This document shows, one piece after another, positions 1 to 64,000 of a DNA stretch of 64,000 nucleotides (positions are counted from its first letter, which is position 1; each line of letters opens with the position of its first letter). The stretch covers positions 2,938,181 to 3,002,180 of the forward strand of contig CP092081.1 in the NCBI GenBank assembly GCA_022226935.1, written 5' to 3'. The notes below the pieces were generated by a model that was not told the DNA's origin, ran no database searches, and worked only from the letters and a program-made list of their open reading frames with translations. Origin of the DNA: Nitrospira sp. GTDB lineage: Bacteria > Nitrospirota > Nitrospiria > Nitrospirales > Nitrospiraceae. Made by a program: the position numbers and the translations under genes.

Positions 1-1
1 G

Positions 2-1639
2 CTGTTTGGTTCGGTTGTGGATGATCTTGTTCGGGGAAGTGGCGACATCGATATCTATGTGATAACCGGTGAGGCCGGTACCGGTAAACCTCTCGTGGCG
101 GGATTGCTTCAACGGACCAGCGAACGCCGGAACTACGGCTATGCTTTCGCCGTGGTACTGGGCTGTACGGCATTGAGTCTGGTCATGTCTCCATACTTTG
201 GGCAGGCCAATCTCATTATGGTCTATCTGTTCGGGGTCGTCGTTATTGCCACCAGGTGGGGACGAGGCCCCTCGGCGCTGGCTTCATTGATGAGTGTCGC
301 GGCCTTCGATTTCTTCTTCATTCCTCCCTACTATTCATTTGCCGTGTCGGATGCGCAGTATCTACTGACATTTGCCGTCATGCTCCTCGTGGCGTTACTG
401 ATCAGCCGGCTGGCTGCTCACAAGAGTCAACAGGCGGAGGCGGCCTTGATTCGTGAGAAGCGAACCGCCGCACTCTATGCCATGAGCAGGGAATTGACCA
501 CTCAGCGTGGGGTGGAGAAACTGGCTTCAGTAGCGTCCCGTCATATCCACGACGTCTTTCATTGCCAGGTGGCGGTGTTTCTTCCTGATCGGGAGGGGCG
601 GGTGCATCTCCATCGGGGTGAAGCGCTGCATTTCGACCTGGATCCGAAGGAGGCCGGCATCTCGCAATGGGTGTTCGACCATAAAGAATCCGCTGGTCAT
701 GGCACGAATACCCTTTCCGGATCTGATTCGCTGTATCTGCCACTGTTGGGATCTCATGGGGCGGTTGGGGTCCTTGCGGTCCGATCGTTGCGACCTGCCG
801 AACTGCTTGCTCCGGAACAACTGCATCTCCTGGAGACTTTCGCGAATCAGATGGCGTTGGCGCTGGAGCGCGCGCGATTAGCCGAAGAAGCTCAAGAAGC
901 TCACGTGCAGACGGAAACGGAGCGCATGCGCAATGCCGTCCTGAGTTCCGTCTCCCATGACTTACGGACGCCGCTGGCGACCGTTGTCGGGGCCAGCAGC
1001 GCATTGCTGAATGCCACCTGTCCCTTATCGATCGAGAGTCAGCAGGAACTGGTCCGGTCCATCAGCGATGAAGCCGGCCGGCTTGATCGGTTACTCAAGA
1101 ATCTCCTCGATATGACCAGATTGGAAGCGGGAGCCATGCAACTGCGCAAGGAATGGCATGCGCTGGAGGAAGTGGTCGGTACGGCGTTGGCACGGGTGAA
1201 ATCTCGCATTGCCTCTCATCCGGTGTCAACCACACTTCCGGCCGACCTCCCGCTGGTGCGTATCGATGGCGTCTTGATCGAGCAAGTGTTGATTAATTTG
1301 TTGGAGAATGCTGCGAAATATTCTTCTTCGGCATCACCAATCGACGTCACGGCGATCGTCAAAGATGGGGTCATCGTGACAGAAGTGGCCGATCGAGGCC
1401 CGGGTATTCCACGAGGAGAAGAAAAGCGGATCTTCGAGAAGTTTTATCAGCTCCATCCGGAGCCTGAGAGCGGTGTCGGACTAGGATTGACGATCTGCCG
1501 TGGCATCATCGAATCCCATGGCGGGCGTATTTGGGTGGAGCACCGCTCCGGCGGAGGAGCGATTTTCCGTTTTACGCTCCCGACAGAAAAGAATCAGCCG
1601 ACGGTCGAACCGGAACATCACGACCGCGCTGCCACCTAG
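2..1639 (+). CDS. kdpD: KdpD potassium/osmosensing histidine kinase, 3' part
   Basis: The frame is open to the left edge of the window, so the 5' part (KdpD N-terminal and most of the universal-stress-like domain) is missing. The first codons encode the end of the USP-like domain (ending IDIYVITG). Then come four closely spaced hydrophobic helices typical of the KdpD membrane region (about bases 150-410), a GAF-like segment, a HisKA domain with phospho-acceptor His in SVSHDLRTPL (His codon at 956-958), and an HATPase with N box (LLENAAKYS), G1 (DRGPGIP) and G2 (GVGLGLTICRG). In the family this kinase senses K+ limitation and phosphorylates KdpE, which drives the KdpFABC pump genes. kdpE follows after 12 bases, which supports the call. 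The GEAGTGKP stretch at the start resembles a P-loop but lies at the end of the USP-like domain and is not taken as one. Confidence 0.94.
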   Translation: MFGSVVDDLVRGSGDIDIYVITGEAGTGKPLVAGLLQRTSERRNYGYAFAVVLGCTALSLVMSPYFGQANLIMVYLFGVVVIATRWGRGPSALASLMSVAAFDFFFIPPYYSFAVSDAQYLLTFAVMLLVALLISRLAAHKSQQAEAALIREKRTAALYAMSRELTTQRGVEKLASVASRHIHDVFHCQVAVFLPDREGRVHLHRGEALHFDLDPKEAGISQWVFDHKESAGHGTNTLSGSDSLYLPLLGSHGAVGVLAVRSLRPAELLAPEQLHLLETFANQMALALERARLAEEAQEAHVQTETERMRNAVLSSVSHDLRTPLATVVGASSALLNATCPLSIESQQELVRSISDEAGRLDRLLKNLLDMTRLEAGAMQLRKEWHALEEVVGTALARVKSRIASHPVSTTLPADLPLVRIDGVLIEQVLINLLENAAKYSSSASPIDVTAIVKDGVIVTEVADRGPGIPRGEEKRIFEKFYQLHPEPESGVGLGLTICRGIIESHGGRIWVEHRSGGGAIFRFTLPTEKNQPTVEPEHHDRAAT

Positions 1640-1651
1640 GATCTATCGCAG

Positions 1652-2359
1652 ATGTCATCGACGATGGGCCATGAGGTGACGGTGCTACTCATCGAGGACG
1701 AAGCGGAAATTCGACGATTTCTCCGCGCCACGCTCCCACCCCACGGCTATCGGGTATATGAGGCTGTGAGCGGTGGGGAAGGAGTGGCCCAGGCTTCCGC
1801 TCGAAATCCCGACATGATCCTGCTGGATCTTGGTCTTCCGGACATGAACGGCACCGCAGTGATTGCGAAAGTTCGTGCCTGGTCCACCATGCCGATCATC
1901 GTGCTTTCTGCGCGAGATCAAGAACAGGTCAAAGTGGCAGCGTTTGATCTTGGCGCTGACGATTATGTCACCAAACCCTTTGGCGTGGAGGAGCTCTTGG
2001 CCCGCATGCGTGCGGCCATGCGGCATGTCAATCGGCTGGCCGGTGGTGCGATCGAAACGGTGTATACATTCGGTGATCTGCGCGTGGATTTGGGACGACG
2101 ACAGGTGTTTGTCTCAGGAAAGGAAGTCCATCTCACGCCGATCGAGTATAAGCTGCTGGAGACGCTGGTCCGTTATGCCGGAAAAGTCGTGACTCATCGG
2201 CAATTACTCAAGGAGGTGTGGGGCCCCTTGCATGTGGACGAGGGACAGTATTTGCGCGTGTATATGCGTCAGTTGAGGAATAAGGTCGAAGCCGATCCCG
2301 CTCAGCCGCGCCATTTGGTGACGGAACTAGGAGTCGGGTATCGCCTCAGAACGGAATGA
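1652..2359 (+). CDS. kdpE: KdpE response regulator (OmpR family)
   Basis: This is a 235-residue, full-length OmpR/PhoB-type regulator. The receiver has the acidic pair at Glu15/Asp16, phospho-acceptor Asp59 in ILLDLGLPDMNG, and the conserved Lys108 in DDYVTKPF. A winged-helix DNA-binding domain follows (about 130-232, with LTPIEYKLLETLVRYAGKVV and VRYAGKVVTHRQLLKEVWG). Together with the kinase ending 12 bases upstream it forms the KdpDE two-component pair, expected to activate K+-pump genes when K+ is low. The pump genes are not in the window and presumably lie to the left. The porin gene follows 12 bases downstream, so the three are probably co-transcribed. Confidence 0.95.
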   Translation: MSSTMGHEVTVLLIEDEAEIRRFLRATLPPHGYRVYEAVSGGEGVAQASARNPDMILLDLGLPDMNGTAVIAKVRAWSTMPIIVLSARDQEQVKVAAFDLGADDYVTKPFGVEELLARMRAAMRHVNRLAGGAIETVYTFGDLRVDLGRRQVFVSGKEVHLTPIEYKLLETLVRYAGKVVTHRQLLKEVWGPLHVDEGQYLRVYMRQLRNKVEADPAQPRHLVTELGVGYRLRTE

Positions 2360-2371
2360 GCGCCCTCGTCT

Positions 2372-3574
2372 ATGAAGGTGTCTGTGACTAGAGAAAAGCG
2401 CCGGCGCGGCCTGGCGGGTCCGACATATGGGGCGATGCTTTGCTGGGCATTGATCGCGACGGCGCATGCGGTTGAAAGCAGCGCTGCACCAGATTCCACT
2501 TCGATAACCGAGGCCAACCTCTGGCATTACGGTGCCTATCTCGACGTCGGTTATGTGCTCAATTTCAATTTCCCCGAGAATCATCTCTGGAGGAATCGTG
2601 CGACGGCGGCGCGACACAATGAGTTCGCGCCGAACATGGCGTTGGCCTATGTCCGGAAAGATGTGAGCGAATCGTCTCGCTGGGGCATGGAACTTGGGGT
2701 GCAAGGAGGATATGACTCCGAACGTTTTGCGTTCCTGCAAGGTGAGCGGGAGGTCAGCGGGGCAGATACGCTCCGACACATCCATCGGGCGAATGTGTCC
2801 TATCTTGCTCCGGTCGGAAAGGGGCTGACGATCACAGGGGGATTATTCAACAGCCTCATCGGCTACGAATCGCTCTATGCCAAAGACAATGCGAACTACA
2901 CCCGCTCCTGGATCGCCGACAATACTCCCTACATGATGTTCGGCGTGAGCGCGAAGTATCCGGTCAGCGACAATCTGACGGTCACGGCGTTTGTGGTGAA
3001 CGGCTACTACCATTTATCGCGCCCCAACGATCAACCGAGTTACGGCGCTCAGTGGGCCTATAAGGCAACGCCGCGGCTGACCTTGACGCAAACGCTGTAT
3101 GGCGGCCCCGATCAGACTGACACGGCCCTGCAGTTCTGGCGGTTGTATGCGAACCATATCGTCGAATGGAAAGGCGACGACGTGACGATTGCGGCGTCAT
3201 ATGACATCGGGACCGAGAACATTGCCGACCGTCCCGGCCATCCGCGAGCATTTGTGACCGGCGGGAATATTGTGGCGCGCTGGCATGTGGCGGGCCCATG
3301 GACCCTAGCGCTTCGGCCGGAAGTGTATTGGGACCGCAATGGTCGCTGGACGGGATCGGAGCAATTCGTCAAGGCGGTGACCTCCACGATCGAATATCGC
3401 ATTCCTTACAAATGGACGAACACCACCGTGCGCCTGGAACATCGATGGGATGAATCGATCGGAGCAGGAGGCGGATTCTTCCGGCGCGGTGAGGTGCAAC
3501 CTGGCGTATTGAGTCTCACGCCCAATCAACATCTGGTGTTGCTGGGAATTCTGTGGACCTTCGATAGTCCGTGA
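2372..3574 (+). CDS. Outer-membrane beta-barrel porin, BBP2/OmpL-like
   Basis: A 400-residue protein with an N-terminal export signal (basic start, then a hydrophobic stretch ending near THAVESSA). It then shows alternating short amphipathic strands rich in aromatic residues, as in outer-membrane barrels, and ends in a strand (LVLLGILWTF) next to the C-terminus. The opening GAYLDVGYVLNFNFPENHLW and the segment around SLIGYESLYAKDNANYTRSW match the putative beta-barrel porin-2 (OmpL-like) family as I know it. It sits 12 bases after kdpE on the same strand, which suggests it is part of the potassium response and may let K+ or osmolytes across the outer membrane. The family is clear; the substrate is inferred only from the neighbours. 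Confidence 0.8.
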   Translation: MKVSVTREKRRRGLAGPTYGAMLCWALIATAHAVESSAAPDSTSITEANLWHYGAYLDVGYVLNFNFPENHLWRNRATAARHNEFAPNMALAYVRKDVSESSRWGMELGVQGGYDSERFAFLQGEREVSGADTLRHIHRANVSYLAPVGKGLTITGGLFNSLIGYESLYAKDNANYTRSWIADNTPYMMFGVSAKYPVSDNLTVTAFVVNGYYHLSRPNDQPSYGAQWAYKATPRLTLTQTLYGGPDQTDTALQFWRLYANHIVEWKGDDVTIAASYDIGTENIADRPGHPRAFVTGGNIVARWHVAGPWTLALRPEVYWDRNGRWTGSEQFVKAVTSTIEYRIPYKWTNTTVRLEHRWDESIGAGGGFFRRGEVQPGVLSLTPNQHLVLLGILWTFDSP

Positions 3575-3615
3575 ACGGCGCTCAACGCGGCTTGAGGTCG
3601 ATCCCTACTCATTGG

Positions 3616-4782
3616 TTACTTCGAGATGGGGCAGCGAGGACGCGTCGTGGAGGGAAAAAACCACTTCTCTGCTAATATTTTGGCTTTCTTGCGATAAGGG
3701 TCTTCAATGTAGGTGTATGTGACGTGAGATAGGACGAGAATGACCCCGATTGCTGCAGCTAGAAATAGAGCGCCGGCTAATGGAGGTGGGGTCAACAGTG
3801 GCTCTCCATTCGCATCGATCGCTTGAGGTGTCTTCAGGGCGACCCTCAGTACTTGAGAGAATGCCCAGATAACAGCCACATGAACCATGTAGACCGAATA
3901 ACTGACCTTCCCTATCCATGCCAACGGCGCAACCTCCAGAAGAGTGCTAAGGACTCCTTTCGGGGTTGCCGCAATCGACACAATTAGAACGGCAAATAGA
4001 GGCAGAATCAAAACATCAGGACCAGTCCCCTGCTTCATCGACAAGAATACGATCAGCCCGGCAAACGAGAGAAGCCCTGGTCCATGTTTGTACCACTCGT
4101 GTTGAGTCTTGGATAATGGTCGTTTCGACAATGCGACATAGAAATGAAATGCAATCACGCCCACAAAAAACCCCTCGATGCATCTCAACAAGTTGTGAGT
4201 GAGCCCGCCGGAGTCAAGAGTCAGACTTGCCAATATGAGTAGTGCCGACATGGAAAGCATCGCCACTCGTGTCCTAAGAAGAAACAGAGCCGTTGCGAAA
4301 AGAATGTAGGTATAAAATTCCGTGCTGATGCTCCATGCTGGCAAATTGTACGTGGCTTTGTCATGAAACCCCAATGCTTGAACAAGCAGCAGATTACTAA
4401 TAAATGAGAAGGTGTTATTGGAAGTAAATGCGCCCTTGTTCGCGACAAGGCCGTATTCAAGTTCTGCGATATACTTCGCAATTTCAATTCCGAGAAACAC
4501 GAAAAGAAGGATCAAGTGGAGAGGATAGAGTCGACCAAGCCGTATCCAGATAAATTTTGCCACATCGCGCCCTGTACCCAGTCTCCTTCCATAACTATGA
4601 CAGATGACGAATCCGGACAATACAAAGAATAAATCTACCATCAAGTAGCCGTTACGGATCAGAGCCATGTCATACAATGGGAAAGTCCAGGCAACATGAA
4701 AGATGACAACAGCAAGAGCGGCAATTCCCCGCAACGATTCCAACGCACGAAAAAATTCATGAGATGTAGGGCTAGTCGTCAT
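3616..4782 (-). CDS. Acyltransferase 3 family membrane protein (OafA/YrhL type)
   Basis: A 388-residue integral membrane protein with about ten hydrophobic helices. It carries the acyltransferase-3 hallmarks: ESLRGIAALAVVIFHVAW near the N-terminus with the conserved His, then VDLFFVLSGFVICHSYGRR. These enzymes O-acylate surface polysaccharides, lipids or macrolides in the cytoplasmic membrane. The acceptor cannot be told here because no glycan genes adjoin it. Its DNA is clearly richer in A+T than the flanks (the line at 4141-4200 has 26 G/C of 60). It is oriented against the kdp genes and stands alone, so lateral acquisition is likely. Length is normal for single-domain members without a C-terminal SGNH domain. 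Confidence 0.88.
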   Translation of the reverse strand: MTTSPTSHEFFRALESLRGIAALAVVIFHVAWTFPLYDMALIRNGYLMVDLFFVLSGFVICHSYGRRLGTGRDVAKFIWIRLGRLYPLHLILLFVFLGIEIAKYIAELEYGLVANKGAFTSNNTFSFISNLLLVQALGFHDKATYNLPAWSISTEFYTYILFATALFLLRTRVAMLSMSALLILASLTLDSGGLTHNLLRCIEGFFVGVIAFHFYVALSKRPLSKTQHEWYKHGPGLLSFAGLIVFLSMKQGTGPDVLILPLFAVLIVSIAATPKGVLSTLLEVAPLAWIGKVSYSVYMVHVAVIWAFSQVLRVALKTPQAIDANGEPLLTPPPLAGALFLAAAIGVILVLSHVTYTYIEDPYRKKAKILAEKWFFPSTTRPRCPISK

Positions 4783-5138
4783 GTGGTTATCATATTGGCG
4801 GACTAAGAGTTTGGTCTAGAAATTTTGCATTCCTCGGGGGAAGCATGCTGTGACTAGAGATGCCACCTATGTTGATAGGCCTTTATCTTACCCTGGGTTG
4901 CCTGTGTTGGCAGGTGTTCCGCAGAACTGTCATCGATGGAGTGGAGCGGGAGTGAGTCAGTCCAGGTTTTGTGGATACTCCCTTACGAGTTCACTTGTAT
5001 GATGGCTACATTATTGGTGACGAAGATAACGACATCCAAAGGAGCCGTGATAAAGAGGAATCAGCTTTAGGAAACCGAAGACGGTCTATAAGTGAGAACA
5101 ATGGCCACAGCCGGCTGCAAAGGAAACCGAAGAAGCCG
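4783..5138. other. Intergenic stretch without a supported gene
   Basis: About 355 bases between two leftward genes. Open frames here run into the lipoprotein gene in the wrong frame and look non-coding. The only structure seen is a 13-base direct repeat AGGAAACCGAAGA at 5069-5081 and 5121-5133. The composition is intermediate between the A+T-rich acyltransferase gene and the right flank, as expected at the edge of an acquired segment. Confidence 0.5.
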
Positions 5139-5867
5139 CTATCCAGCCTGCTGTTTTTCTCTCAACAGCCGCAGCGTATCGGCGAGTTCTCTGCCGAATC
5201 GCGCCATCGCCACATCCTTCGCCTCGGCGATGGCGGCCTTGTCGTCGAGTGACGGCGCCGGACCGATGAGCGTTGTTTCCCCTTCCGCCGTTTGCGTGCC
5301 GTAGAGATAGCCCGTCCGGACATCCCACAACGTACCTTCCATCATGAACAGTGCGTGGCATTCAGTGCCGTGGGCAAAGTAAGTGCCGATCCCCGTGGCA
5401 TACCACCAGGCGTGGCCGTTGTTGTACCGTTCGAAGGCCGAAGCCCCGTCGATGATGAGAATCGCGTCGGCGTTGTAGCGGGCCGCGGCGAGTCGTATGT
5501 CGCGAAGGGTATTGCCTTGCACGGTTGAATTGGCGAGCAGGAAGGTTCGTTGTAGAATACCTTCCTCCTGCACTGGTTCCAGCGCTCGTTGCACACGGGC
5601 GCCGTCGGAGCTGATCCAGTCCACTCGTTGCAGGGCGGGGCGACTGGGGAAATCCTCATGTTTGAAATAAATAGCCAAGCGATAGGGCGTCGGCAAAGTC
5701 GCCTGGGTGGCCATGGTGGCGGCGATGTCGCGATCAGTCGTTACGTTGGGATGATCATGGAAGGATTCCTGCAGGATGTGGCGGTTCAGACCGCGGGCTC
5801 CGGTGCAGCCAGCGTATAGCATGGTGAAGATGAGTGCCAGAACAAGAGGATGCGTACCTGTTCTCAT
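5139..5867 (-). CDS. Putative lipoprotein of unknown function
   Basis: A 242-residue protein with a lipoprotein signal: positively charged start, hydrophobic core, and lipobox LYAGC with Cys at about residue 20. An SD-like CAGGAG lies 5 bases before the ATG. The mature part reads as a mixed alpha/beta domain with ADAILIIDG and the phrase LWDVRTGYLYGT, which recurs in envelope lipoproteins that compare a parameter at run time, but I do not recognise a named family with certainty. It probably sits in the outer or inner membrane facing the periplasm. The downstream genes on the other side are unrelated metabolic genes. Confidence 0.75.
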   Translation of the reverse strand: MRTGTHPLVLALIFTMLYAGCTGARGLNRHILQESFHDHPNVTTDRDIAATMATQATLPTPYRLAIYFKHEDFPSRPALQRVDWISSDGARVQRALEPVQEEGILQRTFLLANSTVQGNTLRDIRLAAARYNADAILIIDGASAFERYNNGHAWWYATGIGTYFAHGTECHALFMMEGTLWDVRTGYLYGTQTAEGETTLIGPAPSLDDKAAIAEAKDVAMARFGRELADTLRLLREKQQAG

Positions 5868-5880
5868 GCGGCTCCTGTGA

Positions 5881-6831
5881 TTAAAGTGAGGTCGAAGGTC
5901 TGGTCGGATCGATGTCGGAAAGGGCTTCGAGCGCCAGCATCAGCGCGTGCGTTCCGGAGCGGCCATGGCCCAGCGCCTCCGTCCTCTCGTACAGTTGATG
6001 CGCGAGCGTCAGACCTGGAAGGGTGAGCTGTCGACGTCGCGCTTCCTCAAGGGCAATGCCCATGTCTTTGATGAAATGTTCGACGAAGAAGCCGGGATCG
6101 AAATTGCGAGCCAGGATGCGGGGCGTCAGGTTGTCCAGTGTCCAGCAGGCGGCGGCGCCGCCGCGGATCGATTCCAGCATGCGCGGCAGTTCGAGTCCGG
6201 CCTGGTAGCCGTACAGCAGGCTTTCGCAGACGCCGATCATCGTGCCGGCAATCACGATCTGGTTGCAGAGCTTCGTATGTTGGCCGGCCCCCGAATCGCC
6301 TTGGTGCACGATCTTTTGGCCCAGACATTCGAGCAGCGGCATGATCGTATGCACAGCGCCGGCTTCGCCGCCGATCATGATCGACAGGGTCGCGTCGCGC
6401 GCGCCGATATCCCCGCCGGACACCGGCGCATCGACGGCAAACACGCCTCGCGATTGAGCCGCGCGCGCAATCTCCTGTGCGAGTGACGGTTCGGTGGTGG
6501 TCATATCAACCAGCACCATGCCCGCGCTGGCGCCTGCCAGTGCGCCATGGTCCCCGAAGTACACCTGGCGCACATCCTGCGGAAATCCCACCATAGTAAT
6601 GAGGATGTCGGTTTGCTCGGCCACCGCGCGAGGAGAATCGGCCCAGGTCGCTCCCTTGGCCAAAATCGCTGACGCTTTGCTGCGATTGCGTGTATACAGC
6701 GTGAGGCGATAGTGGGCAGCCTGAAGATGCCGGCACATGGATGCGCCCATCACGCCGGTGCCGATCCAGCCGACGCGCGTATGCGCGGGAGCCGCGACGC
6801 GAGGAGCCTGTTCACGTGGACGAGTCGTCAT
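5881..6831 (-). CDS. NAD(P)-dependent beta-hydroxyacid dehydrogenase (3-hydroxyisobutyrate dehydrogenase-like)
   Basis: A 316-residue protein with a short polar N-terminal extension before the Rossmann motif VGWIGTGVMGASMCRHL. It has the substrate-binding signature VDAPVSGGDIGA and the catalytic-lysine segment HTKLCNQIV, then the all-alpha C-terminal half. These identify the beta-hydroxyacid dehydrogenase family: 3-hydroxyisobutyrate dehydrogenase, tartronate semialdehyde reductase, or glyoxylate/succinic semialdehyde reductase. The exact substrate cannot be fixed from sequence alone. It begins only 3 bases after the stop of the gene at 6835-7320, so the two are probably translated from one message, although no functional link is obvious. 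Confidence 0.88.
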   Translation of the reverse strand: MTTRPREQAPRVAAPAHTRVGWIGTGVMGASMCRHLQAAHYRLTLYTRNRSKASAILAKGATWADSPRAVAEQTDILITMVGFPQDVRQVYFGDHGALAGASAGMVLVDMTTTEPSLAQEIARAAQSRGVFAVDAPVSGGDIGARDATLSIMIGGEAGAVHTIMPLLECLGQKIVHQGDSGAGQHTKLCNQIVIAGTMIGVCESLLYGYQAGLELPRMLESIRGGAAACWTLDNLTPRILARNFDPGFFVEHFIKDMGIALEEARRRQLTLPGLTLAHQLYERTEALGHGRSGTHALMLALEALSDIDPTRPSTSL

Positions 6832-6834
6832 CGG

Positions 6835-7320
6835 TTATTCCGCCAACGGCGTGATCCGGTTCGCAATCGCTTGCACAATACCTTCTTGATCCATCGCGAT
6901 TTTTGCGCCCTTGAAGCTCAAAGCATAACCCCCATGGCTGGGAGCCTGGACCGTTGCCTCCACCGCGACGCGGGCGCCGTCTTCCACATCAGGATCCTTC
7001 ACCATCGGCACGCCGCACAGCCCGGGTACGGCGACAGATAGGGTAGCTGTGTCGTCTTCCAGGTTGAAAAGATAGCCGCCGTAACAGGTTGATCCGGCCG
7101 GGATCTCGTATGGATCGAGGGGCTGGACTTGGCGCACAGTTCCCTTGAGCGTGATCTGTCGCAAGTGAAACAGCCCGGGATCGGCGAGCACCTCTTGCAC
7201 GGTCACGGCTTCTTGCGCCGAAATCGTATGGACGCCGACAAGACACAATGCCAGCCAGGCCAGCAGCCCTGCGCCGAAACGCAGGGCATGGTGAGATGTG
7301 TGGCGGCTCATCGGTGTCAT
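6835..7320 (-). CDS. Secreted protein with OB-fold-like domain
   Basis: A 161-residue protein. I place the start at 7320 (MTPMSRH) because a GGAGAG lies 12 bases upstream and a classical signal peptide follows, cleaved near ISAQEA. The longer open frame upstream (to 7593) runs into the divergent peptidase gene and is not credible. The mature part, with QITLKGTVRQVQPLDPY, a Cys-containing turn (GSTCYGGYLFNLED) and GARVAVEATVQ, looks like a periplasmic OB-fold of the kind seen in small nucleic-acid-binding-like or cytochrome-maturation proteins. Function unknown. It is immediately upstream of the dehydrogenase gene on the same strand. Confidence 0.7.
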   Translation of the reverse strand: MTPMSRHTSHHALRFGAGLLAWLALCLVGVHTISAQEAVTVQEVLADPGLFHLRQITLKGTVRQVQPLDPYEIPAGSTCYGGYLFNLEDDTATLSVAVPGLCGVPMVKDPDVEDGARVAVEATVQAPSHGGYALSFKGAKIAMDQEGIVQAIANRITPLAE

Positions 7321-7479
7321 TCTACATGCTTTCTCTCCGTCGCCGCCAACATAGGCTTTCCTGTTCTGAGTGGATATAATCCCTGGTGACCGACGTTGAG
7401 TTCTACGTAGTGAGCCGTGACCCAGAAAAAGATGCATGAAAGTTTGATCATTGCCACGGAAGATCGAAAAGGAGCAGCG

Positions 7480-8844
7480 ATGAGCGACGCGCACCGGCAG
7501 GTAGAGACCTACATACAGGATATTCGCCCCCAGTATGAAGACATGCTTGGGCAGGCGGTGGAGATTCCCTCCATCAGCATGGATCCGCGGCACGCGCCGG
7601 ATGTGCGCCGCATGGCCGAATTAGCCGCGCACTATCTGCGGGCGGCCGGGGCGGAGGCCCACATCGTGGAAACGCCCGGTTACCCCGTCGTCTCGGGCGG
7701 CTGGACGGTCGATCCTCACTATCCCACCGTGACGGTCTACAATCACATGGATGTCCAGCCGGCACAGGAGCCTGAATGGAAGCAGTCTCCCTTCGCATTT
7801 CAGAATGAGAATGGCATCTATCGTGGGCGCGGGGCGACAGACGACAAGGGGCCGGCCCTCGCCGCTCTGTTCGGCGCGCGGTATGCGATCGATCAGGGAG
7901 TGCCGATCAATGTGCGGTTTCTCTGGGAACTGGAAGAGGAAAACGGAAGTCCCAGTTTCGCCTCTGCGATCAAGAACCGGGCGGCGATTCCGCGCCCGGA
8001 TTCCGTGGTCATTTCGGACACGATCTGGCTTTCGAAGAATCAACCGGCGATGCCCTATGGATTACGGGGGTTACTCGGCGCGCGGCTTATCCTACGAACC
8101 GGAACCAAGGATGCGCATTCCGGCGTCACCGGTGGAGCGGCTCGGAACCCGCTCGTCGAGTTGATGGAGATCGCCCATGCCTGCGTCGATGCCAAGACCG
8201 GCAAGGTGAAGATCCCCGGCTTTTACGATGAGGTCGTGCCGCCGACGAAGGCCGAGATCGCGAGTTTCTTAAAGTCGGGTTTCCAAGTGAACAAATTCAA
8301 ACAGGCGTACGGGTTTAAGACGTTGCGTACGCATGACCCGGCTGAGGTCATGCGGCGGATTTGGGCCGCCCCGACGTTCGAAGTGCATGGCCTTACCGGC
8401 GGGTATCATGGCCCAGGGGTCAAGACCATCGTGCCCGGCCATGGCGAATTGAAAATCAGCATGCGATTGGTTCCCGGTCAAACCCCTGAGAAGGTCTTTA
8501 CGTTGTTGAAGAAACATGTCGCGAAGTTGAATCCCGCGGTGAAGGTGGAGCGAGAGGGTATGTTACATCCGTTCCGCGGCGTGTTCGACGGGCCATACGT
8601 TGAAGCCGTGAAGCGCGCAGTCCGGGCCGGATTCGGCAAGGAGCCGGCGTTTATCCGCGAAGGCGGTTCGATCGGCGCGGTGGTGACGATGCAAAAGGCA
8701 TGGAACGTGCCGATCCTCTTTATGGGCCTCAGCCTCCCCGAGCATGGGTATCATGCGCCGAATGAGTACTTCGATTGGGGGCAGGCTTCCGGCGGCATCA
8801 AGGCGTTCGCGCATTACTTTTCAGATTTAGGCGCAAAGCCGTAA
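7480..8844 (+). CDS. M20 family metallopeptidase (dipeptidase / ArgE-DapE type)
   Basis: A 454-residue cytoplasmic enzyme. The ATG at 7480 is chosen because AAAAGGAG lies 5-6 bases upstream, whereas the frame open from 7417 has no such site. M20 metal-binding features are in order: the first His-Asp motif in YNHMDVQPAQ, then GATDDKGPALA with the bridging Asp, then the catalytic/metal Glu pair in WELEEENGSPSF. The dimerisation-domain boundary is around LILRTGTKDAHSGVTGG, and a late metal His falls in LPEHGYHAPNEYF. The family hydrolyses dipeptides or N-acyl amino acids with two zinc ions. The overall form is that of the long CNDP/PepV-like dipeptidases. Divergent from the 7320 gene, single transcript. 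Confidence 0.92.
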   Translation: MSDAHRQVETYIQDIRPQYEDMLGQAVEIPSISMDPRHAPDVRRMAELAAHYLRAAGAEAHIVETPGYPVVSGGWTVDPHYPTVTVYNHMDVQPAQEPEWKQSPFAFQNENGIYRGRGATDDKGPALAALFGARYAIDQGVPINVRFLWELEEENGSPSFASAIKNRAAIPRPDSVVISDTIWLSKNQPAMPYGLRGLLGARLILRTGTKDAHSGVTGGAARNPLVELMEIAHACVDAKTGKVKIPGFYDEVVPPTKAEIASFLKSGFQVNKFKQAYGFKTLRTHDPAEVMRRIWAAPTFEVHGLTGGYHGPGVKTIVPGHGELKISMRLVPGQTPEKVFTLLKKHVAKLNPAVKVEREGMLHPFRGVFDGPYVEAVKRAVRAGFGKEPAFIREGGSIGAVVTMQKAWNVPILFMGLSLPEHGYHAPNEYFDWGQASGGIKAFAHYFSDLGAKP

Positions 8845-8950
8845 TGCCCTGGCCGAAGGTGACGAGTGTCAATCCGCGGCAGCTGACGTGACAGTGTGAA
8901 AACGTGATAAACGTCATACGTAATCTGCGGGCAAGTGCGGTATCCTCGCT

Positions 8951-8969
8951 TCGGTTCTGCGTGAACCGA
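8951..8969 (+). promoter_or_regulatory. 7-bp hairpin in the nirK leader
   Basis: TCGGTTC (8951-8957), a 5-base loop, then GAACCGA (8963-8969). The element lies about 20 bases before the AGGAGG ribosome site of nirK, so it could be an operator half-site pair or an mRNA stem. No FNR or classical NsrR box was recognised in the 159-base gap. Function is guesswork. Confidence 0.3.
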
Positions 8970-9003
8970 CACCAATCACTTTCACAGGAGGAGCCGCAGC
9001 ATT

Positions 9004-9969
9004 ATGACAGTACGCAATACCAGCTTTCGTCAATCGGTGATTCGCACGGTTTTGGGATTGGCCGCAGTGTCAGGCCTCGCCATGCAGCCGGTCGAGTCTG
9101 CGTTCGCGAAAGTCGTCGAAGTGTCCATGACCGCCGTAGAAACAAAACTCGTCATCGACGGGGAAGGCCATACATATGATGCCTGGACCTTCAACGGGCA
9201 GTTCCCGGGTCCGGTGGTTCGCGTGCAGGAAGGCGACGAAGTCGTCTTTTCGCTGACGAATCCCGACACCAACGGGCGTCCACACTCGATGGATTTCCAT
9301 GCCGCGGAAACCAATTTCCTGGAGCATTACAAAGAAGTGCGTCCCGGTGAATCGTTGCAGTACCGCTTCAAGGCGAAATGGCCGGGCGTGTTTGCCTACC
9401 ATTGCGGCGCGTCCCCCATGATTCAGCACATCGCCCGGGGGATGATGGGCGCGATCATCGTCGATCCCAAAGATCCCAAGGCGATGCCCAAGGCGGATCG
9501 CGAGTATGTGTTGGTGCAGAGCGAATTGTTCAAAGATCCCGACGATGTCGACGGGATGTTCGACCGGAAATATCACCATGTCGTCTTCAACGGGTCGGTC
9601 TTCCGGTATGATCCCGTGCACAGCAAGGCGGGTGGAGCCTTTTTGGAGGCCAAGCCGGGTGAGCGTGTCCGGTTCTATTTCGTCAACGCCGGACCGAACA
9701 ATGTGTCGGCGGTCCATCCGATTGCCGAAATCTGGGATGATGTGTGGGAAAGCGGCAACCCCGCCAACCATACGCGCGGAGTGCAAACGCAACTCATTCC
9801 GCCGGCGGGCGCGGCCATTCTCGATATGGTGTTGGACGGCAATGACGGCGTGTATCCCATTGTCACCCACTCTCTGACCGATGCCCTTCGCGGCGCCATC
9901 GCGCTGCTGAAGGTGGACAAGGACGCCAAGCCCTTGCCTTTGATGCCGTTGGTCGAGCCTGCCAAGTAA
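9004..9969 (+). CDS. nirK: Copper-containing nitrite reductase NirK (AniA-like)
   Basis: A 321-residue periplasmic two-cupredoxin enzyme reducing nitrite to NO. An export signal runs to about residue 35 (SAFA-K). Copper ligands can be read off: His94 (type 1), Asp97 and His99 (type 2) in PHSMDFHAA; His133 (type 2), Cys134, His142 and Met147 (type 1) in the YHCGASPMIQHIARGM region; and catalytic His238 with Ile240 in AVHPIAEIW, with His289 (type 2) in VTHSL. The 8-residue Cys-to-His spacing is that of Neisseria AniA (class II) rather than Alcaligenes-type NirK. AGGAGG lies about 13 bases before the ATG. The gene is monocistronic, closed by a strong terminator. In nitrite oxidisers NirK is common, with a debated role. 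A plain laccase is unlikely since the Asp/His/Ile catalytic set is intact. Confidence 0.93.
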   Translation: MTVRNTSFRQSVIRTVLGLAAVSGLAMQPVESAFAKVVEVSMTAVETKLVIDGEGHTYDAWTFNGQFPGPVVRVQEGDEVVFSLTNPDTNGRPHSMDFHAAETNFLEHYKEVRPGESLQYRFKAKWPGVFAYHCGASPMIQHIARGMMGAIIVDPKDPKAMPKADREYVLVQSELFKDPDDVDGMFDRKYHHVVFNGSVFRYDPVHSKAGGAFLEAKPGERVRFYFVNAGPNNVSAVHPIAEIWDDVWESGNPANHTRGVQTQLIPPAGAAILDMVLDGNDGVYPIVTHSLTDALRGAIALLKVDKDAKPLPLMPLVEPAK

Positions 9970-9986
9970 GTTCGTGCGTCACTGAC

Positions 9987-10030
9987 GGCAAGCCGAGCGG
10001 CTGTGAAGCCGCCCGGCTTGCCTGTCTTTT
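9987..10030 (+). terminator. Intrinsic terminator of nirK
   Basis: A 15-base arm GGCAAGCCGAGCGGC (9987-10001), loop TGTGAA, and arm GCCGCCCGGCTTGCC (10008-10022) with a single G:T wobble, followed by TGTCTTTT. It lies 18 bases after the nirK stop codon. Strong stem plus T-run gives a confident Rho-independent terminator. Confidence 0.9.
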
Positions 10031-10158
10031 CGATTCACTCCCATTCAGAATATGGCGGGCTTCACGGCGTACCGGTTTGCGGTGCGTCCGATGGGTGGTT
10101 GTGCCGAGACGACATCGGGCGATAGATGTCGCGTGCGATGAAGTGGGCGCGTGGTGCG

Positions 10159-11205
10159 TCAGGCGAGCGAGCTCATGTCAATGACGAATCGGTACCGCAC
10201 GTCACCGCGGACGAGGCGATCGTAGGCGTCATTGACCTTCTGAATCGGGATGACTTCCACATCGGCGCCGCATTGGTGCTTCGCGCAGAAGTCCAGCATC
10301 TCCTGCGTTTCTTGAATGCCGCCGATCAATGAGCCTACCAGTCTCCGCCGTTTGAGAATCAATGGAAAGGCACCCAATTGCGCCGGTTTGTCTGGCACGC
10401 CGACCAAGATCATCGTGCCATCGGTCTTGAGCAATTCTAACTGCGTATCCAGGTCATGGGGCGCTGAAACGGTGTCGAGAATGAAGTCGAATTGCTTGGC
10501 CAGCGTGGTGAAGGTCTTGGGATCGGACGTCTTATAAAAATCTTTGGCGCCCAATCGTTTCGCATCGCGCCGCTTTTTGTCGGAATGGCTCAGCACGGTC
10601 ACGCGGGCGCCCAAGGCCGTTCCGATTTTGACGGCCATGTGGCCGAGTCCTCCCAGGCCGACCACCGCCAGGCGATGCGCCTTTCCCACTCCCCAGTGGT
10701 GCAAGGGCGAGTAGGTCGTAATGCCGGCGCAGAGAAGCGGTGCAGCCTCCTCGGGACGCAATTGCTTGGGGATGCGAAGGACATACCGCTGATCGACGAC
10801 CACTTTGGTGGAGTAACCGCCATAGGTCGGGGTGGCGCCGTCTCGCTCCTTCCCGTTGTAGGTAAAGCTGATGTGCCCCTCGCAGTACTGCTCTTGGCCT
10901 TTTTTGCATTGCGGGCAGATCCGGCAGGAATCGACGAAACATCCCACGCCGACCATTTGGCCGACTTTGAATTGCTTCACTGAGGCGCCGACCCGTTCGA
11001 CAACCCCCACGATTTCATGTCCTGGCACCATGGGGAAGATCGAGCCGCCCCATTCATCCCGTGCCTGATGCACGTCCGAATGACAAATGCCGCAGTAGCG
11101 GATACCGATGAGCACATCCTGCCTGCCCACCTCGCGGCGTGAAAATTTGAAGGGCGCAAGGCGGGATTTTGCGGTGCGAGCGGCGTAACCTGTGACGTCA
11201 ATCAT
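10159..11205 (-). CDS. Zinc-dependent alcohol dehydrogenase, cinnamyl/YahK-like
   Basis: A 348-residue medium-chain dehydrogenase. It has the catalytic-zinc set CGICHSDVHQARDEWGG and PGHEIVGVVERVG, the structural-zinc cysteines in CRICPQCKKGQEQYC, and the nucleotide-binding Rossmann motif GLGGLGHMAVKIG. The pattern is that of the cinnamyl-alcohol-dehydrogenase branch, which includes the broad NADPH aldehyde reductase YahK. It would reduce aldehydes to alcohols in the cytoplasm. A PEGA-domain lipoprotein gene ends 51 bases upstream on the same strand and may share its message. The product of the reaction is not predictable from context. Confidence 0.92.
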   Translation of the reverse strand: MIDVTGYAARTAKSRLAPFKFSRREVGRQDVLIGIRYCGICHSDVHQARDEWGGSIFPMVPGHEIVGVVERVGASVKQFKVGQMVGVGCFVDSCRICPQCKKGQEQYCEGHISFTYNGKERDGATPTYGGYSTKVVVDQRYVLRIPKQLRPEEAAPLLCAGITTYSPLHHWGVGKAHRLAVVGLGGLGHMAVKIGTALGARVTVLSHSDKKRRDAKRLGAKDFYKTSDPKTFTTLAKQFDFILDTVSAPHDLDTQLELLKTDGTMILVGVPDKPAQLGAFPLILKRRRLVGSLIGGIQETQEMLDFCAKHQCGADVEVIPIQKVNDAYDRLVRGDVRYRFVIDMSSLA

Positions 11206-11256
11206 CGTCTCTGTTCCTTACGATCCGATTCCTGGCGGCTCACGAGAGCCTTCAGG

Positions 11257-11682
11257 CTATTGGGGCTGCGCAGGTTGCGAGTGATCCGGTTCGAGAGTAA
11301 TCCCGATGATGCCCGGGTCCTGCTCCCAGGCGCCCGGCGCAATGAGGCCGAGTAGCGGCAACAAGAACAACGCTCCTCCGATGACATCGACGATACCGAC
11401 GCTACTGAGTTTCCGGCCGGTCGTTCTGGACTGAGGTGTATAGCCATTTTTTTGCACTTCGATGGTGAGGTCTCCCCGGCGCGGAACCTGGTGTTGAAGC
11501 GGCGTGGTGCCTGCCAGGGTGCCGTTGATCAAGACATTGGCTCCCGGAGGCTCCGAATTCACCGTCAGTGCTTGCGAACTCCCGCCGAAAATGGAACAGG
11601 CACTCAGATTCAGATAGCAGACCATGAGGGAGGCGATGCCGACCATCCTCTGCGCGCTGCAATGATGTGGTGCTTCCGGCAT
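11257..11682 (-). CDS. PEGA-domain lipoprotein with C-terminal membrane segment
   Basis: A 141-residue protein. Start at 11682 is chosen because AGGAG lies 7 bases before that ATG, giving a signal peptide with lipobox LSAC. After the Cys comes a PEGA-like surface domain (VNSEPPGANVLINGTLAG, GDLTIEVQKNGYTPQS), then a hydrophobic segment VDVIGGALFLLPLLGLIAPGAW and a short tail. PEGA domains occur on envelope and secretion-associated proteins and are thought to bind other proteins or sugars. The combination of lipid anchor plus C-terminal hairpin is reminiscent of small Curli- or glycine-zipper-like envelope proteins. Precise role unknown. Confidence 0.8.
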   Translation of the reverse strand: MPEAPHHCSAQRMVGIASLMVCYLNLSACSIFGGSSQALTVNSEPPGANVLINGTLAGTTPLQHQVPRRGDLTIEVQKNGYTPQSRTTGRKLSSVGIVDVIGGALFLLPLLGLIAPGAWEQDPGIIGITLEPDHSQPAQPQ

Positions 11683-11842
11683 CGGCTTCTCCTGCCAGTG
11701 CTGTTGCGCCATCGTTATCACAGCCTGCCTGAGTTGACAAGGTATGAACGGGCAATCGCGACGACAGGATGATGGGGTGGCCAGGCGGACGGCAAAGGGC
11801 CTGAGCCCCCGCCATCCGATCCGCGGCCACGGTTATGTCCGG

Positions 11843-13552
11843 CTAGGGAGCCGTCGCCAGGATGGGAGCGAATATCGGATCAGCGTCCAGCACGGCTTTG
11901 AGCAGACCCGTATGGAGGAAATAGCGCCACGCCTCATCCGTTTTTCCCGGCACTTCATCGAACCAGCGTTTGGCTTCCGTGAGATGATGGAGCATCTTCG
12001 CCTTATCACCATAGTTGGGCAAAAAAATCATGCTGTAGGCCATGGCATATTCCGCGAGGAATTTATCCAGGGGAAGCTCGGCTTGAGCCAGTGAGGCTTC
12101 GGCGTTGGCATAGGCCCGCGGGGTTTCGGTGTCATGCAGAATGCGGTTCCAGGACACCTTGTTGATGCGAGACCAGGCCAGTTGAAGCAGGGCTTCAGCC
12201 TTGGGCGTTCTCCGGTGTTCGGGGATATCTTTGACCAAGGCTTCAAATGTTTCGACCATCGGTATCTGATCATTGTTCCACCGGTAGGCGACTCCCAAAC
12301 GAAACCGGTTGTCGAGCTGTTCCGGCCGGATTTCGGCCAGGGTCTGAAGCGCCGGTATGAGCCGATAAAGAAAATCCGCCGGCGTGGGCTGCGAGAGACC
12401 GCCCATTTCCATGCCGTTAGAGAGGTCCAGGCGCATGCCTTGCGCATAAATGTTCCAATAAAACTCATCCAGCACGATGCCGAGCGCCGGGTCTTTGACC
12501 GGCACTTGATGGTTGTTCCTCGCCTCCCGCAGGAGCACGCTGTAGAGATGGCGAGTCAGCACCGTGAGGGCATCGGGCTGTTTGGGATCGATGATCAAGA
12601 TCCGGTTCAGCAATGCGACTCGGTCGCGCAGGTCGGGAAAGCTGGCTGCCCGTGCCGCCGCCGCGGTTAAGATGCCCGGTTGGTCATCCGGTCCCCACCA
12701 GACCATGGATTCAGGCAGCGCGCGGCTGGTTTCGGTCGTAAAGGGAATTTTATCGGCCATCATGCCGGGGGCTTCCGGCTGTGAGGGAACCGGCAAGTTA
12801 AACACCGCCGTATCTCCCGGAAATCCGTGTTGCTTCAGCCCGCTGAACACCACCCACTGCAGGGTGACGGATTTCAACGCCCGCCGCGGACGCTTGATCG
12901 TATTGGTCCATTTGACGTTGCCGGCGGCATAGGTCACAGGCGATGTCAGCGGGTCCTGATACTGCACGGAAAGTTGCACGAGGGTGGTCGGAGCGGCCAG
13001 GACTTTTCCGGTGCCCGCCAGCTTGAACGACCCGGACGGGATCGCGCGGCTGTTCAGGGCGGTGACATGAAGCCCGCTGCCCGGCGGCGCAATTCCTACC
13101 GCATCTGCCACGAAGGTTGAGGCAGGCGCTCTGGGAAGGTCATCGCCGAAGAACAGCAGCGGCCCGGCGCTCGGCCAGATCACATCCATGGCGATGTCCG
13201 ACCTGGTGAGCATGGGGGCATAGGCGTCGGTCAGGCTCTGCCAGCAGGCATCGTAGGACGGATCGTCCTTCGGCGCGAATTGTTTGACCTTTGTCGGCGA
13301 AGCGGTGCGGTGCCGGTACTGGCAGGCAAAGTCCAATTGGCCCGCGGTGACGCGATCGCCTTGCGAGAGCGCCTCCGCATACCGTATGGCGGTTTGTATC
13401 GCCGGTGTGGTTTTAGGAGTACCGGTCTTGGCATGTCCCTTTCCACCCACGGCCGGCGCGGCGTCGGCGATTCCTGTCCAGAGACCGAGCGCGAAGGCCA
13501 GGGCGAGGATGGTTATGGTCTGTCGTTGATAAAGCAGGTTCCCGCGAATCAT
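11843..13552 (-). CDS. Large secreted protein of unknown function
   Basis: A 569-residue protein with a clear signal peptide (MIRGNLLYQ..., cleaved near IADAAPA). The mature part starts with a Lys/Gly/Thr-rich linker, then an alpha/beta region with SVQYQDPLTSPVTYAAG, and a C-terminal half of helical repeats (DLRDRVALLNRILIIDPKQP and following) suggestive of degenerate TPR. No catalytic motif is recognised and I cannot name a family. It stands alone between the PEGA lipoprotein and the cytochrome c operon, on the same strand as both. Confidence 0.75.
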   Translation of the reverse strand: MIRGNLLYQRQTITILALAFALGLWTGIADAAPAVGGKGHAKTGTPKTTPAIQTAIRYAEALSQGDRVTAGQLDFACQYRHRTASPTKVKQFAPKDDPSYDACWQSLTDAYAPMLTRSDIAMDVIWPSAGPLLFFGDDLPRAPASTFVADAVGIAPPGSGLHVTALNSRAIPSGSFKLAGTGKVLAAPTTLVQLSVQYQDPLTSPVTYAAGNVKWTNTIKRPRRALKSVTLQWVVFSGLKQHGFPGDTAVFNLPVPSQPEAPGMMADKIPFTTETSRALPESMVWWGPDDQPGILTAAAARAASFPDLRDRVALLNRILIIDPKQPDALTVLTRHLYSVLLREARNNHQVPVKDPALGIVLDEFYWNIYAQGMRLDLSNGMEMGGLSQPTPADFLYRLIPALQTLAEIRPEQLDNRFRLGVAYRWNNDQIPMVETFEALVKDIPEHRRTPKAEALLQLAWSRINKVSWNRILHDTETPRAYANAEASLAQAELPLDKFLAEYAMAYSMIFLPNYGDKAKMLHHLTEAKRWFDEVPGKTDEAWRYFLHTGLLKAVLDADPIFAPILATAP

Positions 13553-13639
13553 GCGAACGACCTCCGATGAGGATAAAAGAAGGTCACTCTATCACGCGGC
13601 TCTTTTCAGACGAAAGAGGTCAAGCGTGAGAGAACGAGG

Positions 13640-14125
13640 TTACCGGGTCGGGGGAGCCGCGATCGGAGAGCGGGAGAATTGAATCATCGAGCGAATATAT
13701 TGGAGCACGGCTTGCTGGTCTTCGTCCGGGAGCGCATCGTTCCAGCCGGGCATGGCCGTGCGAGGTTTGCCTTGGGCGATGGTCCGGAGTAGTTCCTTAT
13801 CCGTCTTGGCGGAGGTGGCTGCGGAAATGAGATTCCCCGGGCGCGGCGAGAGAAACGGAGCCTTGGGGCCATCGCCCTTGCCGGTGGCGCCATGGCAATC
13901 CATGCAATGTTCCCGATACAGGGTCTGGCCGCGCTGCAGGCCGTCAGAGGGCTGGGCGAGCAGGACGCCCGTGCCGGCGCAGACCAGCCCAACAATGAGC
14001 GGGAGGCTGTTGACGCATGCGCGAAGAAATCGCGAAGCCGGCTGCATCTGTGTGTGGGACGGACGTGGCGGGGATTCTGCTGCCGACGGCCCATGCGCAG
14101 CCGTAATGGGCTTCGGACGCATCAC
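13640..14125 (-). CDS. Class I c-type cytochrome, mono-heme
   Basis: A 161-residue protein with one CMDCH heme site (Cys74, Cys77, His78) and Met125 in TAMPGW as likely sixth ligand, giving a His/Met mono-heme cytochrome of the small c-type family. A hydrophobic helix around residues 40-57 (LPLIVGLVCAGTGVLLAQ) may act as uncleaved signal anchor or signal peptide. The start is uncertain: the 5' methionine lies 7 bases after the stop of the anti-sigma gene, so translation is probably coupled; an alternative Met at 14047 lacks an SD. Operon order is sigma factor, anti-sigma factor, cytochrome, so expression of this electron carrier is presumably tied to the ECF system. Confidence 0.85.
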   Translation of the reverse strand: MMRPKPITAAHGPSAAESPPRPSHTQMQPASRFLRACVNSLPLIVGLVCAGTGVLLAQPSDGLQRGQTLYREHCMDCHGATGKGDGPKAPFLSPRPGNLISAATSAKTDKELLRTIAQGKPRTAMPGWNDALPDEDQQAVLQYIRSMIQFSRSPIAAPPTR

Positions 14126-14132
14126 GATTCGG

Positions 14133-14438
14133 TCACACCGTTGCCGCTGCCTTTAAGATCTGGCGTCGAAGGGCGGCACGATCTTGTTCTGAGAGGGATG
14201 GGGAGGGCCGATGCTGGCAGAGCCGAACGGTTTGGCGAAGGGAATCGAGGAATATTTCGCAGTTCGGACAATCGCCGAGGTGCGCGCGGATTTCCTGGCA
14301 GATTTCACCCGACAGCTCGTCGTCCAGATAGGCCGAGAGGCGTTCGAGGACTTTGACGCAATTCCGTTTCCGGTGTCCCTGATGCGGGGTGGGCTTGCGG
14401 GTGCCTGGATATGTGCGTACTCGGTCGGCCATGGTCAT
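14133..14438 (-). CDS. Anti-sigma factor with zinc-finger (HC2-type) domain
   Basis: A 101-residue protein whose core VLERLSAYLDDELSGEICQE and HLGDCPNC give the His-x3-Cys-x2-Cys zinc motif of anti-sigma factors (zf-HC2). The N-terminal 27 residues are an unusual basic extension. No better in-frame start was found near the core, so the start remains uncertain. It lies between the ECF sigma gene and the cytochrome gene, 23 bases after the sigma stop, and most likely sequesters that sigma factor in response to redox or envelope signals. No transmembrane helix is seen, so it would be cytosolic. Confidence 0.82.
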   Translation of the reverse strand: MTMADRVRTYPGTRKPTPHQGHRKRNCVKVLERLSAYLDDELSGEICQEIRAHLGDCPNCEIFLDSLRQTVRLCQHRPSPSLSEQDRAALRRQILKAAATV

Positions 14439-14461
14439 ACTGCTACTGTGACTATACCAAA

Positions 14462-15094
14462 CTATCGATCCATAGTGGCAGCGTCGTGGTGAAATTCTTC
14501 GGCGACCCCTTTTCCACTGATTTCTTTCCTGACAAACAAACGGGCTCGATGCAGCCGGGATTTGATGGCGCGCTCGCTCAATCCGAGGATGTCGCCCACT
14601 TCTTTGGCGCTCAACCCTTCCATGTCGCGCAGGACGAGAACCATCCGATATTTGCGCGGCAATTTGGCGATGGCCCGATCCAAAATCTCCCGCAGTTCCT
14701 TGTTTTCGAGGGCTTCCTGAGGGCTCAGTCCCTCCATCGGTATCTGCAGCGCAAACTCGCCTTCCGATGTCGGCACGAATTCAGTCAGGGACAACTCGCG
14801 CTCGGGCTCGCCTTTCCGCTTTCGCCGCATGCGCTGGCAGGCATGGGAGGCGATGGCATAGAGCCAGGTCGACACCCGCGCATCCCCGCGAAAACGATCG
14901 TATGCGCGATAGGCATTGAGAAATGTTTCCTGGACCAGGTCTTTCGCCGCTTCGGCTTCGCCGCAGAGCCGGTAGGCAAAGCGATACATGATGTCGACGT
15001 GGTCTCGATACAGCTGATCGAATGGATGCGATGTGGAGTGGGGCAGGCCGTGTCCATCTGAGGACGCCGGCGGACTTTTCTTCCGTGATGCCAT
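14462..15094 (-). CDS. ECF RNA polymerase sigma factor
   Basis: A 210-residue sigma-70 family member with only regions 2 and 4. Region 2 is read in EAAKDLVQETFLNAYRAYDR and FRGDARVSTWLYAIASHACQ; region 4 in LPRKYRMVLVLRDMEGLSAK followed by the helix-turn-helix up to SRLHRARLFVR. The N-terminal tail is Ser/Pro-rich. It heads an operon with a zinc-finger anti-sigma factor and a cytochrome c. This is the standard layout for a self-contained stress regulon, here linked to an electron carrier. Target promoters not identified. Confidence 0.92.
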   Translation of the reverse strand: MASRKKSPPASSDGHGLPHSTSHPFDQLYRDHVDIMYRFAYRLCGEAEAAKDLVQETFLNAYRAYDRFRGDARVSTWLYAIASHACQRMRRKRKGEPERELSLTEFVPTSEGEFALQIPMEGLSPQEALENKELREILDRAIAKLPRKYRMVLVLRDMEGLSAKEVGDILGLSERAIKSRLHRARLFVRKEISGKGVAEEFHHDAATMDR

Positions 15095-15172
15095 ACGCGG
15101 AAGCGAGTCTACGGGTGGTGTTCAGACCCTGTCAAGCGAACGGCCGGGCGCCACCGGCGTTGATGGTGACTG

Positions 15173-16210
15173 TTAATTGACGCGTCGGATGTCGAGGAGT
15201 TCGCCTTCCCGGCCGAGCTCGACCGTAATCGGTACGCCTTCTTTCAGTGCCGAGAGGGCAGCCGGCCGTTGCGTGAGGGGAATGGATTGCGCGCCTTCCG
15301 GTCCCTGCATGATGAGTGCGCTCTGCCCTTCCGGTGCGTAGGTCAGCGGGCCGGAGAGGAAGCGGCGGGATGGCGTGGACACACCGTCTTGATACAGATC
15401 GATGGCCACGTGCCGATCCTGCACCCACACCGACATCTCTTGCCCGACTTTGGCGTTGCGGACACCGGTTTTCCCGCTCACGGTGACGATGCCCAAAGGA
15501 GTTTTCAGGAACACATAGTTCGACTTCAGTTTCGAGACCGTGCCGTTCAAGAGGAGATGCACCGAGGAGGGGATACGCGGAATCTGATTCACTTGCAGGT
15601 CGTATTGCACGTCATGCAGGCCGCGAACCGCGCCGGCCCCATCGACTTCGATGGTAAAGGGTTGCTCGTCCGGGCGTCCGGCAATTTTCGCGGCAAGCCC
15701 GCCGAGCGCGAAGGATTGTTCACCGTCCGGCGTCCAGAGCGCGACCGTCTGTTTCTCGGGAGAGGTGAAATTGGGCATGGCGGTCACATAGCGATGCACC
15801 AGTTTGTCGGCCCCCCTCTCGCGGATATCAATCACCGTGGTCGTGCCATGGACCCAGAGCGTGATCTTTTGCGAATTCTTCACGTCGCGCAGCGTCGTTT
15901 TGGAACTGAGCGAGAGAGGTCCGATCGGTGTCTGCAGAAAGACGATTCCCGGCTTGGATCTCCAGATCGAACCGGACACTTGCACGGAAGGAGACACGGG
16001 AGCTGTGGCCACGGCCTGGGTCGGTTCTGGTTCAACCGGAACCGCTTCCGGTGCAACTGAGCCGGCCGGCTCTTCGAGCGGCGGCGGTTCGATGAGCGGA
16101 GCGTTGGTTTCAGCCCGGCTTGCTGTGGGCAGGCACAGCGAAAGCAGCGCACTCAAGCAGAAGGACATGAATCGGAATCGTTGGTCGGAATTCACGAGAG
16201 TTACCATCAT
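15173..16210 (-). CDS. Exported protein built from two tandem repeated modules
   Basis: A 345-residue protein. A signal peptide (core ALLSLCLPTASRAE) is followed by a Pro/Glu/Ala-rich linker to about residue 77, then two homologous modules of about 125 residues: residues 78-202 and 221-343. Matching landmarks are VFLQTPIGPLSLSSKTTLRD versus VFLKTPLGIVTVSGKTGVRN, and ITLWVHGTTTVIDI versus MSVWVQDRHVAIDL; each ends in a strand (FTIEVDG / ITVELGREG). The modules look beta-rich, perhaps OB- or SH3-like barrels binding metal or ligand. No family recognised. It lies upstream of the ECF operon on the same strand, so it could be a target of it. Confidence 0.72.
   Translation of the reverse strand: MMVTLVNSDQRFRFMSFCLSALLSLCLPTASRAETNAPLIEPPPLEEPAGSVAPEAVPVEPEPTQAVATAPVSPSVQVSGSIWRSKPGIVFLQTPIGPLSLSSKTTLRDVKNSQKITLWVHGTTTVIDIRERGADKLVHRYVTAMPNFTSPEKQTVALWTPDGEQSFALGGLAAKIAGRPDEQPFTIEVDGAGAVRGLHDVQYDLQVNQIPRIPSSVHLLLNGTVSKLKSNYVFLKTPLGIVTVSGKTGVRNAKVGQEMSVWVQDRHVAIDLYQDGVSTPSRRFLSGPLTYAPEGQSALIMQGPEGAQSIPLTQRPAALSALKEGVPITVELGREGELLDIRRVN
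15182..15979 (-). repeat. Intragenic tandem duplication (two ~125-residue modules)
   Basis: The coding segments 15605-15979 and 15182-15550 encode the two homologous modules of the exported protein. The protein similarity is plain by eye while the DNA has diverged, so the duplication is old. Confidence 0.7.
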
Positions 16211-16460
16211 GTGTATCGAATGATGCTGTGTGGAATGGCCTCACGCCGAATGAGCGGGGGAGAAACCGGCCATTTGGCGAATGGAGGTTCCTGCCGGATC
16301 GTACGTGGCGTACACCGTCTCCTGTGCGAATAACATGCTGGTCGGCATGAGTCAAGTTGAAAGGCCTTCGGGACCTCTATGCAGGGGCTCATCAGGAGCC
16401 GGAATGAGCGCTGTCTGTGAAGCAGGGAATGACACGTTGGGCAATGCTGTCTGCCGCGCG

Positions 16461-17837
16461 TTATTTTTTGCGGATCATCAAGCGAATGGGCGTGCCGGAA
16501 AAATGATATTCCTTCCGGATCTGGTTCTCCAGAAAGCGGAGATAGGCCGGCGTCATGTTGTCGGGGTGTCCTACAAACAGCGCAAAGGCGGGCGGACGCG
16601 TCGCAACTTGCGTCACAAAGGCCGACTTGCTCGCTTTGGCCGGTTTTCCTTTCCGAACCGGTAACGGATGTTCTTCCAGCAACCCCTGAAAAAACTGGTT
16701 CAGCGCCCCGGTGGGAACCCGTTTGCAAAAGGAAAAATAGACCTGATCGATCAGCGCGAACAGGCCGCGCAAAAAATCCTGCTCCAGCGCCGAGATAAAC
16801 AGAACCGGCGCCCATGCGAGAAACGGAAAGCGGCGTTCAAGGTCCTGTTTGTACGCTTCCCGAGCATCCACGTCATCGGCCTTGAGGTCCCACTTGTTCA
16901 CGACGAGAATACAGGCGCGCCCCTGTTTCAGAACGAGGCCTGCAATTTTGGTATCCTGCTCCGTCACGCCTTCTTCCGCATCGAGCAGCAGCACCGCGAC
17001 ATCTGACCGGCCGATGGCACGAAGAGAGCGAGCCACGCTATAGCCCTCGATACCGCGCTCTACACGGCCGCGCCGGCGGATACCGGCGGTGTCGGTCAGG
17101 ACATATTGCCGATCTTTAAAGGTGGCAATCGAGTCCACCGGATCACGGGTAGTGCCGGGCACGTTGCTGACCACGACCCGCGCCTCACCAAGCACTGAAT
17201 TGACCAGCGTGGATTTCCCGACGTTCGGGCGGCCGACGATGGCAATGCGGGGGATTTCCGTCGGGGTGTCTTCACCCGGCGGGTCGACCATATGAGGAAA
17301 CAAATCGTCGAGCAACTCGGCTACGCCGATACCATGTTCCGCCGAGAGGGGGTACAGGTGTTCTTGCCCCAGGCGATAGAAGTCGGCCACGAGTGGATCG
17401 GCCTTCGGCGTATCGACCTTGTTGATCACATAAAACACCGGTTTGTCGGAACCGCGCAACGTCGCGACGACCTCTTCATCGGGCGGCGTGAGGCCGGCTC
17501 GAGCATCGAGGACGAGGACTAGAATGTCAGCCTCCGCGATGGCGAGTTGGGATTGTTGCCGGATGAGCGACAGCATCCCCTCATGGGCCGTGGGATCGAG
17601 TCCGCCGGTATCGACCAAGCGGAAATGGCGGTTGCGATAGGTAGCATCAGCATAGTTGCGATCTCTGGTCACGCCGGGCACATCGTCCACGATGGCAGCT
17701 CGGGTGCCGAGAATGCGATTGAAGAGGGTCGATTTGCCCACATTGGGTCGCCCCACGAGGGCGATAATGGGCAGGCGACCGCCTTCAAGCGTGAAGAGCG
17801 GCGCAACGGGACCACGAGCGGGTTTTGTGCGTGACAT
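16461..17837 (-). CDS. der: Der (EngA) double-GTPase, ribosome assembly
   Basis: A 458-residue protein with the unique two-GTPase layout: first domain with GRPNVGKSTLFNRILG, DTGGL and NKVD, second domain with GRPNVGKSTLVNSVLG, DTAGI and NKWD, then a KH-like C-terminal domain ending in RLMIRKK. Der is essential for 50S ribosome maturation. The frame is open upstream for another 243 codons, but that part is out-of-frame antisense of the divergent HAD gene; I place the start at 17837 (MSRTKP), with 17855 as alternative. It is transcribed divergently from the HAD phosphatase gene with a 78-base spacer. Confidence 0.96.
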   Translation of the reverse strand: MSRTKPARGPVAPLFTLEGGRLPIIALVGRPNVGKSTLFNRILGTRAAIVDDVPGVTRDRNYADATYRNRHFRLVDTGGLDPTAHEGMLSLIRQQSQLAIAEADILVLVLDARAGLTPPDEEVVATLRGSDKPVFYVINKVDTPKADPLVADFYRLGQEHLYPLSAEHGIGVAELLDDLFPHMVDPPGEDTPTEIPRIAIVGRPNVGKSTLVNSVLGEARVVVSNVPGTTRDPVDSIATFKDRQYVLTDTAGIRRRGRVERGIEGYSVARSLRAIGRSDVAVLLLDAEEGVTEQDTKIAGLVLKQGRACILVVNKWDLKADDVDAREAYKQDLERRFPFLAWAPVLFISALEQDFLRGLFALIDQVYFSFCKRVPTGALNQFFQGLLEEHPLPVRKGKPAKASKSAFVTQVATRPPAFALFVGHPDNMTPAYLRFLENQIRKEYHFSGTPIRLMIRKK

Positions 17838-17903
17838 GGCCTGCGACGGTATCATAGAAATTTCGCTGAACACAATCACTCGTCTTGTCCTGCCGGTCTC
17901 CGT

Positions 17904-17909
17904 TATACT
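17904..17909 (+). promoter_or_regulatory. Candidate -10 element 6 bases before the HAD start codon
   Basis: TATACT sits 6 bases upstream of the ATG at 17916. A start of transcription 6-7 bases downstream would fall on the ATG, giving a leaderless message. No good -35 at 16-18 bases was found and no SD is present. Tentative. Confidence 0.35.
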
Positions 17910-17915
17910 GAACTG

Positions 17916-18602
17916 ATGCCGCAGCACCGCACGGACCCGACTCCTCATCCCGTCGATTGGACTCACATCGACGATGTCCTCCTCGACATGGACGGCACGC
18001 TTCTCGATCGCCATTTCGACAACTTTTTTTTCGAAGAAGAACTCCCCAGACGGTATGCGGCGAAACATGCGTTGGCGTTCGCGGAAGCCCGGGATCGATT
18101 GATGAGCATGTACCGCTCCGTGGAAGGGGAACTCGCCTGGACCGATCTGCACTATTGGACCGAGCAGGTCCAAATCGATGTGGTGGCGATGCATCGCGAA
18201 CTCGATCACATGATCGGATTCCTGCCCGATGCCGAAGCGTTTCTCCTTTCGTTGCGGCGGTTGGGAAAGCGGGTGATGATTCTCACGAACGCGCATCGGG
18301 CGGGTGTTGAGGTCAAAACGGCCAAAACCGGTCTTCACCGGCAGGTCGATCGGATCGTGGATGCGTTCGAGGTGGGATGGCTCAAAATGCGCTCGGAATA
18401 TTGGCCGACTTGCCGGGAACTGGTCGGCTTCGATCCGCAGCGAGCCCTCTACATCGACGATGACGAGCAATGTCTCGCGGCGGCCGAACAGTTCGGCATC
18501 GGCCGGATCTTTCATCGCTCGAAGTCCAGCTCTCAAGCCTCGCCCGTTCCTTCCGCACGATTTCACTCCATCGAAAACTTCCAGTCAATCCTGCCCGGGT
18601 AA
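17916..18602 (+). CDS. HAD family phosphatase, GMP/IMP nucleotidase (YrfG)-like
   Basis: A 228-residue HAD hydrolase. Motif I is VLLDMDGTLLDRHFDNFFFE, closely like YrfG (DMDGTLLDLHFDN). Motif II is LTNAH, the motif III Lys is in GWLKMRSEYW, and motif IV is YIDDDEQC. YrfG-type enzymes dephosphorylate GMP/IMP to nucleosides. The C-terminal 20 residues are Ser/Pro-rich and probably disordered. Function assigned by family resemblance; substrate not proven. The start is supported by position 17916 lying just past a possible -10 element. Confidence 0.85.
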   Translation: MPQHRTDPTPHPVDWTHIDDVLLDMDGTLLDRHFDNFFFEEELPRRYAAKHALAFAEARDRLMSMYRSVEGELAWTDLHYWTEQVQIDVVAMHRELDHMIGFLPDAEAFLLSLRRLGKRVMILTNAHRAGVEVKTAKTGLHRQVDRIVDAFEVGWLKMRSEYWPTCRELVGFDPQRALYIDDDEQCLAAAEQFGIGRIFHRSKSSSQASPVPSARFHSIENFQSILPG

Positions 18603-18647
18603 TGCACCGGCGCAAATCCTGCGCACCTCGTGAGATTCGTCGTGTGG

Positions 18648-21600
18648 CTACTTGGCTGAATCGAGCAGTTCGCGAAGCTTCTGGGCGAGCTCAGTGGGCA
18701 AGAACGGCTTTTGAATGAACCCGGTTCCCGGTTCTGCCAGGAACGTCGGCAACACGCTGCCTTCCGCATAGCCCGACATAAACAGCACGCGGAGGTGAGG
18801 CCATTGCTGGCGCAGGCGTTCGGCCAAGGCGGGGCCTGTCATCTGCGGCATGACGACGTCGGTGAGCAGAATATGGATGGGCGTCTTGGCGGCGGCGACC
18901 AGACGAAGCGCCTCTTGCCCGCTGGAGGCCTCGAGCAAGGTATATCCGTAATCCGAGAGGGCCTGTGTGAGCAGCATTCGAACCGCCTGTTGGTCTTCGA
19001 CCAGCAGGATGGTTTCGCGACCACAGTGGGGTCGCGACGGGGCGGCTGGCGCGGCAGCGAGGGGCGGAGCCTGGGCCAATGGAAAATACATGTCGAAGGT
19101 GGCGCCGTCGCCGGGGTTGCTATCGGCAAAGATGAAGCCCTGGCTTTGTTTGACGATGCCATAGACTGTGGCCAGCCCCAGACCGGTTCCTTTGCCCTCT
19201 TCTTTCGTGGTGAAGAAAGGTTCGAAAATATGCGAGAGGGTGGTCCGGTCCATGCCTTCTCCGGAGTCGCGAATCGAAAGGCGCACATACCGTCCCGGAA
19301 GCATCGCGGGATGGAGTGCCGGCGTATCTGCGCTCAGGGTCACGGTTCGCGTCGCCATGGTCAGCGTCCCTCCCTGGGGCATGGCGTCCTTGGCGTTCAC
19401 CGCCAGATTCAACACGACCTGATCGATTTGCCCCCGGTCTGCGCGGATGATGCAGGGCTGTGACGCGAGGTCTCTCACGAGAGCGATATCTTCGCCGATC
19501 AATCGTTCGATCATGGAACTGATCGACGACAGCGCCTCGTTCAAGTCGAACACTTGGAACGTCAACACCTGCCGACGGCTGAAGGCCAGGAGTTGCTTGG
19601 TCAGCGCCGCCGCCCGCTGACCGGCAGTCAGAATCTCGGTCAAGGACCGATGCAACGGGTCTTCGGCGCGCACCTGATCCAAGAGCAGCATGGCGCACCC
19701 GTTGATGACGGTGAGCAGATTGTTGAAATCGTGGGCCACGCCGCCGGCCAGCCTGCCGATGCCTTCCATTTTATGGGCTTGCCGGAGCTGTTCTTCGAGT
19801 TGTTTGTGCTCCGTGACATCAATGAAGAATCCGATGGAGCCGGTCGCCTGGCCGCCGGGGCCTTGCAGCAACGTTCCCCACATGTTCACATCGATCAGGG
19901 TCCCGTCTTTTTTCCTGCGACTCAGTTCGAGGTTGCGCGGCGCGCCGCCGCTCATGACAGCGGTCCACAAGTCGTCCGAGGCCTGTTCCTGGCCCGCCGG
20001 CACATAGGGCAGCTCCTGTCCCATAACTTCTTCTCTGGTCCATCCGAATAAGGCCGTGGCGGCGGCATTCCAGGTTGTGACGTGGCCTGCCTGATCCAAT
20101 TCGATCATCGCCAGAGGAGATTCTTCGATGATGGTCTGCAGATGCGCGGTCATGCGTCGCAATTCGCCCGTCCGTTCGCGGACGTGTTGCTCCAGCGCCT
20201 CCTGCGCCTGGCGGCGGTCGGCCGCTTCCAGAGTCAGGGTGGCCATGGCGGCGAGAGAGGCGGCGAACGCTTCTTCCTCGCTGGTCCAGGTCTTGAGCGG
20301 GCCGGTATGTTCGAGGCAGAGGACGCCGACCACACGTCCATGGCGGCGAATGGGTGCGTCCAGCATGGACACGATACCGAGCGGGGTGAGATAGGACGAG
20401 GTGAGTTCGCTCGTGCGGGGATCGGTCTGGGCCGCATGAGCGGCCAGGGAATAGGGCTCCGTTTCGAGGGCGCGAAGATAGGCCGGATACTCTTTGACGG
20501 AGAGTGTGGTTCCACGGCTATGACGTTTCGTGGGGGGTTCGAACAGGTCCTGTAAAACCAGGGCCGATTGGGTCTCGTCGAAGAGCCAGATGCTCGCTCG
20601 TTCAACCCCGAACGTACTGGCCGCATGTTCGGTCATCACCGGAAACGCTTCTTGAGGGTGCCCGCTGTGAATGGACGGATCTTCCGCCAATTTATGCAGG
20701 ACAGTCTGCTGCGTGGCCAGTTGTCCCAACCGGAGTTGTTCGATTTCCTGCCGCTGCTTCTGATCGGTGATGTCTTCGGATATGCCGAGGAGATACCGGG
20801 GCATACCGGTGTAATCATAGAGGGGAAGCTTTTTAGTATGGAGCCACCGCAGACCTTGATTCTTGGTCTGGATCGGTTCGGCCGGAATGTCCAGTAAGGC
20901 TCCGCCAACGAGCACTTCCCGATCCTTCGCGGTAAAAAACGCCGCTTGCTCGCGAGGGAAGAGGTCGAAGTCGTTTTTCCCCAACAGCGCTTCCCGGGGC
21001 AGGCCGATCAGTTGTTCGCCGGCTTTATTGAATTGGGCGAAACGCAGTTCCTTGGCATCTTTCAAGAAAACCATGTGAGGGATGTGCTCCACAATGGATT
21101 CCAGAAGCTGGCGCGTGTGAGTCAGGGCGTCTTCCATGCCTTTACGCTCGGTGACGTTCTCGCAAACGATCAGGATGTCGAGCTGCCCGTTCGGATTGCG
21201 CACGGCCCGCGAGGCTTCTCGCACCCAGAGAGGGCTCCCGCCTTTGCGGACTTTTCGGAACTCCCCGCGGAGCACCTCCCCAGGCCGTTGAAGGCTCTCT
21301 GCAAAATGTTGCTGCACGGCGCTGCGATCGTCGGCGTGAACGATCAGCGAGATGGGTTGGTCGATCAATTCTTCCGGGGTATAGCCCAATTCCGCGGCGG
21401 CGGTGGCATTCACCGTGAGCAAGGTTCCCTTCGCATCGACGGTCAAGAGCATTTCGGGGCTGCTCTCAAACAAGGCGCGGTACCGGTCCTGGCTGAAACG
21501 CAAGGCCTCCTCGGTTTCTTTTCGAGCCGAGATATCGCGCAATACGGCTTGAAATCCGATGACCTCGTCATCGCGCAGCAGCAATTGCACGTGTTGTCCC

Positions 21601-22589
21601 ACCCATAGGGTCTGGTGCGTTCTGGTGACCAACGGGAACTCGTAATAGGTGCTGGCCGTCTTGCGAAGAAACTGGCGGATATAAAAATGTTCCGTGCTGC
21701 GGCGGTAATTCGGATGCACGAAATCCAGCGCCCGATGGCCGAGCACGCTCGTCTCGTGATATCCGAGAAACCGGACCACCGCAGGATTGATAAACGTAAA
21801 CCGGCCGCTCCGGTCGGTCCGGTAGATGATGTCCTGCGCATATTCCATGATGAATCGATAGTGCTCGGTATGCACGTTTAAGAGCAGGGCTGTTTGCTCT
21901 CCCTCTTCCAATTGCGACGCGAGCTGATCCACCAATTGCGCGTTGTGATATTTCAGCCGGAGAGTTTCCACGACGCTGTTGGACGTGCGATAGGCCGTAT
22001 AGACCATGAGCAGGGAGAACAGCAGCGTGCAGATGGCCATGGGCAGGGCTTGCTCATGGTTGAGCAGGAAAAAGCGCAGAATCAGCGGTACGAGGGTCGG
22101 AACGGCAAAGGACAGAAACGCGTCGAATCGCGCCGCCAACGTGGAGGACGCGCCGGCAGACACCCCTCCCAGCACGAAGGCCAGGAACGCCTGATGAGAA
22201 AGTGACGATTCGGGAAACAGCACCAGGGCGGTGGAGCCCCAACCCAGTCCGGCCAGCAACGTTCCCGTCAGAAAGGCCCGATCCCACAGACGAATCGTAG
22301 CCGCCGCCGGCGACTCGGCCTTGAATGATCGCACCAGCCCATATCGACCGATCGATAAGAGCAGATGATAGGCCAGCCAAGCGAGGAGCCAGTCGTGCGA
22401 AAGGACGTTCCAATTGACGAAGACCAAGGCGACGGCGCATCCGAGGCCGGCAATGAGCGCCGCGGGCATGGCCTGGTAGAGCAAGACGACCCGCTGTAAA
22501 GCCAGGCTGGTCTCTCTGGCTGAATCGATGGGTTCGGACGCGGAGGCTGAGGAGGGGTGGTTGCCCGGAAACAGCTGCGAGACGGCCAT
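18648..22589 (-). CDS. Membrane-anchored PAS/GAF hybrid histidine kinase with receiver
   Basis: A 1313-residue sensor. Start at 22589 (MAVSQLF) has a GGGAG upstream; the longer open frame to 22925 overlaps the methyltransferase gene in another phase and is rejected. Layout: six or so membrane helices (about 30-210), several PAS modules with PAC segments (about 245-620), a GAF domain (about 640-800), a further PAS, then HisKA with His953 in GGVAHDFNNLL, HATPase (with GEGMDRTTLSHIFEPFFTT and GTGLGLATVYG), and a C-terminal receiver with Asp1244 in LLTDVVMPQMTG and Lys near IQKPF. The HDFNN motif is of the NtrB/hybrid type. No cognate regulator adjoins, so the output partner is unknown. Confidence 0.9.
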   Translation of the reverse strand: MAVSQLFPGNHPSSASASEPIDSARETSLALQRVVLLYQAMPAALIAGLGCAVALVFVNWNVLSHDWLLAWLAYHLLLSIGRYGLVRSFKAESPAAATIRLWDRAFLTGTLLAGLGWGSTALVLFPESSLSHQAFLAFVLGGVSAGASSTLAARFDAFLSFAVPTLVPLILRFFLLNHEQALPMAICTLLFSLLMVYTAYRTSNSVVETLRLKYHNAQLVDQLASQLEEGEQTALLLNVHTEHYRFIMEYAQDIIYRTDRSGRFTFINPAVVRFLGYHETSVLGHRALDFVHPNYRRSTEHFYIRQFLRKTASTYYEFPLVTRTHQTLWVGQHVQLLLRDDEVIGFQAVLRDISARKETEEALRFSQDRYRALFESSPEMLLTVDAKGTLLTVNATAAAELGYTPEELIDQPISLIVHADDRSAVQQHFAESLQRPGEVLRGEFRKVRKGGSPLWVREASRAVRNPNGQLDILIVCENVTERKGMEDALTHTRQLLESIVEHIPHMVFLKDAKELRFAQFNKAGEQLIGLPREALLGKNDFDLFPREQAAFFTAKDREVLVGGALLDIPAEPIQTKNQGLRWLHTKKLPLYDYTGMPRYLLGISEDITDQKQRQEIEQLRLGQLATQQTVLHKLAEDPSIHSGHPQEAFPVMTEHAASTFGVERASIWLFDETQSALVLQDLFEPPTKRHSRGTTLSVKEYPAYLRALETEPYSLAAHAAQTDPRTSELTSSYLTPLGIVSMLDAPIRRHGRVVGVLCLEHTGPLKTWTSEEEAFAASLAAMATLTLEAADRRQAQEALEQHVRERTGELRRMTAHLQTIIEESPLAMIELDQAGHVTTWNAAATALFGWTREEVMGQELPYVPAGQEQASDDLWTAVMSGGAPRNLELSRRKKDGTLIDVNMWGTLLQGPGGQATGSIGFFIDVTEHKQLEEQLRQAHKMEGIGRLAGGVAHDFNNLLTVINGCAMLLLDQVRAEDPLHRSLTEILTAGQRAAALTKQLLAFSRRQVLTFQVFDLNEALSSISSMIERLIGEDIALVRDLASQPCIIRADRGQIDQVVLNLAVNAKDAMPQGGTLTMATRTVTLSADTPALHPAMLPGRYVRLSIRDSGEGMDRTTLSHIFEPFFTTKEEGKGTGLGLATVYGIVKQSQGFIFADSNPGDGATFDMYFPLAQAPPLAAAPAAPSRPHCGRETILLVEDQQAVRMLLTQALSDYGYTLLEASSGQEALRLVAAAKTPIHILLTDVVMPQMTGPALAERLRQQWPHLRVLFMSGYAEGSVLPTFLAEPGTGFIQKPFLPTELAQKLRELLDSAK

Positions 22590-22695
22590 CGGGATTACTC
22601 CCGCGTATGAGAAGCAGCGCTGCGCAAAAACACTTGCATACGCCAGTCTACAAAATTGCCGAGAGGGATACAATTTTCCTGTGACATAAGGATGC

Positions 22696-23352
22696 CTATG
22701 CGGACCGGCTCTCGACGGAAGCCCTGCCGCGATACAGCTCTCCGCCGATTCGAGGGACCCCGGGCAGGGTATCGCGATCGAGCTGTTCCACGCGAAAACC
22801 GGCTTGCACGATGAGATGATCGATGCGCCGATTGAGGTTACAACCGCAGGCCACCACCTGTTGCAGCGGGTTGAGCCGGTCCTGCCAGCGGGCAATTGAA
22901 GGGTCGTCGCTTCGGCCGTGTTCAAGGAACAGGAAGCCGCCCTCCGGCTTCAGGACTCGCCGGACTTCGCGCAAGGCCGCAACCGGATCCGGAATCGTAC
23001 AGAGGGTAAAGGTGCTGACGGCGCAATCGAACAGCCCCGAAGCATAGGGCAGCACCTCTGCGCTCAGTTGGCGAAGGTGGACGGGAAAGGGCACGCTCGC
23101 CACTCGCCGGGCGACGCGGTCAGGCAACAGCGTCGCGGGTTCCACCGTATGCAAGTCCGTGATGGTCGACGGGTAGTGCGGCAGGTTCAGCCCTGTGCCA
23201 AAGCCGATCTCCAGCACCATGCCATGGGCTGAAGCGAGGAGGCGACGGCGTTCGGTGTGGAAGCGCTCTCCGCGCAGCACCCAATCCATGAGGCGGGGGA
23301 AAATGTAGGTGGCATAGAGACTCAAGGCCACTCCTCGCGGGATGAAATGCAT
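22696..23352 (-). CDS. Class I SAM-dependent methyltransferase
   Basis: A 218-residue enzyme with SAM-binding motif I VLEIGFGTGLNLPHYP, acidic motif II HTVEPATLLP, and motif IV FDCAVSTFTLCTIPDPVAAL, with post-motif LKPEGGFLFLEHG. It resembles the UbiE / METTL7-like branch of Methyltransf_11, acting on small hydrophobic acceptors or phospholipids. The acceptor cannot be told. It lies 106 bases upstream of the sensor kinase on the same strand; no functional link is evident. Confidence 0.86.
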   Translation of the reverse strand: MHFIPRGVALSLYATYIFPRLMDWVLRGERFHTERRRLLASAHGMVLEIGFGTGLNLPHYPSTITDLHTVEPATLLPDRVARRVASVPFPVHLRQLSAEVLPYASGLFDCAVSTFTLCTIPDPVAALREVRRVLKPEGGFLFLEHGRSDDPSIARWQDRLNPLQQVVACGCNLNRRIDHLIVQAGFRVEQLDRDTLPGVPRIGGELYRGRASVESRSA

Positions 23353-23463
23353 GCGGCCGGTGCCATTCTCGCCGCCGCCCCGCCCTGTATTTGACCAGGA
23401 GTGGTGCTGAGGATCAAGCGCGGTGGGCGTGCCGATGGGGAAGCGCTTTCTCCCCCTGCATCC

Positions 23464-23492
23464 TTGTTGCCGCGTACTGCGTATGCTAGAGT
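23464..23492 (+). promoter_or_regulatory. Candidate sigma-70 promoter of leuS
   Basis: TTGTTG (23464-23469), 17-base spacer, TAGAGT (23487-23492) with a TGC just before the -10 (extended -10). It would start transcription about 45 bases before the leuS ATG. The same TGCTAGAGT string occurs in the mlaA promoter. Confidence 0.5.
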
Positions 23493-23545
23493 CGCCCGTT
23501 CTTCAGTCGAGTGCCAATCAACACGTCACCCATGATGTTCATACG

Positions 23546-25981
23546 ATGAGCAAATCCTACGATCACCAAGCTGTTGAATCGAAGTGGCAGGCCTACTGGG
23601 AGACTCACCGCCCGTTTCGAGCCTCGGACGACCTCTCGAAGCCCAAGTTCTACTGCCTGGACATGTTTCCCTATCCGTCCGGGTCTGGCCTGCATGTCGG
23701 GCACTTGGAAGGATATACCGCGACCGACATTGTCTCCCGCTATAAACGCATGCGCGGCTTCAACGTGCTGCACCCGATGGGGTGGGACGCGTTCGGATTG
23801 CCGGCCGAACAATATGCCGTGAAAACGGGCGTCCATCCGGCCATCACGACTGCCCAAAATATTGCGACCTTCAAGCGGCAGATGAAACGAGTCGGGCTGT
23901 CCTACGATTGGGACCGCGAACTCAGCACGACCGATCAGGACTACTATCGTTGGACCCAGTGGATTTTTCTGAAACTCTTCGAGCGTGGCTTGGCCTACGT
24001 GGCCGAGGTTCCGGTCAATTGGTGTCCCGCGTTGTCGACGGTGTTGGCGAACGAGGAAATCGTCGATGGCAAAAGCGAGGTCGGCGGATTCGACGTCATC
24101 CGCAAGCCGATGCGGCAGTGGGTATTGAAGATCACGGCTTATGCGGAGCGGTTGCTCGATGATTTGTCCCTGGTCGAATGGCCGACCAGCACGCTGGAAA
24201 TGCAGAAAAACTGGATCGGCCGCTCGATCGGTGCGGAAGTTGATTTTGCCCTGGCCGACACGGCGGGAAATCTGCGTGTCTTCACGACCCGGCCCGATAC
24301 GCTGTTCGGTGCGACCTATATGGTTGTGGCGCCTGAACATCCGCTGGTCGATGTGGTGACGACTCCGTCGCAGCGGGCGCAGGTGGCCGACTATCGCGAC
24401 GCGGCCGCCCGCAAAAGCGATCTGCAGCGCCAGGAATTGGAGAAGGTCAAAACCGGCGTCTTCACGGGTGGCTATGCCATCAATCCCGTCAACCAGGAAC
24501 GCCTGCCGATCTGGATCGCCGACTATGTGCTGATGAGTTATGGCACCGGCGCGATTATGGCGGTGCCGGCTCATGATGAGCGCGACTGGGCCTTTGCCAC
24601 GCAATATCACCTGCCGATTCGCGAGGTGATTCAGGGCGGCCAGGTCGAAACGGCGGCATTCGTCGAGACGGATCGAGGTCGTGTGATCAACTCGACCACG
24701 TCGGACGGGTCCTGTTCACTCGACGGGTTATTGCCTGTGGACGCGATTCCCAAAATGACGGCCTGGCTCGAAACTCACGGCAAGGGCAAGAAGACCATCA
24801 ATTACAAACTGCGGGACTGGCTCTTTGCCCGCCAGCGGTATTGGGGCGAACCGTTTCCCATTGTCTGGGTCGACGGGGAGGCCCGGCCGTTGCCGGAAGA
24901 GCAGTTGCCGCTGCCGTTGCCTGAGACGAAGAATTTCAAGCCCTCTGGGAGCGGCGAAAGCCCATTGGCCAATCTCGAGGAGTGGTTGACGACAACCGAT
25001 CCTGCCTCCGGCCAAGCGGCACGGCGCGAGACGAATACGATGCCGCAATGGGCCGGTTCTTGTTGGTATTACCTGCGGTTCATCGATCCGAAAAACACCC
25101 GGCAACTGGTCGATCCGGCGAAAGAGCACTATTGGATGCCGGTGGACCTCTACATCGGCGGGAGCGAGCACGCCGTCCTCCATCTCCTGTATAGCCGGTT
25201 TTGGCATAAGGTCTTGTTTGATGCGGGCGTGGTGAGCACGCCGGAGCCGTTCAAAAAGTTGGTGCATCAAGGCATCGTCCTCGGCGAAGACAATCAAAAG
25301 ATGTCGAAGTCGCGCGGCAACGTGGTGAATCCGGATGAGATGATCGACCAATTCGGGGCCGATGCGGTGCGCCTCTATGAAATGTTTATGGGGCCGCTGG
25401 AGTCGATGAAGCCCTGGAGCACGCGCGGCGTGGAAGGCATCACCCGCTTTCTCGACCGGGTCTGGCGTCTCATGATCGCCGAGGACGGCGCGGTGAGCTC
25501 CGCAGTGACAGACACGGAGCCGACGGTTGAGCAGCTGCGACTGCTCCACTACACGATGAAGAAAGTCACCGACGATATCGAGGCCTTGCGATTCAACACC
25601 GCCATCTCGCAGATGATGGTGTTTACGAATGACATGACGAAGTTGGATCAGCGGCCGAGGCGGCTCTTGGAACCGTTCGTCTTACTGCTGCTGCCCTTTG
25701 CGCCGCACCTCAGCGAAGAACTCTGGGAACGGCTGGGCCATCAACCGAGTGCCGGGCAGCAAGCCTGGCCCCGGTTCGATCCGGCGTTGGTGGTCAGCGA
25801 TCGATTGACGATTCCGGTTCAAGTCAATGGGAAACTCCGCGGAAAGCTGGACGTCGATGCCGGGGCGTCACGCGAGCAGCTGGAGCCGCTCGCCAAGAAG
25901 GAAGTCGCCGAATGGCTGCAGGGGAAAGAGCCGAAGAAAGTGATTTATGTCGAGAAGAAGTTGATCAATTTCGTGGTGTGA
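23546..25981 (+). CDS. leuS: Leucyl-tRNA synthetase
   Basis: An 811-residue class I synthetase. HIGH-type motif HVGH at residues 50-53 within [20 protein letters not shown] at 585-589, and the connective editing domain between, with [11 protein letters not shown] and the [16 protein letters not shown] editing signature. The ATG at 23546 (MSKSYDH) begins at the usual family start; the frame extends 41 codons upstream without support. It attaches leucine to tRNA-Leu. leuS, lptE and holA follow closely on the same strand and likely form one operon. Confidence 0.97.
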
Positions 25982-25985
25982 TGCC

Positions 25986-26621
25986 ATGCCTCGCTACCTG
26001 TTGGTGCTTGTCTTGGGCCTGTGTGCGGTGAACGTCGCCGCCTGCGGCTACCAGTTCCGGGTGCAGGGAGCCGGCCCGACGATCGGCGGTGCGCCGGAGC
26101 CGGCCGCAAAGCGGTCGCACGCGCCGAGACTGGCCATTCTTCCCATCTCCAACAGCACCTATGAGCCGAACTTCGAGATCAAGCTGGCCAATTATTTGCG
26201 CCGGGAGTTCTCTGCGGGCGCGGGGGCGGAAATTGTCGGTCCCTCCGCCGGGGCGGATTTGAACCTGTCCGGCCAGATCATGCAAATTTTACTGCCGACC
26301 TTGAGTTTTGATCAGACCACCACATTTGAAAGCCGGGTTGAAATGCTGGTGAGTGTGCGGATCGAGGATGCCAAAACCAAGCGGCTGGTCTGGTCCCAGG
26401 TCGCGAAGGGAACCTCGGAGTTTTTTCTGACGCAAGATCTGCAATTCAACCGCGTGCTGCAGAACCGGGCGCTGGAGCAGGCAGGTCGCTTCGTGGCGGA
26501 AGATCTTGCGTCCCGCTTTTTGCTGTTCCTGGATACCGGCGAGCTGGACAAGATGTTGAAGCGTCCCGTCAAAGCCGAAGCGGTCCCCGGCGGTAACGCA
26601 CCGCCTGAGCCAGCCCGATGA
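25986..26621 (+). CDS. lptE: LPS-assembly lipoprotein LptE
   Basis: A 211-residue lipoprotein with lipobox VAACGYQF (Cys at about 20). The GYQFR start after the Cys and the SAxADLNLSG-like region are characteristic of LptE, the plug/chaperone of the LptD translocon that inserts lipopolysaccharide in the outer membrane. It starts 4 bases after the leuS stop. The leuS-lptE-holA order is also found in Proteobacteria, which strengthens the name. A Glu/Pro-rich C-terminal tail is unremarkable. Confidence 0.9.
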   Translation: MPRYLLVLVLGLCAVNVAACGYQFRVQGAGPTIGGAPEPAAKRSHAPRLAILPISNSTYEPNFEIKLANYLRREFSAGAGAEIVGPSAGADLNLSGQIMQILLPTLSFDQTTTFESRVEMLVSVRIEDAKTKRLVWSQVAKGTSEFFLTQDLQFNRVLQNRALEQAGRFVAEDLASRFLLFLDTGELDKMLKRPVKAEAVPGGNAPPEPAR

Positions 26622-26643
26622 TGTCACGGGAAGGTTGTCGTCG

Positions 26644-27756
26644 ATGAATGCTTCGGTCATGAGCATGGAGCTGCCTCAATCGCTCGCGCGCGGCGGGGTG
26701 ATGCCGCTCTACGCCGTCGTCGGGGAAGAAGATTACCTGCGCGACCATTCCGTAGCCGCCCTTCGCTCTGCCGCCTTGGGAGCGGGATCGGAGAGCGGAT
26801 TCAATTACGATATCTTTCACGGCGACGACTCTTCGATCGCCGATGTTTTGGCCTGCGCGGCGGAAATTCCGGTTTTCGCCGCGCGCCGCGTGGTGGTCTA
26901 TAAGTCTGTGGAGAAGTTGCCGGCCCGCGAAGGCGAAAAGCTGCTGCCCTATTTCGCAACGCCGAATGAGACCACGACATTCATTGTGGTGGGCGCTAAG
27001 TTGGACGGCCGGCTCAAATGGACGCAGGCCTTAACGAAGCGGGCAGTGACGGTCAATTGCGCTCCCCTGCGGGATGCTCAGCTCTCGGCATGGATTCGGC
27101 AGGAAGCGGCCTTGTTGAGTATGCGCCTGCAGGAAGATGCGATCCCGTTGCTCAAGGAAGTGGGGAGTGAATCCCTCTATGCTGTGAAGCGAGAGTTGGA
27201 GAAGCTTGCCGCGTACGTCCCGTCAGACCGGACCGTACAAGCCTCGGATGTGGAGGCGCTCAGAGGAACCGAGCCCGGCGCATCGGTATTCGATCTCATG
27301 AATGCCATCGGCGCGCACGATCATGGGCGAGCCTTCAGAATTCTGGCGAGGAATGTCGAGAATGGAGAGGCCCCGCTCCGTATTCTCGGCGCCTTGGTCT
27401 GGCAATACCGGCGTCTCTGGAAGATGAAGGAGCAGCTCAAGTCCGGTGGACGGGAAGGCGAGGCTGCGAGGACGTTTCGAATGGATCCTTCGCGAGTGCG
27501 AGGGTTTTTGGCACAATTCCCGGATGACCAGATGATCCAGGCGTTTGAGTGGTTCTTGGAGACGGATTCGAAGTTGAAGGGGGGGAGCGGAAGTACCCCT
27601 GTCCGTGTGATGGAAGCTCTCTTGTTTCAACTGTGCGGAAAGCCGTCGAAACCAGCACCAGCGGCGCGGCAGGTGCAACCGGCGGCACCACCGGCCTCGC
27701 GCCCATCGGGATCGAGACCGGTGTCGAATGTCAGAACGGTTACGCGGAAGCGGTGA
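26644..27756 (+). CDS. holA: DNA polymerase III subunit delta
   Basis: A 370-residue protein. ATG at 26644 is preferred over the upstream TTG at 26635 since GGGAAGG sits 9 bases before it. Clamp-loader features: LYAVVGEEDYLRDHSVAAL near the N-terminus, FNYDIFHGDD, the VVYKSVEKLP lid, and the C-terminal helical bundle with ILGALVWQYRRLWKMKEQL. Delta opens the beta sliding clamp. The last 50 residues are Pro/Ala-rich, unlike the core. Its 3' end overlaps the convergent rpsT gene by 17 bases. Confidence 0.94.
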   Translation: MNASVMSMELPQSLARGGVMPLYAVVGEEDYLRDHSVAALRSAALGAGSESGFNYDIFHGDDSSIADVLACAAEIPVFAARRVVVYKSVEKLPAREGEKLLPYFATPNETTTFIVVGAKLDGRLKWTQALTKRAVTVNCAPLRDAQLSAWIRQEAALLSMRLQEDAIPLLKEVGSESLYAVKRELEKLAAYVPSDRTVQASDVEALRGTEPGASVFDLMNAIGAHDHGRAFRILARNVENGEAPLRILGALVWQYRRLWKMKEQLKSGGREGEAARTFRMDPSRVRGFLAQFPDDQMIQAFEWFLETDSKLKGGSGSTPVRVMEALLFQLCGKPSKPAPAARQVQPAAPPASRPSGSRPVSNVRTVTRKR

Positions 27757-28015
27757 TGGCGTTCACCCGCACCGCGAGCCGGGACACGCGGCGCGAGGCC
27801 GTGTTCGGCTTCAACACGCCTTTGGTGACCGCTTTGCTGAGGGCTGCCGTGGCGGCGCGCAAGGTGGCTTTCGCCTCATCCGGCTTCTTCGCCGCGATCG
27901 CATCCTGAACCTTGCGGAGGATGCTGCGGACCGAGCTGATGGTCGCGCGGTTGCGCAAGCGGCGTTTTTCGGATTGACGAGCACGTCGAATCGTGGATTT
28001 GTGGACAACAGGCAT
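27740..28015 (-). CDS. rpsT: 30S ribosomal protein S20
   Basis: A 91-residue basic helical protein with HKSTIRRARQSEKRRLRNRA near the N-terminus and SKAVTKGVLKPNTASRRVSR near the end, as in S20. The N-terminal helix is the 16S rRNA-binding part. It is convergent with holA (17-base overlap), a typical position next to holA. GGAG lies a few bases before the ATG. Confidence 0.96.
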   Translation of the reverse strand: MPVVHKSTIRRARQSEKRRLRNRATISSVRSILRKVQDAIAAKKPDEAKATLRAATAALSKAVTKGVLKPNTASRRVSRLAVRVNAITASA

Positions 28016-28043
28016 ACGGATTCTCCTACGTTCAAAGCTTGAG

Positions 28044-28073
28044 CTTGTAACATAGGTGACGAAGATAGGTCAA
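28044..28073 (-). promoter_or_regulatory. Candidate promoter of rpsT
   Basis: On the minus strand: TTGACC (28068-28073), 18-base spacer, TACAAG (28044-28049). This gives a leader of about 20 bases. A short perfect inverted repeat AAGCT/AGCTT (28035-28046) overlaps the -10 region and could matter for regulation. Confidence 0.45.
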
Positions 28074-28139
28074 GGATGCTGAAAGGAGTCAGCGGCTCTG
28101 GGGTCTCCCGGTCGCTAGGGGCATGATGGTGGAGTGATG

Positions 28140-28853
28140 ATGACGCGAATTGATGCACGAGATCGGTTGATTGTAGCGTTGGATGTTCCCTCTGCGGCGG
28201 AAGCGGAGGCCTTGGTTGATCGTATGGGCGATCAGGTGCGATTTGTGAAGGTGGGCCTGGAACTCTATACCGTGGCGGGCCCTGATATGGTGCGCAAGCT
28301 GGTCGACCGTGGCAAACGCGTGTTTCTCGATCTCAAGTTCCTTGATATTGAAGAAACCGTCCGGCGCGCAACGGCTCGCGTCGCCGCCATGGGCGCAACA
28401 TTTTTGACCATCCATGCGAACCGGAAGGCGTTGATCGCGGCCGTGCAAGGCCGGGGGCAGTCCAATCTCAAATTGCTGGCGGTGACGGTGCTCACCAATT
28501 TCGATGGGGACGACCTGCGGGAGATGGGGATTCAGCGGAGCGTCCGTGATTTGGTCACGGCCCGGGCTGCGTTGGCGGCGGAAGTGGGATGCGATGGAGT
28601 GGTCGCGTCTGGGGAAGAGCCGGAAGCCATCCGCGCCAAAGTAGGACCGGATTTGCTCATCGTCACCCCTGGGGTGAGGCCGGCGGGCAATGCGACTGAC
28701 GATCATGCGCGGGCGACGACACCCACTCAAACCATTGCGGCCGGAGCAGACTATCTGGTGATCGGGCGTCCCATTCGTGACGCGCTAGAGCCTGCCGCTG
28801 CGACGGCAGCCATCCTGCAAGAAATGCAAGCGGCCTTTGATCGTCGGGGATAG
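28140..28853 (+). CDS. pyrF: Orotidine 5'-phosphate decarboxylase
   Basis: A 237-residue TIM-barrel enzyme of pyrimidine synthesis (OMP to UMP). Catalytic Asp-x-Lys-x2-Asp is in FLDLKFLDIEETV; the phosphate loop is in VTPGVRPAGNATDDHARATT, and the closing motif is DYLVIGRPI. Three start codons are stacked (GTG 28134, ATG 28137, ATG 28140). I take the last, since GGTGGAG lies at a normal distance from it and RIDARDRLIVALDVPS follows at the usual offset. Confidence 0.95.
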   Translation: MTRIDARDRLIVALDVPSAAEAEALVDRMGDQVRFVKVGLELYTVAGPDMVRKLVDRGKRVFLDLKFLDIEETVRRATARVAAMGATFLTIHANRKALIAAVQGRGQSNLKLLAVTVLTNFDGDDLREMGIQRSVRDLVTARAALAAEVGCDGVVASGEEPEAIRAKVGPDLLIVTPGVRPAGNATDDHARATTPTQTIAAGADYLVIGRPIRDALEPAAATAAILQEMQAAFDRRG

Positions 28854-28925
28854 CCGAGGTTGGGACCTGTGAGGAAGGCTCGGTGTCGAAAAATTGTGCT
28901 CCTCTGGTCGCGGCGACGAGGGCGG

Positions 28926-28955
28926 TTGCGACTGTTCTCCCGGGTTTGTTAAGAT
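28926..28955 (+). promoter_or_regulatory. Candidate promoter of tRNA-His
   Basis: TTGCGA (28926-28931), 18-base spacer, TAAGAT (28950-28955). Transcription would begin about 20 bases before the tRNA, as expected for a stable-RNA promoter. Confidence 0.5.
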
Positions 28956-28980
28956 GCGCGTTCTCTGCTGACCTTGTGCG

Positions 28981-29057
28981 GTGGGTGTAGCTCAGTTGGT
29001 TAGAGCGCCGGATTGTGGATCCGGAGGTCGCGGGTTCGAAACCCGTCACTCACCCCA
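28981..29057 (+). tRNA. tRNA-His (GTG anticodon)
   Basis: The cloverleaf can be folded by hand: acceptor GTGGGTG with CACTCAC, D arm GCTC...GAGC, anticodon stem CCGGA/TCCGG with loop TTGTGGA, so anticodon GTG (29015-29017) reads His codons. T arm GCGGG/CCCGT with TTCGAAA. Discriminator C74 and an encoded CCA follow. The base before the acceptor (28980) is G, which would form the G-1:C73 pair that is the hallmark of tRNA-His. Confidence 0.97.
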
Positions 29058-29092
29058 ACCGGCGTCGAATGCAGGCTTCGAGTGGGGATACT

Positions 29093-29464
29093 ATGCCTGG
29101 TGGGAATAAGCAGCTCGCACCATCGGTCCCACATCGTCTTCCTGCTGCCGGTGTCCGATTCCGCGTGCGATCCTTTCGTCGTTTTCCTGTCCAATGTTCG
29201 GTCTATTATTCCTGCGATGCCTTCCAGGGAAGCGGTATTGCCTGGAATCTCTCCCTCAACGGGTGGCGTGTCGATGGGACACATCCGGTGGACCCCGGAA
29301 CGATCGTTACCCTCTGCATCTTTCTTCCCGGTCAGCACCCGACCGTGTTTGTCGACCGCGCGATAGTTCGCTGGTCCCGAGGCCAGGAATTCGGCATTGA
29401 AGTGAATGCGATCAAAGCCGATGAGCGGGCCCGCCTCGAACAGTTCGTGACGGCGTTAGTCTAA
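29093..29464 (+). CDS. PilZ-domain protein 1 of 3
   Basis: A 123-residue protein with a single PilZ domain. The c-di-GMP-contacting signatures are both present: Arg-x3-Arg in RSFRRFPVQC and Asn-x-Ser-x2-Gly in NLSLNGWRV. A start inside the tRNA is excluded; the ATG at 29093 is used, with a GTGGGGA upstream. It lies 35 bases after the tRNA-His gene and may be read from the tRNA promoter. Two further PilZ genes follow in the same direction. The family binds cyclic di-GMP; which pathway it feeds is unknown. Confidence 0.82.
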   Translation: MPGGNKQLAPSVPHRLPAAGVRFRVRSFRRFPVQCSVYYSCDAFQGSGIAWNLSLNGWRVDGTHPVDPGTIVTLCIFLPGQHPTVFVDRAIVRWSRGQEFGIEVNAIKADERARLEQFVTALV

Positions 29465-29619
29465 GTCCTATCTCCTCTTCAGGGTCTCGATCAGTATGTA
29501 GCAATGGGATGCGTTCGCCCTGTTGAGAACGAAAATCTGCTTGGTCATTTTCAGCGAGTTCAGTAGACTGATCTCTAGTCAGGCTGATGCCGTGTGACGC
29601 TTATTTCCTCGCTTATACC

Positions 29620-29964
29620 ATGGCCAAATCACAAACCTCCCGGTCACATTCTCGCGTGCCTGTCAGCTGCTTCCTCTATTATTTGGGGGAGGGACTGGTC
29701 GGAACCGGCAAAGTGTGCGATCTCTCCGTCAGGGGCTGGCGGATCGAAGGTGATAAACCCGTCACGGTCGGCATGAAATTGACGTTGCGCGTCTTTTTGC
29801 CTGATCAGCCGAAGGCGATCGACGTGGAAGGCGTCACCGTGAAGTGGGTGAAGGACCGCGTATTCGGGCTGGAAACCCTCAAGCTGAGCGCCGCCGCTGA
29901 AGCGCGCATTCACACATTTGTCGAACGCGTGCTGAAATCAGCCGATTCCTCGCGCGTGGCTTAG
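29620..29964 (+). CDS. PilZ-domain protein 2 of 3
   Basis: A 114-residue single-domain PilZ protein. Motifs: RSHSRVPVSC (Arg-x3-Arg) and DLSVRGWRIEG (Asp-x-Ser-x2-Gly). Its overall pattern (GWRI..., LRVFLPDQPKAIDVEGVTVK, FGLE) parallels protein 1, so the two are paralogues. The start is uncertain, as 29587 is in frame 11 codons upstream and no SD is obvious for either. A second messenger reader, probably of c-di-GMP. Confidence 0.82.
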   Translation: MAKSQTSRSHSRVPVSCFLYYLGEGLVGTGKVCDLSVRGWRIEGDKPVTVGMKLTLRVFLPDQPKAIDVEGVTVKWVKDRVFGLETLKLSAAAEARIHTFVERVLKSADSSRVA

Positions 29965-30152
29965 TCAATCGATTGTTGCCCTGTCGTCAGGCTTCGCGGT
30001 CTAGTCTGGATTGAAGATTTCGCAGGTCGCGCTCCCAGATTCCCACACTCGCAACCCTTTGAATCCCGTATTCCGTTGATCCCCCACTTTCGGGGACTAT
30101 CCCGCAATCTGTTGTTTTTCATATTCTGCCGAGGCGTTTGGCTGGAGGCATG

Positions 30153-30518
30153 ATGGAACAACAGAATCGTCCGCGGTTTATCGTCGAATGTACCGGATCA
30201 CGTTCAGAGGATGGGTTGCTGGTCTGGAACGGCCGGATGCTCGATCTCTCCATTCCAGGATGGTCGCGAACCGGACTCAAAGGACTGCAAGCCGGGGACC
30301 TCCTTCAATTGCATCTGCATATTCCGGGAGAGCCCAAGCCTCTCTCAGTACGTTTGGCGACGATACGTTGGGCAAGTGAGTCGCGGCTCGGGGTGGATCC
30401 CATACTCATGGATGCCGACGATCAGCTGCGATTGAGCGATTTCGTCAGTGCGCACGCCACGATGCCATCGTATAGTACGGATCGAAAAGAACAGATCGTC
30501 ATTTCTGATGCCGGGTAA
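30153..30518 (+). CDS. PilZ-like protein 3 of 3 (first Arg motif changed)
   Basis: A 121-residue protein aligned with the two upstream PilZ proteins by LDLSIPGWSRTG (Asp-x-Ser-x2-Gly kept) and RLATIRWASESRLGVDP. The N-terminal Arg-x3-Arg is not seen: the region reads NRPRFIVEC, so binding of c-di-GMP may be weakened or lost. GGAGG stands before two stacked ATGs and the second (30153) has the better spacing. Its C-terminus has 20 extra residues. Likely paralogue that has diverged in role. Confidence 0.75.
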   Translation: MEQQNRPRFIVECTGSRSEDGLLVWNGRMLDLSIPGWSRTGLKGLQAGDLLQLHLHIPGEPKPLSVRLATIRWASESRLGVDPILMDADDQLRLSDFVSAHATMPSYSTDRKEQIVISDAG

Positions 30519-30582
30519 GCATTCCGTCCGCCTTGCCGAGTAATATTCCCCTCTCCTCAACCGTGTAGACCATCGAATGGCG

Positions 30583-30630
30583 GCAGAGTGTGACGTGAGT
30601 GGTCCGACTCCAACAGCGGCGTCACTCTGC
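30583..30630. other. Imperfect inverted repeat downstream of PilZ 3
   Basis: GCAGAGTG-TG-ACG (30583-30595, two bulged bases) and CGTCACTCTGC (30620-30630) can pair over 11 bases with a 24-base loop, no T-run. It lies in the 290-base gap before the GT81-like gene. A smaller stem GTGTCT/AGACAC (30704-30723) is also there. It may be a structured leader or small RNA; nothing else supports this. Confidence 0.3.
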
Positions 30631-30808
30631 GTCGATCAAGCCTGATAGAAGGGCCTTCGTACCAGGCGAGAAGCCGAATTGCTTGACATCGTTGGGCAAG
30701 ATGGTGTCTCTTAGCCAAGACACATTGTCACACACACCAGCCTTTCGCCAGTCCACTTCGGTCATGTCACAACAGTGCTGCTAGGGCGGAGGCGTGAGAG
30801 AATGACGT

Positions 30809-32110
30809 ATGACCCCTGGTCCCCAGCTTCCTGACGCGACCCATACGACCCCGCTGACGCCTGAAACCGAGGCGCAAGTCGACCAATTCGCCCATACGGA
30901 TATTTTGGTCGGTATTCCCAGCTTCAACAATGTAGAAACGATCGGCCACGTCGTCAAAGCGGTCAGCGCCGGCCTGGCCAAATATTTCCCGGAAGCCCGT
31001 GCCGTCCTGGTGAATTCGGATGGCGGTTCGACGGACGGGACGCAGCAGGTGGTGTCACAGGCGGTCGTCGATCTCAAAACGCTCTTTATCGGCGACCAGC
31101 AGAGCTCGCTCCATAAAATCATTACGCCCTATCACGGTATCCCCGGAAAAGGCAGCGCATTTCGCACGATTTTTGAGATTGCCCGTCGCCTGAAAGCCAA
31201 AGCCTGTGCCGTGGTGGATTCGGATTTGCGGAGCATCACGCCAGAATGGATCGAACTCCTGGTCAGCCCAGTGTTCGAGCAGGGGTTCGACTATGTCGCG
31301 CCCTACTATCTCCGCCACAAATATGACGGGACCATCACGAACAGCATTGTGTATCCGCTGACACGTACCCTTTATGGTCATCGGATCAGGCAGCCGATCG
31401 GCGGGGATTTCGGATTTTCCGGACAATTGGCGCAGCATTACCTGGACAAGCATGTGTGGGAGTCGGAAGTTGCGAAGTTCGGCATCGATATCTGGATGAC
31501 GACGGAAGCGATCGCCAGCGGAGCGCGGGTCTGCCAGAGTTTTCTCGGTGCCAAAATCCACAACCCCAAAGACCCGGCGGCTGATCTTTCGGCTATGCTG
31601 GTGCAGGTGCTCGGTGCGGTATTCGCGCTGATGGAAGATCATTATGCGGTGTGGGGCAAAACAGATGGTTCGAACGCGGTGCCGTTGTTCGGATTCCAGT
31701 ACGAAGTGGGGGTGGAGCCGGTCAACGTCAACGTCGATCGTATGATCAGCACCTTTCGGCAAGGCCTGAGCGATCTGGGCACGATTTGGGATCAGATCCT
31801 TGCTCCGGGAACCAGGCAGAGTCTGCGACCGCTGGGAACCTGTTCGCTGCAGGAGTTTCGGATTGCCGATAGCCTGTGGGCGCGGGTCGTCTATGACGCG
31901 GCGGTTGCCTATCGGAATCGTGTCTTGCCCCTCGATCATGTGTTGAAAGCCTTCACGCCTTTGTATTTGGGCCGCACCGCGTCCTTCGTGCTGGATACGC
32001 AGGGGCTCACATCAAGCGAAGCCGAAGGCCGCATAGAAGCGCTCTGCCAGGCGTTTGAAAAGGATAAGTCCTACTTGGTGGCGCGCTGGAACGAACCGCA
32101 TGTCAGTTGA
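30809..32110 (+). CDS. GT81-like glycosyltransferase (glucosyl-3-phosphoglycerate synthase-like)
   Basis: A 433-residue GT-A fold enzyme. Sugar-nucleotide site: ILVGIPSFNNVETIG, NSDGGSTDGT; PGKGSAFRTIFEIA; DSD metal motif in AVVDSDLRSITPEW; and the signature YDGTITNSIVYPLTR followed by IGGDFGFSG, all as I recall from GpgS-type enzymes of Persephonella and archaea. It would transfer glucose (or mannose) to 3-phosphoglycerate. A HAD phosphatase of the MPGP type lies 1.9 kb on, so together they would make glucosylglycerate or a relative, an osmoprotectant. Donor not proven. Confidence 0.8.
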   Translation: MTPGPQLPDATHTTPLTPETEAQVDQFAHTDILVGIPSFNNVETIGHVVKAVSAGLAKYFPEARAVLVNSDGGSTDGTQQVVSQAVVDLKTLFIGDQQSSLHKIITPYHGIPGKGSAFRTIFEIARRLKAKACAVVDSDLRSITPEWIELLVSPVFEQGFDYVAPYYLRHKYDGTITNSIVYPLTRTLYGHRIRQPIGGDFGFSGQLAQHYLDKHVWESEVAKFGIDIWMTTEAIASGARVCQSFLGAKIHNPKDPAADLSAMLVQVLGAVFALMEDHYAVWGKTDGSNAVPLFGFQYEVGVEPVNVNVDRMISTFRQGLSDLGTIWDQILAPGTRQSLRPLGTCSLQEFRIADSLWARVVYDAAVAYRNRVLPLDHVLKAFTPLYLGRTASFVLDTQGLTSSEAEGRIEALCQAFEKDKSYLVARWNEPHVS

Positions 32111-32167
32111 GAGTGATGAATCCATCCATCTGAAGGCAGGCTGCAGTCGGGGCCGGAGGAGGGAAGT

Positions 32168-32875
32168 ATGAAGGAATTCTTTGAAAAGGGGCTCCTCGAT
32201 CCTCTGGAGCTGATGGCGCGGCAGGTGCTCGCGGTATTGCCGAGCCTCCTGGCCATGTCCATCATTTTCTTTGCGGGACTGGTGGTCGCATGGACGGCCA
32301 GCCAGGCGCTCGAGCGGCTGCTACGAGTGGTCGGGTTGGATCGGCTGTTTGATCGTCTGGGCGTCACCGGCGCGTTGTTGCGGGGCGGGGTCAAAACGGA
32401 TCCGTCTCGATTGGTGGGGCAAGCGGCCTATTGGTTGGTCATGATTTTCGCCACCGTCGCCGCATTGGGCGCGTTGAATCTTCAACCCATCAACGATTTC
32501 GCCAAGTCATTTTTGGCCTATGTTCCGCATTTGGTCACGGCAGGGCTCATTTTGGTGGCGGGCTGGTTGTTGTCCAACTTTGTCTCGCAGGCGGTGCTGA
32601 TCGCCGCGGTCAATGCGGGATTGCCTCCTGCTCGGTTAGTGGCGACCTGCTCTCGATGGGGGATTCAATTGTTGGCGGTGGCCATGGCGCTGGAGCAGCT
32701 CGGTATTGCGCAAAATATCGTGGTCGTCGGCTTCGGGATTACCCTGGGAGGGATCGTCATGGCTGGGGCGATCGCCTTCGGGTTGGGCGCGAAAGATTTG
32801 GCGAAAGATTATCTCGAGCGCGGGTTGTCGGTCCGAACGCGAGATGGCGCACCGGATGACTTACGGCATCTCTAA
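32168..32875 (+). CDS. Small membrane channel-like protein (conserved TM-helix family)
   Basis: A 235-residue protein with about four long hydrophobic helices and repeats resembling the conserved TM-helix family that forms the core of small mechanosensitive-like channels: VLPSLLAMSIIFFAGLVVAW, PHLVTAGLILVAGWLLSNFV, and the Gly-rich helix with GFGITLGGIVMAGAIAFGLG. It lacks the C-terminal MscS beta domain. GGAGGAGGGAAG before the ATG is a strong SD. Position between the osmolyte synthase and phosphatase genes suggests a role in releasing osmolyte on downshock, an inference. Confidence 0.78.
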   Translation: MKEFFEKGLLDPLELMARQVLAVLPSLLAMSIIFFAGLVVAWTASQALERLLRVVGLDRLFDRLGVTGALLRGGVKTDPSRLVGQAAYWLVMIFATVAALGALNLQPINDFAKSFLAYVPHLVTAGLILVAGWLLSNFVSQAVLIAAVNAGLPPARLVATCSRWGIQLLAVAMALEQLGIAQNIVVVGFGITLGGIVMAGAIAFGLGAKDLAKDYLERGLSVRTRDGAPDDLRHL

Positions 32876-32916
32876 CGACTGAACGGTCTTGGCTGGTCAC
32901 TGATAAAGGACAGGGT

Positions 32917-33138
32917 ATGACGAATAAGATTTCGGACATCGACGGTGAGGCCAAGGCGCGCCGCTGGTTGGGTGGGGAAGCAGCCGTGCCGCGCTATCCC
33001 CACCGCCGCCCAAGCCGGTTTGTGTTCAATCGTTCGCTGCTTGGACTGGTCGCCTGCGCCATTGGGGCGGGATTTGCGGGAGGGCTGGTGGTCGGCCTGT
33101 TGAGCCGGCGAACCAATCCGTCTCAGCGCGGGCATTGA
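32917..33138 (+). CDS. Small single-pass membrane protein
   Basis: A 73-residue protein, basic N-terminal half with a single hydrophobic helix FNRSLLGLVACAIGAGFAGG and a short basic tail. AAGGACAGGG is at a normal SD distance and it follows the channel gene by 41 bases on the same strand. No family recognised. Small size lowers confidence that it is translated, but the SD, the clear helix and the positional coupling favour it. Confidence 0.55.
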   Translation: MTNKISDIDGEAKARRWLGGEAAVPRYPHRRPSRFVFNRSLLGLVACAIGAGFAGGLVVGLLSRRTNPSQRGH

Positions 33139-33182
33139 TGCGCCGCTCAAACTCTTAAGTGGAAATGTCGTAAGCTCGATCG

Positions 33183-34007
33183 TCAGAGAGTCGGCAGGAG
33201 ATCAAGCAGGCTGCGATTCCATCCAACCGGTCCCACTCCATCGGCACGGATCAGACGGGAGAGCTGCACGTCCGGGTCGTAGGAGCCGTTCGGTTTCTGG
33301 ATAAGAATAGGGTAATCCACGACTTTCAGCATGGGCAGATCATTGAGGCTGTCTCCAAGGCCGACCGTCACGAGACTCTGCCCCTCCTGTTGTACGAGCC
33401 GTCTATACCATTCAATTAGCCGCCGGCTCGCGATTCCCTTATCATTTGCCCCCATCAAATGATAGAACCGGCCTCCTCGCGTACAGGTGAGACCGCGTCT
33501 GTTCGCCGCTGCAAGTAGATCCTGCCACGCTACGACCTGGCCATCCATCACGAAGGGCTCATCATACTCCCGCTGCATGGCCAACTGTGCCTCTCCGGCC
33601 GGCATTCCGGTTAACTGCACCACTTCTGCTAGGGTCAGATCCCCGAATCCCCGCAATCTCCAACCCATTTCTTGACGAATCGCCTTCAGCGCCGCTCGAA
33701 GTGTGGCATAGGGAATTCCAAGCTGGAACACTTGATAGGCATCGCGGGATAGTGATCCCTCAAGGGGAAAGGGAAACGTGCCGTTAGGGATATAGATCGC
33801 TCCGCCGTTTTCGACAATAAACGGATGGTGATTGCCCAGACAGCCGCGAAGCGGCTCCATTTCTGCACGGGTCTTGCTGGAGACGAGGATGAGGGGCGCG
33901 CCACGATGCGCGATGGCGGCCAAGGCATCGGAGGCGTGCTCGTATGAGTAGGTGGTGGTGTCGAGCAAGCTCCCGTCCAAATCAGAAAAAATGAGGATGC
34001 GCCGCAT
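33183..34007 (-). CDS. HAD-IIB phosphatase, mannosyl/glucosyl-3-phosphoglycerate phosphatase-like
   Basis: A 274-residue HAD enzyme with motif I FSDLDGSLLDTTTYSY, a Cof-type cap, the family signature REYDEPFV, and motif IV GLGDSLNDLPML. These are marks of the mannosyl-3-phosphoglycerate phosphatase branch. The start at 34007 (MRRILIF) is preferred; the frame extends 39 codons beyond without support. Converging on the synthase/channel block, it would remove phosphate from the sugar-phosphoglycerate made by the GT81-like enzyme. Sugar specificity not told from sequence. Confidence 0.85.
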   Translation of the reverse strand: MRRILIFSDLDGSLLDTTTYSYEHASDALAAIAHRGAPLILVSSKTRAEMEPLRGCLGNHHPFIVENGGAIYIPNGTFPFPLEGSLSRDAYQVFQLGIPYATLRAALKAIRQEMGWRLRGFGDLTLAEVVQLTGMPAGEAQLAMQREYDEPFVMDGQVVAWQDLLAAANRRGLTCTRGGRFYHLMGANDKGIASRRLIEWYRRLVQQEGQSLVTVGLGDSLNDLPMLKVVDYPILIQKPNGSYDPDVQLSRLIRADGVGPVGWNRSLLDLLPTL

Positions 34008-34245
34008 ATCGGTCACGTTCTCCCTGCCGCAGTATACGGAACTCCCTCGGCTGGTAAAACAGGTTCCTGAGGTCGAAGTCGTCCTCTTCTGTGTCAAAAC
34101 CGGCACAGGACAATCCCTCATCAAGATCGCAGGGAAGAATGCCGAAAAGATAAGGCACAGGGCTGTGTCAGGTTCCGAATGGATCCGTCACGCGCAGGCC
34201 GATCGATACCATCAAAGGATGCTTGTAAAACTATAGGGTTACACA

Positions 34246-37200
34246 GTGCGATCCGATAAAAAACCTCCGCTGAAGTCCGATAAAAAAGTTCCTCCCAAGG
34301 TCCAGAAAAAGGGCAGCCTCGGCTACAACAAAAAGTCGGCGCTGCTCGAGGACGCGATTACGCAAATGAACGCCGGCAAGTACGGCCGTGCGTCCTCCGC
34401 CCTCAAAGACCTGCTCGCGCTCGACCCTCTCAACGCTGAAGCCAGGCGTCTCTTTGCCACCCTCCATCTGCGGCTCGGAAGCCTCATGAGCGCCAGGACG
34501 GCGTTCGAATCACTGGCTCGGGAAGCCATGGAACGGCAGGATTATTGGCTGGCGGAGTCGCTGCTGCGGGAATATCTCACCGCAGGGCCACGCTATGTGC
34601 CTTTCTTGGAAATGCTGGGACGCGTCTACGAGGAAAAAGGCGACGTCATGGCGGCGGTGGCGGAGTACGGCAAAGCGGTTGAAGTCTTGCTGGAGGACCC
34701 GGACTCGGAGAAACCAAATCACCCCAGTGAGCTTTTCGCGCGGATTCGCTCTATTGCGCCCGGGAGTCCGGTCGCGTTCCGCCTTGCCGCGATGTTCGAC
34801 ACGGTGACCGGGCAAGTGCTGCAGGTCGCGCCTCAGCCTGCGGTTCCTGCCCAGGAACACGAATCTCCTCAGGCTGCAGCGGCGGAGGCTCCTGCCGATG
34901 GTGTCGCGCCTATGCCCTGGGAACAGATGGAGCCTCTGCAGGCCGATGTGCCTGTCGCTCAAGCCCCGTCCAGTCCATTGGAAGAACCGCCGACAACGAC
35001 GGTCGTCGAGCCGGCTATGTCTTCGGCGTTGCCCGTCGAGGCTGTAGCGGCGGGTGGACCACAGAAGCCCGAGGTCGATCAAAGTCCTGTGCCCGAAACA
35101 TCGGAACTGCATCCACCACTGATACCGGCGGAGCCTGATGCTCTTTCCGTGCCCCTGGTTGGCTCCTCCGAAGAGCCGATGAAGGCCGCAGCTGAAAGCG
35201 AACTGCCGGCTATGAATCCGCTTCCCGCTTTGACCAATGAGGCGGAAGTAGCTCCTGCCCCGGTCTCTCTGGAGTCTCCGCCGGCGAACGTCGCGTTGGT
35301 CGAGGGCGGTGCTGATCCAATTGCGCATGCCCCTTCGAGCCCGGCACCGATGCCGTGGGACCAGGTTGAAGAAATTGCCGTCGTCATTCCTCCAGCATCT
35401 GCAAGTCAGGAATCGACGGGTTCAGACGTGGTGCCCCCGGTTTCCCCTGAACCTGAAGTGGGACCGAGCGTCAACGTCGAATCCGTGCTTCCTTCCATGG
35501 AACCGCTGGCAGAGACCGGCAACCAGACCCTTGCTCCTCCGCCCTCGACGCCTACTCCTATGCCTTGGGTTCAGGTTGAAGAGGAGGTCATCGCGATACC
35601 GCCGGCTGCGAGTCAGGTGTCGGCTATGCCTGAATCTTCGACGGCGCCGACCTCTGAAACCGAAGGGCCATCGGTTCCTACCAGTGATCCCGCTCTTCAG
35701 GCCATCGAAGTGTTGTCGCAATCAGGCAGTCACCCGATCGTCGCCACACCGACGACTCCGGTGTCCATGCCCTGGGATCAGGTCGAAGAGAACCCCATTC
35801 TCATTCCTCCGGCGGCAGCGCCCTCCGCATCCAGCGTAGAGGAGGTTGCGCCTGAATCATGTGAAGAAAAGCCGTTGCCACCAGCCATCGAGGCAGTGAG
35901 CTCCGGGGTAGAAGTTCCCTCGCGGCAGGCAGAGGCTCCAGCGGCACCACCATCCGCTTCCAGTGCTTCAGAAATGACTTCATCCGGCCTGTCCTGGGAC
36001 GAAATTCTCGCAGCGGTCGCGGCTATGCAATCCACTCCTGCGCCGGTGCAGTCGCTTCCAAGCGCGGAGCCGGCCCAGGCGCCAGATCGCACCGTGCCGG
36101 AGGAGCCGGTTCCTGCAGTCACGGCGATTTCGGATGCTGTCGAGACGACAACGGTCTTCTCAGATGCCCCCTCGCCCGAACCCTCCTTGGATCCGGGCAG
36201 CGCCTCCTCGACGTTGTCTGCCCCCATGCCCTGGGAACAGGTCGAAGTCGAAGACGTCACTATTCCACGCCAAGAACCGGAACCGGAATTTGGTTCAGCT
36301 CCCCTCGCAGGCGAAGCAATCGGGAATTCCGGCGGGATGACATTGGATTCCACCCTCGTTTTGCCTGCGTCACCGGAAACGCCGGAGCCAGCGACCCAAG
36401 TGGAATCGCCGATTGTCGCCGCTGAACCTTCGGCGGGCAGCGGCGAAGAATCGGGGCAGGGGTTCCGTCTTCTCCAGTCGAACGAGCAGGAGCCGCACAA
36501 TAATTCACTTGACCACCCGGCGGAATCACCTGAGGCGACTCTTGCGGAGAAGTCCCCCACGCTATCCGAACCTGAGCCGTCTATAGGTCTCCCGAAGGAA
36601 GAATCAGCCGCCGTTCCCTTGCGTCTGGTCGAAAGCGAAAGCATTCCCGCGCAAGCCGCGGGTGAACCCGCTTCTGTCAAAGCGGAGCCGATCACGGAAT
36701 TCACTCTCGCCGAAATGCACGTTGAATCGATTGAGAAGGATTCAGAGCCGCTACCTCAAGTGGAGCACTCGCTGGAGTTGATCGATGCGCCGGAAGCGAT
36801 GACGCCTTCAGAGCCTGCACCGGTAGACGAGATCGTCGCCGCGCCTGTCTCATCATCTTCCGTCGAAGATCAAACGATTTCCGTCGCTGAACCAATTGCT
36901 CTCGAGGCGCAGGACGATCAGCCGGCTGAGCCTTCGCCCCTGGAAAGTGAGCCCGCACCGGTCCTTTCGCTGGAGCCGGCCGCGAAGTCTGACGAGCAGG
37001 CGGTTGTTGAATCTCTGGCGAGTGACGCCGACGTGTCGCTTCCCGAGTTGACTGATGTGCAAACTGCTCCAGTTGAAGAATCCCTGCCGGTGTCTCCGCC
37101 AGGGCTGTCCGCCGTAGTTCCGACGGACGAGTCGAGGGAGATTGTTCAGGACCCTCAGGCTTTTGAGCCTGTACAGTCAGACCAGCCTGTGGACATGGCT

Positions 37201-39024
37201 CCCTCCGAGGACTCCGCTCTGGAAGCAGAGGTGCCTGAATCGGCTGCATCCGCTCCAGCCGACGTCCCTGCGAGTGATGGATTACATATTCTTTGGGAGG
37301 ATGCCTCGTCAGCACCGACCCCGAAACCTTCTACCGGAAACATGCTGACTCGCTGGCTCAAAAAGCCTGCGGAACCTGTTGCCCCTGAAGTCAGCGCCGT
37401 TCCTCCAACGACTCCCGTTTCGGCTGAGCCTGTCGCGCCGCTCGCCTCACAGGCCGTGGAGGAATCAGTTCCTGCGGTAGTCGTGACGGAACTGCCGTAT
37501 GAACCCATCGAGCAGGCTCCGGCGGCGGTTGCAGAAGAGCCACCACATCGTCCCGCACGTATCCAACCTGCGGGGCCCGGCCTCTGGAACCGAATGGGTG
37601 AGGCAGCAGTTTCTTTGGTCGGTGCGGGGGTATCGACGACGCGATCACTCGTGGTCCTGATTCTGGCATTGGTCGGCCTCGTCCTGTTTGCAGTTGGGGG
37701 GACCATCGCTGCGGTGGTCCTGACGTGGCTGATACTCGAGGAGCAACCGAATGCAGCCTATCGCACGATGACGTCGGTGCCGCAACAGACTTTGCAAGAC
37801 TCCAGTAAAAATGGCTATCTCCTCTTACTCGGTCTCGCAGCTTCCGCAAGTCAGGATCCCGTGCAGGTTGGAATGGATCGACGGGTTGAAGGTGCCGACC
37901 GGGCATTCACGCATACCTGCCTGACCGGAGAAGGGTATTCGCCTGATGGAGGGCTCAGTGCCTCGGCCGACGCGGCGGGTAAGTGGATGAAGGCTGCCGA
38001 TCCGGCGTTGCAGATGCAGATGGATGTAAGCAGTGCCAAAACGTGGCTGTCGCAGGCCGAAGTCAGCCTGGGCCGCTACCGCCAATGGTTGAACAAGCCG
38101 TTTGAAGATGTGGGATACGGCCAGTCGATCAGTCCGAACTGCGGGCTCATTCTTCAGACGCATCGGCTGTACCTTGCCGACGGATTTGCGCAGGATCTGG
38201 ACACGGGATTCGGGCGGCTGGAAACCGATCTTACGGCCTGGCGGACGGTCTTGGGACAGGCGAAATCATTGCCGGTGAAAATGTTGGCCAGTGCAGCGAT
38301 GAACGACGACGCGATGATCATGGGCGGGCTCTTGCAGCGGCCGGATCTCGATGAACGATATGTCAGCCGAATGGCGAAATTGGCGAAGCCGTTAGAGCCA
38401 TCTGAACAATCGCTCCGTTGGCCGATGCAGAGCCAGTTTGTGTTGGCCACCAAGACGCTGGATGACGCGGTCAGCCAGAATCGGGCCGACACGCGTCCGT
38501 TCTATGGCGCCATCGCGGCAGCGTTGCCGTTGCCGAAGCAACGCCGGTTCAATGCCTACGCCGAATATTATGAGGCCGCCGGAAAAGCGACGGCCGACGG
38601 GCGGTATGCCGACCTGCCGAAGCTCTCCCAGTTTGTGCGTGTGGCTCCGTACAGCGTGAGCGACATGGTGATGAATCCGATCGAAGGTTTGGTCGGGGTG
38701 GACCCCATGCCCACATGGGAAATCTACGCGGGTCGGGTTCTGGAAACCGATGCGCGGTTGCGGTTGGTCTCGCTGCAGGCCTGGTTACGCCGGACGCCGC
38801 CGGAGCAGGACCTGCTGACGCGGTTAGCCAAGGCCGGCCAGGGGCTCTACGATCCCTTTACCGGGTTGCCCATGCTGGTCAATATGAAAAAAGGCATGCT
38901 CTACAGTGTCGGACTGGACCTCAAAGACAATGAAGCGCACGAGCGCCTTGATCTCGTGGCTCAGATCCCGTCTGTTGCCTGGGCCGGCGGAAAAAAATCG
39001 GCCGATGCAGGCAAATCCAAGTAG
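34246..39024 (+). CDS. 1592-residue TPR / disordered / single-pass membrane protein
   Basis: Starts at a GTG. Residues 1-30 are Lys-rich. About 30-190 read as TPR-like helical repeats (AITQMNAGKYGRASSALKDL, EARRLFATLHLRLGSL). About 195-1120 is a Pro/Glu/Ala/Ser-rich, probably disordered linker with a recurring PMPW[ED]QVE-like motif (residues 222, 368, 438, 507, 660; degenerate forms at 581 and 1015). A single hydrophobic helix (about 1135-1160) follows, then a soluble C-terminal domain of about 430 residues with NGYLLLLGLAA and DPVQVG. No signal peptide, so TPR inside and C-domain outside is most likely. The layout recalls FimV/HubP-type pole organisers, but I know no exact family. Confidence 0.85.
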   Translation: MRSDKKPPLKSDKKVPPKVQKKGSLGYNKKSALLEDAITQMNAGKYGRASSALKDLLALDPLNAEARRLFATLHLRLGSLMSARTAFESLAREAMERQDYWLAESLLREYLTAGPRYVPFLEMLGRVYEEKGDVMAAVAEYGKAVEVLLEDPDSEKPNHPSELFARIRSIAPGSPVAFRLAAMFDTVTGQVLQVAPQPAVPAQEHESPQAAAAEAPADGVAPMPWEQMEPLQADVPVAQAPSSPLEEPPTTTVVEPAMSSALPVEAVAAGGPQKPEVDQSPVPETSELHPPLIPAEPDALSVPLVGSSEEPMKAAAESELPAMNPLPALTNEAEVAPAPVSLESPPANVALVEGGADPIAHAPSSPAPMPWDQVEEIAVVIPPASASQESTGSDVVPPVSPEPEVGPSVNVESVLPSMEPLAETGNQTLAPPPSTPTPMPWVQVEEEVIAIPPAASQVSAMPESSTAPTSETEGPSVPTSDPALQAIEVLSQSGSHPIVATPTTPVSMPWDQVEENPILIPPAAAPSASSVEEVAPESCEEKPLPPAIEAVSSGVEVPSRQAEAPAAPPSASSASEMTSSGLSWDEILAAVAAMQSTPAPVQSLPSAEPAQAPDRTVPEEPVPAVTAISDAVETTTVFSDAPSPEPSLDPGSASSTLSAPMPWEQVEVEDVTIPRQEPEPEFGSAPLAGEAIGNSGGMTLDSTLVLPASPETPEPATQVESPIVAAEPSAGSGEESGQGFRLLQSNEQEPHNNSLDHPAESPEATLAEKSPTLSEPEPSIGLPKEESAAVPLRLVESESIPAQAAGEPASVKAEPITEFTLAEMHVESIEKDSEPLPQVEHSLELIDAPEAMTPSEPAPVDEIVAAPVSSSSVEDQTISVAEPIALEAQDDQPAEPSPLESEPAPVLSLEPAAKSDEQAVVESLASDADVSLPELTDVQTAPVEESLPVSPPGLSAVVPTDESREIVQDPQAFEPVQSDQPVDMAPSEDSALEAEVPESAASAPADVPASDGLHILWEDASSAPTPKPSTGNMLTRWLKKPAEPVAPEVSAVPPTTPVSAEPVAPLASQAVEESVPAVVVTELPYEPIEQAPAAVAEEPPHRPARIQPAGPGLWNRMGEAAVSLVGAGVSTTRSLVVLILALVGLVLFAVGGTIAAVVLTWLILEEQPNAAYRTMTSVPQQTLQDSSKNGYLLLLGLAASASQDPVQVGMDRRVEGADRAFTHTCLTGEGYSPDGGLSASADAAGKWMKAADPALQMQMDVSSAKTWLSQAEVSLGRYRQWLNKPFEDVGYGQSISPNCGLILQTHRLYLADGFAQDLDTGFGRLETDLTAWRTVLGQAKSLPVKMLASAAMNDDAMIMGGLLQRPDLDERYVSRMAKLAKPLEPSEQSLRWPMQSQFVLATKTLDDAVSQNRADTRPFYGAIAAALPLPKQRRFNAYAEYYEAAGKATADGRYADLPKLSQFVRVAPYSVSDMVMNPIEGLVGVDPMPTWEIYAGRVLETDARLRLVSLQAWLRRTPPEQDLLTRLAKAGQGLYDPFTGLPMLVNMKKGMLYSVGLDLKDNEAHERLDLVAQIPSVAWAGGKKSADAGKSK
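34909..37296 (+). repeat. Recurrent MPW[ED]QVE motif in the disordered linker
   Basis: Cores of the motif start at 34909 (PMPWEQMEP), 35347 (PMPWDQVEE), 35557 (PMPWVQVEEE), 35764 (SMPWDQVEE), 36223 (PMPWEQVEVE), with relatives at 35986 (GLSWDEIL) and 37288 (ILWEDA). Spacing in the central part is about 70-79 residues, so the linker probably grew by repeat duplication. It may be a docking motif used several times. Confidence 0.7.
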
Positions 39025-39365
39025 TTCCTTCCGCCATTCCTTTCTCCGCCTCTCACCAAATACGTCGCCGCGTGGCTCTCATTACCGCGCTCCTGTCATG
39101 TCCGCATTCTGTCAACCGGAATGGTTCTCCTGCGTTGTAGCCAGAAGAAGCAATCCTCGCCTTGCAAAATGGCGGGCAGTGAGGGCGAGCCGGCTCTTCT
39201 GCTTCAGGACTCGTTTGGGCGTCGCGACCGGAGATTCCCCTTGGATTCTCTTGATTTCACCGTGTTTCAAGTCGAGAATCGGGCCGATCTCGGCCGATAC
39301 GAGGTCCATACGGTTGCCGCCTCTGGATCCTCTTCGGTCGATGACTGGGCAGATAGAAGACGAGC
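39025..39365. other. Intergenic gap with no supported gene
   Basis: About 340 bases between the giant protein gene and the ECF sigma gene. Small frames on both strands have no SD or family resemblance. It presumably carries the promoter of the sigma operon, but I could not identify a convincing -35/-10 pair. Confidence 0.5.
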
Positions 39366-39986
39366 ATGGGGATGAGCGGCCATTCCCCCATCGCCGTTCC
39401 TGGACAGCCAGGCCACCTGTGCCTGGGTGAGAGGGTGGCATCTCTGGATCAAACCCAGGCATTGGATCGGTTTCTGGCCGGGATTGAGCGGCGCGCATTC
39501 CGTATGGCGCATATTGCCACGGGGAATGAGGACGAGGCGCTGGATCTTGTCCAGGATGCCATGCTCAAGCTCGCGCAGAAGTATGCCCGGCGGCCTGAAG
39601 AAGAATGGGGCGCGCTGTTTCACTGCATTCTCCAGAGCCGCATTCGCGATTGGTATCGGCGGGAACGGGTGAGAAACCGCCTGCGGGAATTTTTTCGTGG
39701 GGCGCAGGATGATGACGAGGCGGAAGATCCGCTGGAGCAGATTCCCGATTCCATCACCCCGGCGCCGGATGGCGAGGTGCAGCGTAAGCGGGCCTGCGCG
39801 GAATTGGAGGTGGCTCTGCGCGCGTTACCGCTTCGTCAGCAACAGGCGTTTCTTCTGCGCATCTGGGAAGAGCTGGATGTGGCGCAAACGGCTCACGCGA
39901 TGGGGTGTTCCGAGGGCAGCGTCAAAACCCATTTGTTCCGAGCGTTGCAGGTGCTGCGCCAGCGATTGGGAGAACATTGGCCATGA
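39366..39986 (+). CDS. Second ECF RNA polymerase sigma factor
   Basis: A 206-residue ECF sigma with region 2 (GNEDEALDLVQDAMLKLAQK, EEEWGALFHCILQSRIRDWY) and region 4 (LPLRQQQAFLLRIWEELDVA, then MGCSEGSVKTHLFRALQVLR). The start is uncertain: ATG at 39366 is used, but the core begins near 39435. Its stop overlaps the next start by 4 bases (ATGA), so translation is coupled. Same gene set (sigma, DUF3619, unknown, DUF3106) is known from beta-proteobacteria, with no settled role. Confidence 0.9.
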   Translation: MGMSGHSPIAVPGQPGHLCLGERVASLDQTQALDRFLAGIERRAFRMAHIATGNEDEALDLVQDAMLKLAQKYARRPEEEWGALFHCILQSRIRDWYRRERVRNRLREFFRGAQDDDEAEDPLEQIPDSITPAPDGEVQRKRACAELEVALRALPLRQQQAFLLRIWEELDVAQTAHAMGCSEGSVKTHLFRALQVLRQRLGEHWP

Positions 39987-40339
39987 ACGAACGATCGGAC
40001 GAACAGCCGGATCCATTGGCAGCTGCGGCGAAGCGTCTTCTCGATCACCGCGTGCAGGAGCTCGATCGAAAGACGGTGTTGGCCCTCCAGCGTGCGCGGG
40101 TGAATGCCCTAAGCCGGTCCTCTACGCGCCGGCCTTGGCTGCAATGGGCCGGCGGTGTGGCCCTGGCCTCGATGGCCGCTCTGGCGGTGACGATGTGGCT
40201 GTGGCAGGCGAATGGTGCCAACCATTCGCATTTGCTGTTGGAAGATCTCGAACTGATGCAATCACCGGAAAATCTGGAATTGTCCGAAGACCTCGAATTT
40301 TACGATTGGCTGGCCGATGGTACCGCCGCGACCGGCTAG
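39983..40339 (+). CDS. DUF3619-like membrane protein, likely sigma-factor partner
   Basis: A 118-residue protein with a hydrophilic N-terminus (RRPWLQWAGG boundary), one hydrophobic helix GVALASMAALAVTMWLW, and a short acidic tail (MQSPENLELSEDLEFYDWL). It starts inside the stop of the sigma gene (ATGA). Position and shape fit DUF3619, seen downstream of ECF sigma genes. It would be an anti-sigma factor by placement: cytoplasmic sigma-binding part, membrane anchor, periplasmic acidic tail. No zinc finger seen. Confidence 0.78.
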   Translation: MNERSDEQPDPLAAAAKRLLDHRVQELDRKTVLALQRARVNALSRSSTRRPWLQWAGGVALASMAALAVTMWLWQANGANHSHLLLEDLELMQSPENLELSEDLEFYDWLADGTAATG

Positions 40340-40643
40340 CGCAGGACTCATGATCCTGTTCTGCTTGGCCGTCGGGGTTACCGAAGCGGAGCCGGCGTCG
40401 GCACCGCCGGCAGAAGAGCCGGATACCGAGTTGCTTGATTTCCTGGGCAGCTGGCAGGATGAGGATGGACATTGGGTCGATCCCTTTACCGTCACCAATG
40501 ATCAAAACTCGAAGCCCTCTGTGGAACCAAAACCGAATCGCAGCGGGATGTCCCCGGAAGCCCAGAAGCCCGTGCCAGAGATACCGTCACCGTCTGCTCA
40601 AGATCGCCCGCGCAACCCCCTAAGGATGCAAACCGGCCCATGA
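40317..40643 (+). CDS. Small exported acidic protein in the sigma/DUF3106 operon
   Basis: A 108-residue protein whose start overlaps the upstream gene by 23 bases. Signal-like hydrophobic stretch AGLMILFCLAVGVTEAEP, then acidic EEPDTELLDFLGSWQDEDGH WVDP-like segment and a Pro/Ser-rich tail. It has no recognised domain. The phrase LLDFLGSWQDEDGHWVDP resembles a short motif that could dock to a partner. It is followed by the DUF3106 gene with a 4-base overlap. Confidence 0.65.
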   Translation: MVPPRPASAGLMILFCLAVGVTEAEPASAPPAEEPDTELLDFLGSWQDEDGHWVDPFTVTNDQNSKPSVEPKPNRSGMSPEAQKPVPEIPSPSAQDRPRNPLRMQTGP

Positions 40644-41143
40644 ACGTGTTGGTGGGAATCATGGCAGTGTTCCTCGCGTTGTCGCCTGCCTGGGCGCAAG
40701 GTGACCAGGCCGGGGTTTCCTGGAGCCAGCTCAGTCCAGGCGAACAGCAATTGTTGCAGCGGTTCAGCGACAACTGGGATCAGTTACCCCCGCGAAAACA
40801 GCAACGCTTGCGGAAGGGAGCGCAGCAGTGGGGCACGATGACGCCCGAGGAGCGTCAGGAAGCCAAGCAGCGGTTCAAAGAATGGCGGTCGCTTCCACCG
40901 GAACAACGACAGCAATTGCGTGAGCGGTATCAGCAGTTCCGCCAATTGCCGCCTGAACAGCGCGAATCGGTGCGGAATGCCCGCCGATGGTTCCGATCAC
41001 TGCCTCCCGAGCAGCGGAAGGAGTTGCGGGAAAAGTTTCAGAAGATGTCCCCCGAGGAGCGGCGTGCCTATCGGCGGGAACTTCGTCGTCAGTATGGCGG
41101 CAGTGGTGGCGGGCAGCCGCCTGGTGGAAGCGCCGGTCAGTAA
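40640..41143 (+). CDS. DUF3106 periplasmic helical repeat protein
   Basis: A 167-residue exported protein (signal MNVLVGIMAVFLALSPAWAQ). The mature part is built of short repeated helices with PPEQR-type links: SLPPEQRQQLRERYQQFRQL, PPEQRESVRNARRWFRSLPP, and so on, ending in a Gly-rich tail. This is DUF3106, rich in Gln/Arg/Glu, probably an extended helical surface, similar in style to Spy/CpxP-like chaperones (inference). Last gene of the ECF operon. The 3' end overlaps the convergent GGDEF gene by 7 bases. Confidence 0.82.
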   Translation: MNVLVGIMAVFLALSPAWAQGDQAGVSWSQLSPGEQQLLQRFSDNWDQLPPRKQQRLRKGAQQWGTMTPEERQEAKQRFKEWRSLPPEQRQQLRERYQQFRQLPPEQRESVRNARRWFRSLPPEQRKELREKFQKMSPEERRAYRRELRRQYGGSGGGQPPGGSAGQ

Positions 41144-42120
41144 CCTTCCGGCGAGGCCATACCTTGTGATGCGTCAGTCGCCTCTTTTCGATGATCCTTC
41201 ACATACACGCTGCCGGGCTGGCTTTTGGCGATTTTTTTGAGCTCGGAGGCAATCTTGCTGACATCACCTGGGTGAGTAATGGCCCGATGTTCGTTGGTAA
41301 CCACGGCAATGGACAGGCTCATGAGAGGGAACCGCTCGTGGTTGCCGCGCCGGTCGATAGAGTCGATAAATCCCTTGCCGCGATCGTCGGGATCGTAGAA
41401 GTCCGGAATGACCAAGTCGAAGCGTTTGATCAGCGTCTGACAAATGGCTTCGATGGTGGCCGGCGCGCTCATAAAGACAAAATCGTCTCCACCCACATGA
41501 CCCACGAATCCGTCGGTTCCCGCCAGTTCACTGACGACCGTGGTGAGAATGCGGCAGGTCACCACCAGGACTTCATCGCCGCGCGCATACCCATAGCGGT
41601 CGTTGAACGATTTGAAATTGTCGAGATCCAGATAGGCCAGGGCGAAGGGGGTGCCGCTTTCAATGCGCGCCGTGGTTTCGTGGAGAATCGTGCTGTTGCC
41701 CGGCAGCCGCGTGAGAGGATTGGCGTCGAGCGACCGTTCAAGGCGGCTGAGACAGAGGCGCACCCGTTGTGGCACTTCCTCGGGCCGATAGGGCACGGCG
41801 ATATAGTCGTCGACGCCGAGCGCCGCCCAATCCACATCATTGACCCGGCTTTCCCGAATCAGAATGATCACCGGCAGCCGGCCGAGAAAGGGATCCGCGC
41901 GCAACTCCCTCGCCAGGGTATCCGCCGACCGTCCATTCGTCCCTTCGGCTGCCAACACGAGGCAAGGAGGATCATGCACCAATTCATGGAGCGCCAGCCG
42001 CCCCGCATCGGCCACGACGACACTGAATCCCGAACGGCTGAGTCCTGCGGTCAGCCGTTCGATTTCGACGGGGTCGTTGTGCAGCAGCAGGATACGTCGA
42101 TTGGAAGGGGACCCGCTCAT
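41137..42120 (-). CDS. Pseudo-receiver / GGDEF-family protein
   Basis: A 327-residue protein. The N-terminal receiver-like half has ILLLHNDPVEIERLTAGLSR, but the phospho-acceptor Asp is absent (LVLAAEG at the usual place) and the conserved Lys of the loop before helix 5 is not kept (DDYIAVPYRP), so it is a pseudo-receiver. The C-terminal half is a GGDEF domain with LTRLPGNSTILHE, FALAYLDLDNFKSFNDRYG, RGDEVL and a GGDDF signature (HVGGDDFVFM) in place of GGDEF. Such a variant may make c-di-GMP, or only bind GTP. Third gene of an operon with ATGA overlap to the HDOD gene. Confidence 0.88.
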   Translation of the reverse strand: MSGSPSNRRILLLHNDPVEIERLTAGLSRSGFSVVVADAGRLALHELVHDPPCLVLAAEGTNGRSADTLARELRADPFLGRLPVIILIRESRVNDVDWAALGVDDYIAVPYRPEEVPQRVRLCLSRLERSLDANPLTRLPGNSTILHETTARIESGTPFALAYLDLDNFKSFNDRYGYARGDEVLVVTCRILTTVVSELAGTDGFVGHVGGDDFVFMSAPATIEAICQTLIKRFDLVIPDFYDPDDRGKGFIDSIDRRGNHERFPLMSLSIAVVTNEHRAITHPGDVSKIASELKKIAKSQPGSVYVKDHRKEATDASQGMASPEGY

Positions 42121-42953
42121 AGATAGTCGTCAATGGTTTGGAATTCTTCCGTGGCTTGCGCGAGGCTCTGCGAGAGACTTTGAGCATCGAGGCCGACGAG
42201 ATCCCAGGCCTGATGGGAGAGCGGAGGGACGAGGTCGTCGCCGGGATTGCCGCAGGCGAGACCCTTTACCAGCACATCGGCGACATGGACGATGGCGGTT
42301 TGCAGCTTCGCCTCTTGAGCTGCCGACGGCATATGGTGATGGAGAATTGGCTCGCGCAAACTGGTCGGCAGATGCCAGGCGGTGGCCAGCCATCCGCCGA
42401 CGTCGGCATGGGTGACGGCAAATAATTCCTGTTCGGTTTCCATGAGCGATTGGGAGCGGTCCTTCGTGGCGGCCGTGATCTGCTGGCCGACGTCAGGCCA
42501 TTTCACGTAGAGCACGACCTTGCCGATATCGTGGAGCAGTCCGCCGACAAACACCTCTTCAGGATTCTTCATCCCGGCCTTCGCGCCCAGGATATGTGCC
42601 GTGATGGCGACCCCCAGCGAGTGGCGCCACAGGTCGTTCATGCCGGCGTTTTTCATCATGTCGAACGCGGTGGCGCAGAGCGTGAGGCCCTTGACGACAC
42701 TCAGACCCAGAACCACGACTGCATGGGCCACCGAGGCGATGCGCGAGGGAAATCCGTAGAACGGCGAATTGGCCAACCGCAACACCTTGGCGGACAGCAC
42801 TTGGTCTTTTTCGATCAGGGCGCCGATTTCCTCGGCCGAAACATTGGGGCGGCCGATCATCGACGCCAGTTTCTGGACGACATGGGGCAGGGTCGGCAAT
42901 TCGCCGACCTGCTCGATGCGTCGCCGGAGATCGACGTTGGCCGAGGGCTTCAT
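42117..42953 (-). CDS. HDOD-domain signalling protein
   Basis: A 278-residue protein with LPTLPHVVQKLASMIGRPNV, LIEKDQVLSAKVLRLANSPF, GFPSRIASVAHAVVVLGL, the HDIGK motif in LLHDIGKVVL, and the late HADVGGWLATAWHLP. HDOD proteins are HD-like regulators that often connect to c-di-GMP or chemotaxis without strong enzyme activity. Start at 42953 fits the ATGA overlap with the upstream gene; a longer frame to 43034 is open but would overlap more. It ends 4 bases into the GGDEF gene start. Confidence 0.88.
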   Translation of the reverse strand: MKPSANVDLRRRIEQVGELPTLPHVVQKLASMIGRPNVSAEEIGALIEKDQVLSAKVLRLANSPFYGFPSRIASVAHAVVVLGLSVVKGLTLCATAFDMMKNAGMNDLWRHSLGVAITAHILGAKAGMKNPEEVFVGGLLHDIGKVVLYVKWPDVGQQITAATKDRSQSLMETEQELFAVTHADVGGWLATAWHLPTSLREPILHHHMPSAAQEAKLQTAIVHVADVLVKGLACGNPGDDLVPPLSHQAWDLVGLDAQSLSQSLAQATEEFQTIDDYL

Positions 42954-43285
42954 GTGGCCGGAGGCGCCTCCTGGTGGTCGGCTACCCCATGTGTCGTCCG
43001 AAGCTGCAGGCGGATCGCTTCGCGAATCTGGCATTGAATCGGATCATCGATCACACGGCGGAAGCGGTGGTCCAGCTCGGCTTCCAATTCGGCAAGGGTT
43101 TTTCCGCTGGCGTCGCCGACATCGCCCTCGACATAGACAGATGTGAGGCCAAGGCGTTGGAGTCGAGAGAGGGTCGCCTCGTCCAATTCAGCGCCGGCAG
43201 GAAGGACCACCAGTCCCGTGTTGTTGGTAACCGGCTTGGCGAGGATCATTCCCGGTGTGAGTTCTTCGATCACGACGCGTTTCAT
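42950..43285 (-). CDS. HD-GYP-associated N-terminal-like domain protein
   Basis: A 111-residue protein with MKRVVIEELTPGMILAKPVT, GLVVLPAGAELDEATLSRL and LGLTSVYVEGD. This looks like the small beta domain (DUF3391-like) found in front of HD-GYP phosphodiesterases, here encoded alone. The C-terminal part is helical and basic (HRFRRVIDDPIQCQIREAIR). It is first in the three-gene operon, overlapping the HDOD gene by 4 bases. A stand-alone module of this kind might act as an adaptor. Confidence 0.75.
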   Translation of the reverse strand: MKRVVIEELTPGMILAKPVTNNTGLVVLPAGAELDEATLSRLQRLGLTSVYVEGDVGDASGKTLAELEAELDHRFRRVIDDPIQCQIREAIRLQLRTTHGVADHQEAPPAT

Positions 43286-43453
43286 GTGCGACTCTCGTGT
43301 CTCTTCGAGTCCTTGATCGGGAGGGCCGATACGCGCAGTCGCCCGTCAGAACCCGAGGATAGCTCTTTGGGCTGTATCGGCTGAAACGTGATCGATCTTG
43401 AGCTGAAGGAAGGAGCTGTGTGGCGGGTTGGACGGTTCGTCTCAACAGTCTGC

Positions 43454-43482
43454 TTGACAGGACCAGGGACATTCCACAGAAT
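43454..43482 (+). promoter_or_regulatory. Candidate promoter of the AIM24-like gene
   Basis: TTGACA (43454-43459), 17-base spacer, CAGAAT (43477-43482). Perfect -35 and fair -10 within the divergent 239-base spacer; the AIM24-like ATG lies 42 bases beyond. Confidence 0.6.
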
Positions 43483-43524
43483 CGATCGCGTCATCAGGCT
43501 GAACGTTCATGAAGGGAGCGGGCG

Positions 43525-44208
43525 ATGAAGTGTGAAATTCTCTATCCGGGGGCCTTTCCCATGGTGCGGGTGTATCTGGATGCCAGTGAGACGGTCAAGG
43601 CCGAGTCGGGCGCCATGGTCGCCGCCTCGCCGACGATCGATATCGAGAGCAAGATGGAAGGCGGGTTTCTCGGAGCGCTTTCGCGGAAGATGTTGAGCGG
43701 CGAGAAATTTTTCTTCCAGACACTGCGAGCCAGCCGGGGAGCCGGAGAAGTCTTGCTGGCGCCGACCGTCCCCGGTGAAATCGTGCTGCTGGAGCTGGAC
43801 GGTGTGAATGAGTACATGGTGCAGAAAGACGGGTTTCTGGCCGGCGCAGAAGGCGTGAAGATCGAAAGCAAGATGCAAAGCCTGACACGCGGGTTGCTGG
43901 GAGGCGAAGGGTTTTTCATCTTGAAGATCGGCGGGACCGGCCAGTTGGTCCTCAACAGTTTCGGTGCCATCCATAAAATCGAACTGAAACCGAACGAAGA
44001 ATACATTGTGGACAACAGCCACCTCGTGGCCTGGAGCTCCACGACGACCTACAATATCGAAAAGGCCTCCTCGGGCTGGATTGCCAGCTTGACGTCGGGC
44101 GAAGGCTTGGTGTGCCGCTTCCGCGGACCGGGCGTCGTGTACATCCAAAGCCGGAATCCCGGCAGTTTTGGCAATTGGATCAGACAATTCATCCCCGTTT
44201 CCGAGTAG
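43525..44208 (+). CDS. AIM24 / TIGR00266 family protein
   Basis: A 227-residue beta-rich protein with KCEILYPGAFPMVRVYLD, ESGAMVAASPTIDIESKM, GEKFFFQTLRAS and GTGQLVLNSFGAIHKIEL, as in the AIM24/TIGR00266 family (double beta-helix related to the mitochondrial AIM24). Function in bacteria is not known. The GxGxxF turn regions repeat in two halves, giving pseudo-twofold symmetry. GAAGGGAG precedes the ATG. It is followed by a large hairpin and the M48 protease gene on the same strand. Confidence 0.9.
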   Translation: MKCEILYPGAFPMVRVYLDASETVKAESGAMVAASPTIDIESKMEGGFLGALSRKMLSGEKFFFQTLRASRGAGEVLLAPTVPGEIVLLELDGVNEYMVQKDGFLAGAEGVKIESKMQSLTRGLLGGEGFFILKIGGTGQLVLNSFGAIHKIELKPNEEYIVDNSHLVAWSSTTTYNIEKASSGWIASLTSGEGLVCRFRGPGVVYIQSRNPGSFGNWIRQFIPVSE

Positions 44209-44257
44209 CGGCTGAATGGCGGGCGCTGAAAACGCCTGCTAACTTTGTTCTCGGTTC

Positions 44258-44303
44258 GAAAAAATCCTCAACGTACCCCCGAGGGTACGCCTCCGGTTTT
44301 TTC
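44258..44303. terminator. Large bidirectional hairpin, terminator-like
   Basis: GAAAAAATCC (44258-44267), inner stem CGTACCC (44272-44278), loop CCGA, GGGTACG (44283-44289), outer GGTTTTTTC (44295-44303). The outer arms give A-runs on one side and T-runs on the other, so it can stop transcription in both directions. It sits between two same-strand genes, so it probably ends the AIM24-like message. It has the look of a family of dispersed intergenic elements; only one copy is seen in this window. Confidence 0.7.
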
Positions 44304-44365
44304 TCACCTGCGGCCGCGTTGGCCGCCGTTTTGAGCACCCGTGTGAAGAAGGTTGAGTACTGAAG

Positions 44366-45499
44366 ATGGCCCTCGCTCCCAACGCGCTCTGTTTCGGTGA
44401 TGGACTGCCGGGGGCCGGTGTGCCCTGCGCCGTCATGCTGGATGGAGAAAGCTTGCGCGTCAGTCCTATGGGGCCGTCGTCGCTCGTGGACCAGATCGTG
44501 GCCTTTGCTGACATGGCGGTTGAAGCCGGAGGGTTGGATCACGATCAGCTGGTGGTGTCGTGGGGAACTGCCTCATCGGCCCGGACGCTGTATGTCAAAG
44601 ATCCCGCCTTGATCGTCGCCTTCCGCCGCGCGGCGCCGCCCGAGTTGACCGCCCATCTTGAGCGGGCAGCCAACCAAGTCCGCCGCGCGCGGCACAACCA
44701 TCGCCTGTTGTGGGGCACGGTACTGGGAGTCTTGACCGGCCTGGGACTGTTGTTCTGGTTTGGCACGGATCTGATGGTTGAATGGGCGGTCGCCAGAATT
44801 CCGATCGAATGGGAACAAAAATTGGGCGAAACCGTGTATCAGGATTTTCTGTCCAAGGAGACCGTACTGAAGGAAGGGCCGGCGGTCCGCGCAGTACAAG
44901 AAATGACGCAGCGGTTGACGGAGAAAATTCCCAATAACCCGTACAAGTTTCAGATCTCCGTGGTGCAAAGCCCTGTGGTGAATGCCTTCGCGCTGCCGGG
45001 AGGGTATGTCGTGGTCTTCACCGGTTTGATGGCCAAAGCGGAAAGCGGCGAAGAAGTGGCCGGCGTCTTGAGTCATGAATTGAATCATGTGTTGCAGCGT
45101 CACGGTATGGAGCGCATGGTCAAGATGCTCGGACTGTCTGCCGTTGTGGGTATTCTGTTGGGGGACCAACAGGGCCTGACCGGCTTGGCAAGGCAGGTGG
45201 GCATGGAGTTGGTGACGTTGAAGTTCGGGCGCGCACAGGAGACGGAAGCGGATGTCACCGGCATTCGACTCTTGTCTGACGCGCGTATTGCACCGGATGG
45301 GATGATCCGGTTTTTTGAACGGCTGTCTGAAAAGGACAAGGAACGCGTCGAAGTGTTTTCTACCCATCCCATGAGCGCGGCGCGTGCGGCACTCTTGAAG
45401 GCGGAATTGGCGGCATTGCCCAAACGAACCCCTGAACCGTTTACCTTCCAATGGAAGACTATTCAGGAGTCGTTGGGAGCGTCTGAACCCAAGACGTAA
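44366..45499 (+). CDS. M48 family zinc metalloprotease, membrane anchored
   Basis: A 377-residue protein. Zinc site HELNH in VLSHELNHVLQRHGMERM and downstream Glu in ETEADVTGIRLL are those of M48 peptidases. The N-terminal part (residues 1-110) is a small cytosolic domain followed by one hydrophobic helix LWGTVLGVLTGLGLLFWFGT; the protease then faces the periplasm. In the family such proteins process membrane or periplasmic proteins (like HtpX or BepA). Its N-terminal cytosolic domain has no named family known to me. Confidence 0.9.
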   Translation: MALAPNALCFGDGLPGAGVPCAVMLDGESLRVSPMGPSSLVDQIVAFADMAVEAGGLDHDQLVVSWGTASSARTLYVKDPALIVAFRRAAPPELTAHLERAANQVRRARHNHRLLWGTVLGVLTGLGLLFWFGTDLMVEWAVARIPIEWEQKLGETVYQDFLSKETVLKEGPAVRAVQEMTQRLTEKIPNNPYKFQISVVQSPVVNAFALPGGYVVVFTGLMAKAESGEEVAGVLSHELNHVLQRHGMERMVKMLGLSAVVGILLGDQQGLTGLARQVGMELVTLKFGRAQETEADVTGIRLLSDARIAPDGMIRFFERLSEKDKERVEVFSTHPMSAARAALLKAELAALPKRTPEPFTFQWKTIQESLGASEPKT

Positions 45500-45511
45500 C
45501 GCGAGGTAGGA

Positions 45512-45997
45512 ATGCGCATCGGAGTCATCTCAGATACGCATGGGCTGTTCGATCGCTCGATCATCCACCACTTTGCGGGTGTGGAGCATATTCTGCATGC
45601 CGGGGATATCGGCCCTGGTGATGTTCTGGCGCAACTCGAACGGATTGCGCCGGTGACCGCCGTGTCCGGTAATGTGGATGGATTCGAGGCCAGCGGGATT
45701 CCCGTGGAGCAGACCGTTGAACTGGCGGGCTATCGTATCGCGCTCTACCACCGTCTCTATGAAGGTGGCCGGCTGACACGGCATGGGAATGACATGCTGG
45801 CCCGCATCCGTCCCGCGGTGTGTGTCTATGGGCATACCCATCAGCCGAAGGCCGAATGGCGAGACGGCGTGTTGTTGTTCAACCCGGGATCCGCCGGACC
45901 GAAACGCTTTCGTCTCCCGCGCGCGGTGGGAGTCCTGCTGTTTCAAAATGGATCAATCGAAACACGGCACATCATGTTAGCCGATCGAGCGGAGTGA
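45512..45997 (+). CDS. YfcE/MJ0936-type metallophosphoesterase
   Basis: A 161-residue enzyme with dimetal motifs in order: ISDTHG, HAGDIG, GNVDGF (GNxD variant) and GHTHQPK, all expected for the small calcineurin-like phosphoesterases that hydrolyse phosphodiesters (including cyclic nucleotides in some members). Starts 12 bases after the M48 stop, so probably the same transcript. Length fits the single-domain family. Confidence 0.92.
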   Translation: MRIGVISDTHGLFDRSIIHHFAGVEHILHAGDIGPGDVLAQLERIAPVTAVSGNVDGFEASGIPVEQTVELAGYRIALYHRLYEGGRLTRHGNDMLARIRPAVCVYGHTHQPKAEWRDGVLLFNPGSAGPKRFRLPRAVGVLLFQNGSIETRHIMLADRAE

Positions 45998-46026
45998 CAA
46001 CAGCAGGCGCTGCGCGGTTTTTTTGC

Positions 46027-46055
46027 TCTACATGCTGCCGGGGGTTGTCTATAAT
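46027..46055 (+). promoter_or_regulatory. Sigma-70-type promoter of the DUF3015 gene
   Basis: TCTACA (46027-46032), 17-base spacer, TATAAT (46050-46055; perfect -10). The leader would be about 58 bases. The T-run at about 46018-46024 just before it could belong to a weak terminator of the phosphoesterase gene. Confidence 0.65.
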
Positions 46056-46119
46056 GAGAGAGGAATTTATGGACAGTCGGTCGGGCGAAATCATTCACTT
46101 GTTGCGAGGAGGAGGACCT

Positions 46120-46629
46120 ATGCTGAGACAATTCATCGTGGCGTTGGGTGTGGTGGCGGTGGCCTCACAAGCCGGGTTGGCGATGGCAGCCAATCCTGAT
46201 ACAGGACCCGGTTGTGGCCTGGGGAAGTTGGCCTGGGCTGACTATAAGAACCAGAAGAACATTGCTCCGCAGGTGATGATGGCGACGACGAACGGCACGT
46301 TTGGCAGCGGGACGTTCGGTATCAGCTCCGGAACGTCAGGCTGTACGAATGATGGTCAGGTCATGGCCGATCAGAAAACCACGATGTTTGCGTTGTTGAA
46401 TTTCGAGAATCTGACGCAGGAAATGGCGCAAGGAAAGGGCGAGCACTTGGCGTCCCTCGCGACGCTGATGGGCGTGCCCAGCGAGCAGCATGCGGCGTTC
46501 TTCGCCTTGACCCAGGAGCGGTATACCGCGCTGGTACAGGATGGTGAAACCTCGTCGGTGGCCTTGGTGAAGACGCTGAATGACGCCGTCTCCAAGAGCC
46601 CCGTCCTCGCCCAAGCCGTCAGTCGCTAA
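46120..46629 (+). CDS. DUF3015 secreted protein
   Basis: A 169-residue protein starting after the strong SD GAGGAGGAGG. Signal peptide (ALGVVAVASQAGLAMAA), then mature GPGCGLGKLAWADYKNQKN, SGTSGCTNDG and EMAQGKGEHLASLATLMGVP, the pattern of DUF3015. The two Cys probably form a disulfide. Function not known. It is adjacent to a DUF4105 gene. In Proteobacteria the two are commonly seen together, which hints at a joint envelope role. Confidence 0.88.
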   Translation: MLRQFIVALGVVAVASQAGLAMAANPDTGPGCGLGKLAWADYKNQKNIAPQVMMATTNGTFGSGTFGISSGTSGCTNDGQVMADQKTTMFALLNFENLTQEMAQGKGEHLASLATLMGVPSEQHAAFFALTQERYTALVQDGETSSVALVKTLNDAVSKSPVLAQAVSR

Positions 46630-46690
46630 TCGAGTCATCGCAGGGCTCCGGTCATCGGCCGGGGCCCTGCGCTGCGTTCTGTCTCCAATC

Positions 46691-48592
46691 GTGCATATTC
46701 TGTTCATCCTCCTGGCCGGTCTGTTTCTCGCGACTTCCATCGAGGCGCAAGAGCCGCCCGCGCCGTACCTGCCCCAGCTCCTTCAACGGGCGCATCAGAT
46801 GCAGTTGGCCAACGAGCGCGAATGGCATCTCCTGCTTCACTATCGAGCGAATCTGTTCAGCGGGTATACGAGTGAGCAGGACGAACCAGGGTTTTTCTTG
46901 TCTCCTGACGGCCAGACCGATCCGCAGGCCGAACTCGACGCGACGCTGACGCAATTGTTCTCGCCGGACCTGGTCGGTCGCTCCAAGCAACCGGCGCAGT
47001 GCGCCTTTGTGGCGCGGTATGCCTGGCTCAAGACGGTACTGTCGTTTGACGACGCGCAACTGCAGCCTTTGAAGTGCGATCGATTCGACGCGTGGTTTGC
47101 GGGGTTTGAGGCGGAGGCCGTCACGCTTATCTTCCCATCCGCCTTCATGAACAATCCCGCGTCGATGTTCGGCCATACGTTTCTCCGGATCGATCAGCGG
47201 GGTCAGACCCCTCCGACCCGCCTCTTGGCCTACACCATCAACTTCGCAGCGGATGTTCCCAAAAACGAAGGACTGGCCTATCCGGTGCGCGGCATTTTCG
47301 GGGGATATCGCGGATATTTCTCCACGATTCCCTACTACCTCAAGGTACAGGAGTATCGGGATATCGAAAATCGCGATATCTGGGAGTACCGGCTCAACTT
47401 CGGCGAGCCGCAAATCCGGCGATTGCTCATGCATGCCTGGGAACTCGGAAATGCGTCATTCGACTATTTTTTCTTTAAAGAAAATTGTTCCTACCACCTG
47501 TTGTCGTTGCTGGAATATGCCGACCCTTCGTTGCATTTGACCGACAAGTTCCGCTTCTGGACCATTCCCGCAGACACCGTTCGCCTGCTCGCGGATCAAC
47601 CGGGCCTGGTGACGGACACCGCGTTTCGCCCTTCGCGTGTGACCCTCATTCGGCGCAAGCGAGAACATCTCACGGCCGCTGAGCATGGATTGGTCAAGCG
47701 ATTGGTACGCGATGCGGCAGTGGCGCAGTCGGATGACGTGCGGAGCTTGCCCTTGCCGCGCCAGGCGTTTGTGCTGGATGTGGCGTCGGACTACGTACGC
47801 TATACAGGTGAACGCGATGAGTCCCAGGCGACAGCGGCCCGCGACCACAACCGGCAACTCCTGACAGCGCGCAGCCTCTTGCGAATTCCCTCGGAGGATC
47901 TCTCGATTCTGCCCTTTGCGACGCAACCGGAATCGGGGCACAAGACCTCCCGCGCGAGTCTCGGCGGAGGCTGGCGCAATAACGATTCTTTTGAAGAGTT
48001 CAGCGTGAGGACCGCGTACCACGATCTGCTCGATCCCGAGCCCGGGTACACGCCGGACGCGCAGATCGAGATCGGCTCGATCAGCCTTCGTCACTACAAC
48101 CGGGCCGATCAGGCGCGGATCGAACGAGCAACCCTGCTGAACGTGGTGTCTCTGTCGCCCATCGATAGCCTGTTTCGTGCGCCATCCTGGAAGTTGAATG
48201 TCGGGATGCAGACCATCAGGCATGGCGAGTGCCGGCTGTGCAGCAACTGGAGTATGAATGGCGGGATCGGGGCTGCCACAGAAACGCACCTTTTGCGGCG
48301 TGAAGTGTTGTTTGCGTTTGCGGAGGTCGAGGGGAATTACAGCCGGGCCTATGAGGAGCGGCATCGTGTGGGCGGGGGAGCATCGGCAGGTTTTTATGCC
48401 GATTTGGCCGAACGCTGGCGGGTGCTGGCGACAGCAACCTATCTGCGGTATGCGCTAGGCGATCGATCCGATGATGTGCGGTGGTCGGCGGGGCAACGGT
48501 ATACACTGGCGCAGAATTGGGCGCTTCGTCTGGACTATAACCATCGGGACCACGACAACGATGTGTTGTTCACGGTGCAGGCGTTTTTTTAG
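46691..48592 (+). CDS. DUF4105 family outer-membrane/envelope protein
   Basis: A 633-residue protein. The start is placed at a GTG (46691) giving the signal VHILFILLAGLFLATSIEAQ; the frame is open upstream but overlaps the DUF3015 gene. The N-terminal half has DUF4105 features with NPASMFGHTFLRID, FKENCSYHLLSLLEYADPSL and a Cys-His-like pair (NCSYH) that looks like a peptidase-type catalytic site (permuted NlpC-like; inference). The C-terminal half is beta-barrel-like, ending in LFTVQAFF. Likely an outer-membrane protein with a periplasmic hydrolase-like domain. Confidence 0.85.
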   Translation: MHILFILLAGLFLATSIEAQEPPAPYLPQLLQRAHQMQLANEREWHLLLHYRANLFSGYTSEQDEPGFFLSPDGQTDPQAELDATLTQLFSPDLVGRSKQPAQCAFVARYAWLKTVLSFDDAQLQPLKCDRFDAWFAGFEAEAVTLIFPSAFMNNPASMFGHTFLRIDQRGQTPPTRLLAYTINFAADVPKNEGLAYPVRGIFGGYRGYFSTIPYYLKVQEYRDIENRDIWEYRLNFGEPQIRRLLMHAWELGNASFDYFFFKENCSYHLLSLLEYADPSLHLTDKFRFWTIPADTVRLLADQPGLVTDTAFRPSRVTLIRRKREHLTAAEHGLVKRLVRDAAVAQSDDVRSLPLPRQAFVLDVASDYVRYTGERDESQATAARDHNRQLLTARSLLRIPSEDLSILPFATQPESGHKTSRASLGGGWRNNDSFEEFSVRTAYHDLLDPEPGYTPDAQIEIGSISLRHYNRADQARIERATLLNVVSLSPIDSLFRAPSWKLNVGMQTIRHGECRLCSNWSMNGGIGAATETHLLRREVLFAFAEVEGNYSRAYEERHRVGGGASAGFYADLAERWRVLATATYLRYALGDRSDDVRWSAGQRYTLAQNWALRLDYNHRDHDNDVLFTVQAFF

Positions 48593-48832
48593 GCTCCTGT
48601 GTGACTTGCGTTTTATGGGAATACCGCAACGTGACGTCGGCCTCTGTATGGCTGGAGTGTGAGATCCTTCTCGCACATTGCTATCGGCCACAATACATTC
48701 ACACGCTCATTGTCGAGTGTGTGATGGGACATGTTCAAGCCAACCATCAACGCATGCGTATGTTGGAGAGTCATTTGGCCCTAGGGTTAGTACGGTTCGG
48801 CGTAATGGTACGTGGTACTTCTGGCTTTACGA

Positions 48833-48861
48833 TTGACAAGCCTGAAGAGGTTACCTATACT
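48833..48861 (+). promoter_or_regulatory. Near-consensus sigma-70 promoter of the TRL-like lipoprotein gene
   Basis: TTGACA (48833-48838), 17-base spacer, TATACT (48856-48861). It lies in the 329-base gap 48593-48921, where I see no gene. The start of transcription would be about 55 bases before the ATG at 48922, leaving a leader ending in GAGAGGGAGG. Expected to be a strong constitutive promoter. Confidence 0.8.
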
Positions 48862-48921
48862 CCCGCCACGTAGAGCCCCAACTTGGTGGGCGCCATCAAC
48901 TAACCTCGAGAGGGAGGACTT

Positions 48922-49248
48922 ATGAAGAAGGTGACCGTCTTGTTTTCTTTGAGCTTGATCAGCGCAGCGTATCTCAGCCTCACCGGTTGTCAGATCGTGG
49001 CGTCTCCGATGGCGGGTGGAATCTACAACGAAACGAAGTACGGCGATGTGGCCACGACCCACAACAGCGCAACGAAGGAAGGCAAGGCCTGCGGCACGTC
49101 CATCCTCGGTTGGGTGGCGACCGGTGATGCCAGCGTCTCGGCAGCGAAAGCGGCCGGCGGAATCACCACAGTGGCGTCGGTGGATCACTCGGCGAAGAAC
49201 ATCCTCGGCATCCTTGGCGAATGGTGCACGATCGTTAAGGGTAGCTGA
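48922..49248 (+). CDS. TRL-like family lipoprotein
   Basis: A 108-residue lipoprotein with lipobox LTGC (LSLTGCQIVASPMAGGIYNE). The mature part has GYGDVATTHN-like KYGDVATTHNSATKEGKACG, SILGWVATGDASVSAAKAAG and GITTVASVDHSAKNILGILG, which fits the TRL-like (tRNA-associated locus) family of small bacterial lipoproteins. Function unknown. It has its own strong promoter and is followed by a strong terminator, so it is a monocistronic, probably abundant, envelope protein. Confidence 0.85.
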   Translation: MKKVTVLFSLSLISAAYLSLTGCQIVASPMAGGIYNETKYGDVATTHNSATKEGKACGTSILGWVATGDASVSAAKAAGGITTVASVDHSAKNILGILGEWCTIVKGS

Positions 49249-49271
49249 TCACGCTTGTTGTCCCTCTGAGG

Positions 49272-49307
49272 AAAGGGTCTTCGGGATTTTCCCGAAGACC
49301 CTTTTTT
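49272..49307 (+). terminator. Intrinsic terminator of the TRL-like gene
   Basis: AAAGGGTCTTCGGG (49272-49285), loop ATTTT, CCCGAAGACCCTTT (49291-49304) plus further T. Perfect 14-base stem beginning 24 bases after the stop; the A-run on the left makes it able to work in both directions. Confidence 0.93.
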
Positions 49308-49334
49308 CTTTCTTCGCCTCTGCCATGGTACGCT

Positions 49335-49976
49335 ATGACGCGTATGTGGTTCCCCCTCCTCTTCATCCTGCTCGCGGCTTTGTTCTGGTCTCCGCTGTCA
49401 GCAGATAGTGCTGAATTCGGTGAAATAGACTTGGGTGGGTACCTCTTGGGGAGCTGGCCTCGTGACCAGCATCTGTTTAATCAGGGGAGCACGGTGCCGG
49501 CGTCCATTCAATCAGGGATTGGCGCGGGCGTAAAAATCGGCTTGTTTCCTCACGCGATGCATCGGATGCTCGGCATCGAGATCGATTCGTACGGCCACGG
49601 CGGGGCGCTGTCGTTTCCCAACACGGCGAACGGGCAGAACAACGGCACCGGTCGATCCAACCTTCTTGTGCTGAATACGATGCTGAACCTGATCCTTCGG
49701 TATCCCGGTGAGATGGTCACGCCGTACATCGGTATCGGCGGCGGCTGGTCACACGGCACTCTGCTCAATCCCAATATCACGGGTCGGGCAGACAAGGATT
49801 TTGATTCGGCTCGCGCCCTGGGATACCAGTATTTGGCCGGAGCGCAAGTTCTCGTGAGTCCGAAAGTATTTGTCTTCGGTGAATATCGCTATTTCTCCGC
49901 GAATTATCACTGGGACGGTCTGGCGGTAGATTTTCGAGCCCATTACGGACTCTTCGGAGTCGGACTGCGTTTCTAA
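49335..49976 (+). CDS. Small outer-membrane beta-barrel protein
   Basis: A 213-residue protein with signal peptide (FILLAALFWSPLSADSAE) and strand-rich barrel: FGEIDLGGYLLGSW, GIGAGVKIGLFPH, MVTPYIGIGGGWSHG, VFVFGEYRYFSANY, ending in YGLFGVGLRF with the C-terminal Phe typical of Omp85 substrates. It fits the eight-strand OMP_b-brl/OmpA-like group. Function unknown. The hydrolase gene begins 6 bases after it, so both may be one message. Confidence 0.83.
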   Translation: MTRMWFPLLFILLAALFWSPLSADSAEFGEIDLGGYLLGSWPRDQHLFNQGSTVPASIQSGIGAGVKIGLFPHAMHRMLGIEIDSYGHGGALSFPNTANGQNNGTGRSNLLVLNTMLNLILRYPGEMVTPYIGIGGGWSHGTLLNPNITGRADKDFDSARALGYQYLAGAQVLVSPKVFVFGEYRYFSANYHWDGLAVDFRAHYGLFGVGLRF

Positions 49977-49982
49977 GCTGCT

Positions 49983-50744
49983 ATGAGCCTGCTCGATCAA
50001 TTCTTTGTGTATCATCCGCATCCATGGGAAGAGCGTGACTGGTCTGCCGCCGGCGGAGTGCCGTTGGAGGATGTGTGGTTTCAGGCCGCCGATGGCACGA
50101 AACTGTTCGGCTGGTACGCGGAGAACTCGGCCGCGTCGGCGCTGTTGCTCTGGTGTCACGGCAATGCCGGCAATATGACCCATCGGCTGGAGAATCTTCG
50201 TGCCCTCTATCGCCAGGGATTGTCGGTGTTTCTGTTCGACTATCGAGGATATGGCAAAAGCCACGGGCGCCCGTCGGAAGACGGTCTCTACCGAGATGCG
50301 CTTGGGGCCTATGACTACCTCACGAAGGTGCGCCGCATCAGGCCGGAACGACTAGTCATCTTCGGCCGCTCATTGGGCGGCGCCGTAGCCGGAGAGCTGG
50401 CGACGCAACGGGCGGCCATGGGACTGGTGCTGGAGTCTTGCTTCCCGTCGATCGAAGCGGTCGCTCGCCACTACTATATGGGATTGCCCATGCACTGGTT
50501 GCTGGGTGCCGCATTTCGATTGGAAGACCGCCTCCCGCATCTCTCGTTGCCCAAGTTGTTTGTGCATGGCGATCGCGACGACATCATTCCGCTGGAACTG
50601 GGCCAACAGGCGTTTGCCGCCGCGAAAGATCCCAAGGAGTGGTATGTCGTGCGTGGAGCCGATCACAACGATGTGCCGTCGGTCGGAGGGCGGGCCTATT
50701 TTGCCAAGCTGTCCGCATTCATTGCCGCTGCCATCGGTCGGTGA
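49983..50744 (+). CDS. Alpha/beta hydrolase (BEM46/YfhR-like)
   Basis: A 253-residue alpha/beta hydrolase with oxyanion-type WCHGNAGNMTHRLENL, FDYRGYGKSHGRPSE, nucleophile Ser in FGRSLGGAVAGEL (GxSxG), Asp in HGDRDDIIP and His in RGADHNDVP. This Ser-Asp-His triad and the sequence pattern match the BEM46/ABHD13 branch. Substrate unknown (acyl or peptide ester). No signal peptide is seen. It follows the barrel gene by 6 bases. Confidence 0.9.
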   Translation: MSLLDQFFVYHPHPWEERDWSAAGGVPLEDVWFQAADGTKLFGWYAENSAASALLLWCHGNAGNMTHRLENLRALYRQGLSVFLFDYRGYGKSHGRPSEDGLYRDALGAYDYLTKVRRIRPERLVIFGRSLGGAVAGELATQRAAMGLVLESCFPSIEAVARHYYMGLPMHWLLGAAFRLEDRLPHLSLPKLFVHGDRDDIIPLELGQQAFAAAKDPKEWYVVRGADHNDVPSVGGRAYFAKLSAFIAAAIGR

Positions 50745-50864
50745 CCTGATAAAAAATCTCCGCAGCTTCTGTATTTTTTCTAGGCAGATTCGGCTCGCTT
50801 GGTAAGATGCGATGGAGCGATCGCGCGGAAGGCCGGAAGATCGATACCTGAGGTCGTCTTCATC

Positions 50865-50893
50865 TTGCACCTGTCCGTATATTCTGCTAGAGT
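50865..50893 (+). promoter_or_regulatory. Candidate promoter of mlaA
   Basis: TTGCAC (50865-50870), 17-base spacer, TAGAGT (50888-50893) with TGC before the -10. Same TGCTAGAGT extended -10 as at leuS. The leader would be about 65 bases to the ATG used here. Confidence 0.5.
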
Positions 50894-50966
50894 GCGTCCG
50901 CTTGCCGCACTGAATGGGCGCGGCGACAGAGTCAAATCTAACATGAACAGCGTTCGACGAGGAGGC

Positions 50967-51953
50967 ATGGTGCATCGGACAGGAGTGCGCGCGAGAAGGT
51001 TCGTGGAGCTGCTGTCGGCAGTCTCGGTTCTAGTCGTGGTGGGATGTGCCGGTGGTCCGTCTCCATCCACGCTGCAGGCCGGAGCCGGAGTTGAATCCGT
51101 TGCGCGAGGGGAGTCGCGGGCTGACGATGCGAAAGCGGTTGAGGTTGCCGCCGCTCCAGCGGTCTCGTCCAATGGGGTGGTCCTGGTCGCGAATAAGAAC
51201 GCTCCGCCTGCGGCTGCAAAGGACCTGCTTGGCGAACCTGAAGAAGATCCGTTTTATGACCCCTTTGCCAGGAGCGACGAGCCCGCAGGGGGCGAAGAGT
51301 ATGATCCCTGGGAACCGGTGAACACCAAAATCTTTGAGTTTAACCGGCAAGTCGATCGGTGGGTGCTCAAACCGGCTGCGCGGGGATACAATGCGGTAGT
51401 GCCGAATCCGGTACAGATCGGCATCAGCAACCTGTTCTACAACATCCGCTTTCCTTCTCGCCTGATCAACAATCTCGCCCAAGGAAAATTGTCCGGTGCG
51501 GGCACCGAGGTCGGCCGGTTTCTCTTGAACAGCAGTTTCGGGCTAGGCGGGCTGGTCGATGTGGCGAAGTATATGGACATCACCACACCGGAAGAGGATA
51601 CAGGCCAGACGCTGGGCTATTACGGGGTGAAGCCGGGACCGTATGTGGTGTTGCCGTTTTTGCCCCCGTTCACGTTGCGTGATCTTGTGGGCTATGTCGG
51701 AGACATCGCACTCAATCCGATCAATTGGCTGGTGTTTCCCATCATCGAAGTGAACGGCATTCCCTCGCTGGTGGCCCATCACAATCGAACCACCTCGTCC
51801 ATCGCTCAAATCGGTGGCCGGGTCGAAGAAATCTTGAATGACCGCTCGTTGAATCTGGAGAAGTTTCAAGGGGTAGAGGAAGCCACACTGGATTTGTATA
51901 CGGCGGTGAAAAACGCCTACATCCAGAAGCGGCGCAATCAGATCCGCGAATAA
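50967..51953 (+). CDS. mlaA: MlaA (VacJ) family outer-membrane lipoprotein
   Basis: A 328-residue lipoprotein. Lipobox in VVVGCAGG; start choice is among ATG 50943, ATG 50967 and GTG 50970, since GAGGAGG lies 1-4 bases before the latter two. After an Ala/Pro-rich linker the MlaA core begins: YDPWEPVNTKIFEFNRQVDR, SNLFYNIRFPSRLINNLAQG, EVGRFLLNSSFGLGGLVDVA, and LGYYGVKPGPYVVLPFLPP. MlaA removes surface-exposed phospholipids from the outer leaflet and passes them to MlaC. No other mla gene is in the window. Its stop is 4 bases from the convergent kbl stop. Confidence 0.92.
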   Translation: MVHRTGVRARRFVELLSAVSVLVVVGCAGGPSPSTLQAGAGVESVARGESRADDAKAVEVAAAPAVSSNGVVLVANKNAPPAAAKDLLGEPEEDPFYDPFARSDEPAGGEEYDPWEPVNTKIFEFNRQVDRWVLKPAARGYNAVVPNPVQIGISNLFYNIRFPSRLINNLAQGKLSGAGTEVGRFLLNSSFGLGGLVDVAKYMDITTPEEDTGQTLGYYGVKPGPYVVLPFLPPFTLRDLVGYVGDIALNPINWLVFPIIEVNGIPSLVAHHNRTTSSIAQIGGRVEEILNDRSLNLEKFQGVEEATLDLYTAVKNAYIQKRRNQIRE

Positions 51954-51957
51954 CGTG

Positions 51958-53148
51958 TTACCCGATGATCGTGAGTTCGCGTCCCACGGTGGCAAAGGCG
52001 GCGACGGCTCGTTCGAGTTGCGCGCGGGTGTGGGCCGCGGAGAGTTGCAGACGAATACGCGCCTGCCCCTTCGGCACGACCGGATAACTGAATCCCACCA
52101 CATAGATCCCTTCCTGCAGCAGTCGGTCGGCCATCCGCGTGGCGATCGTCGCGTCACCCAGCATGACGGGAATGATAGGATGATGGCCGGGCACGAGAGT
52201 GAAGCCGAGCGCCGCCAACTGACCGCGGAGCCAGCCGGCCTGCTCCATCAAATTCATGCGCAAATGGTCGCCTTGCTCGACTAAGGCGATGGCTTTCAGC
52301 GCGGCGGCGGCGATGACCGGCGGCAGGCTGTTTGAAAACAGATAGGGTCGCGACCGTTGTCGTAGCAGCTCGATGAGTTCTTTTCTGCCGGTGGTAAATC
52401 CGCCGGTCGCGCCACCCAGCGCCTTGCCTAAGGTGCTGGTGGTGAGGTCGATCCGGTCAGCCACACCAAAATGATCGGGAGTGCCGCGGCCGCCTTTCCC
52501 TAAGACCCCGGTCGCATGGCTATCGTCCACGACCACGGCTGCGCCGTAGCGGTCGGCGAGATCGGCGATGCGATCGAGTTTGGCCAGATCGCCGTCCATC
52601 GAAAAGACCCCGTCCGTGACGATCATGCGCACCCGGCTCGCGGTGGATTCCGCCAATCGCGCTTCCAGCTCCGTCATGTCGGCATGGGCATAACGCAAGC
52701 GCGAAGCTTTGCAGAGACGAATGCCGTCGATCAGGCTGGCGTGGTTCAGGGCGTCGCTGATGATGGTGTCCCGTTCGTCGAGCAGCGTGTCGAACAATCC
52801 GCCGTTGGCATCGAAACAGGAGCTGTAGAGGATGGTATCCGCGGTGCCGAAAAAGGTGCTGATAGCCTGCTCAAGCCGCTTGTGCAATTCGTGCGTGCCG
52901 CAAATAAATCGCACCGAGGCCATGCCGTACCCGTATTCTTTGAGGCCGTCTGCCGCCGCCCGGCGCACATCAGGATGATTGGCCAGCCCGAGATAATTGT
53001 TCGCACAGAGATTGACGACCTCACCTTGGGCCACGCGAATCTCACTGCTCTGCGGGCTTAAAATCTGCCGCTCGGTTTTATAGAGGCCGGCGGCGCGGAT
53101 CTCTGCCAGCTGCTGTTCGGCGGCTTGCTTCAGGGATGTGTACGCCAT
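51958..53148 (-). CDS. kbl: 2-amino-3-ketobutyrate CoA ligase (glycine C-acetyltransferase)
   Basis: A 396-residue PLP enzyme of the alpha-oxoamine synthase family. Features: [57 protein letters not shown] (Asp-x-x-His-Ala) and the PLP Lys in [13 protein letters not shown]. Start at 53148 ([14 protein letters not shown]) matches Kbl. It splits 2-amino-3-oxobutyrate to glycine and acetyl-CoA, and tdh lies 89 bases upstream on the same strand, which confirms the assignment over other 8-amino-7-oxononanoate-like enzymes. Confidence 0.95.
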
Positions 53149-53237
53149 TTTTTCGTGAAACGTGGTGCGTAAAATGTGAAACGGCTGAGGGAACCTCGGA
53201 ACTTTGATCAGTCTCGTGCGACTCTCGATCCCGCCGG

Positions 53238-54272
53238 TTATGGAAACAGAACTACTTTGCCGCATTGGCCGGACTTGATCAATTCAAATCCTTGGGCAAA
53301 GTCTTTGAGCGGGAAGGTATGGGTCAAGACCGGGCGGATGTTGAGCCCGGCTTTGAAGAGACCGGCCAAGCGATACCAGGTGCTGAAGAGCCGGCGGCCG
53401 GTGATGCCGTGGACGCGAATGCCTTTGAAAATGACTTCATTGGCGAGATCGCAGGTCACGGGGCCGCTGGGAATGCCGAAGAGCGTGACGCGGCCGCCGT
53501 TTTTGACGGAACGAAAGGCATGGTGCAGCGCGGTAGGATGTCCGGACATCTCCAGCGAGGCATCGACACCTTCACCCTTGGTGATGTCGAGAATGGCCGC
53601 GGCGATGGCCTCTGGTCCGTCGGTGTTCGCGTTCAGCACATGGTCGACTCCTACCTGTTTGGCCAATCCAAGACGGTAGTCACTGACATCGGTGGCGATG
53701 ATGGTGGCGGCGCCCGCCGTGCGGGCGACGGCGGCGGCAAAGAGGCCGGTCGGGCCGCAACCGGTAATCAAGACGGTGTGGCCGGTGAGGTCCTCGACCA
53801 GCGCCGCATCGACCGCATTGCCCAACGGTTCCTGCAAAGACGCCAGCTCCGGGGGAATGTCGGGCGAGGTTTTCCAGAGGACCGTCTCCGGCAGCACGAT
53901 GTAGTCGGCAAACGATCCATCCAGATCGACGCCGAGGATACGGTAGTTCTTACAGACATGAGCTTGGCCGGTACGGCATTGAAAGCAGGCGCCGCAGGTC
54001 AAGTGTGATTCTGCCGCGACATAGTCGCCCACCTTCACCAGGCTGACATCCGCCCCGACGGCGACGACCTCGCCGCACATTTCATGGCCGATGATGCGTG
54101 GAGGATGGATTCGACTACGGGCCCAGTCGTCCCAATTGTAGATGTGGGCATCGGTTCCGCAAAGCGATGTCGCTTTGACCCGGATGACCGCATCGTTAGG
54201 GCCCGGGGTGGGATCGGGACGTTCGGTATAGGTCAGGCCTGGTTGGGCGGCAGTTTTCACCAGCGCGCGCAT
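53238..54272 (-). CDS. tdh: L-threonine 3-dehydrogenase
   Basis: A 344-residue zinc enzyme with the catalytic site [15 protein letters not shown] and [12 protein letters not shown], structural cysteines in [15 protein letters not shown], and the Rossmann motif [17 protein letters not shown]. The TDH-specific IYNWDDW and [10 protein letters not shown] are present. It oxidises threonine to 2-amino-3-oxobutyrate with NAD+, feeding kbl. A perfect TATAAT on the minus strand ends 6 bases before the ATG, with no SD, which suggests a leaderless message. Confidence 0.95.
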
Positions 54273-54278
54273 GGGTTC

Positions 54279-54306
54279 ATTATAACAAGACCCTCAGAAA
54301 TGCCTA
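54279..54306 (-). promoter_or_regulatory. Promoter of tdh-kbl, possibly giving a leaderless mRNA
   Basis: On the minus strand: TAGGCA-like -35 (54301-54306), 16-base spacer, perfect TATAAT (54279-54284), then only 6 bases to the tdh ATG. Transcription from this -10 should start at or next to the A of the start codon. No purine-rich SD fits in that space. Confidence 0.6.
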
Positions 54307-54425
54307 GCCAAAGCAGAAACTTGCCGGGATCTGCCGCAGGCGGGTCTCATGCCGATCAGCTCGTATCTCGGATGGCGCCCAAAAAACGGGTTGAACTGAG
54401 TAGGGCGCCTGGGTAGGATGCGAGC

Positions 54426-55451
54426 ATGCAGTCTCAGGTACACTCCACATACGCAAGGCTCATGCTTGGACTGGGAGTGATGTTCTGCGTGAGTCTGTCT
54501 CTTCCAGTCTCAGCCGGTCCGACCACCAATCAGGCTCCGGCAGCCCCCAAACGCTGGGCCCAGTTTGATCTGGTCAGTACCGAACCGGACGGGTCGGTGC
54601 AGGCCGGCAAAGATGTGGTGTTGAGCATCACGTTGGGCGGCGTGCCGGCCGGAGCGGAATCCGTCATGGCCATGATTGAGTCCAACGGATTTCAAAGCCA
54701 AACGGTGTCCTTGAGTGAGGACCCGACGGCTTCAGTGTACCAGGGCACGGTGATTCTGGAGCCCAATTCCACGTTGAAGAGCCGTACCACGGTGCATCCG
54801 AAGGCCGTGCGAGTGCGGGTGTCATTCGCGCGCGCGAAGATCAGCGGACTGGAAGAATTTTTGAGGCGAGATGTCTACGTGACGCTCGGTGAACCGCCCC
54901 CCAACGACACCGAAGCAGACGTCCAGCCTGGACCGGTGGCCGAAAGTCCGGAAGCGGATGCGGCGGCCGTGCAAAAGGCCACGGAGCAAGCGATGGCCGT
55001 GAATGCGACGATCGCGGAGGAAGATCTGCTTCCCCTTCCTCCGCCCGGAGAATCCAAAGCCTATTGGAAACAGGTGAGTGATCTGATCAGCCGGAATTGG
55101 AGCCGACAAATCCGTTCCATTCGTCGCGCGCCCAGCAGTGAAACGGTTCGTGTGCAGTTCAAGATGTATGCGAGTGGGATTGCCCAGGTGATTCAATTGG
55201 AGAAAAGTTCCGGGGCTCGTGATGTGAACGATGCGGGGCTTCAAACGATCATTCATGCCCAGCCGTTTCCCCCGATCCCGGCCGATCTCGGCAGCGATGT
55301 CGTCGATGTACATGTGCGTATGCGAACGGGGGCGAAAGTCGCCACGCGCGATGTGGAAATGACGGTTGAGAAAAAGCCGTCGAAATCCACTCCACCCCCG
55401 GCCTCACCATCCAAAGAAGGAGCCGCGGCAAGCGGTTCTACAAAGGAGTAA
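54426..55451 (+). CDS. Exported protein with TonB/TolA-like C-terminal domain
   Basis: A 341-residue protein. Signal sequence (GVMFCVSLSLPVSAGP), a beta-rich region (about 45-160) with RRDVYVTLGEPPPND, an Ala/Glu-rich helix, and then the TonB-C-like domain SKAYWKQVSDLISRNWSRQI with VRVQFKMYASGIAQVIQLEK and GLQTIIHAQPFPPIPADLG. Usual TonB-C domains bridge to outer-membrane transporters; here the protein lacks the N-terminal membrane anchor and the proline spacer of TonB, so it is not classical TonB. Ends in a Lys/Pro-rich tail. YceI follows after 2 bases. Confidence 0.8.
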   Translation: MQSQVHSTYARLMLGLGVMFCVSLSLPVSAGPTTNQAPAAPKRWAQFDLVSTEPDGSVQAGKDVVLSITLGGVPAGAESVMAMIESNGFQSQTVSLSEDPTASVYQGTVILEPNSTLKSRTTVHPKAVRVRVSFARAKISGLEEFLRRDVYVTLGEPPPNDTEADVQPGPVAESPEADAAAVQKATEQAMAVNATIAEEDLLPLPPPGESKAYWKQVSDLISRNWSRQIRSIRRAPSSETVRVQFKMYASGIAQVIQLEKSSGARDVNDAGLQTIIHAQPFPPIPADLGSDVVDVHVRMRTGAKVATRDVEMTVEKKPSKSTPPPASPSKEGAAASGSTKE

Positions 55452-55453
55452 CT

Positions 55454-56065
55454 ATGACGAAGGGGACTGGTCGTGCAGTAGCCATGTGGTGTCTCGGAAC
55501 GGGAATGGTGTTGGGCGCAACTTTTGCGCAAGCAGAAACGGCGCGATATGACGTGGATCTCGACCATTCAATCGTGGAGTTCAAGGTTGCCCACATGGTG
55601 GTGTCGAAGACGACCGGACACTTCAAGGACTACACCGGCTTCATCGAAATGGATCCTGATGCCGGAACGGTCAAAGCTCTTCAAGCAACGATCAAGACCG
55701 CGTCGGTGACGACCAATCACGAAAAACGCGACGCGCATTTGCGCAATCCCGATTTTTTCGACGCCGAAAAGTACCCGACCATCACGTACACTATGAAAAG
55801 CTACAAGAAGGCCGGCGACGGATATGTGGCGGTCGGCGATCTCACGCTGCACGGCGTCACCAAGGAGATTGCGCTGACGGGCAATTTCAACGGCGTCGCG
55901 AAGGATCCGTGGGGGAACACGCGCGCGGGATTTACGGCTGAAGGCAAACTGAACAGGAAAGATTTCGGCATGGTGTGGAACAAGGCCCTCGATAGCGGCG
56001 GCCTGGTGGTCGGAGACGACGTCTTTATCAGATTGGACATCGAATGCATTAAGGCGAAATCGTAA
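55454..56065 (+). CDS. YceI family periplasmic protein
   Basis: A 203-residue lipocalin-like protein. Signal peptide (MVLGATFAQAE), then ARYDVDLDHSIVEFKVAHMV, KTTGHFKDYTGFIEMDPDAG, EKRDAHLRNPDFFDAEKYPT and the end MVWNKALDSGGLVVGDDV. YceI proteins bind polyisoprenoids and are linked to quinone chemistry or stress. It begins 2 bases after the TonB-C gene and is certainly co-transcribed. Confidence 0.93.
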   Translation: MTKGTGRAVAMWCLGTGMVLGATFAQAETARYDVDLDHSIVEFKVAHMVVSKTTGHFKDYTGFIEMDPDAGTVKALQATIKTASVTTNHEKRDAHLRNPDFFDAEKYPTITYTMKSYKKAGDGYVAVGDLTLHGVTKEIALTGNFNGVAKDPWGNTRAGFTAEGKLNRKDFGMVWNKALDSGGLVVGDDVFIRLDIECIKAKS

Positions 56066-56093
56066 GTCGAACCGCCTCTCTCAGGGGCCATGC

Positions 56094-56120
56094 GCCTGCC
56101 CGGCGCTGTGCCGGGCAGGC
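56094..56120. other. Perfect 11-base hairpin after yceI
   Basis: GCCTGCCCGGC (56094-56104), 5-base loop, GCCGGGCAGGC (56110-56120). A strong GC stem without a T-run, 28 bases after the yceI stop. It may pause or partly end transcription, or protect the 3' end of the message. Confidence 0.5.
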
Positions 56121-56349
56121 TGAGCCAGCAACCGCGCATGTGGCGGGGTACCTCTCTCCAGGGAAGCAGCCCGCCCCCATCCTGTGACGCCGGTTTCAGC
56201 AGACACCGCAGCTGGTCGAAGTGCAGCGAGGATGTCTTGAGCATCGTGGCCGCTGTCGGGTCTCGGTACGCCGGTTTCATCGCGCGCGGCGTCCTGGGAC
56301 GGCCAGGTGGGAGCAACGAGTGAGTGAATGGGAATCAAAGGACATGGCG

Positions 56350-57003
56350 ATGGGAATCACGCAGACTGGAAAATTCGAGCAGGTCACCGGTAGGATACGC
56401 CGCATGGGGTCCTGGAAACTGGCAGGGGCGGCGCTGGCGTTGACATGGACGATCGGCAGCATGGACGCCGGAGCGTTGGAGTTTACGGCCGATCAGATCA
56501 CGAAGATCAACGGCCGGACCCAGAAATCCAACATTTATTATCGCGACAATATGTGGCGGATCGAACACCACACGATGGGGCCCGTCAACATCAGCATCGT
56601 GCGCAAAGATAAGCAGGTTGTCTGGCTGCTGCTGTCGCGCATGAAGCATTTTAAGACCGTGCCCTATAAGGCCGAGCAAGATCTCAAGGTGTCAGAGCAT
56701 CTGGAGGGGGAGATTGCGCGTGAAGAAATCGGAACGGAAACGCGCGAGGGACATCCGACGACGCTGTATGAAGTGACGGTCAAGGACGGCGAGCGGACGG
56801 AGGTGTACTACCAGTGGCTGGCCACCGACATTCACTTCCCGATGAAACTCGCCAAAAAGGATGGAAGCTGGATCGTCGAGTATCAGCATGTCAAATTCCG
56901 GCCGTTGATCGATTACCTGTTTCAGTTGCCGCTCAACTTCGAACCCTTGGAAGAATTTGATCATCAGCCGGCTGCGGCGGAGCCGAATCACCAGCCGATG
57001 TAG
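56350..57003 (+). CDS. Exported LolA-fold-like protein
   Basis: A 217-residue protein. AAAGGA lies 7 bases before the ATG at 56350. Signal segment GSWKLAGAALALTWTIGSMD with cleavage near ALEF, then a half-barrel-like mature part: FTADQITKINGRTQKSNIYY, NMWRIEHHTMGPVNISIVRK, VVWLLLSRMKHFKTVPYKAE and WLATDIHFPMKLAKKDGSWI. This pattern is that of LolA/DUF4412-like periplasmic lipid-binding folds. The SUMF1 gene follows after 27 bases. Role unknown, perhaps lipid or cofactor transfer. Confidence 0.78.
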   Translation: MGITQTGKFEQVTGRIRRMGSWKLAGAALALTWTIGSMDAGALEFTADQITKINGRTQKSNIYYRDNMWRIEHHTMGPVNISIVRKDKQVVWLLLSRMKHFKTVPYKAEQDLKVSEHLEGEIAREEIGTETREGHPTTLYEVTVKDGERTEVYYQWLATDIHFPMKLAKKDGSWIVEYQHVKFRPLIDYLFQLPLNFEPLEEFDHQPAAAEPNHQPM

Positions 57004-57030
57004 ATGACCGGAACATAAAGGAGCGTGATC

Positions 57031-57957
57031 GTGGGCAAGCGAGGAATAGCCGTATGGGCTCTGAGTGCGACCGTGTGGGCAATGAGTGGATCTCTGTATG
57101 CGCTCGATGTGGCGGACGTCGTCCGCGAATGGACGCCTGAAGGAAAGACGCTGGCGATGGAACGCGCCAAGTTGCTGGCGCACGATGAGATGATTCGTAT
57201 TCCGGCCGGCGAGTTTCTCATGGGAAGCGACCGGAAGGTCGATAAAAATTCCTACCTGGCCGAGTTCCCGCAACGTAAAGTCTATGTGGATGCCTACGAC
57301 ATCGACAAATACGAAGTGACGACCGTGCAGTTTCTCAAATATGTGCTGGCCCATGATCTCGGCCCGTTGATCGATTGGCAGTACGACGGAGGGAATTTTC
57401 AGGAGACCATGGTCAGCCATCCGGTGATGCATGTCTCCTGGTTCGACGCGGAGGCGTATTGCAAGTGGGTGGGGAAACGGTTGCCCACCGAAGCGGAATG
57501 GGAAAAGGCCGCCCGAGGTGAAGACGGGCGCATCTATCCCTGGGGCAATCAAATGGCCGGACTGTCGCGGGCCAACTTCGGCCGGACCGGTTTGTCCGGG
57601 CCGGTGCGGGATCGCCCGGAACGGCTGTTGCTCTATCCGCCGATTATCTCGGTCGATAAGTATGACAATGCGATCAGCCCCTATGGCGTGTTTCAGATGG
57701 CCGGCAACGTGGCCGAATGGGTCAATGACTGGTACGACCCGAAATACTACAGCATCGGACCGGCCAAAAATCCCAAAGGCCCCGAGACCGGCAGCCAGCG
57801 AAGCTTTCGCGGCGGCGGCTGGATCGACAGCACACCCAGCGTGCGCGTCGCCCAGCGTAATGGCACGGATCCGAACACCAAAATGAATTGGATGGGGTTC
57901 CGCTGTGCGCGGGACGTAAATGAATCGGCTGGCGCACCCCAGGCTGAAGCGAAATAG
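57031..57957 (+). CDS. Exported SUMF1-fold protein 1 (no FGE catalytic cysteines)
   Basis: A 308-residue exported protein starting at a GTG with AAAGGAG 7 bases upstream. The SUMF1/FGE-sulfatase fold is clear: IRIPAGEFLMGSDRKVDKNS, YDIDKYEVTTVQFLKYV, VSWFDAEAYCKWVGKRLPTE, GEDGRIYPWGN, MAGNVAEWVNDWYDP, RSFRGGGWID and GFRCARD. The two Cys of formylglycine-generating enzymes are absent from the final region, so sulfatase activation is unlikely. NirV-like proteins of the same fold accompany nirK in some denitrifiers; that link is open here. Confidence 0.87.
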   Translation: MGKRGIAVWALSATVWAMSGSLYALDVADVVREWTPEGKTLAMERAKLLAHDEMIRIPAGEFLMGSDRKVDKNSYLAEFPQRKVYVDAYDIDKYEVTTVQFLKYVLAHDLGPLIDWQYDGGNFQETMVSHPVMHVSWFDAEAYCKWVGKRLPTEAEWEKAARGEDGRIYPWGNQMAGLSRANFGRTGLSGPVRDRPERLLLYPPIISVDKYDNAISPYGVFQMAGNVAEWVNDWYDPKYYSIGPAKNPKGPETGSQRSFRGGGWIDSTPSVRVAQRNGTDPNTKMNWMGFRCARDVNESAGAPQAEAK

Positions 57958-58014
57958 CTTCGGACGATTGGCTTGAGTTGTCGGAATGGTGCCTGGCCGG
58001 CTGGCGGAGGACCT

Positions 58015-58857
58015 TCAGGAAGTTCGCTTCTTGCTCAAGAGCCGGTGGACTTGCTCGCTCGTTTCTTTCACGAGAATGCCCATTTTCCCATGCGAGGGTT
58101 CGAAGTCCACGGAGAGGCCGTGGCTGCGGATGCGTTCGCTGGCCGTCGGGCCGATGGAGGCGACGACCAGTCTCCCGCAGGCTTGCTTGAATGGGACGGC
58201 TTGGCCCTCCTGTTCTACCAGCTGCATCATGTGATCGAATTGGGCGGCATTGGTGATCAGCACTACCTGGACTTGTCCCGCCAGAATCTGACGTAAGGCC
58301 TCCTTCATCGGCGCCGTGTCTTCCGGGAGTGCCCAGCGATAGATGGGTACTGGAGTGACGTGTGCTCCCCGCTGCCTCAGGGCCTCTAATAGGTCGCGGT
58401 TCGTTACCCCATATTCTTGCACCGCCACCCGCAAGCCCTTTACGGGGCGAGAGGCATCCAAAGTCGAGACGACATCCATCCAGGTATTAGGCTCAGGGAC
58501 GGTTAACGTCGGTTGGAACCCCAGCGCCTTGAGCGCGGCGACCGGTTTGGGACCACGGGCCACGAGGACGGTGTTCTTCACCGCTGCGGCCACGGCGCTT
58601 GTGGTGTAGCGACTATGGAGGATCTCAAAGAGGGCGGTGGTGCCGGCGCCGGTCATCAGCACCAGCACGTCGAACCCTCCCCTCATCAGTTGTTCGCCAA
58701 ACTGCAGGGCCGCCGAATTGTCCTCAAGCGGAATCTCCCGCAACGACGGCGTCACGAGCGGTTTGCCGCTGTGGCGCTCGATGAGCCGCGCCATCTCTGC
58801 TGCCATGCGCGACTCGAAAGAGACGACGGTTAACCCATTGAATCCCGCACTGGCCAT
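58015..58857 (-). CDS. hemD: Uroporphyrinogen-III synthase
   Basis: A 280-residue protein with the two-domain HemD pattern: NGLTVVSFESRMAAEMARLI, FDVLVLMTGAGTTALFEIL, GLRVAVQEYGVTNRDLLEAL and VQVVLITNAAQFDHMMQLVE with ASIGPTASERIRSHGL. It closes and rearranges hydroxymethylbilane to uroporphyrinogen III for heme/siroheme/heme d1. It is convergent with SUMF1 gene 1 and followed by SUMF1 gene 2 in the same direction, without a clear operon. Confidence 0.9.
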   Translation of the reverse strand: MASAGFNGLTVVSFESRMAAEMARLIERHSGKPLVTPSLREIPLEDNSAALQFGEQLMRGGFDVLVLMTGAGTTALFEILHSRYTTSAVAAAVKNTVLVARGPKPVAALKALGFQPTLTVPEPNTWMDVVSTLDASRPVKGLRVAVQEYGVTNRDLLEALRQRGAHVTPVPIYRWALPEDTAPMKEALRQILAGQVQVVLITNAAQFDHMMQLVEQEGQAVPFKQACGRLVVASIGPTASERIRSHGLSVDFEPSHGKMGILVKETSEQVHRLLSKKRTS

Positions 58858-58898
58858 GACACCCCCGGCGACCCAGTATCGCCCAGTCGAGCGATAGG

Positions 58899-59738
58899 CT
58901 ATTTCGCATCCATTGCGCAGCGGAATCCTGTCGATTCATTTCTCATGGTCGGATCGCTATCCACGCGGGTGAAGATACGAACCGTCGGCGTTTCGTTCTG
59001 CCATCCGGCTCCTCGAATGACTTTCTTGTCGCCGCTGTCCGGACCAGGAGGATTCTTGTCGGGACTCTTTTCGTAATATTTCGGATCATACCAATCGTTG
59101 ACCCATTCCCAGACGTTCCCCGCCATATCATAGACGCCGTAGGGACTTTTGCCCTTCTCGTAACTCCCCACCGGCATCAACGTCTTTTCGCCGATCCATT
59201 TCTGATTGAAGTTGAGGTGTCCATTGGTTGGTTCGACGTTGCCCCAGGGAAAGCGCCAATCATGGTTGCCCTTGGCGGCTTTTTCCCACTCGGCCTCGCG
59301 CGGGAGCCGCCTGCCTACCCACTTGCAATAGGCGTCGGCATCGGACCAATCGACATTGATCACCGGGCGGTCGGCGAGCGACGCAGGAATACCGATGCCT
59401 TCCCACAGATTGCGGGTGGGGTTCTTGGGATTTTGCGGCACGCGATGGTTCGTGGCCTTGACGAATTCCAAGTACCGCGCGTTCGTGACCTCATACTTAT
59501 CGATGTAAAACGGGTCGATGTCGATGACGTGTCGCGGATATTCATCGCGCCCGCCGTCACGATCGCCGGTCGGCACCCCCATGGGATAGGAACCGGCCGG
59601 GATCAACACCAGCGGCGCGCCGTCCTTGCCCGTGATTTCTTTCGGCTGAGCGTCCTGTTCCGCGGCGAGTGCGTGAGACCCCGTGCCATTCATTCCGAAA
59701 AGCGCTACCACTATTGCCAGGACAGATCGTGCCAACAT
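58899..59738 (-). CDS. Exported SUMF1-fold protein 2 (no FGE catalytic cysteines)
   Basis: A 279-residue protein. The start at 59738 (MLARSVLAIVVALFG) gives a signal peptide (cleaved near ALAAEQD) and has AAAGGAG upstream; the longer frame to 59885 is rejected. SUMF1 fold with VLIPAGSYPMGVPTGDRDGG, FYIDKYEVTNARYLEFVKAT, VDWSDADAYCKWVGRRLPRE, MAGNVWEWVNDWYDPKYYEK and KKVIRGAGWQNE, GFRCAMDAK. Like its partner at 57031 it has no Cys pair at the catalytic site. The two are paralogues by shared WVNDWYDPKYY. Exported, so acts in the periplasm. Confidence 0.87.
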   Translation of the reverse strand: MLARSVLAIVVALFGMNGTGSHALAAEQDAQPKEITGKDGAPLVLIPAGSYPMGVPTGDRDGGRDEYPRHVIDIDPFYIDKYEVTNARYLEFVKATNHRVPQNPKNPTRNLWEGIGIPASLADRPVINVDWSDADAYCKWVGRRLPREAEWEKAAKGNHDWRFPWGNVEPTNGHLNFNQKWIGEKTLMPVGSYEKGKSPYGVYDMAGNVWEWVNDWYDPKYYEKSPDKNPPGPDSGDKKVIRGAGWQNETPTVRIFTRVDSDPTMRNESTGFRCAMDAK

Positions 59739-59912
59739 AGCTCCAAGCTCCTTTGGTTCGAGAGAATCGATGCCCGATCGTACCACAGCCGGGCAGTTTT
59801 CAAACACGGCCGGTGGAGGAAAGACGCCGGTGGCGGGGAGGGCGGAAGCAGAAGATTGAGGATTGACGGGGTGACAGCCCCCCACCTACTATACGGCCGG
59901 GGAGACTTCGGC

Positions 59913-60338
59913 GTGACGACCCACCGAGGCTTGCGACATCTGGCGCTGCGTGTGACCGATCTGGCGAGGTCGCGCGCCTTCTATGAACATTTTTTGGCCA
60001 TGAAGGTGGTCTGGGAGCCGGACCCCGACAACGTCTACTTTAGTTCGGGATCCGACAACCTGGCATTGCACCAGATCGGCGCGGGAGAGTTGGCCCACTA
60101 CCAGCCTCTCGGGGGCCAGTTACTCGATCACTTCGGCGTGATTCTGGATAGTCCCGCCCATGTGGATGAGATGTTTCGAGAAGTGCAGCAGGGCGCGGCT
60201 CAGTATGGGGCCGCGATCGCCAAGCCGCCCAAGCAACATCGTGACGGCAGTTATTCCTTCTATTTTACCGATCCGGACGGCAACGTGATTCAGGCCTTGT
60301 ACGAACCGACACTCAGCCGGATGGAACTGAAACTGTAA
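59913..60338 (+). CDS. VOC (glyoxalase/bleomycin resistance fold) family protein
   Basis: A 141-residue protein. Start GTG 59913 with GGGGAG 8 bases upstream; the frame is open far upstream, but that part is antisense to SUMF1 gene 2. Two beta-alpha-beta-beta-beta units: LRHLALRVTDLARSRAFYEH and LLDHFGVILDSPAHVDEMFR, with YSFYFTDPDGNVIQALYEPT giving a metal-binding His/Glu set. Substrate unknown. The MBL-fold gene follows 22 bases later on the same strand, so both may act in one pathway. Confidence 0.85.
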   Translation: MTTHRGLRHLALRVTDLARSRAFYEHFLAMKVVWEPDPDNVYFSSGSDNLALHQIGAGELAHYQPLGGQLLDHFGVILDSPAHVDEMFREVQQGAAQYGAAIAKPPKQHRDGSYSFYFTDPDGNVIQALYEPTLSRMELKL

Positions 60339-60360
60339 GCCTCGCCGCACCTCGACGATC

Positions 60361-61980
60361 ATGGGAATCTGGAATACCTTGTCACGCGATCAGTATGTGG
60401 GCCTCGCCCCCTGGGTGTGGGTGCAGCTTGAAAGCAATCAACCGCCGGGGCCGTTTCCATTTATCGGTGGCGTCGCTCCGGAGGTCGTGGCCAGCTTGCA
60501 CGAGGCGCACAGCCTGTTTCTCGCCTGCGTGGAAACCGCAATCAGCGACGTGTTCTCACGGCGCTCGGCCCTCGGCGATCCCCAGACCAGAGTGCGGCTT
60601 GAGGATGCCTACGCCGAACTAGTGAATTCTCGCCGGCAGCTCAGCCAGCACATTACGGCACGCCGACAGCCAGACGGGCAATTTGTCTGGTCGCATCCAT
60701 TCGATGCGACAAAATCGGCCACGGTGGTGAATACCGGTCTGCGCATCTTCAATGCGGTAAAACGCCAGGCCATTCCCGTTTCCTTTGAACGCCCGATGGG
60801 GCCGTTGGTCGGAAAGTTGCTGGGCATGCTGGACGGCACACAGCAAGCCGGCGCGATTCAAACCATCGTCGCCACGGCCGGACGGGATGGCGAACGGCTG
60901 CTGACTCAATTGATGGAAATGTTTCTCCAATATGAGTGCCTGGCCCCTGCTCCGAATACCTCAGTTCGCAATCACTGGCTGCAGCATACGGCTGATCGGG
61001 ACACGATTCATCTCGGTCATGCGGCGCTCATGTATCGGCAGCGCGATCAGTTCCTGCTGTTCGATCCTTGGCTGCTCCCCTGGTTTGCGGAATCGAATGT
61101 GCCGAGCCTGTGGGTGTCCTTGTTACCGAAGCCGGCGGCCATTTTTTTGACGCATGATCATGACGACCATGTCGATCCCAGGACGCTGCTGCATGTGCCG
61201 AAGGATGTTCCGATCGTCATTCCCAGCCGGCGGAACCGCAAGAGGTTTTTCTACGACTACCTTCCGTTGCTGCGGGAGTTGGGGTTCACCCACATCATCG
61301 AACTGGCGCACGGCGAGACCTGGAACTTTGATGGCGGTGCCGTGGTCTCGGTGCCGTTTTACGGTGAAGATCCCTGCGATCTCGAGATGCCGCGAAATTG
61401 TTATCTCGTGACCGATCGTGGGCAAAATGTGCTGGTCCATGCCGATAGCGGGCCGACAAACAGCGGACGGTCGGCGATCAAGGAAGGCGTCATTCAGCAG
61501 TTGGTTCAGAAATATGGTCCCATCTCGTTCGTGCTCGCCTCTCAGCAGCAGCTGCAAGAAATTCGCAGTTATGCCGCCCATGCGTCTCTCTCCCATCCCG
61601 GCCTCTGGCTCGAGGTGGGGGAGAACGGATATCTCACCAATAGTTACTTGAGTGAGTTATGCGCCGCCGCGCAGGCCCGGCTGTTCGTCTCCTACGCCAC
61701 GGGCGGCGCCGATTGGTATCCGGACCATTTGTCGTTCATGTTCAGTCAGCGCAATCCCGCGCGCACCGCATTGCTGACCGCCAACTGGGAGCCGCCGGAA
61801 AAACTCAAAGATCTTCTGTCCCCACATGATTGCCGGTATCATCGCGCTCAGGCGTTGGATCGGTTCCGCATTGCCGAGGATGGATCGGTCCAGGTCTCGT
61901 CTGTGGTCGAGGCCCTCTCGCCCATGCCACTGTACCGGCTCGATCATGGCGAACCGACATTTATGAAGCGGGCCAGATAA
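60361..61980 (+). CDS. Metallo-beta-lactamase-fold protein with N-terminal extension
   Basis: A 539-residue protein. The first about 215 residues are a helical domain with [20 protein letters not shown]. The MBL domain then carries [20 protein letters not shown] (His-x-His-x-Asp-His), LAHGETWNF and [19 protein letters not shown], giving a UlaG/CMP-NeuAc-hydroxylase-like architecture. The C-terminus is a small domain with YRLDHGEP. A hydrolase or hydroxylase using two metals; substrate unknown. An N-terminal HTH-like segment of PqqD type around LGMLDGTQ is possible. Confidence 0.85.
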
Positions 61981-62002
61981 TGTCCAGAAGGGGAAAGTCG
62001 TT

Positions 62003-63025
62003 ATGGGTTCTGTGAAGGGATTGGTGCTCGTTACCGGCGCCGCCGGGTTTATCGGATCCCATGTGGCCAGGCGATTATTGGATCGCGGGGATGCCGTTCT
62101 GGGGTTGGACAATCTGAACGATTATTACGACGTTCGCCTGAAGGAAGCCCGTTTGGCTCGCCTGCAGACGCACCCGCAGTTTCAATTTGCGAAGGTGGAT
62201 GTGTCGGATCGATCCGGCATGGCGGCCCTCTTCGAACAGCAACCCATTCGACGTGTGGTGCATCTGGCGGCGCAGGCCGGCGTGCGATATTCCCTCGTGA
62301 ATCCCCATGCCTATACCGCCAGCAATATCGAGGGGTTTCTGAATATTCTGGAAGGCTGCCGCCATCACAAGGTCGAGCACCTGGTTTATGCGTCCACGAG
62401 TTCGGTGTACGGTGGCCATACGAAGATGCCGTTTTCGGTGCATGACAATGTCGATCATCCGGTGTCGCTCTATGCTGCCACCAAAAAAGCCAACGAGTTG
62501 ATGGCGCATTGTTATGCGCATCTGTATCGATTCCCGATCACCGGATTGCGATTCTTCACGGTCTACGGGCCTTGGGGCCGCCCCGACATGGCGCTGTTTT
62601 TGTTCACCAAGGCGATTCTCGAAGGCAAACCCATCGATGTGTTCAATCACGGGAAGATGCAGCGCGATTTTACCTATGTCGATGATATCGCCGAGGGTGT
62701 GTTACGCACACTCGATCGGCCCGCGCAGGTTGATCCACAGTGGTCGAGTGATCAGCCCGATCCCGGCAGCAGCTCGGCGCCCTATCGACTCTATAATATC
62801 GGCAACAACCAGCCTGTAGACCTCCTGCGATTCATCGAGGTGCTGGAACAGACGCTCGGTAAGAAGGCTGAAAAAAATCTTCTGCCCCTCCAACCCGGCG
62901 ATGTGCCGGCGACCTATGCCGATGTGGCGGATCTCATGCGGGATACGGGTTTCAAGCCGGCCACGTCGATCGAAACGGGCATCGCCCGATTCGTGGAGTG
63001 GTATCGCGAGTATTACAAGGTCTGA
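62003..63025 (+). CDS. NAD-dependent epimerase, UDP-glucuronate 4-epimerase-like
   Basis: A 340-residue SDR enzyme with [20 protein letters not shown], the [20 protein letters not shown] stretch typical for UDP-glucuronate 4-epimerase, SSVYGG, and the catalytic [11 protein letters not shown] (Tyr-x3-Lys). [19 protein letters not shown] and [19 protein letters not shown] are also characteristic. It converts UDP-glucuronate to UDP-galacturonate for surface polysaccharides. Starts 22 bases after the MBL gene. No other sugar genes lie next to it. Confidence 0.92.
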
Positions 63026-63215
63026 CGAAACCGAAGTCAGATTCCTGAGCCGGCCTCTCTGCGGCGCCATCTCGTCAGGCTCCCCATCAGCCTTCCATTG
63101 CACCGCTCTTACCAGACCACACTAGCGGCATTGGCGAAATGGCCGTGCGCCGTGTTGCATGGGCAGGTCGGTCAGCCACTTGTTGTGGATTCACGCATGG
63201 AGTAAGGTATGAATC

Positions 63216-63626
63216 ATGGGGTCTACCTTTCCAAAGGCCATTCGAATGGTCTCGCTTGTTCTGGTCGCCGGCTGTGTGCTGAGTGTAGATGTGCGCCAGG
63301 CGTCAGCTGACTCGCCATCGCATCCTGTACCATCTCTGGCTGAGTTAGGGAGTCGCCCGCAGGGAGAGGTCGTGTATGTCCCCGCATTCAACGAACAGCG
63401 GGCGGACCTGTTCCGTCAGTCGCCTGTGCTGAGTGGACGGTTGCGTGTCAGCGAGCAGACGTTAATCCCCTACATCGGTGCTGGGTTTGGCGGAGGCTAC
63501 GTGACGGAGCGCGATCGGGCCTTGATTCCTCAGCCAACCTTGCCGCAGCAGAATCTCTTCGGCGAGTCTCTGGGCAAAGGCATGATGCCGAACGAGTTTC
63601 AAATGGGCATTCGCATTCCCTTCTAA
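63216..63626 (+). CDS. Small secreted protein of unknown function
   Basis: A 136-residue protein. Signal segment MVSLVLVAGCVLSVDVRQASAD; the AGC could also be a lipobox. The mature part has PSLAELGSRPQGEVVYVPAF and TLIPYIGAGFGGGYVTERDR and ends MGIRIPF, with the C-terminal Phe typical of outer-membrane targeted strands. It is too small for a full barrel but may be a barrel remnant or partner. No family recognised. Confidence 0.65.
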   Translation: MGSTFPKAIRMVSLVLVAGCVLSVDVRQASADSPSHPVPSLAELGSRPQGEVVYVPAFNEQRADLFRQSPVLSGRLRVSEQTLIPYIGAGFGGGYVTERDRALIPQPTLPQQNLFGESLGKGMMPNEFQMGIRIPF

Positions 63627-63675
63627 TTCTGCTAATCCGTTTTTCCTATCGAGTGCGGTCTTCGGGGTGGCGTGG

Positions 63676-64000
63676 CTAGAAAAGCCGCCGAGCCAATTCT
63701 GCCGGATCGACTCCGTCCAGGCTTGGTAGGACAAGATGCGCTTCGGTGAGCTGCGAGGCCGGGTAAGTCGTCCCCAGGGCGAGCACTCGCATCCCTGCGC
63801 GTAATCCTGCGTGAATCCCGGCGCGGGAATCCTCGATCACCAGACATTCACCGGCTCGTAGGAGGGGCGGTTTGGGGCGCTTGGCATTGAGTTGCCGGAG
63901 CGCACATTCGTAAATGGCGGGGGCCGGCTTACCGATGCCGCATTCATCGGCAGAGACGATCACCTCAAATGCAGGCTCGATGGGATGACCTGCAAGAGCA
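63676..64000 (-). CDS. HAD-superfamily hydrolase, 3' part
   Basis: The frame stays open to the right edge, so the start lies outside. The visible part has HAD motif III Lys in ECGIGKPAPAIYECALRQ and motif IV VIEDSRAGIHAGLRAGMRVL, which fits the beta-phosphoglucomutase/phosphatase-like branch (subfamily IA). The C-terminus is TLPSLDG-like VLPSLDGVDPAELARRLF. Substrate cannot be told without the cap domain. Confidence 0.85.
   Translation of the reverse strand, partial: ALAGHPIEPAFEVIVSADECGIGKPAPAIYECALRQLNAKRPKPPLLRAGECLVIEDSRAGIHAGLRAGMRVLALGTTYPASQLTEAHLVLPSLDGVDPAELARRLF

Follow-up and report, generated by a model that had tools for sequence, protein, structure and literature searches.

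A conserved pair of a glycosyltransferase and an MscS-like membrane protein in a putative glycosylglycerate locus of Nitrospira sp.

The presence of a gene for a probable osmoprotectant enzyme beside that of a channel-like protein suggests that membrane tension and solute metabolism are linked, and a locus of Nitrospira sp. raises the question of which enzyme and which membrane protein are joined in this way and how firmly they belong together. The locus lies in a stretch of 64,000 nucleotides of contig CP092081.1 (positions 2,938,181 to 3,002,180 of the forward strand), referred to here as the window. A preliminary description had outlined a block of four genes, namely a glycosyltransferase, a protein with transmembrane helices, a tiny reading frame and a convergent phosphatase, and all four open reading frames were found in the window. 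The features are as follows, in window positions.

30809-32110, plus strand: GT_B, predicted MgS-type retaining glycosyltransferase, 433 aa (PF00535, MgS fold match, intact active-site residues)
31739-32098, plus strand: C-terminal helical domain of GT_B, residues 311-430, a candidate docking surface (position conservation in degenerate paralogues; docking role putative)
32168-32875, plus strand: TM, MscS-like membrane protein of 235 aa that lacks the MscS cytoplasmic domain (PF05552, NF033912, all-helical model)
32480-32845, plus strand: MscS TM1-TM3-like part of TM, residues 105-226 (structure comparison of the TM model)
32917-33138, plus strand: small protein, 73 aa, with one hydrophobic stretch seen by eye (homologues in the window's genus only; dN/dS)
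33183-34007, minus strand: HAD phosphatase of the mannosyl-3-phosphoglycerate phosphatase (MPGP) family, 274 aa, convergent (TIGR01486, PDB MPGP match)

The 73-aa reading frame, to which no family could be assigned, has homologues only at loci of the same genus, within which it is conserved (median dN/dS 0.17, 11 sequences). Scans for promoters (3 found, shuffle mean 1.9) and terminators (2 found, shuffle mean 3.2) gave nothing clearly above the shuffles, and no relatives of GT_B were found in viral contigs.

The glycosyltransferase and its pathway partners

GT_B belongs to Glycos_transf_2 (PF00535; 26.3 bits, cut-off 23.3), and its predicted fold is closest to the mannosylglycerate synthase (MgS) of Rhodothermus marinus (PDB 2bo4, 2y4k), which we take to be a GT78 enzyme, with Z of 33.2-33.4 over 357-362 residues, while GpgS reaches a Z of about 19. 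The fold is thus shared over the whole chain, some 360 residues, although identity in the structural alignment is only 18%. Also shared with MgS are the catalytic K/D/D triad, the metal-binding Asp/His, the Ile-Thr site for the glycerate carboxylate and the PxGG[DE] loop; the differences, besides low identity, lie in the membrane-protein partner and in the company of GpgS-like and phosphatase genes, and the activity of GT_B is a prediction. The corresponding residues in the window are K114, D137, D139, I176, T177, D227 and H251; the correspondence was taken from the comparison with MgS, and the residue roles follow PMC2581804. All of these residues are kept in 166 of 166 GT_B relatives, except D137, which is kept in 165 of the 166. 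The dN/dS is 0.020 for GT_B and 0.015 for TM (sets of 11 chosen sequences each), and both rank with the most conserved among 12 neighbouring proteins. Taken from fold and active site, GT_B is probably an MgS-type transferase with a putative glycerate-type acceptor.

The transferase had been described as a GpgS-like synthase, an identity that did not survive the comparison: GT_B scores 50 bits against PRK13915 (GpgS), whose cut-off is 262, the GpgS_Meth profile gave no match at E <= 0.1, the MgS fold extends over the chain, and the GpgS-like enzyme is encoded by another gene, here called GT_A (G000:C1:554051-555271). The family scan for GT_A was run on a 77%-identical relative of the genome's own gene. 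In relatives, GT_A often neighbours GT_B, TM and the phosphatase.

The description of the phosphatase as MPGP-type, on the other hand, was borne out, with 241.6 bits against TIGR01486 (cut-off 164.75) and a match to a PDB MPGP at 4e-38. Against the equivalog model TIGR02461 it reaches 227.8 bits, below the cut-off of 244.35, and a mannosyl specificity is therefore not supported. It is the only match of its kind in the genome at E <= 0.001. Among the 204 GT_B genomes of a Nitrospirota sample, GT_A is found in 190 and the HAD phosphatase in 192; both share clusters with GT_B, as do glycerate kinase genes, and 6 of the 80 named loci (the best of 578 matches) carry a fusion of HAD and glycerate kinase. 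The locus thus resembles the GpgS-GpgP pathway of glucosylglycerate in its MPGP-family phosphatase and in the GpgS-like gene of the genome and of many clusters, but differs from it in that the transferase of the window is a second one, predicted to be of MgS type, with the GpgS-like gene elsewhere. In Petrotoga, mannosylglucosylglycerate is made by a pathway involving MggA and MggB. A scheme of this kind, offered as a lead only, would explain a second transferase and one phosphatase beside a GpgS-like gene.

A membrane partner adjoining a GT-A enzyme might also point to lipid-linked transfer, in which GT_B would pass a sugar to a lipid carrier and TM would flip or export the product, and ArnC and GtrB are indeed found among the lower-ranked fold matches of GT_B. 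Their Z of 16-17 is far below the 33 of MgS, so that a GtrB-like role ranks low on fold comparison, and the invariant glycerate-carboxylate residues and the GpgS-like, MPGP-type and glycerate kinase genes found in the clusters also speak against this reading, which is considered highly improbable.

The membrane protein and its pairing with GT_B

TM scores 59.1 bits against PF05552 (cut-off 22), the conserved TM helix family, and 107.8 bits against NF033912 'msc' (cut-off 100). Its predicted model consists entirely of helices and ends at residue 235. In a second-look structure comparison the nine best rows were all MscS, with Z from 10.7 to 9.2 and the next unrelated row at 7.3, values that are modest for helices since helical bundles may match by chance at a Z of about 10. 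With this model Foldseek gave no match at E <= 0.001 (MscS at E 1.1), and the profile comparison to MscS gave a weak E of 0.36. TM shares with MscS the two family assignments and the TM1-TM3 arrangement, but differs from it in that the beta domain and cytoplasmic cage were not found, with no match to the Pfam MscS domain at E <= 0.1, and in its strict pairing with a glycosyltransferase. These single and weak lines suggest that TM is MscS-like in its membrane part only, a candidate channel or sensor. CmpX, presumably a PF05552 member, may be likened to TM through this family. A function of CmpX as a membrane sensor has been proposed (PMC10965496).

The pairing itself is deeply conserved. TM comes next downstream of GT, on the same strand and without a labelled gene between the two, at 60 of 60 Nitrospirota loci, hand-picked from the listed matches to cover many genera, and the same order and strand are found at 79 of 80 named loci. 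These 80 come from several phyla and are the best of 578 confirmed matches, chosen by similarity. Carriers include Nitrospira, acidobacteria, deltaproteobacteria, iron oxidisers and others. At most loci the two genes are separated by a short intergenic gap or overlap; 'adjacent' here means that no other labelled gene intervenes, and the gap is 722 bases at L033 and 298 at L162, while TM is split into two pieces at L062 and at L180 and truncated where the contig ends at L155, L176 and L178. In the sample of 395 Nitrospirota genomes, 197 have both genes, 7 only GT_B, 3 only TM and 188 neither, so that 197 of the 204 genomes with GT_B also have TM. This conservation of neighbourhood is far beyond chance, and no description of the pair was found in the open-licence literature searched. 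Four genomes have an intact GT active site and no TM beside it, and TM is therefore not indispensable.

The preliminary description of a glycosylglycerate module with a channel thus stands as a deeply conserved unit of glycosylglycerate type that includes a channel-like protein; its view of the window's transferase as GpgS is not supported. A conserved operon can reflect co-regulation alone, with GT_B and TM sharing an operon and an osmotic response and making no contact, and the degenerate copy discussed below having some other enzymatic or binding role. Short gaps and overlaps, as in any tight operon, agree with this. However, the HAD and GT_A genes are shuffled, inverted or lost from locus to locus, whereas TM keeps its position, and the pair has stayed together in a trehalose cluster even where the transferase is degenerate; co-regulation as the whole explanation is accordingly judged unlikely.

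A degenerate pair and a proposed coupling

A second GT-TM pair, GT2 and TM2, is present in the trehalose/GlgE cluster of this genome. GT2 has lost catalytic residues, yet purifying selection persists (dN/dS, 11 chosen sequences; several TM2 reading frames in the set start with a stretch overlapping GT2 in another frame). Positions conserved in GT_B were compared with degenerate paralogues from 23 of 25 TreT-linked loci, leaving aside L096, which has an internal stop, and L217, which keeps DAD and His; with identity limited to below 90%, the comparison covered 96 GT_B and 22 degenerate sequences. The C-terminal domain is the best kept part of the degenerate GT: in residues 311-430, where only 24 of 120 positions are conserved in GT_B, 18 of the 24 are kept, compared with 42 of 137 in residues 28-310. 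Meanwhile, one clade without TM has histidine kinase and receiver genes around GT (HK-GT-RR).

These variants bear on a further explanation, in which TM would be nothing but an efflux valve that releases the osmolyte on osmotic downshift and exerts no control over the enzyme. The PF05552 and NF033912 assignments, the MscS-like helix arrangement and the constant place of TM in the operon of GT all fit a valve. It is nevertheless not favoured, because TM has only the MscS-like membrane part and no detected cytoplasmic domain, and because a valve leaves unexplained both a degenerate GT body that keeps its TM partner and a clade with a histidine kinase and receiver in place of TM; it too is rated improbable.

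The reading we prefer, tentatively and at somewhat short of an even chance, is a glycosylglycerate module in which a complex of GT_B and TM couples membrane tension to synthesis or release. GT_A would make glucosyl-3-phosphoglycerate, from which the HAD phosphatase of the window would remove the phosphate, and GT_B, with its intact glycerate-carboxylate site, would add a sugar to glycerate or to glucosyl(phospho)glycerate. GT_B may form a complex, docking through its C-terminal helical domain, with TM, whose membrane module resembles MscS but lacks the cytoplasmic domain. TM would sense membrane tension and link it to the pathway either through control of GT_B or as a pore that opens and lets solute out, or in both ways. 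In a stronger form, which is rather doubtful, the body of the transferase would replace the MscS cytoplasmic cage in an osmosensing enzyme complex, tension would switch synthesis or release directly, in trehalose/GlgE clusters the scaffold would serve again, non-catalytically, as a pseudo-transferase with a regulatory role, and in one clade the enzyme would be wired to a two-component system instead. If true, such a complex would have no described counterpart in the open-licence literature searched.

To our knowledge, how the synthesis of compatible solutes is matched to turgor is largely unsolved for solutes that bacteria make enzymatically. The near-invariant GT_B-TM pair, together with its non-catalytic copy in trehalose clusters, provides a defined two-gene system for testing whether membrane tension is coupled directly to solute metabolism.

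Conservation of the GT_B–TM pair

The window, at G000:C1:2938181-3002180, comes from a single-contig genome of 4.23 Mb, and the block comprises the following features.

29072-30518 (+): three consecutive PilZ-type proteins, immediately 5' of GT_B, two of them above the Pfam cut-off
30809-32110 (+): glycosyltransferase of 433 aa (GT_B)
32168-32875 (+): PF05552 membrane protein of 235 aa (TM)
32917-33138 (+): small open reading frame of 73 aa
33183-34007 (-): phosphatase of 274 aa (HAD)
34246-39024 (+): 1592-aa protein with TPRs at its N-terminus and a long proline-rich middle

The four genes of the preliminary description, from GT_B to HAD, are all present where it placed them. Its family assignments also held above cut-off for a glycosyltransferase (Glycos_transf_2 in GT_B), a channel-like protein (PF05552 and NCBIfam 'msc' in TM) and an MPGP-type phosphatase (TIGR01486 for HAD, for which a genome search at E <= 0.001 gave no second match). 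The third PilZ-type protein falls just under the Pfam cut-off (20.2 vs 22.5 bits), and the trio is retained in the named genus relatives. For the 73-aa ORF, family scans gave no family above cut-off, and its homologues occur only at same-genus loci among the loci compared; its median dN/dS of 0.17 (11 sequences) indicates a protein-coding gene. The 1592-aa TPR protein evolves fast, with 39–73% identity in partial alignments to five relatives.

The fixed unit is GT_B–TM. TM is the next labelled same-strand gene 3' of GT_B in 60/60 Nitrospirota neighbourhoods and at 79 of the 80 named loci (the best 80 of 578 confirmed matches), the exception being L202 (Aminicenantes), where TM lies upstream of the transferase with HAD and GT_A, a separate GpgS-like transferase, in between. 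General synteny fails to explain this pairing, since GT_A and HAD are far less constant at the same loci: GT_A was found at 41/60 neighbourhoods and 47 of these best 80 matches, and HAD at 27/60 and 45, respectively. These best 80 of 578 matches, in which distant relatives are under-sampled, take in members of Zixibacteria, Acidobacteria, KSB1, Gallionellales, Deltaproteobacteria, Rhodoferax and Aminicenantes, the closest being Nitrospira MAGs with 99% GT identity. Among 395 genomes of the phylum, whose kinship makes Fisher statistics on gene co-occurrence overstate independence, 197 have both genes, 7 GT_B only, 3 TM only and 188 neither at a TM threshold of 1e-60; at 1e-12, which lets in other PF05552-type proteins, the counts are 199, 5, 24 and 167. 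Identity to five genus relatives is 98–100% for TM, 95–99% for GT_B, 93–99% for S20 (present in three records) and 66–84% for HAD. Within the genus, GT_B has a median dN/dS of 0.020 and TM one of 0.015.

Predicted identity of the two proteins

The label of GpgS-like synthase given earlier to GT_B did not hold: its PRK13915 score is 50 bits, short of the 262-bit cut-off, and GpgS_Meth gives no match. GT_B as the genome's best GpgS candidate is ruled out by this score, by its predicted mannosylglycerate synthase (MgS) fold and by the separate GpgS-like gene. A profile of 19 relatives matched MgS at 5e-8 and GpgS at 4e-4 in the PDB, and the predicted structure (pLDDT 84.1, pTM 0.85) aligned with MgS 2bo4 at Z 33.4 over 360 residues, against Z about 19 over about 225 residues for GpgS chains. 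MtGpgS D134-K114-E232 are equivalent to MgS D100-K76-D192, the metal residues D136 and H258 to D102 and H217, and V186/T187 of the glycerate carboxylate site to I138/T139, while the loop is PLSGE in MtGpgS and PLGGE in MgS (PMC2581804). GT_B has a like active site: D137-K114-D227, D139, H251, I176/T177 and QPIGG[DE]. Because none of K114, D137, D139, T177, D227 and H251 is altered in 165/166 relatives (the sole exception, L186, has D137 -> H), GT_B is predicted to be catalytically active, as a retaining transferase acting on a glycerate-type acceptor; mannose is a possible donor, given the MgS-like glycine in the loop.

The TM model (pLDDT 84.6, pTM 0.60) shows five long helices but lacks a beta domain. 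Its residues 105-226 superpose on residues 15-136 of MscS (6vyk; Z 10.2, 120 residues, 3.9 A), and in a second look the top nine structures were all MscS (Z 10.7 to 9.2; next 7.3), although Z below about 13 can arise by chance for helical models. Foldseek against 6vyk gave E 1.1 with probability 0.99, and every one of the ten PDB profile matches at E <= 1 was MscS (best 0.36). These lines, each weak singly, together with PF05552 and NF033912, support a predicted MscS-like membrane module which, unlike MscS, has no cytoplasmic domain.

Degenerate and unpaired transferases

A second GT–TM pair (GT2/TM2) lies at 421750-422964 of the window genome, its GT 40% identical to GT_B, within a trehalose/GlgE cluster.

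L003:3296-14673 (G000:C1:415295-426672): DUF5752, TreS-type, TreT, GT2, TM2, GlgE, maltokinase and GlgB-type genes (GlgB and TreS by eye or alpha-amylase domains)

GT2 is carried by 12/29 genus genomes and 13/26 chosen genomes outside the genus; TreT adjoins it at 25/25 loci and GlgE at 20/25 within the flank examined. None of the 23 degenerate GTs retains all six active-site residues: D139 is replaced by Q, N, G or S in every one, K114 by R (22 sequences) or G (one), and H251 is gone in 21, while D227 is retained in 23/23. They form one clade (SH-aLRT 99), sister to L217, which retains DAD and His. Their median dN/dS of 0.117 (55 pairs) points to selection looser than on active GT_B, yet clearly purifying. 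With catalytic residues lost and purifying selection persisting, the GT body next to TM seems to do something besides catalysis. Degenerate GTs retain 12/50 GT_B-conserved positions in 28-140, 23/69 in 141-260 and 7/18 in 261-310, and 18/24 in the C-terminal helical domain 311-430, which is a candidate interface, though its retention may reflect mere structural core. Three further altered-DxD GTs adjoin TM outside this clade (L221, L222, L223); L222 and L223 adjoin trehalose-type genes, and the flank of L221 has none.

At 1e-60, TM is missing from seven of the genomes with GT_B. In G304 (L229) the contig end falls within the GT, G253 (L224) has a solitary degenerate GT close to GlgB, and the G337 match is weak. 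The other four keep the active-site motifs with no TM beside the GT (G327, G367, G375, G383; L225-L228) and form one clade (100) on a long branch nested among TM-paired enzymes, which counts against TM being indispensable. This clade still places the GT next to a sensor: a response-regulator receiver adjoins it in 4/4, and in 3/4 the upstream gene encodes a histidine kinase whose N-terminal segments look hydrophobic by eye; the fourth contig stops where the GT begins.

Glycosylglycerate metabolism and proposed role

GT_A is present at many GT_B loci, and GT_A-GT_B-TM-HAD is a common gene order in relatives. The L043 GT_A matches GpgS_Meth from end to end at E 4e-106, its 355 bits falling short of the 700 set as equivalog cut-off, and the window genome has one relative at 554051-555271, 77% identical to it and adjoining a putative glycogen debranching enzyme gene (by eye), and a glycerate 2-kinase relative at 1810138-1811436 (46% identity). 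GT_B is carried by 204, GT_A by 196 and HAD by 201 of the 395 genomes, and all three by 185. An MPGP-type phosphatase–glycerate 2-kinase fusion adjoins GT_B–TM at 6/80 named loci (L158, L165, L175, L180, L192 and L200, among the best 80 of 578 matches; domains resolved for L158). This co-occurrence and clustering of GT_A, HAD and glycerate kinase ties GT_B, on sequence evidence, to glycosylglycerate metabolism. In marine Synechococcus WH8102, the gene number of the unnamed SYNW2435 falls between those of the predicted GpgS (SYNW2436) and GpgP (SYNW2434) (PMC2874817).

The idea that the locus pairs synthesis with release, raised in the preliminary description, is one of two live versions; the degenerate pair and the kinase–GT–regulator clade tilt the balance towards sensing or regulation. 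CmpX is presumably a PF05552-type protein. It has been proposed elsewhere as a membrane sensor (PMC10965496). On the best reading, the locus is part of a glycosylglycerate osmolyte pathway in which an MgS-type transferase would be complexed with an MscS-like protein, and this putative complex would most likely couple membrane tension, presumably sensed by it, to synthesis or release of the putative osmolyte.

Follow-up and report, generated by a model that had tools for sequence, protein, structure and literature searches.

FimV/HubP-type polar organisers are composed, in order, of a periplasmic LysM domain, a transmembrane helix, an acidic cytoplasmic region, and a C-terminal TPR domain (PMC12918733). 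PodJ is arranged as a cytosolic part, a disordered region, a transmembrane helix, and a periplasmic domain, and its disordered region binds clients (PMC8980812). The TPR domain of kinesin light chain reads W-acidic and LFP-acidic peptides (PMC6214655, PMC13078783). W-acidic peptides, for example SKIP TNLEWDDSAI, bind its concave TPR face between TPR2 and TPR3, and the chain also has an acidic segment that binds the TPR in cis and competes with the W-acidic peptide (PMC6214655). MamA, a magnetosome scaffold built of TPRs, is reported to have a positive concave face and to assemble into homo-oligomers (PMC3905215).

The protein described here lies within a 64,000-nucleotide stretch (the window) of a Nitrospira genome that consists of a single 4.23-Mb contig. 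It is encoded by a single open frame at 34246..39024 on the forward strand, which begins with GTG and specifies 1592 residues (167 kDa). Orthologues share the start residue. This giant protein is nowhere described in the literature that was searched, in keeping with an initial annotation that knew of no described family. It is rather likely, judging from its sequence, to be a membrane-spanning Nitrospiraceae scaffold with a tandem array of Trp-acidic docking peptides. Its parts are as follows.

34246..34335, forward strand: basic, Lys-rich N-terminal tail (residues 1-30), pI 10.4; the same tail is present in orthologues
34318..34815, forward strand: TPR domain (residues 25-190), presumed cytosolic and presumed peptide receptor (Pfam TPR_16/TPR_19; AlphaFold)
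34816..37545, forward strand: disordered acidic linker (about residues 191-1100; composition, low pLDDT, 53% column conservation, charge)
37645..37734, forward strand: single membrane helix (about residues 1134-1163), N-in/C-out (hydropathy, K+R bias)
37747..39021, forward strand: C-domain of 425 residues (1168-1592), presumed periplasmic (AlphaFold; Cys1225 and Cys1299)

The initial annotation had proposed a TPR-like N-terminus, some 900 residues rich in Pro, Glu, Ala, and Ser, a lone membrane helix near residues 1135-1160, and a large C-terminal domain. Each of these was recovered. Pfam places TPRs at residues 37-102 within an AlphaFold solenoid at 25-190, and residues 170-1100 consist of 17% P, 15% A, 13% E, and 12% S. 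A single hydrophobic stretch is present at about residues 1134-1163, and residues 1168-1592 have a confident AlphaFold fold. The family contains three gene types, namely fusion genes such as this one, TPR-only genes, and C-domain-only genes.

The linker contains five copies of an MPW-centred motif and three further conserved elements.

34909..34932, forward strand: motif copy 1, PMPWEQME, start 223, without the IP tail
35347..35370, forward strand: motif copy 2, PMPWDQVE, start 369, extended by ...VVIPP
35557..35580, forward strand: motif copy 3, PMPWVQVE, start 439; most orthologues have W-D
35764..35787, forward strand: motif copy 4, SMPWDQVE, start 508; M, P, W, and D identical in 24 genus members
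36223..36246, forward strand: motif copy 5, PMPWEQVE...VTIP, start 661; MPWEQ identical in 24 genus members
35983..36024, forward strand: second motif class, SGLSWDEILAAVAA, a conserved linker peak that includes GLSWDE at 582
37288..37302, forward strand: W-acidic-like element ILWED at 1015; ILW[DE][DNH] is present in 23 of 73 orthologues
37333..37365, forward strand: juxtamembrane TGNMLTRWLKK element, 95% conserved in the genus

The five sites had been annotated as PMPW[ED]QVE. Their positions hold when the preceding residue is counted, but copy 3 reads MPWVQVE, and Ser takes the place of Pro before copy 4. The supposed degenerate copies at 581 and 1015 do correspond to W elements (582 and 1015), which are separate conserved motifs rather than degenerate copies. 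A spacing of mostly 70-79 residues is roughly right with these elements counted (146, 70, 69, 74, 79, and 354), but strict regularity does not hold. Among orthologues the spacing differs, with most values at 62-79 and 131-146; what regularity there is reflects past duplication of the repeats and sets no exact distance.

An alignment of 232 motif instances from orthologues gives MPW[DE]Q[VI][EQ]E-x3-[VI]-x-I-P, an extension that the initial annotation missed and that is best kept in copies after the first. In almost every orthologue, copy 1 follows the TPR domain at a distance of about 35 residues. The number of MPW[DE] copies per fusion protein (n = 73) is zero in 4, one in 12, two in 26, three in 4, four in 18, and five in 9. 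The motifs are thus preserved in sequence, but in neither spacing nor number.

The five MPW copies of this protein compare with 0.02 in residue shuffles (maximum of 1 in 2000), and the 73 distinct orthologous linkers contain 193 MPW[DE] where 0.145 are expected from shuffles. Among 24 genus members, conservation reaches 95.6% in the motif core columns and 53.2% in the rest of the linker, with 2.8 and 8.6 codon types per site, respectively. Within the genus, the TPR domain is 96.0% and the C-domain 85% conserved. Conservation of the MPW cores amid a variable linker, which the initial annotation had said would support docking sites, is therefore present. The cores are kept despite synonymous codon variation, so purifying selection acts on the peptide and not on the DNA. 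A chance repeat is ruled out by the 193 versus 0.145 count and by core conservation.

The motif is also exclusive to this gene. A DNA pattern for MPW[DE]Q[VIM] has 90 matches in 23 of 41 genomes; all 90 are within the giant gene, so the motif is found in no other protein. The reversed pattern, used as a control, has no match in the 41 genomes, and two congeners that lack the giant gene (G002 and G024) have no match for the motif. A partner search by shared motif yielded no other carrier protein. The linker motifs would qualify as docking peptides by their hallmarks, a reading supported by evolution: they are short, multicopy, Trp-centred, and conserved within a disordered, variable context.

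Residues 200-1100 of the linker have a pI of 4.05, with 154 acidic and 18 basic residues. Disorder, which the initial annotation had wanted predicted, is seen over residues 200-465 in an AlphaFold model of residues 1-465 (pLDDT about 50); from composition, the linker beyond residue 465 is probably disordered as well. The second motif class, as SGLSW[DE]EIL or, in other genera, FSW[NEK]..F, is present in 67 of 73 orthologues and is probably an amphipathic helix.

The TPR assignment is supported by Pfam TPR_19 above its cut-off, by the AlphaFold model (an all-helical solenoid over residues 25-190 with block pLDDT of about 96-98), and by Foldseek, which also matches TPRs. The domain is 69-95% identical across most fusion proteins. 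Helices 64-77 and 100-113, including R68, T72, and R76, are nearly invariant in 58 orthologues. Such conservation appears to exceed packing needs, and by TPR register R68, T72, and R76 are predicted to face the groove. At fifteen concave positions, which the analyst picked using helix register and not coordinates, 68 orthologues carry ERRFTHRLWLESREY. In TPR paralogues that lack the motif, the changes are R67C, mostly R68Q, and a replaced W101. The TPR domain plus tail has a pI of 9.2 against 4.05 for the linker, and these opposite charges could dock.

Structures similar to the TPR model include KLC2 bound to SKIP and to calsyntenin peptides (3zfw, 6f9i; Z 12.1-12.3) and MamA (Z 12.1; matched chains of about 175-183 residues, TPR-only). 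At Z of about 12, both tie with dozens of other TPRs, so the match is an analogy and not a classification. The AlphaFold monomer of residues 1-465 docked no motif confidently (motif pLDDT under 65), a weak test without inter-domain confidence. At each of the three modelled motifs the pLDDT is higher (58-64, compared with about 48 otherwise), and two of them form a short helix. Among the four fusion proteins without MPW[DE] is L093, which retains the full groove signature, and the deep-branching L121 has a near-complete signature and no MPW[DE]. Groove and motif therefore do not co-vary strictly.

Hydropathy of the membrane helix reaches 2.8. More K+R residues are present on its N side in 68 of 73 orthologues, with equal numbers in the other five. 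The C-domain contains exactly two Cys in 73 of 73 fusion proteins, Cys1225 and Cys1299 in this protein. The cytosolic TPR and external C-domain of the initial annotation fit both the positive-inside rule and the invariant Cys pair. The predicted topology places the N-part in the cytosol and the C-domain, with a disulphide, in the periplasm.

The C-domain is modelled by AlphaFold as all-helical with small C-terminal beta elements (pLDDT 83.5, pTM 0.85). Its best Pfam match is at E 0.048 (DUF1612, in 3 of 37 members), and neither NCBIfam nor, up to E 10, the PDB sequences gave any match. The best fold matches were E 0.7 (Foldseek) and Z 7.1 (VIA-align), the latter among generic helical repeats; these scores are no better than chance for helical models, and no fold match is convincing. 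A known enzyme or fold was rejected on these profile, sequence, and fold searches; assignment to a known enzyme family is what the initial annotation had held would refute its reading. The C-domain is a new domain family. Its end, DP[FY]TGxPM...LYSVGxDxxD, presumably resembles the calcium-loop end of GspG-type pseudopilins.

The search for the C-domain among other Nitrospirota, also suggested by the initial annotation, was run over 395 genomes and found relatives in 104, namely 102 of the 110 genomes of its own family and two of another family. The latter two matched at first only over the C-terminal 90 positions; a profile search of both loci showed the proteins to be distant, full-length, and of the C-domain-only type (E about 1e-21 to 1e-23). 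These genes (L156:3925-5343 and L157:7137-8609) are each preceded by a gene for a 311-328 aa protein without a Pfam match and with a similar start, making a two-gene unit possible. No C-domain was found on plasmids. One contig filed under an Anaerolineales MAG (L098, JABWBV010000215.1) carries a Nitrospira-type C-domain at 49% identity with the same downstream neighbours, and is probably a binning error.

The giant fusion family is confined to Nitrospiraceae. The protein is near-universal and lineage-specific, being present in nearly all nitrite-oxidising Nitrospira; orthologues include those of Candidatus Nitrospira defluvii (FP929003.1), N. moscoviensis NSP M-1, N. lenta, and many Nitrospira MAGs. 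The TPR-only protein, over its second half, shares roughly 35-45% identity with the TPR domain of the giant. The TPR-only paralogue of this genome has 640 aa (G000:C1:241917-242684; L048:8974-10893) and lies upstream of two divergent genes that, by eye, resemble lptF/lptG permeases. The C-domain-only protein is about 470-540 aa long with a signal anchor and is absent from this genome.

In a maximum-likelihood tree of the C-domain, 31 of 31 sampled fusions lie to the same side of a single branch (100/100); the fusion therefore took place a single time. It joined a duplicated TPR protein to a duplicated membrane-anchored C-domain protein. In several genomes the unfused TPR-only and C-domain-only genes are 25-40 kb apart on one contig, a hint of an ancestral pair. 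The deepest fusions (L126 and L039, then L121) lack MPW[DE]. The motif array arises in the genus crown and was lost or degraded in L093.

The giant gene stands apart from its neighbours. The most constant of these, both downstream, encode an AIM24-family protein (64 of 86 loci) and an M48 peptidase (58 of 86 loci), located at 43525-45496 in the window. A conserved cassette of ECF sigma factor, membrane protein, and DUF3106 protein is downstream in only 26-27 of 86 loci. In the window it occupies 39366-41143 and comprises an ECF sigma factor, a small membrane protein (possibly an anti-sigma factor), a short ORF, and a DUF3106 protein. A function based on an operon was rejected, as neither the ECF cassette nor the AIM24/M48 genes explain the giant protein.

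The C-domain-only paralogue loci have a different setting. A periplasmic binding protein is encoded in 16 of 18, a FecCD permease with an ABC ATPase in 15 of 18, and a TonB-dependent receptor (cobalamin/siderophore-type uptake) in 12 of 18, in a divergent arrangement. These loci include L134 (2013-9323), L042, L045, L046, L047, L127-L129, L132, L133, and L158-L163. The uptake-gene link may point to the role of the C-domain.

Small-genome family members without the giant gene (G159, G203, G034, G339, and G349) have NxrA-sized (1149 aa) molybdopterin ORFs, as judged by ORF length and a profile below its cut-off. Because these genomes keep such ORFs, the giant protein is probably not required for NXR. 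A link with nitrite oxidation was rejected on this ground, although weakly.

A conserved TPR domain, a floppy linker studded with motifs, and a new periplasmic domain together point to a probable membrane scaffold. The TPR domain and acidic linker would lie in the cytosol, one helix would cross the inner membrane, and the helical domain would sit in the periplasm, where it might sense or hold something. The docking sites would be the MPW array (one to five copies in most species) and the second, helical motif. The scaffold would probably bring partners, or further copies of the same protein, together at the membrane. Within this reading, the likeliest single receptor would be the protein's own TPR groove, in cis or between molecules; by analogy with the kinesin light chain TPR and its W-acidic peptides this is a reasonable prospect, somewhat short of even. 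Copy 1 would then fill the groove of its own chain as a latch, and the other copies would link adjacent molecules in a multivalent, membrane-bound patch; alternatively, client peptides would displace the motif copies. A candidate peptide ligand for the TPR domain (residues 20-195) is MPWDQVEEIAVVIPPA.

The receptor could also act in trans. The array may recruit a separate client enzyme or structural protein while the TPR domain binds something else, a reading that would leave the scaffold standing and that we consider a real contender, if not quite a probable one. Multicopy short linker motifs commonly bind a separate folded client, the TPR and motif array differ in conservation history (the L121 groove signature was nearly present before any MPW[DE]), and the presence of a second class of motif (SGLSWDEIL) hints that there is more than one client. 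Against this, no candidate client was found, the AIM24-family and M48 peptidase neighbours being too unspecific. In another reading, the C-domain would be the working part, as a periplasmic binding or uptake-related module, with the TPR and linker as a regulatory or spacer arm. This is unlikely. Although 15-16 of 18 C-domain-only paralogue loci adjoin uptake genes and the C-domain is well conserved within the genus (85%), the giant gene was not seen beside an uptake cluster and has different constant neighbours. Moreover, conservation is higher in the TPR domain and motif cores than in the C-domain; the cytosolic half is therefore no mere spacer.

Descent from a FimV/HubP-type polar organiser would account for the acidic disordered cytosolic region, single transmembrane helix, and TPR domain that are held in common (PMC12918733), but it is very improbable: order and topology are reversed, Pfam and NCBIfam give no LysM, FimV_core, or FimV_Cterm match in the giant protein, and the C-domain has its own family and an origin inside Nitrospirota. 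Least probable, to the point of being negligible, is that the repeats are functionless leftovers of tandem duplication. Duplication does build the array, as seen from the nearly identical repeats of L119 (three copies, 71 aa apart, in repeats of about 70 aa), but the linker diverges and only the cores are kept, with synonymous codon change inside them, which refutes this explanation.

No nitrite oxidisers are more widespread than Nitrospira, among which the comammox organisms are also counted. To our knowledge, little has been described of how they organise their envelope. The giant protein brings a short motif conserved like a folded domain within a disordered linker, and adds a new periplasmic domain family. 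The evolutionary birth of its gene is clear, by duplication plus fusion. It also makes linear-motif docking in bacteria open to direct test.

Compared with FimV/HubP, the giant protein shares an acidic disordered cytosolic region (linker pI 4.05, low pLDDT over the modelled part), a TPR domain, and one transmembrane helix, and the HubP region likewise contains repeats. The topology is reversed, however: the N-terminus is the TPR domain with no periplasmic LysM, and the protein ends in an unrelated helical domain in place of a FimV-type TPR. The likeness that the initial annotation drew is thus one of design, not membership. Its wider interpretation is partly supported, by motif conservation, by a C-domain that belongs to no known enzyme family, and by the predicted topology.

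The order of PodJ is closer. This Caulobacter polar scaffold also has a long cytosolic part with a disordered region, one transmembrane helix, and a C-terminal periplasmic domain. PodJ differs in having cytosolic coiled coils and, in the periplasm, a TPR and a peptidoglycan-binding domain, whereas in the giant protein the TPR is cytosolic and the external part is an unrelated helical domain. No profile match to a periplasmic TPR/Sel1 or peptidoglycan-binding domain was found in the C-domain or the giant protein. With a TPR as the cytosolic fold and 17% P in the linker, coiled coils would be unlikely in the giant protein. The matched MamA structures are TPR-only and lack a linker, transmembrane helix, and C-domain.

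Kinesin light chain resembles the giant protein in pairing a TPR solenoid with Trp/acidic peptides. MPW[DE] and ILW[DE]D look like W-acidic peptides, with a hydrophobic residue before a Trp flanked by acidic residues. The likeness would be one of function, not descent; homology is limited to the TPR fold, and the giant motif has a Pro before the Trp and an IP tail. A tentative and rather doubtful extension of this analogy is that bacteria independently evolved a W-acidic switch of their own, with reader and ligands in one protein. Motif 1 would latch the TPR in cis, and the opened TPR would cross-link neighbours through the remaining motifs, giving a membrane-bound condensate coupled to the new periplasmic domain. 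If true, a W-acidic switch would span the main genus of nitrite oxidisers. What sets the giant protein apart from kinesin light chain is that the TPR and the motif array, its predicted ligands, are contained within one bacterial membrane protein.
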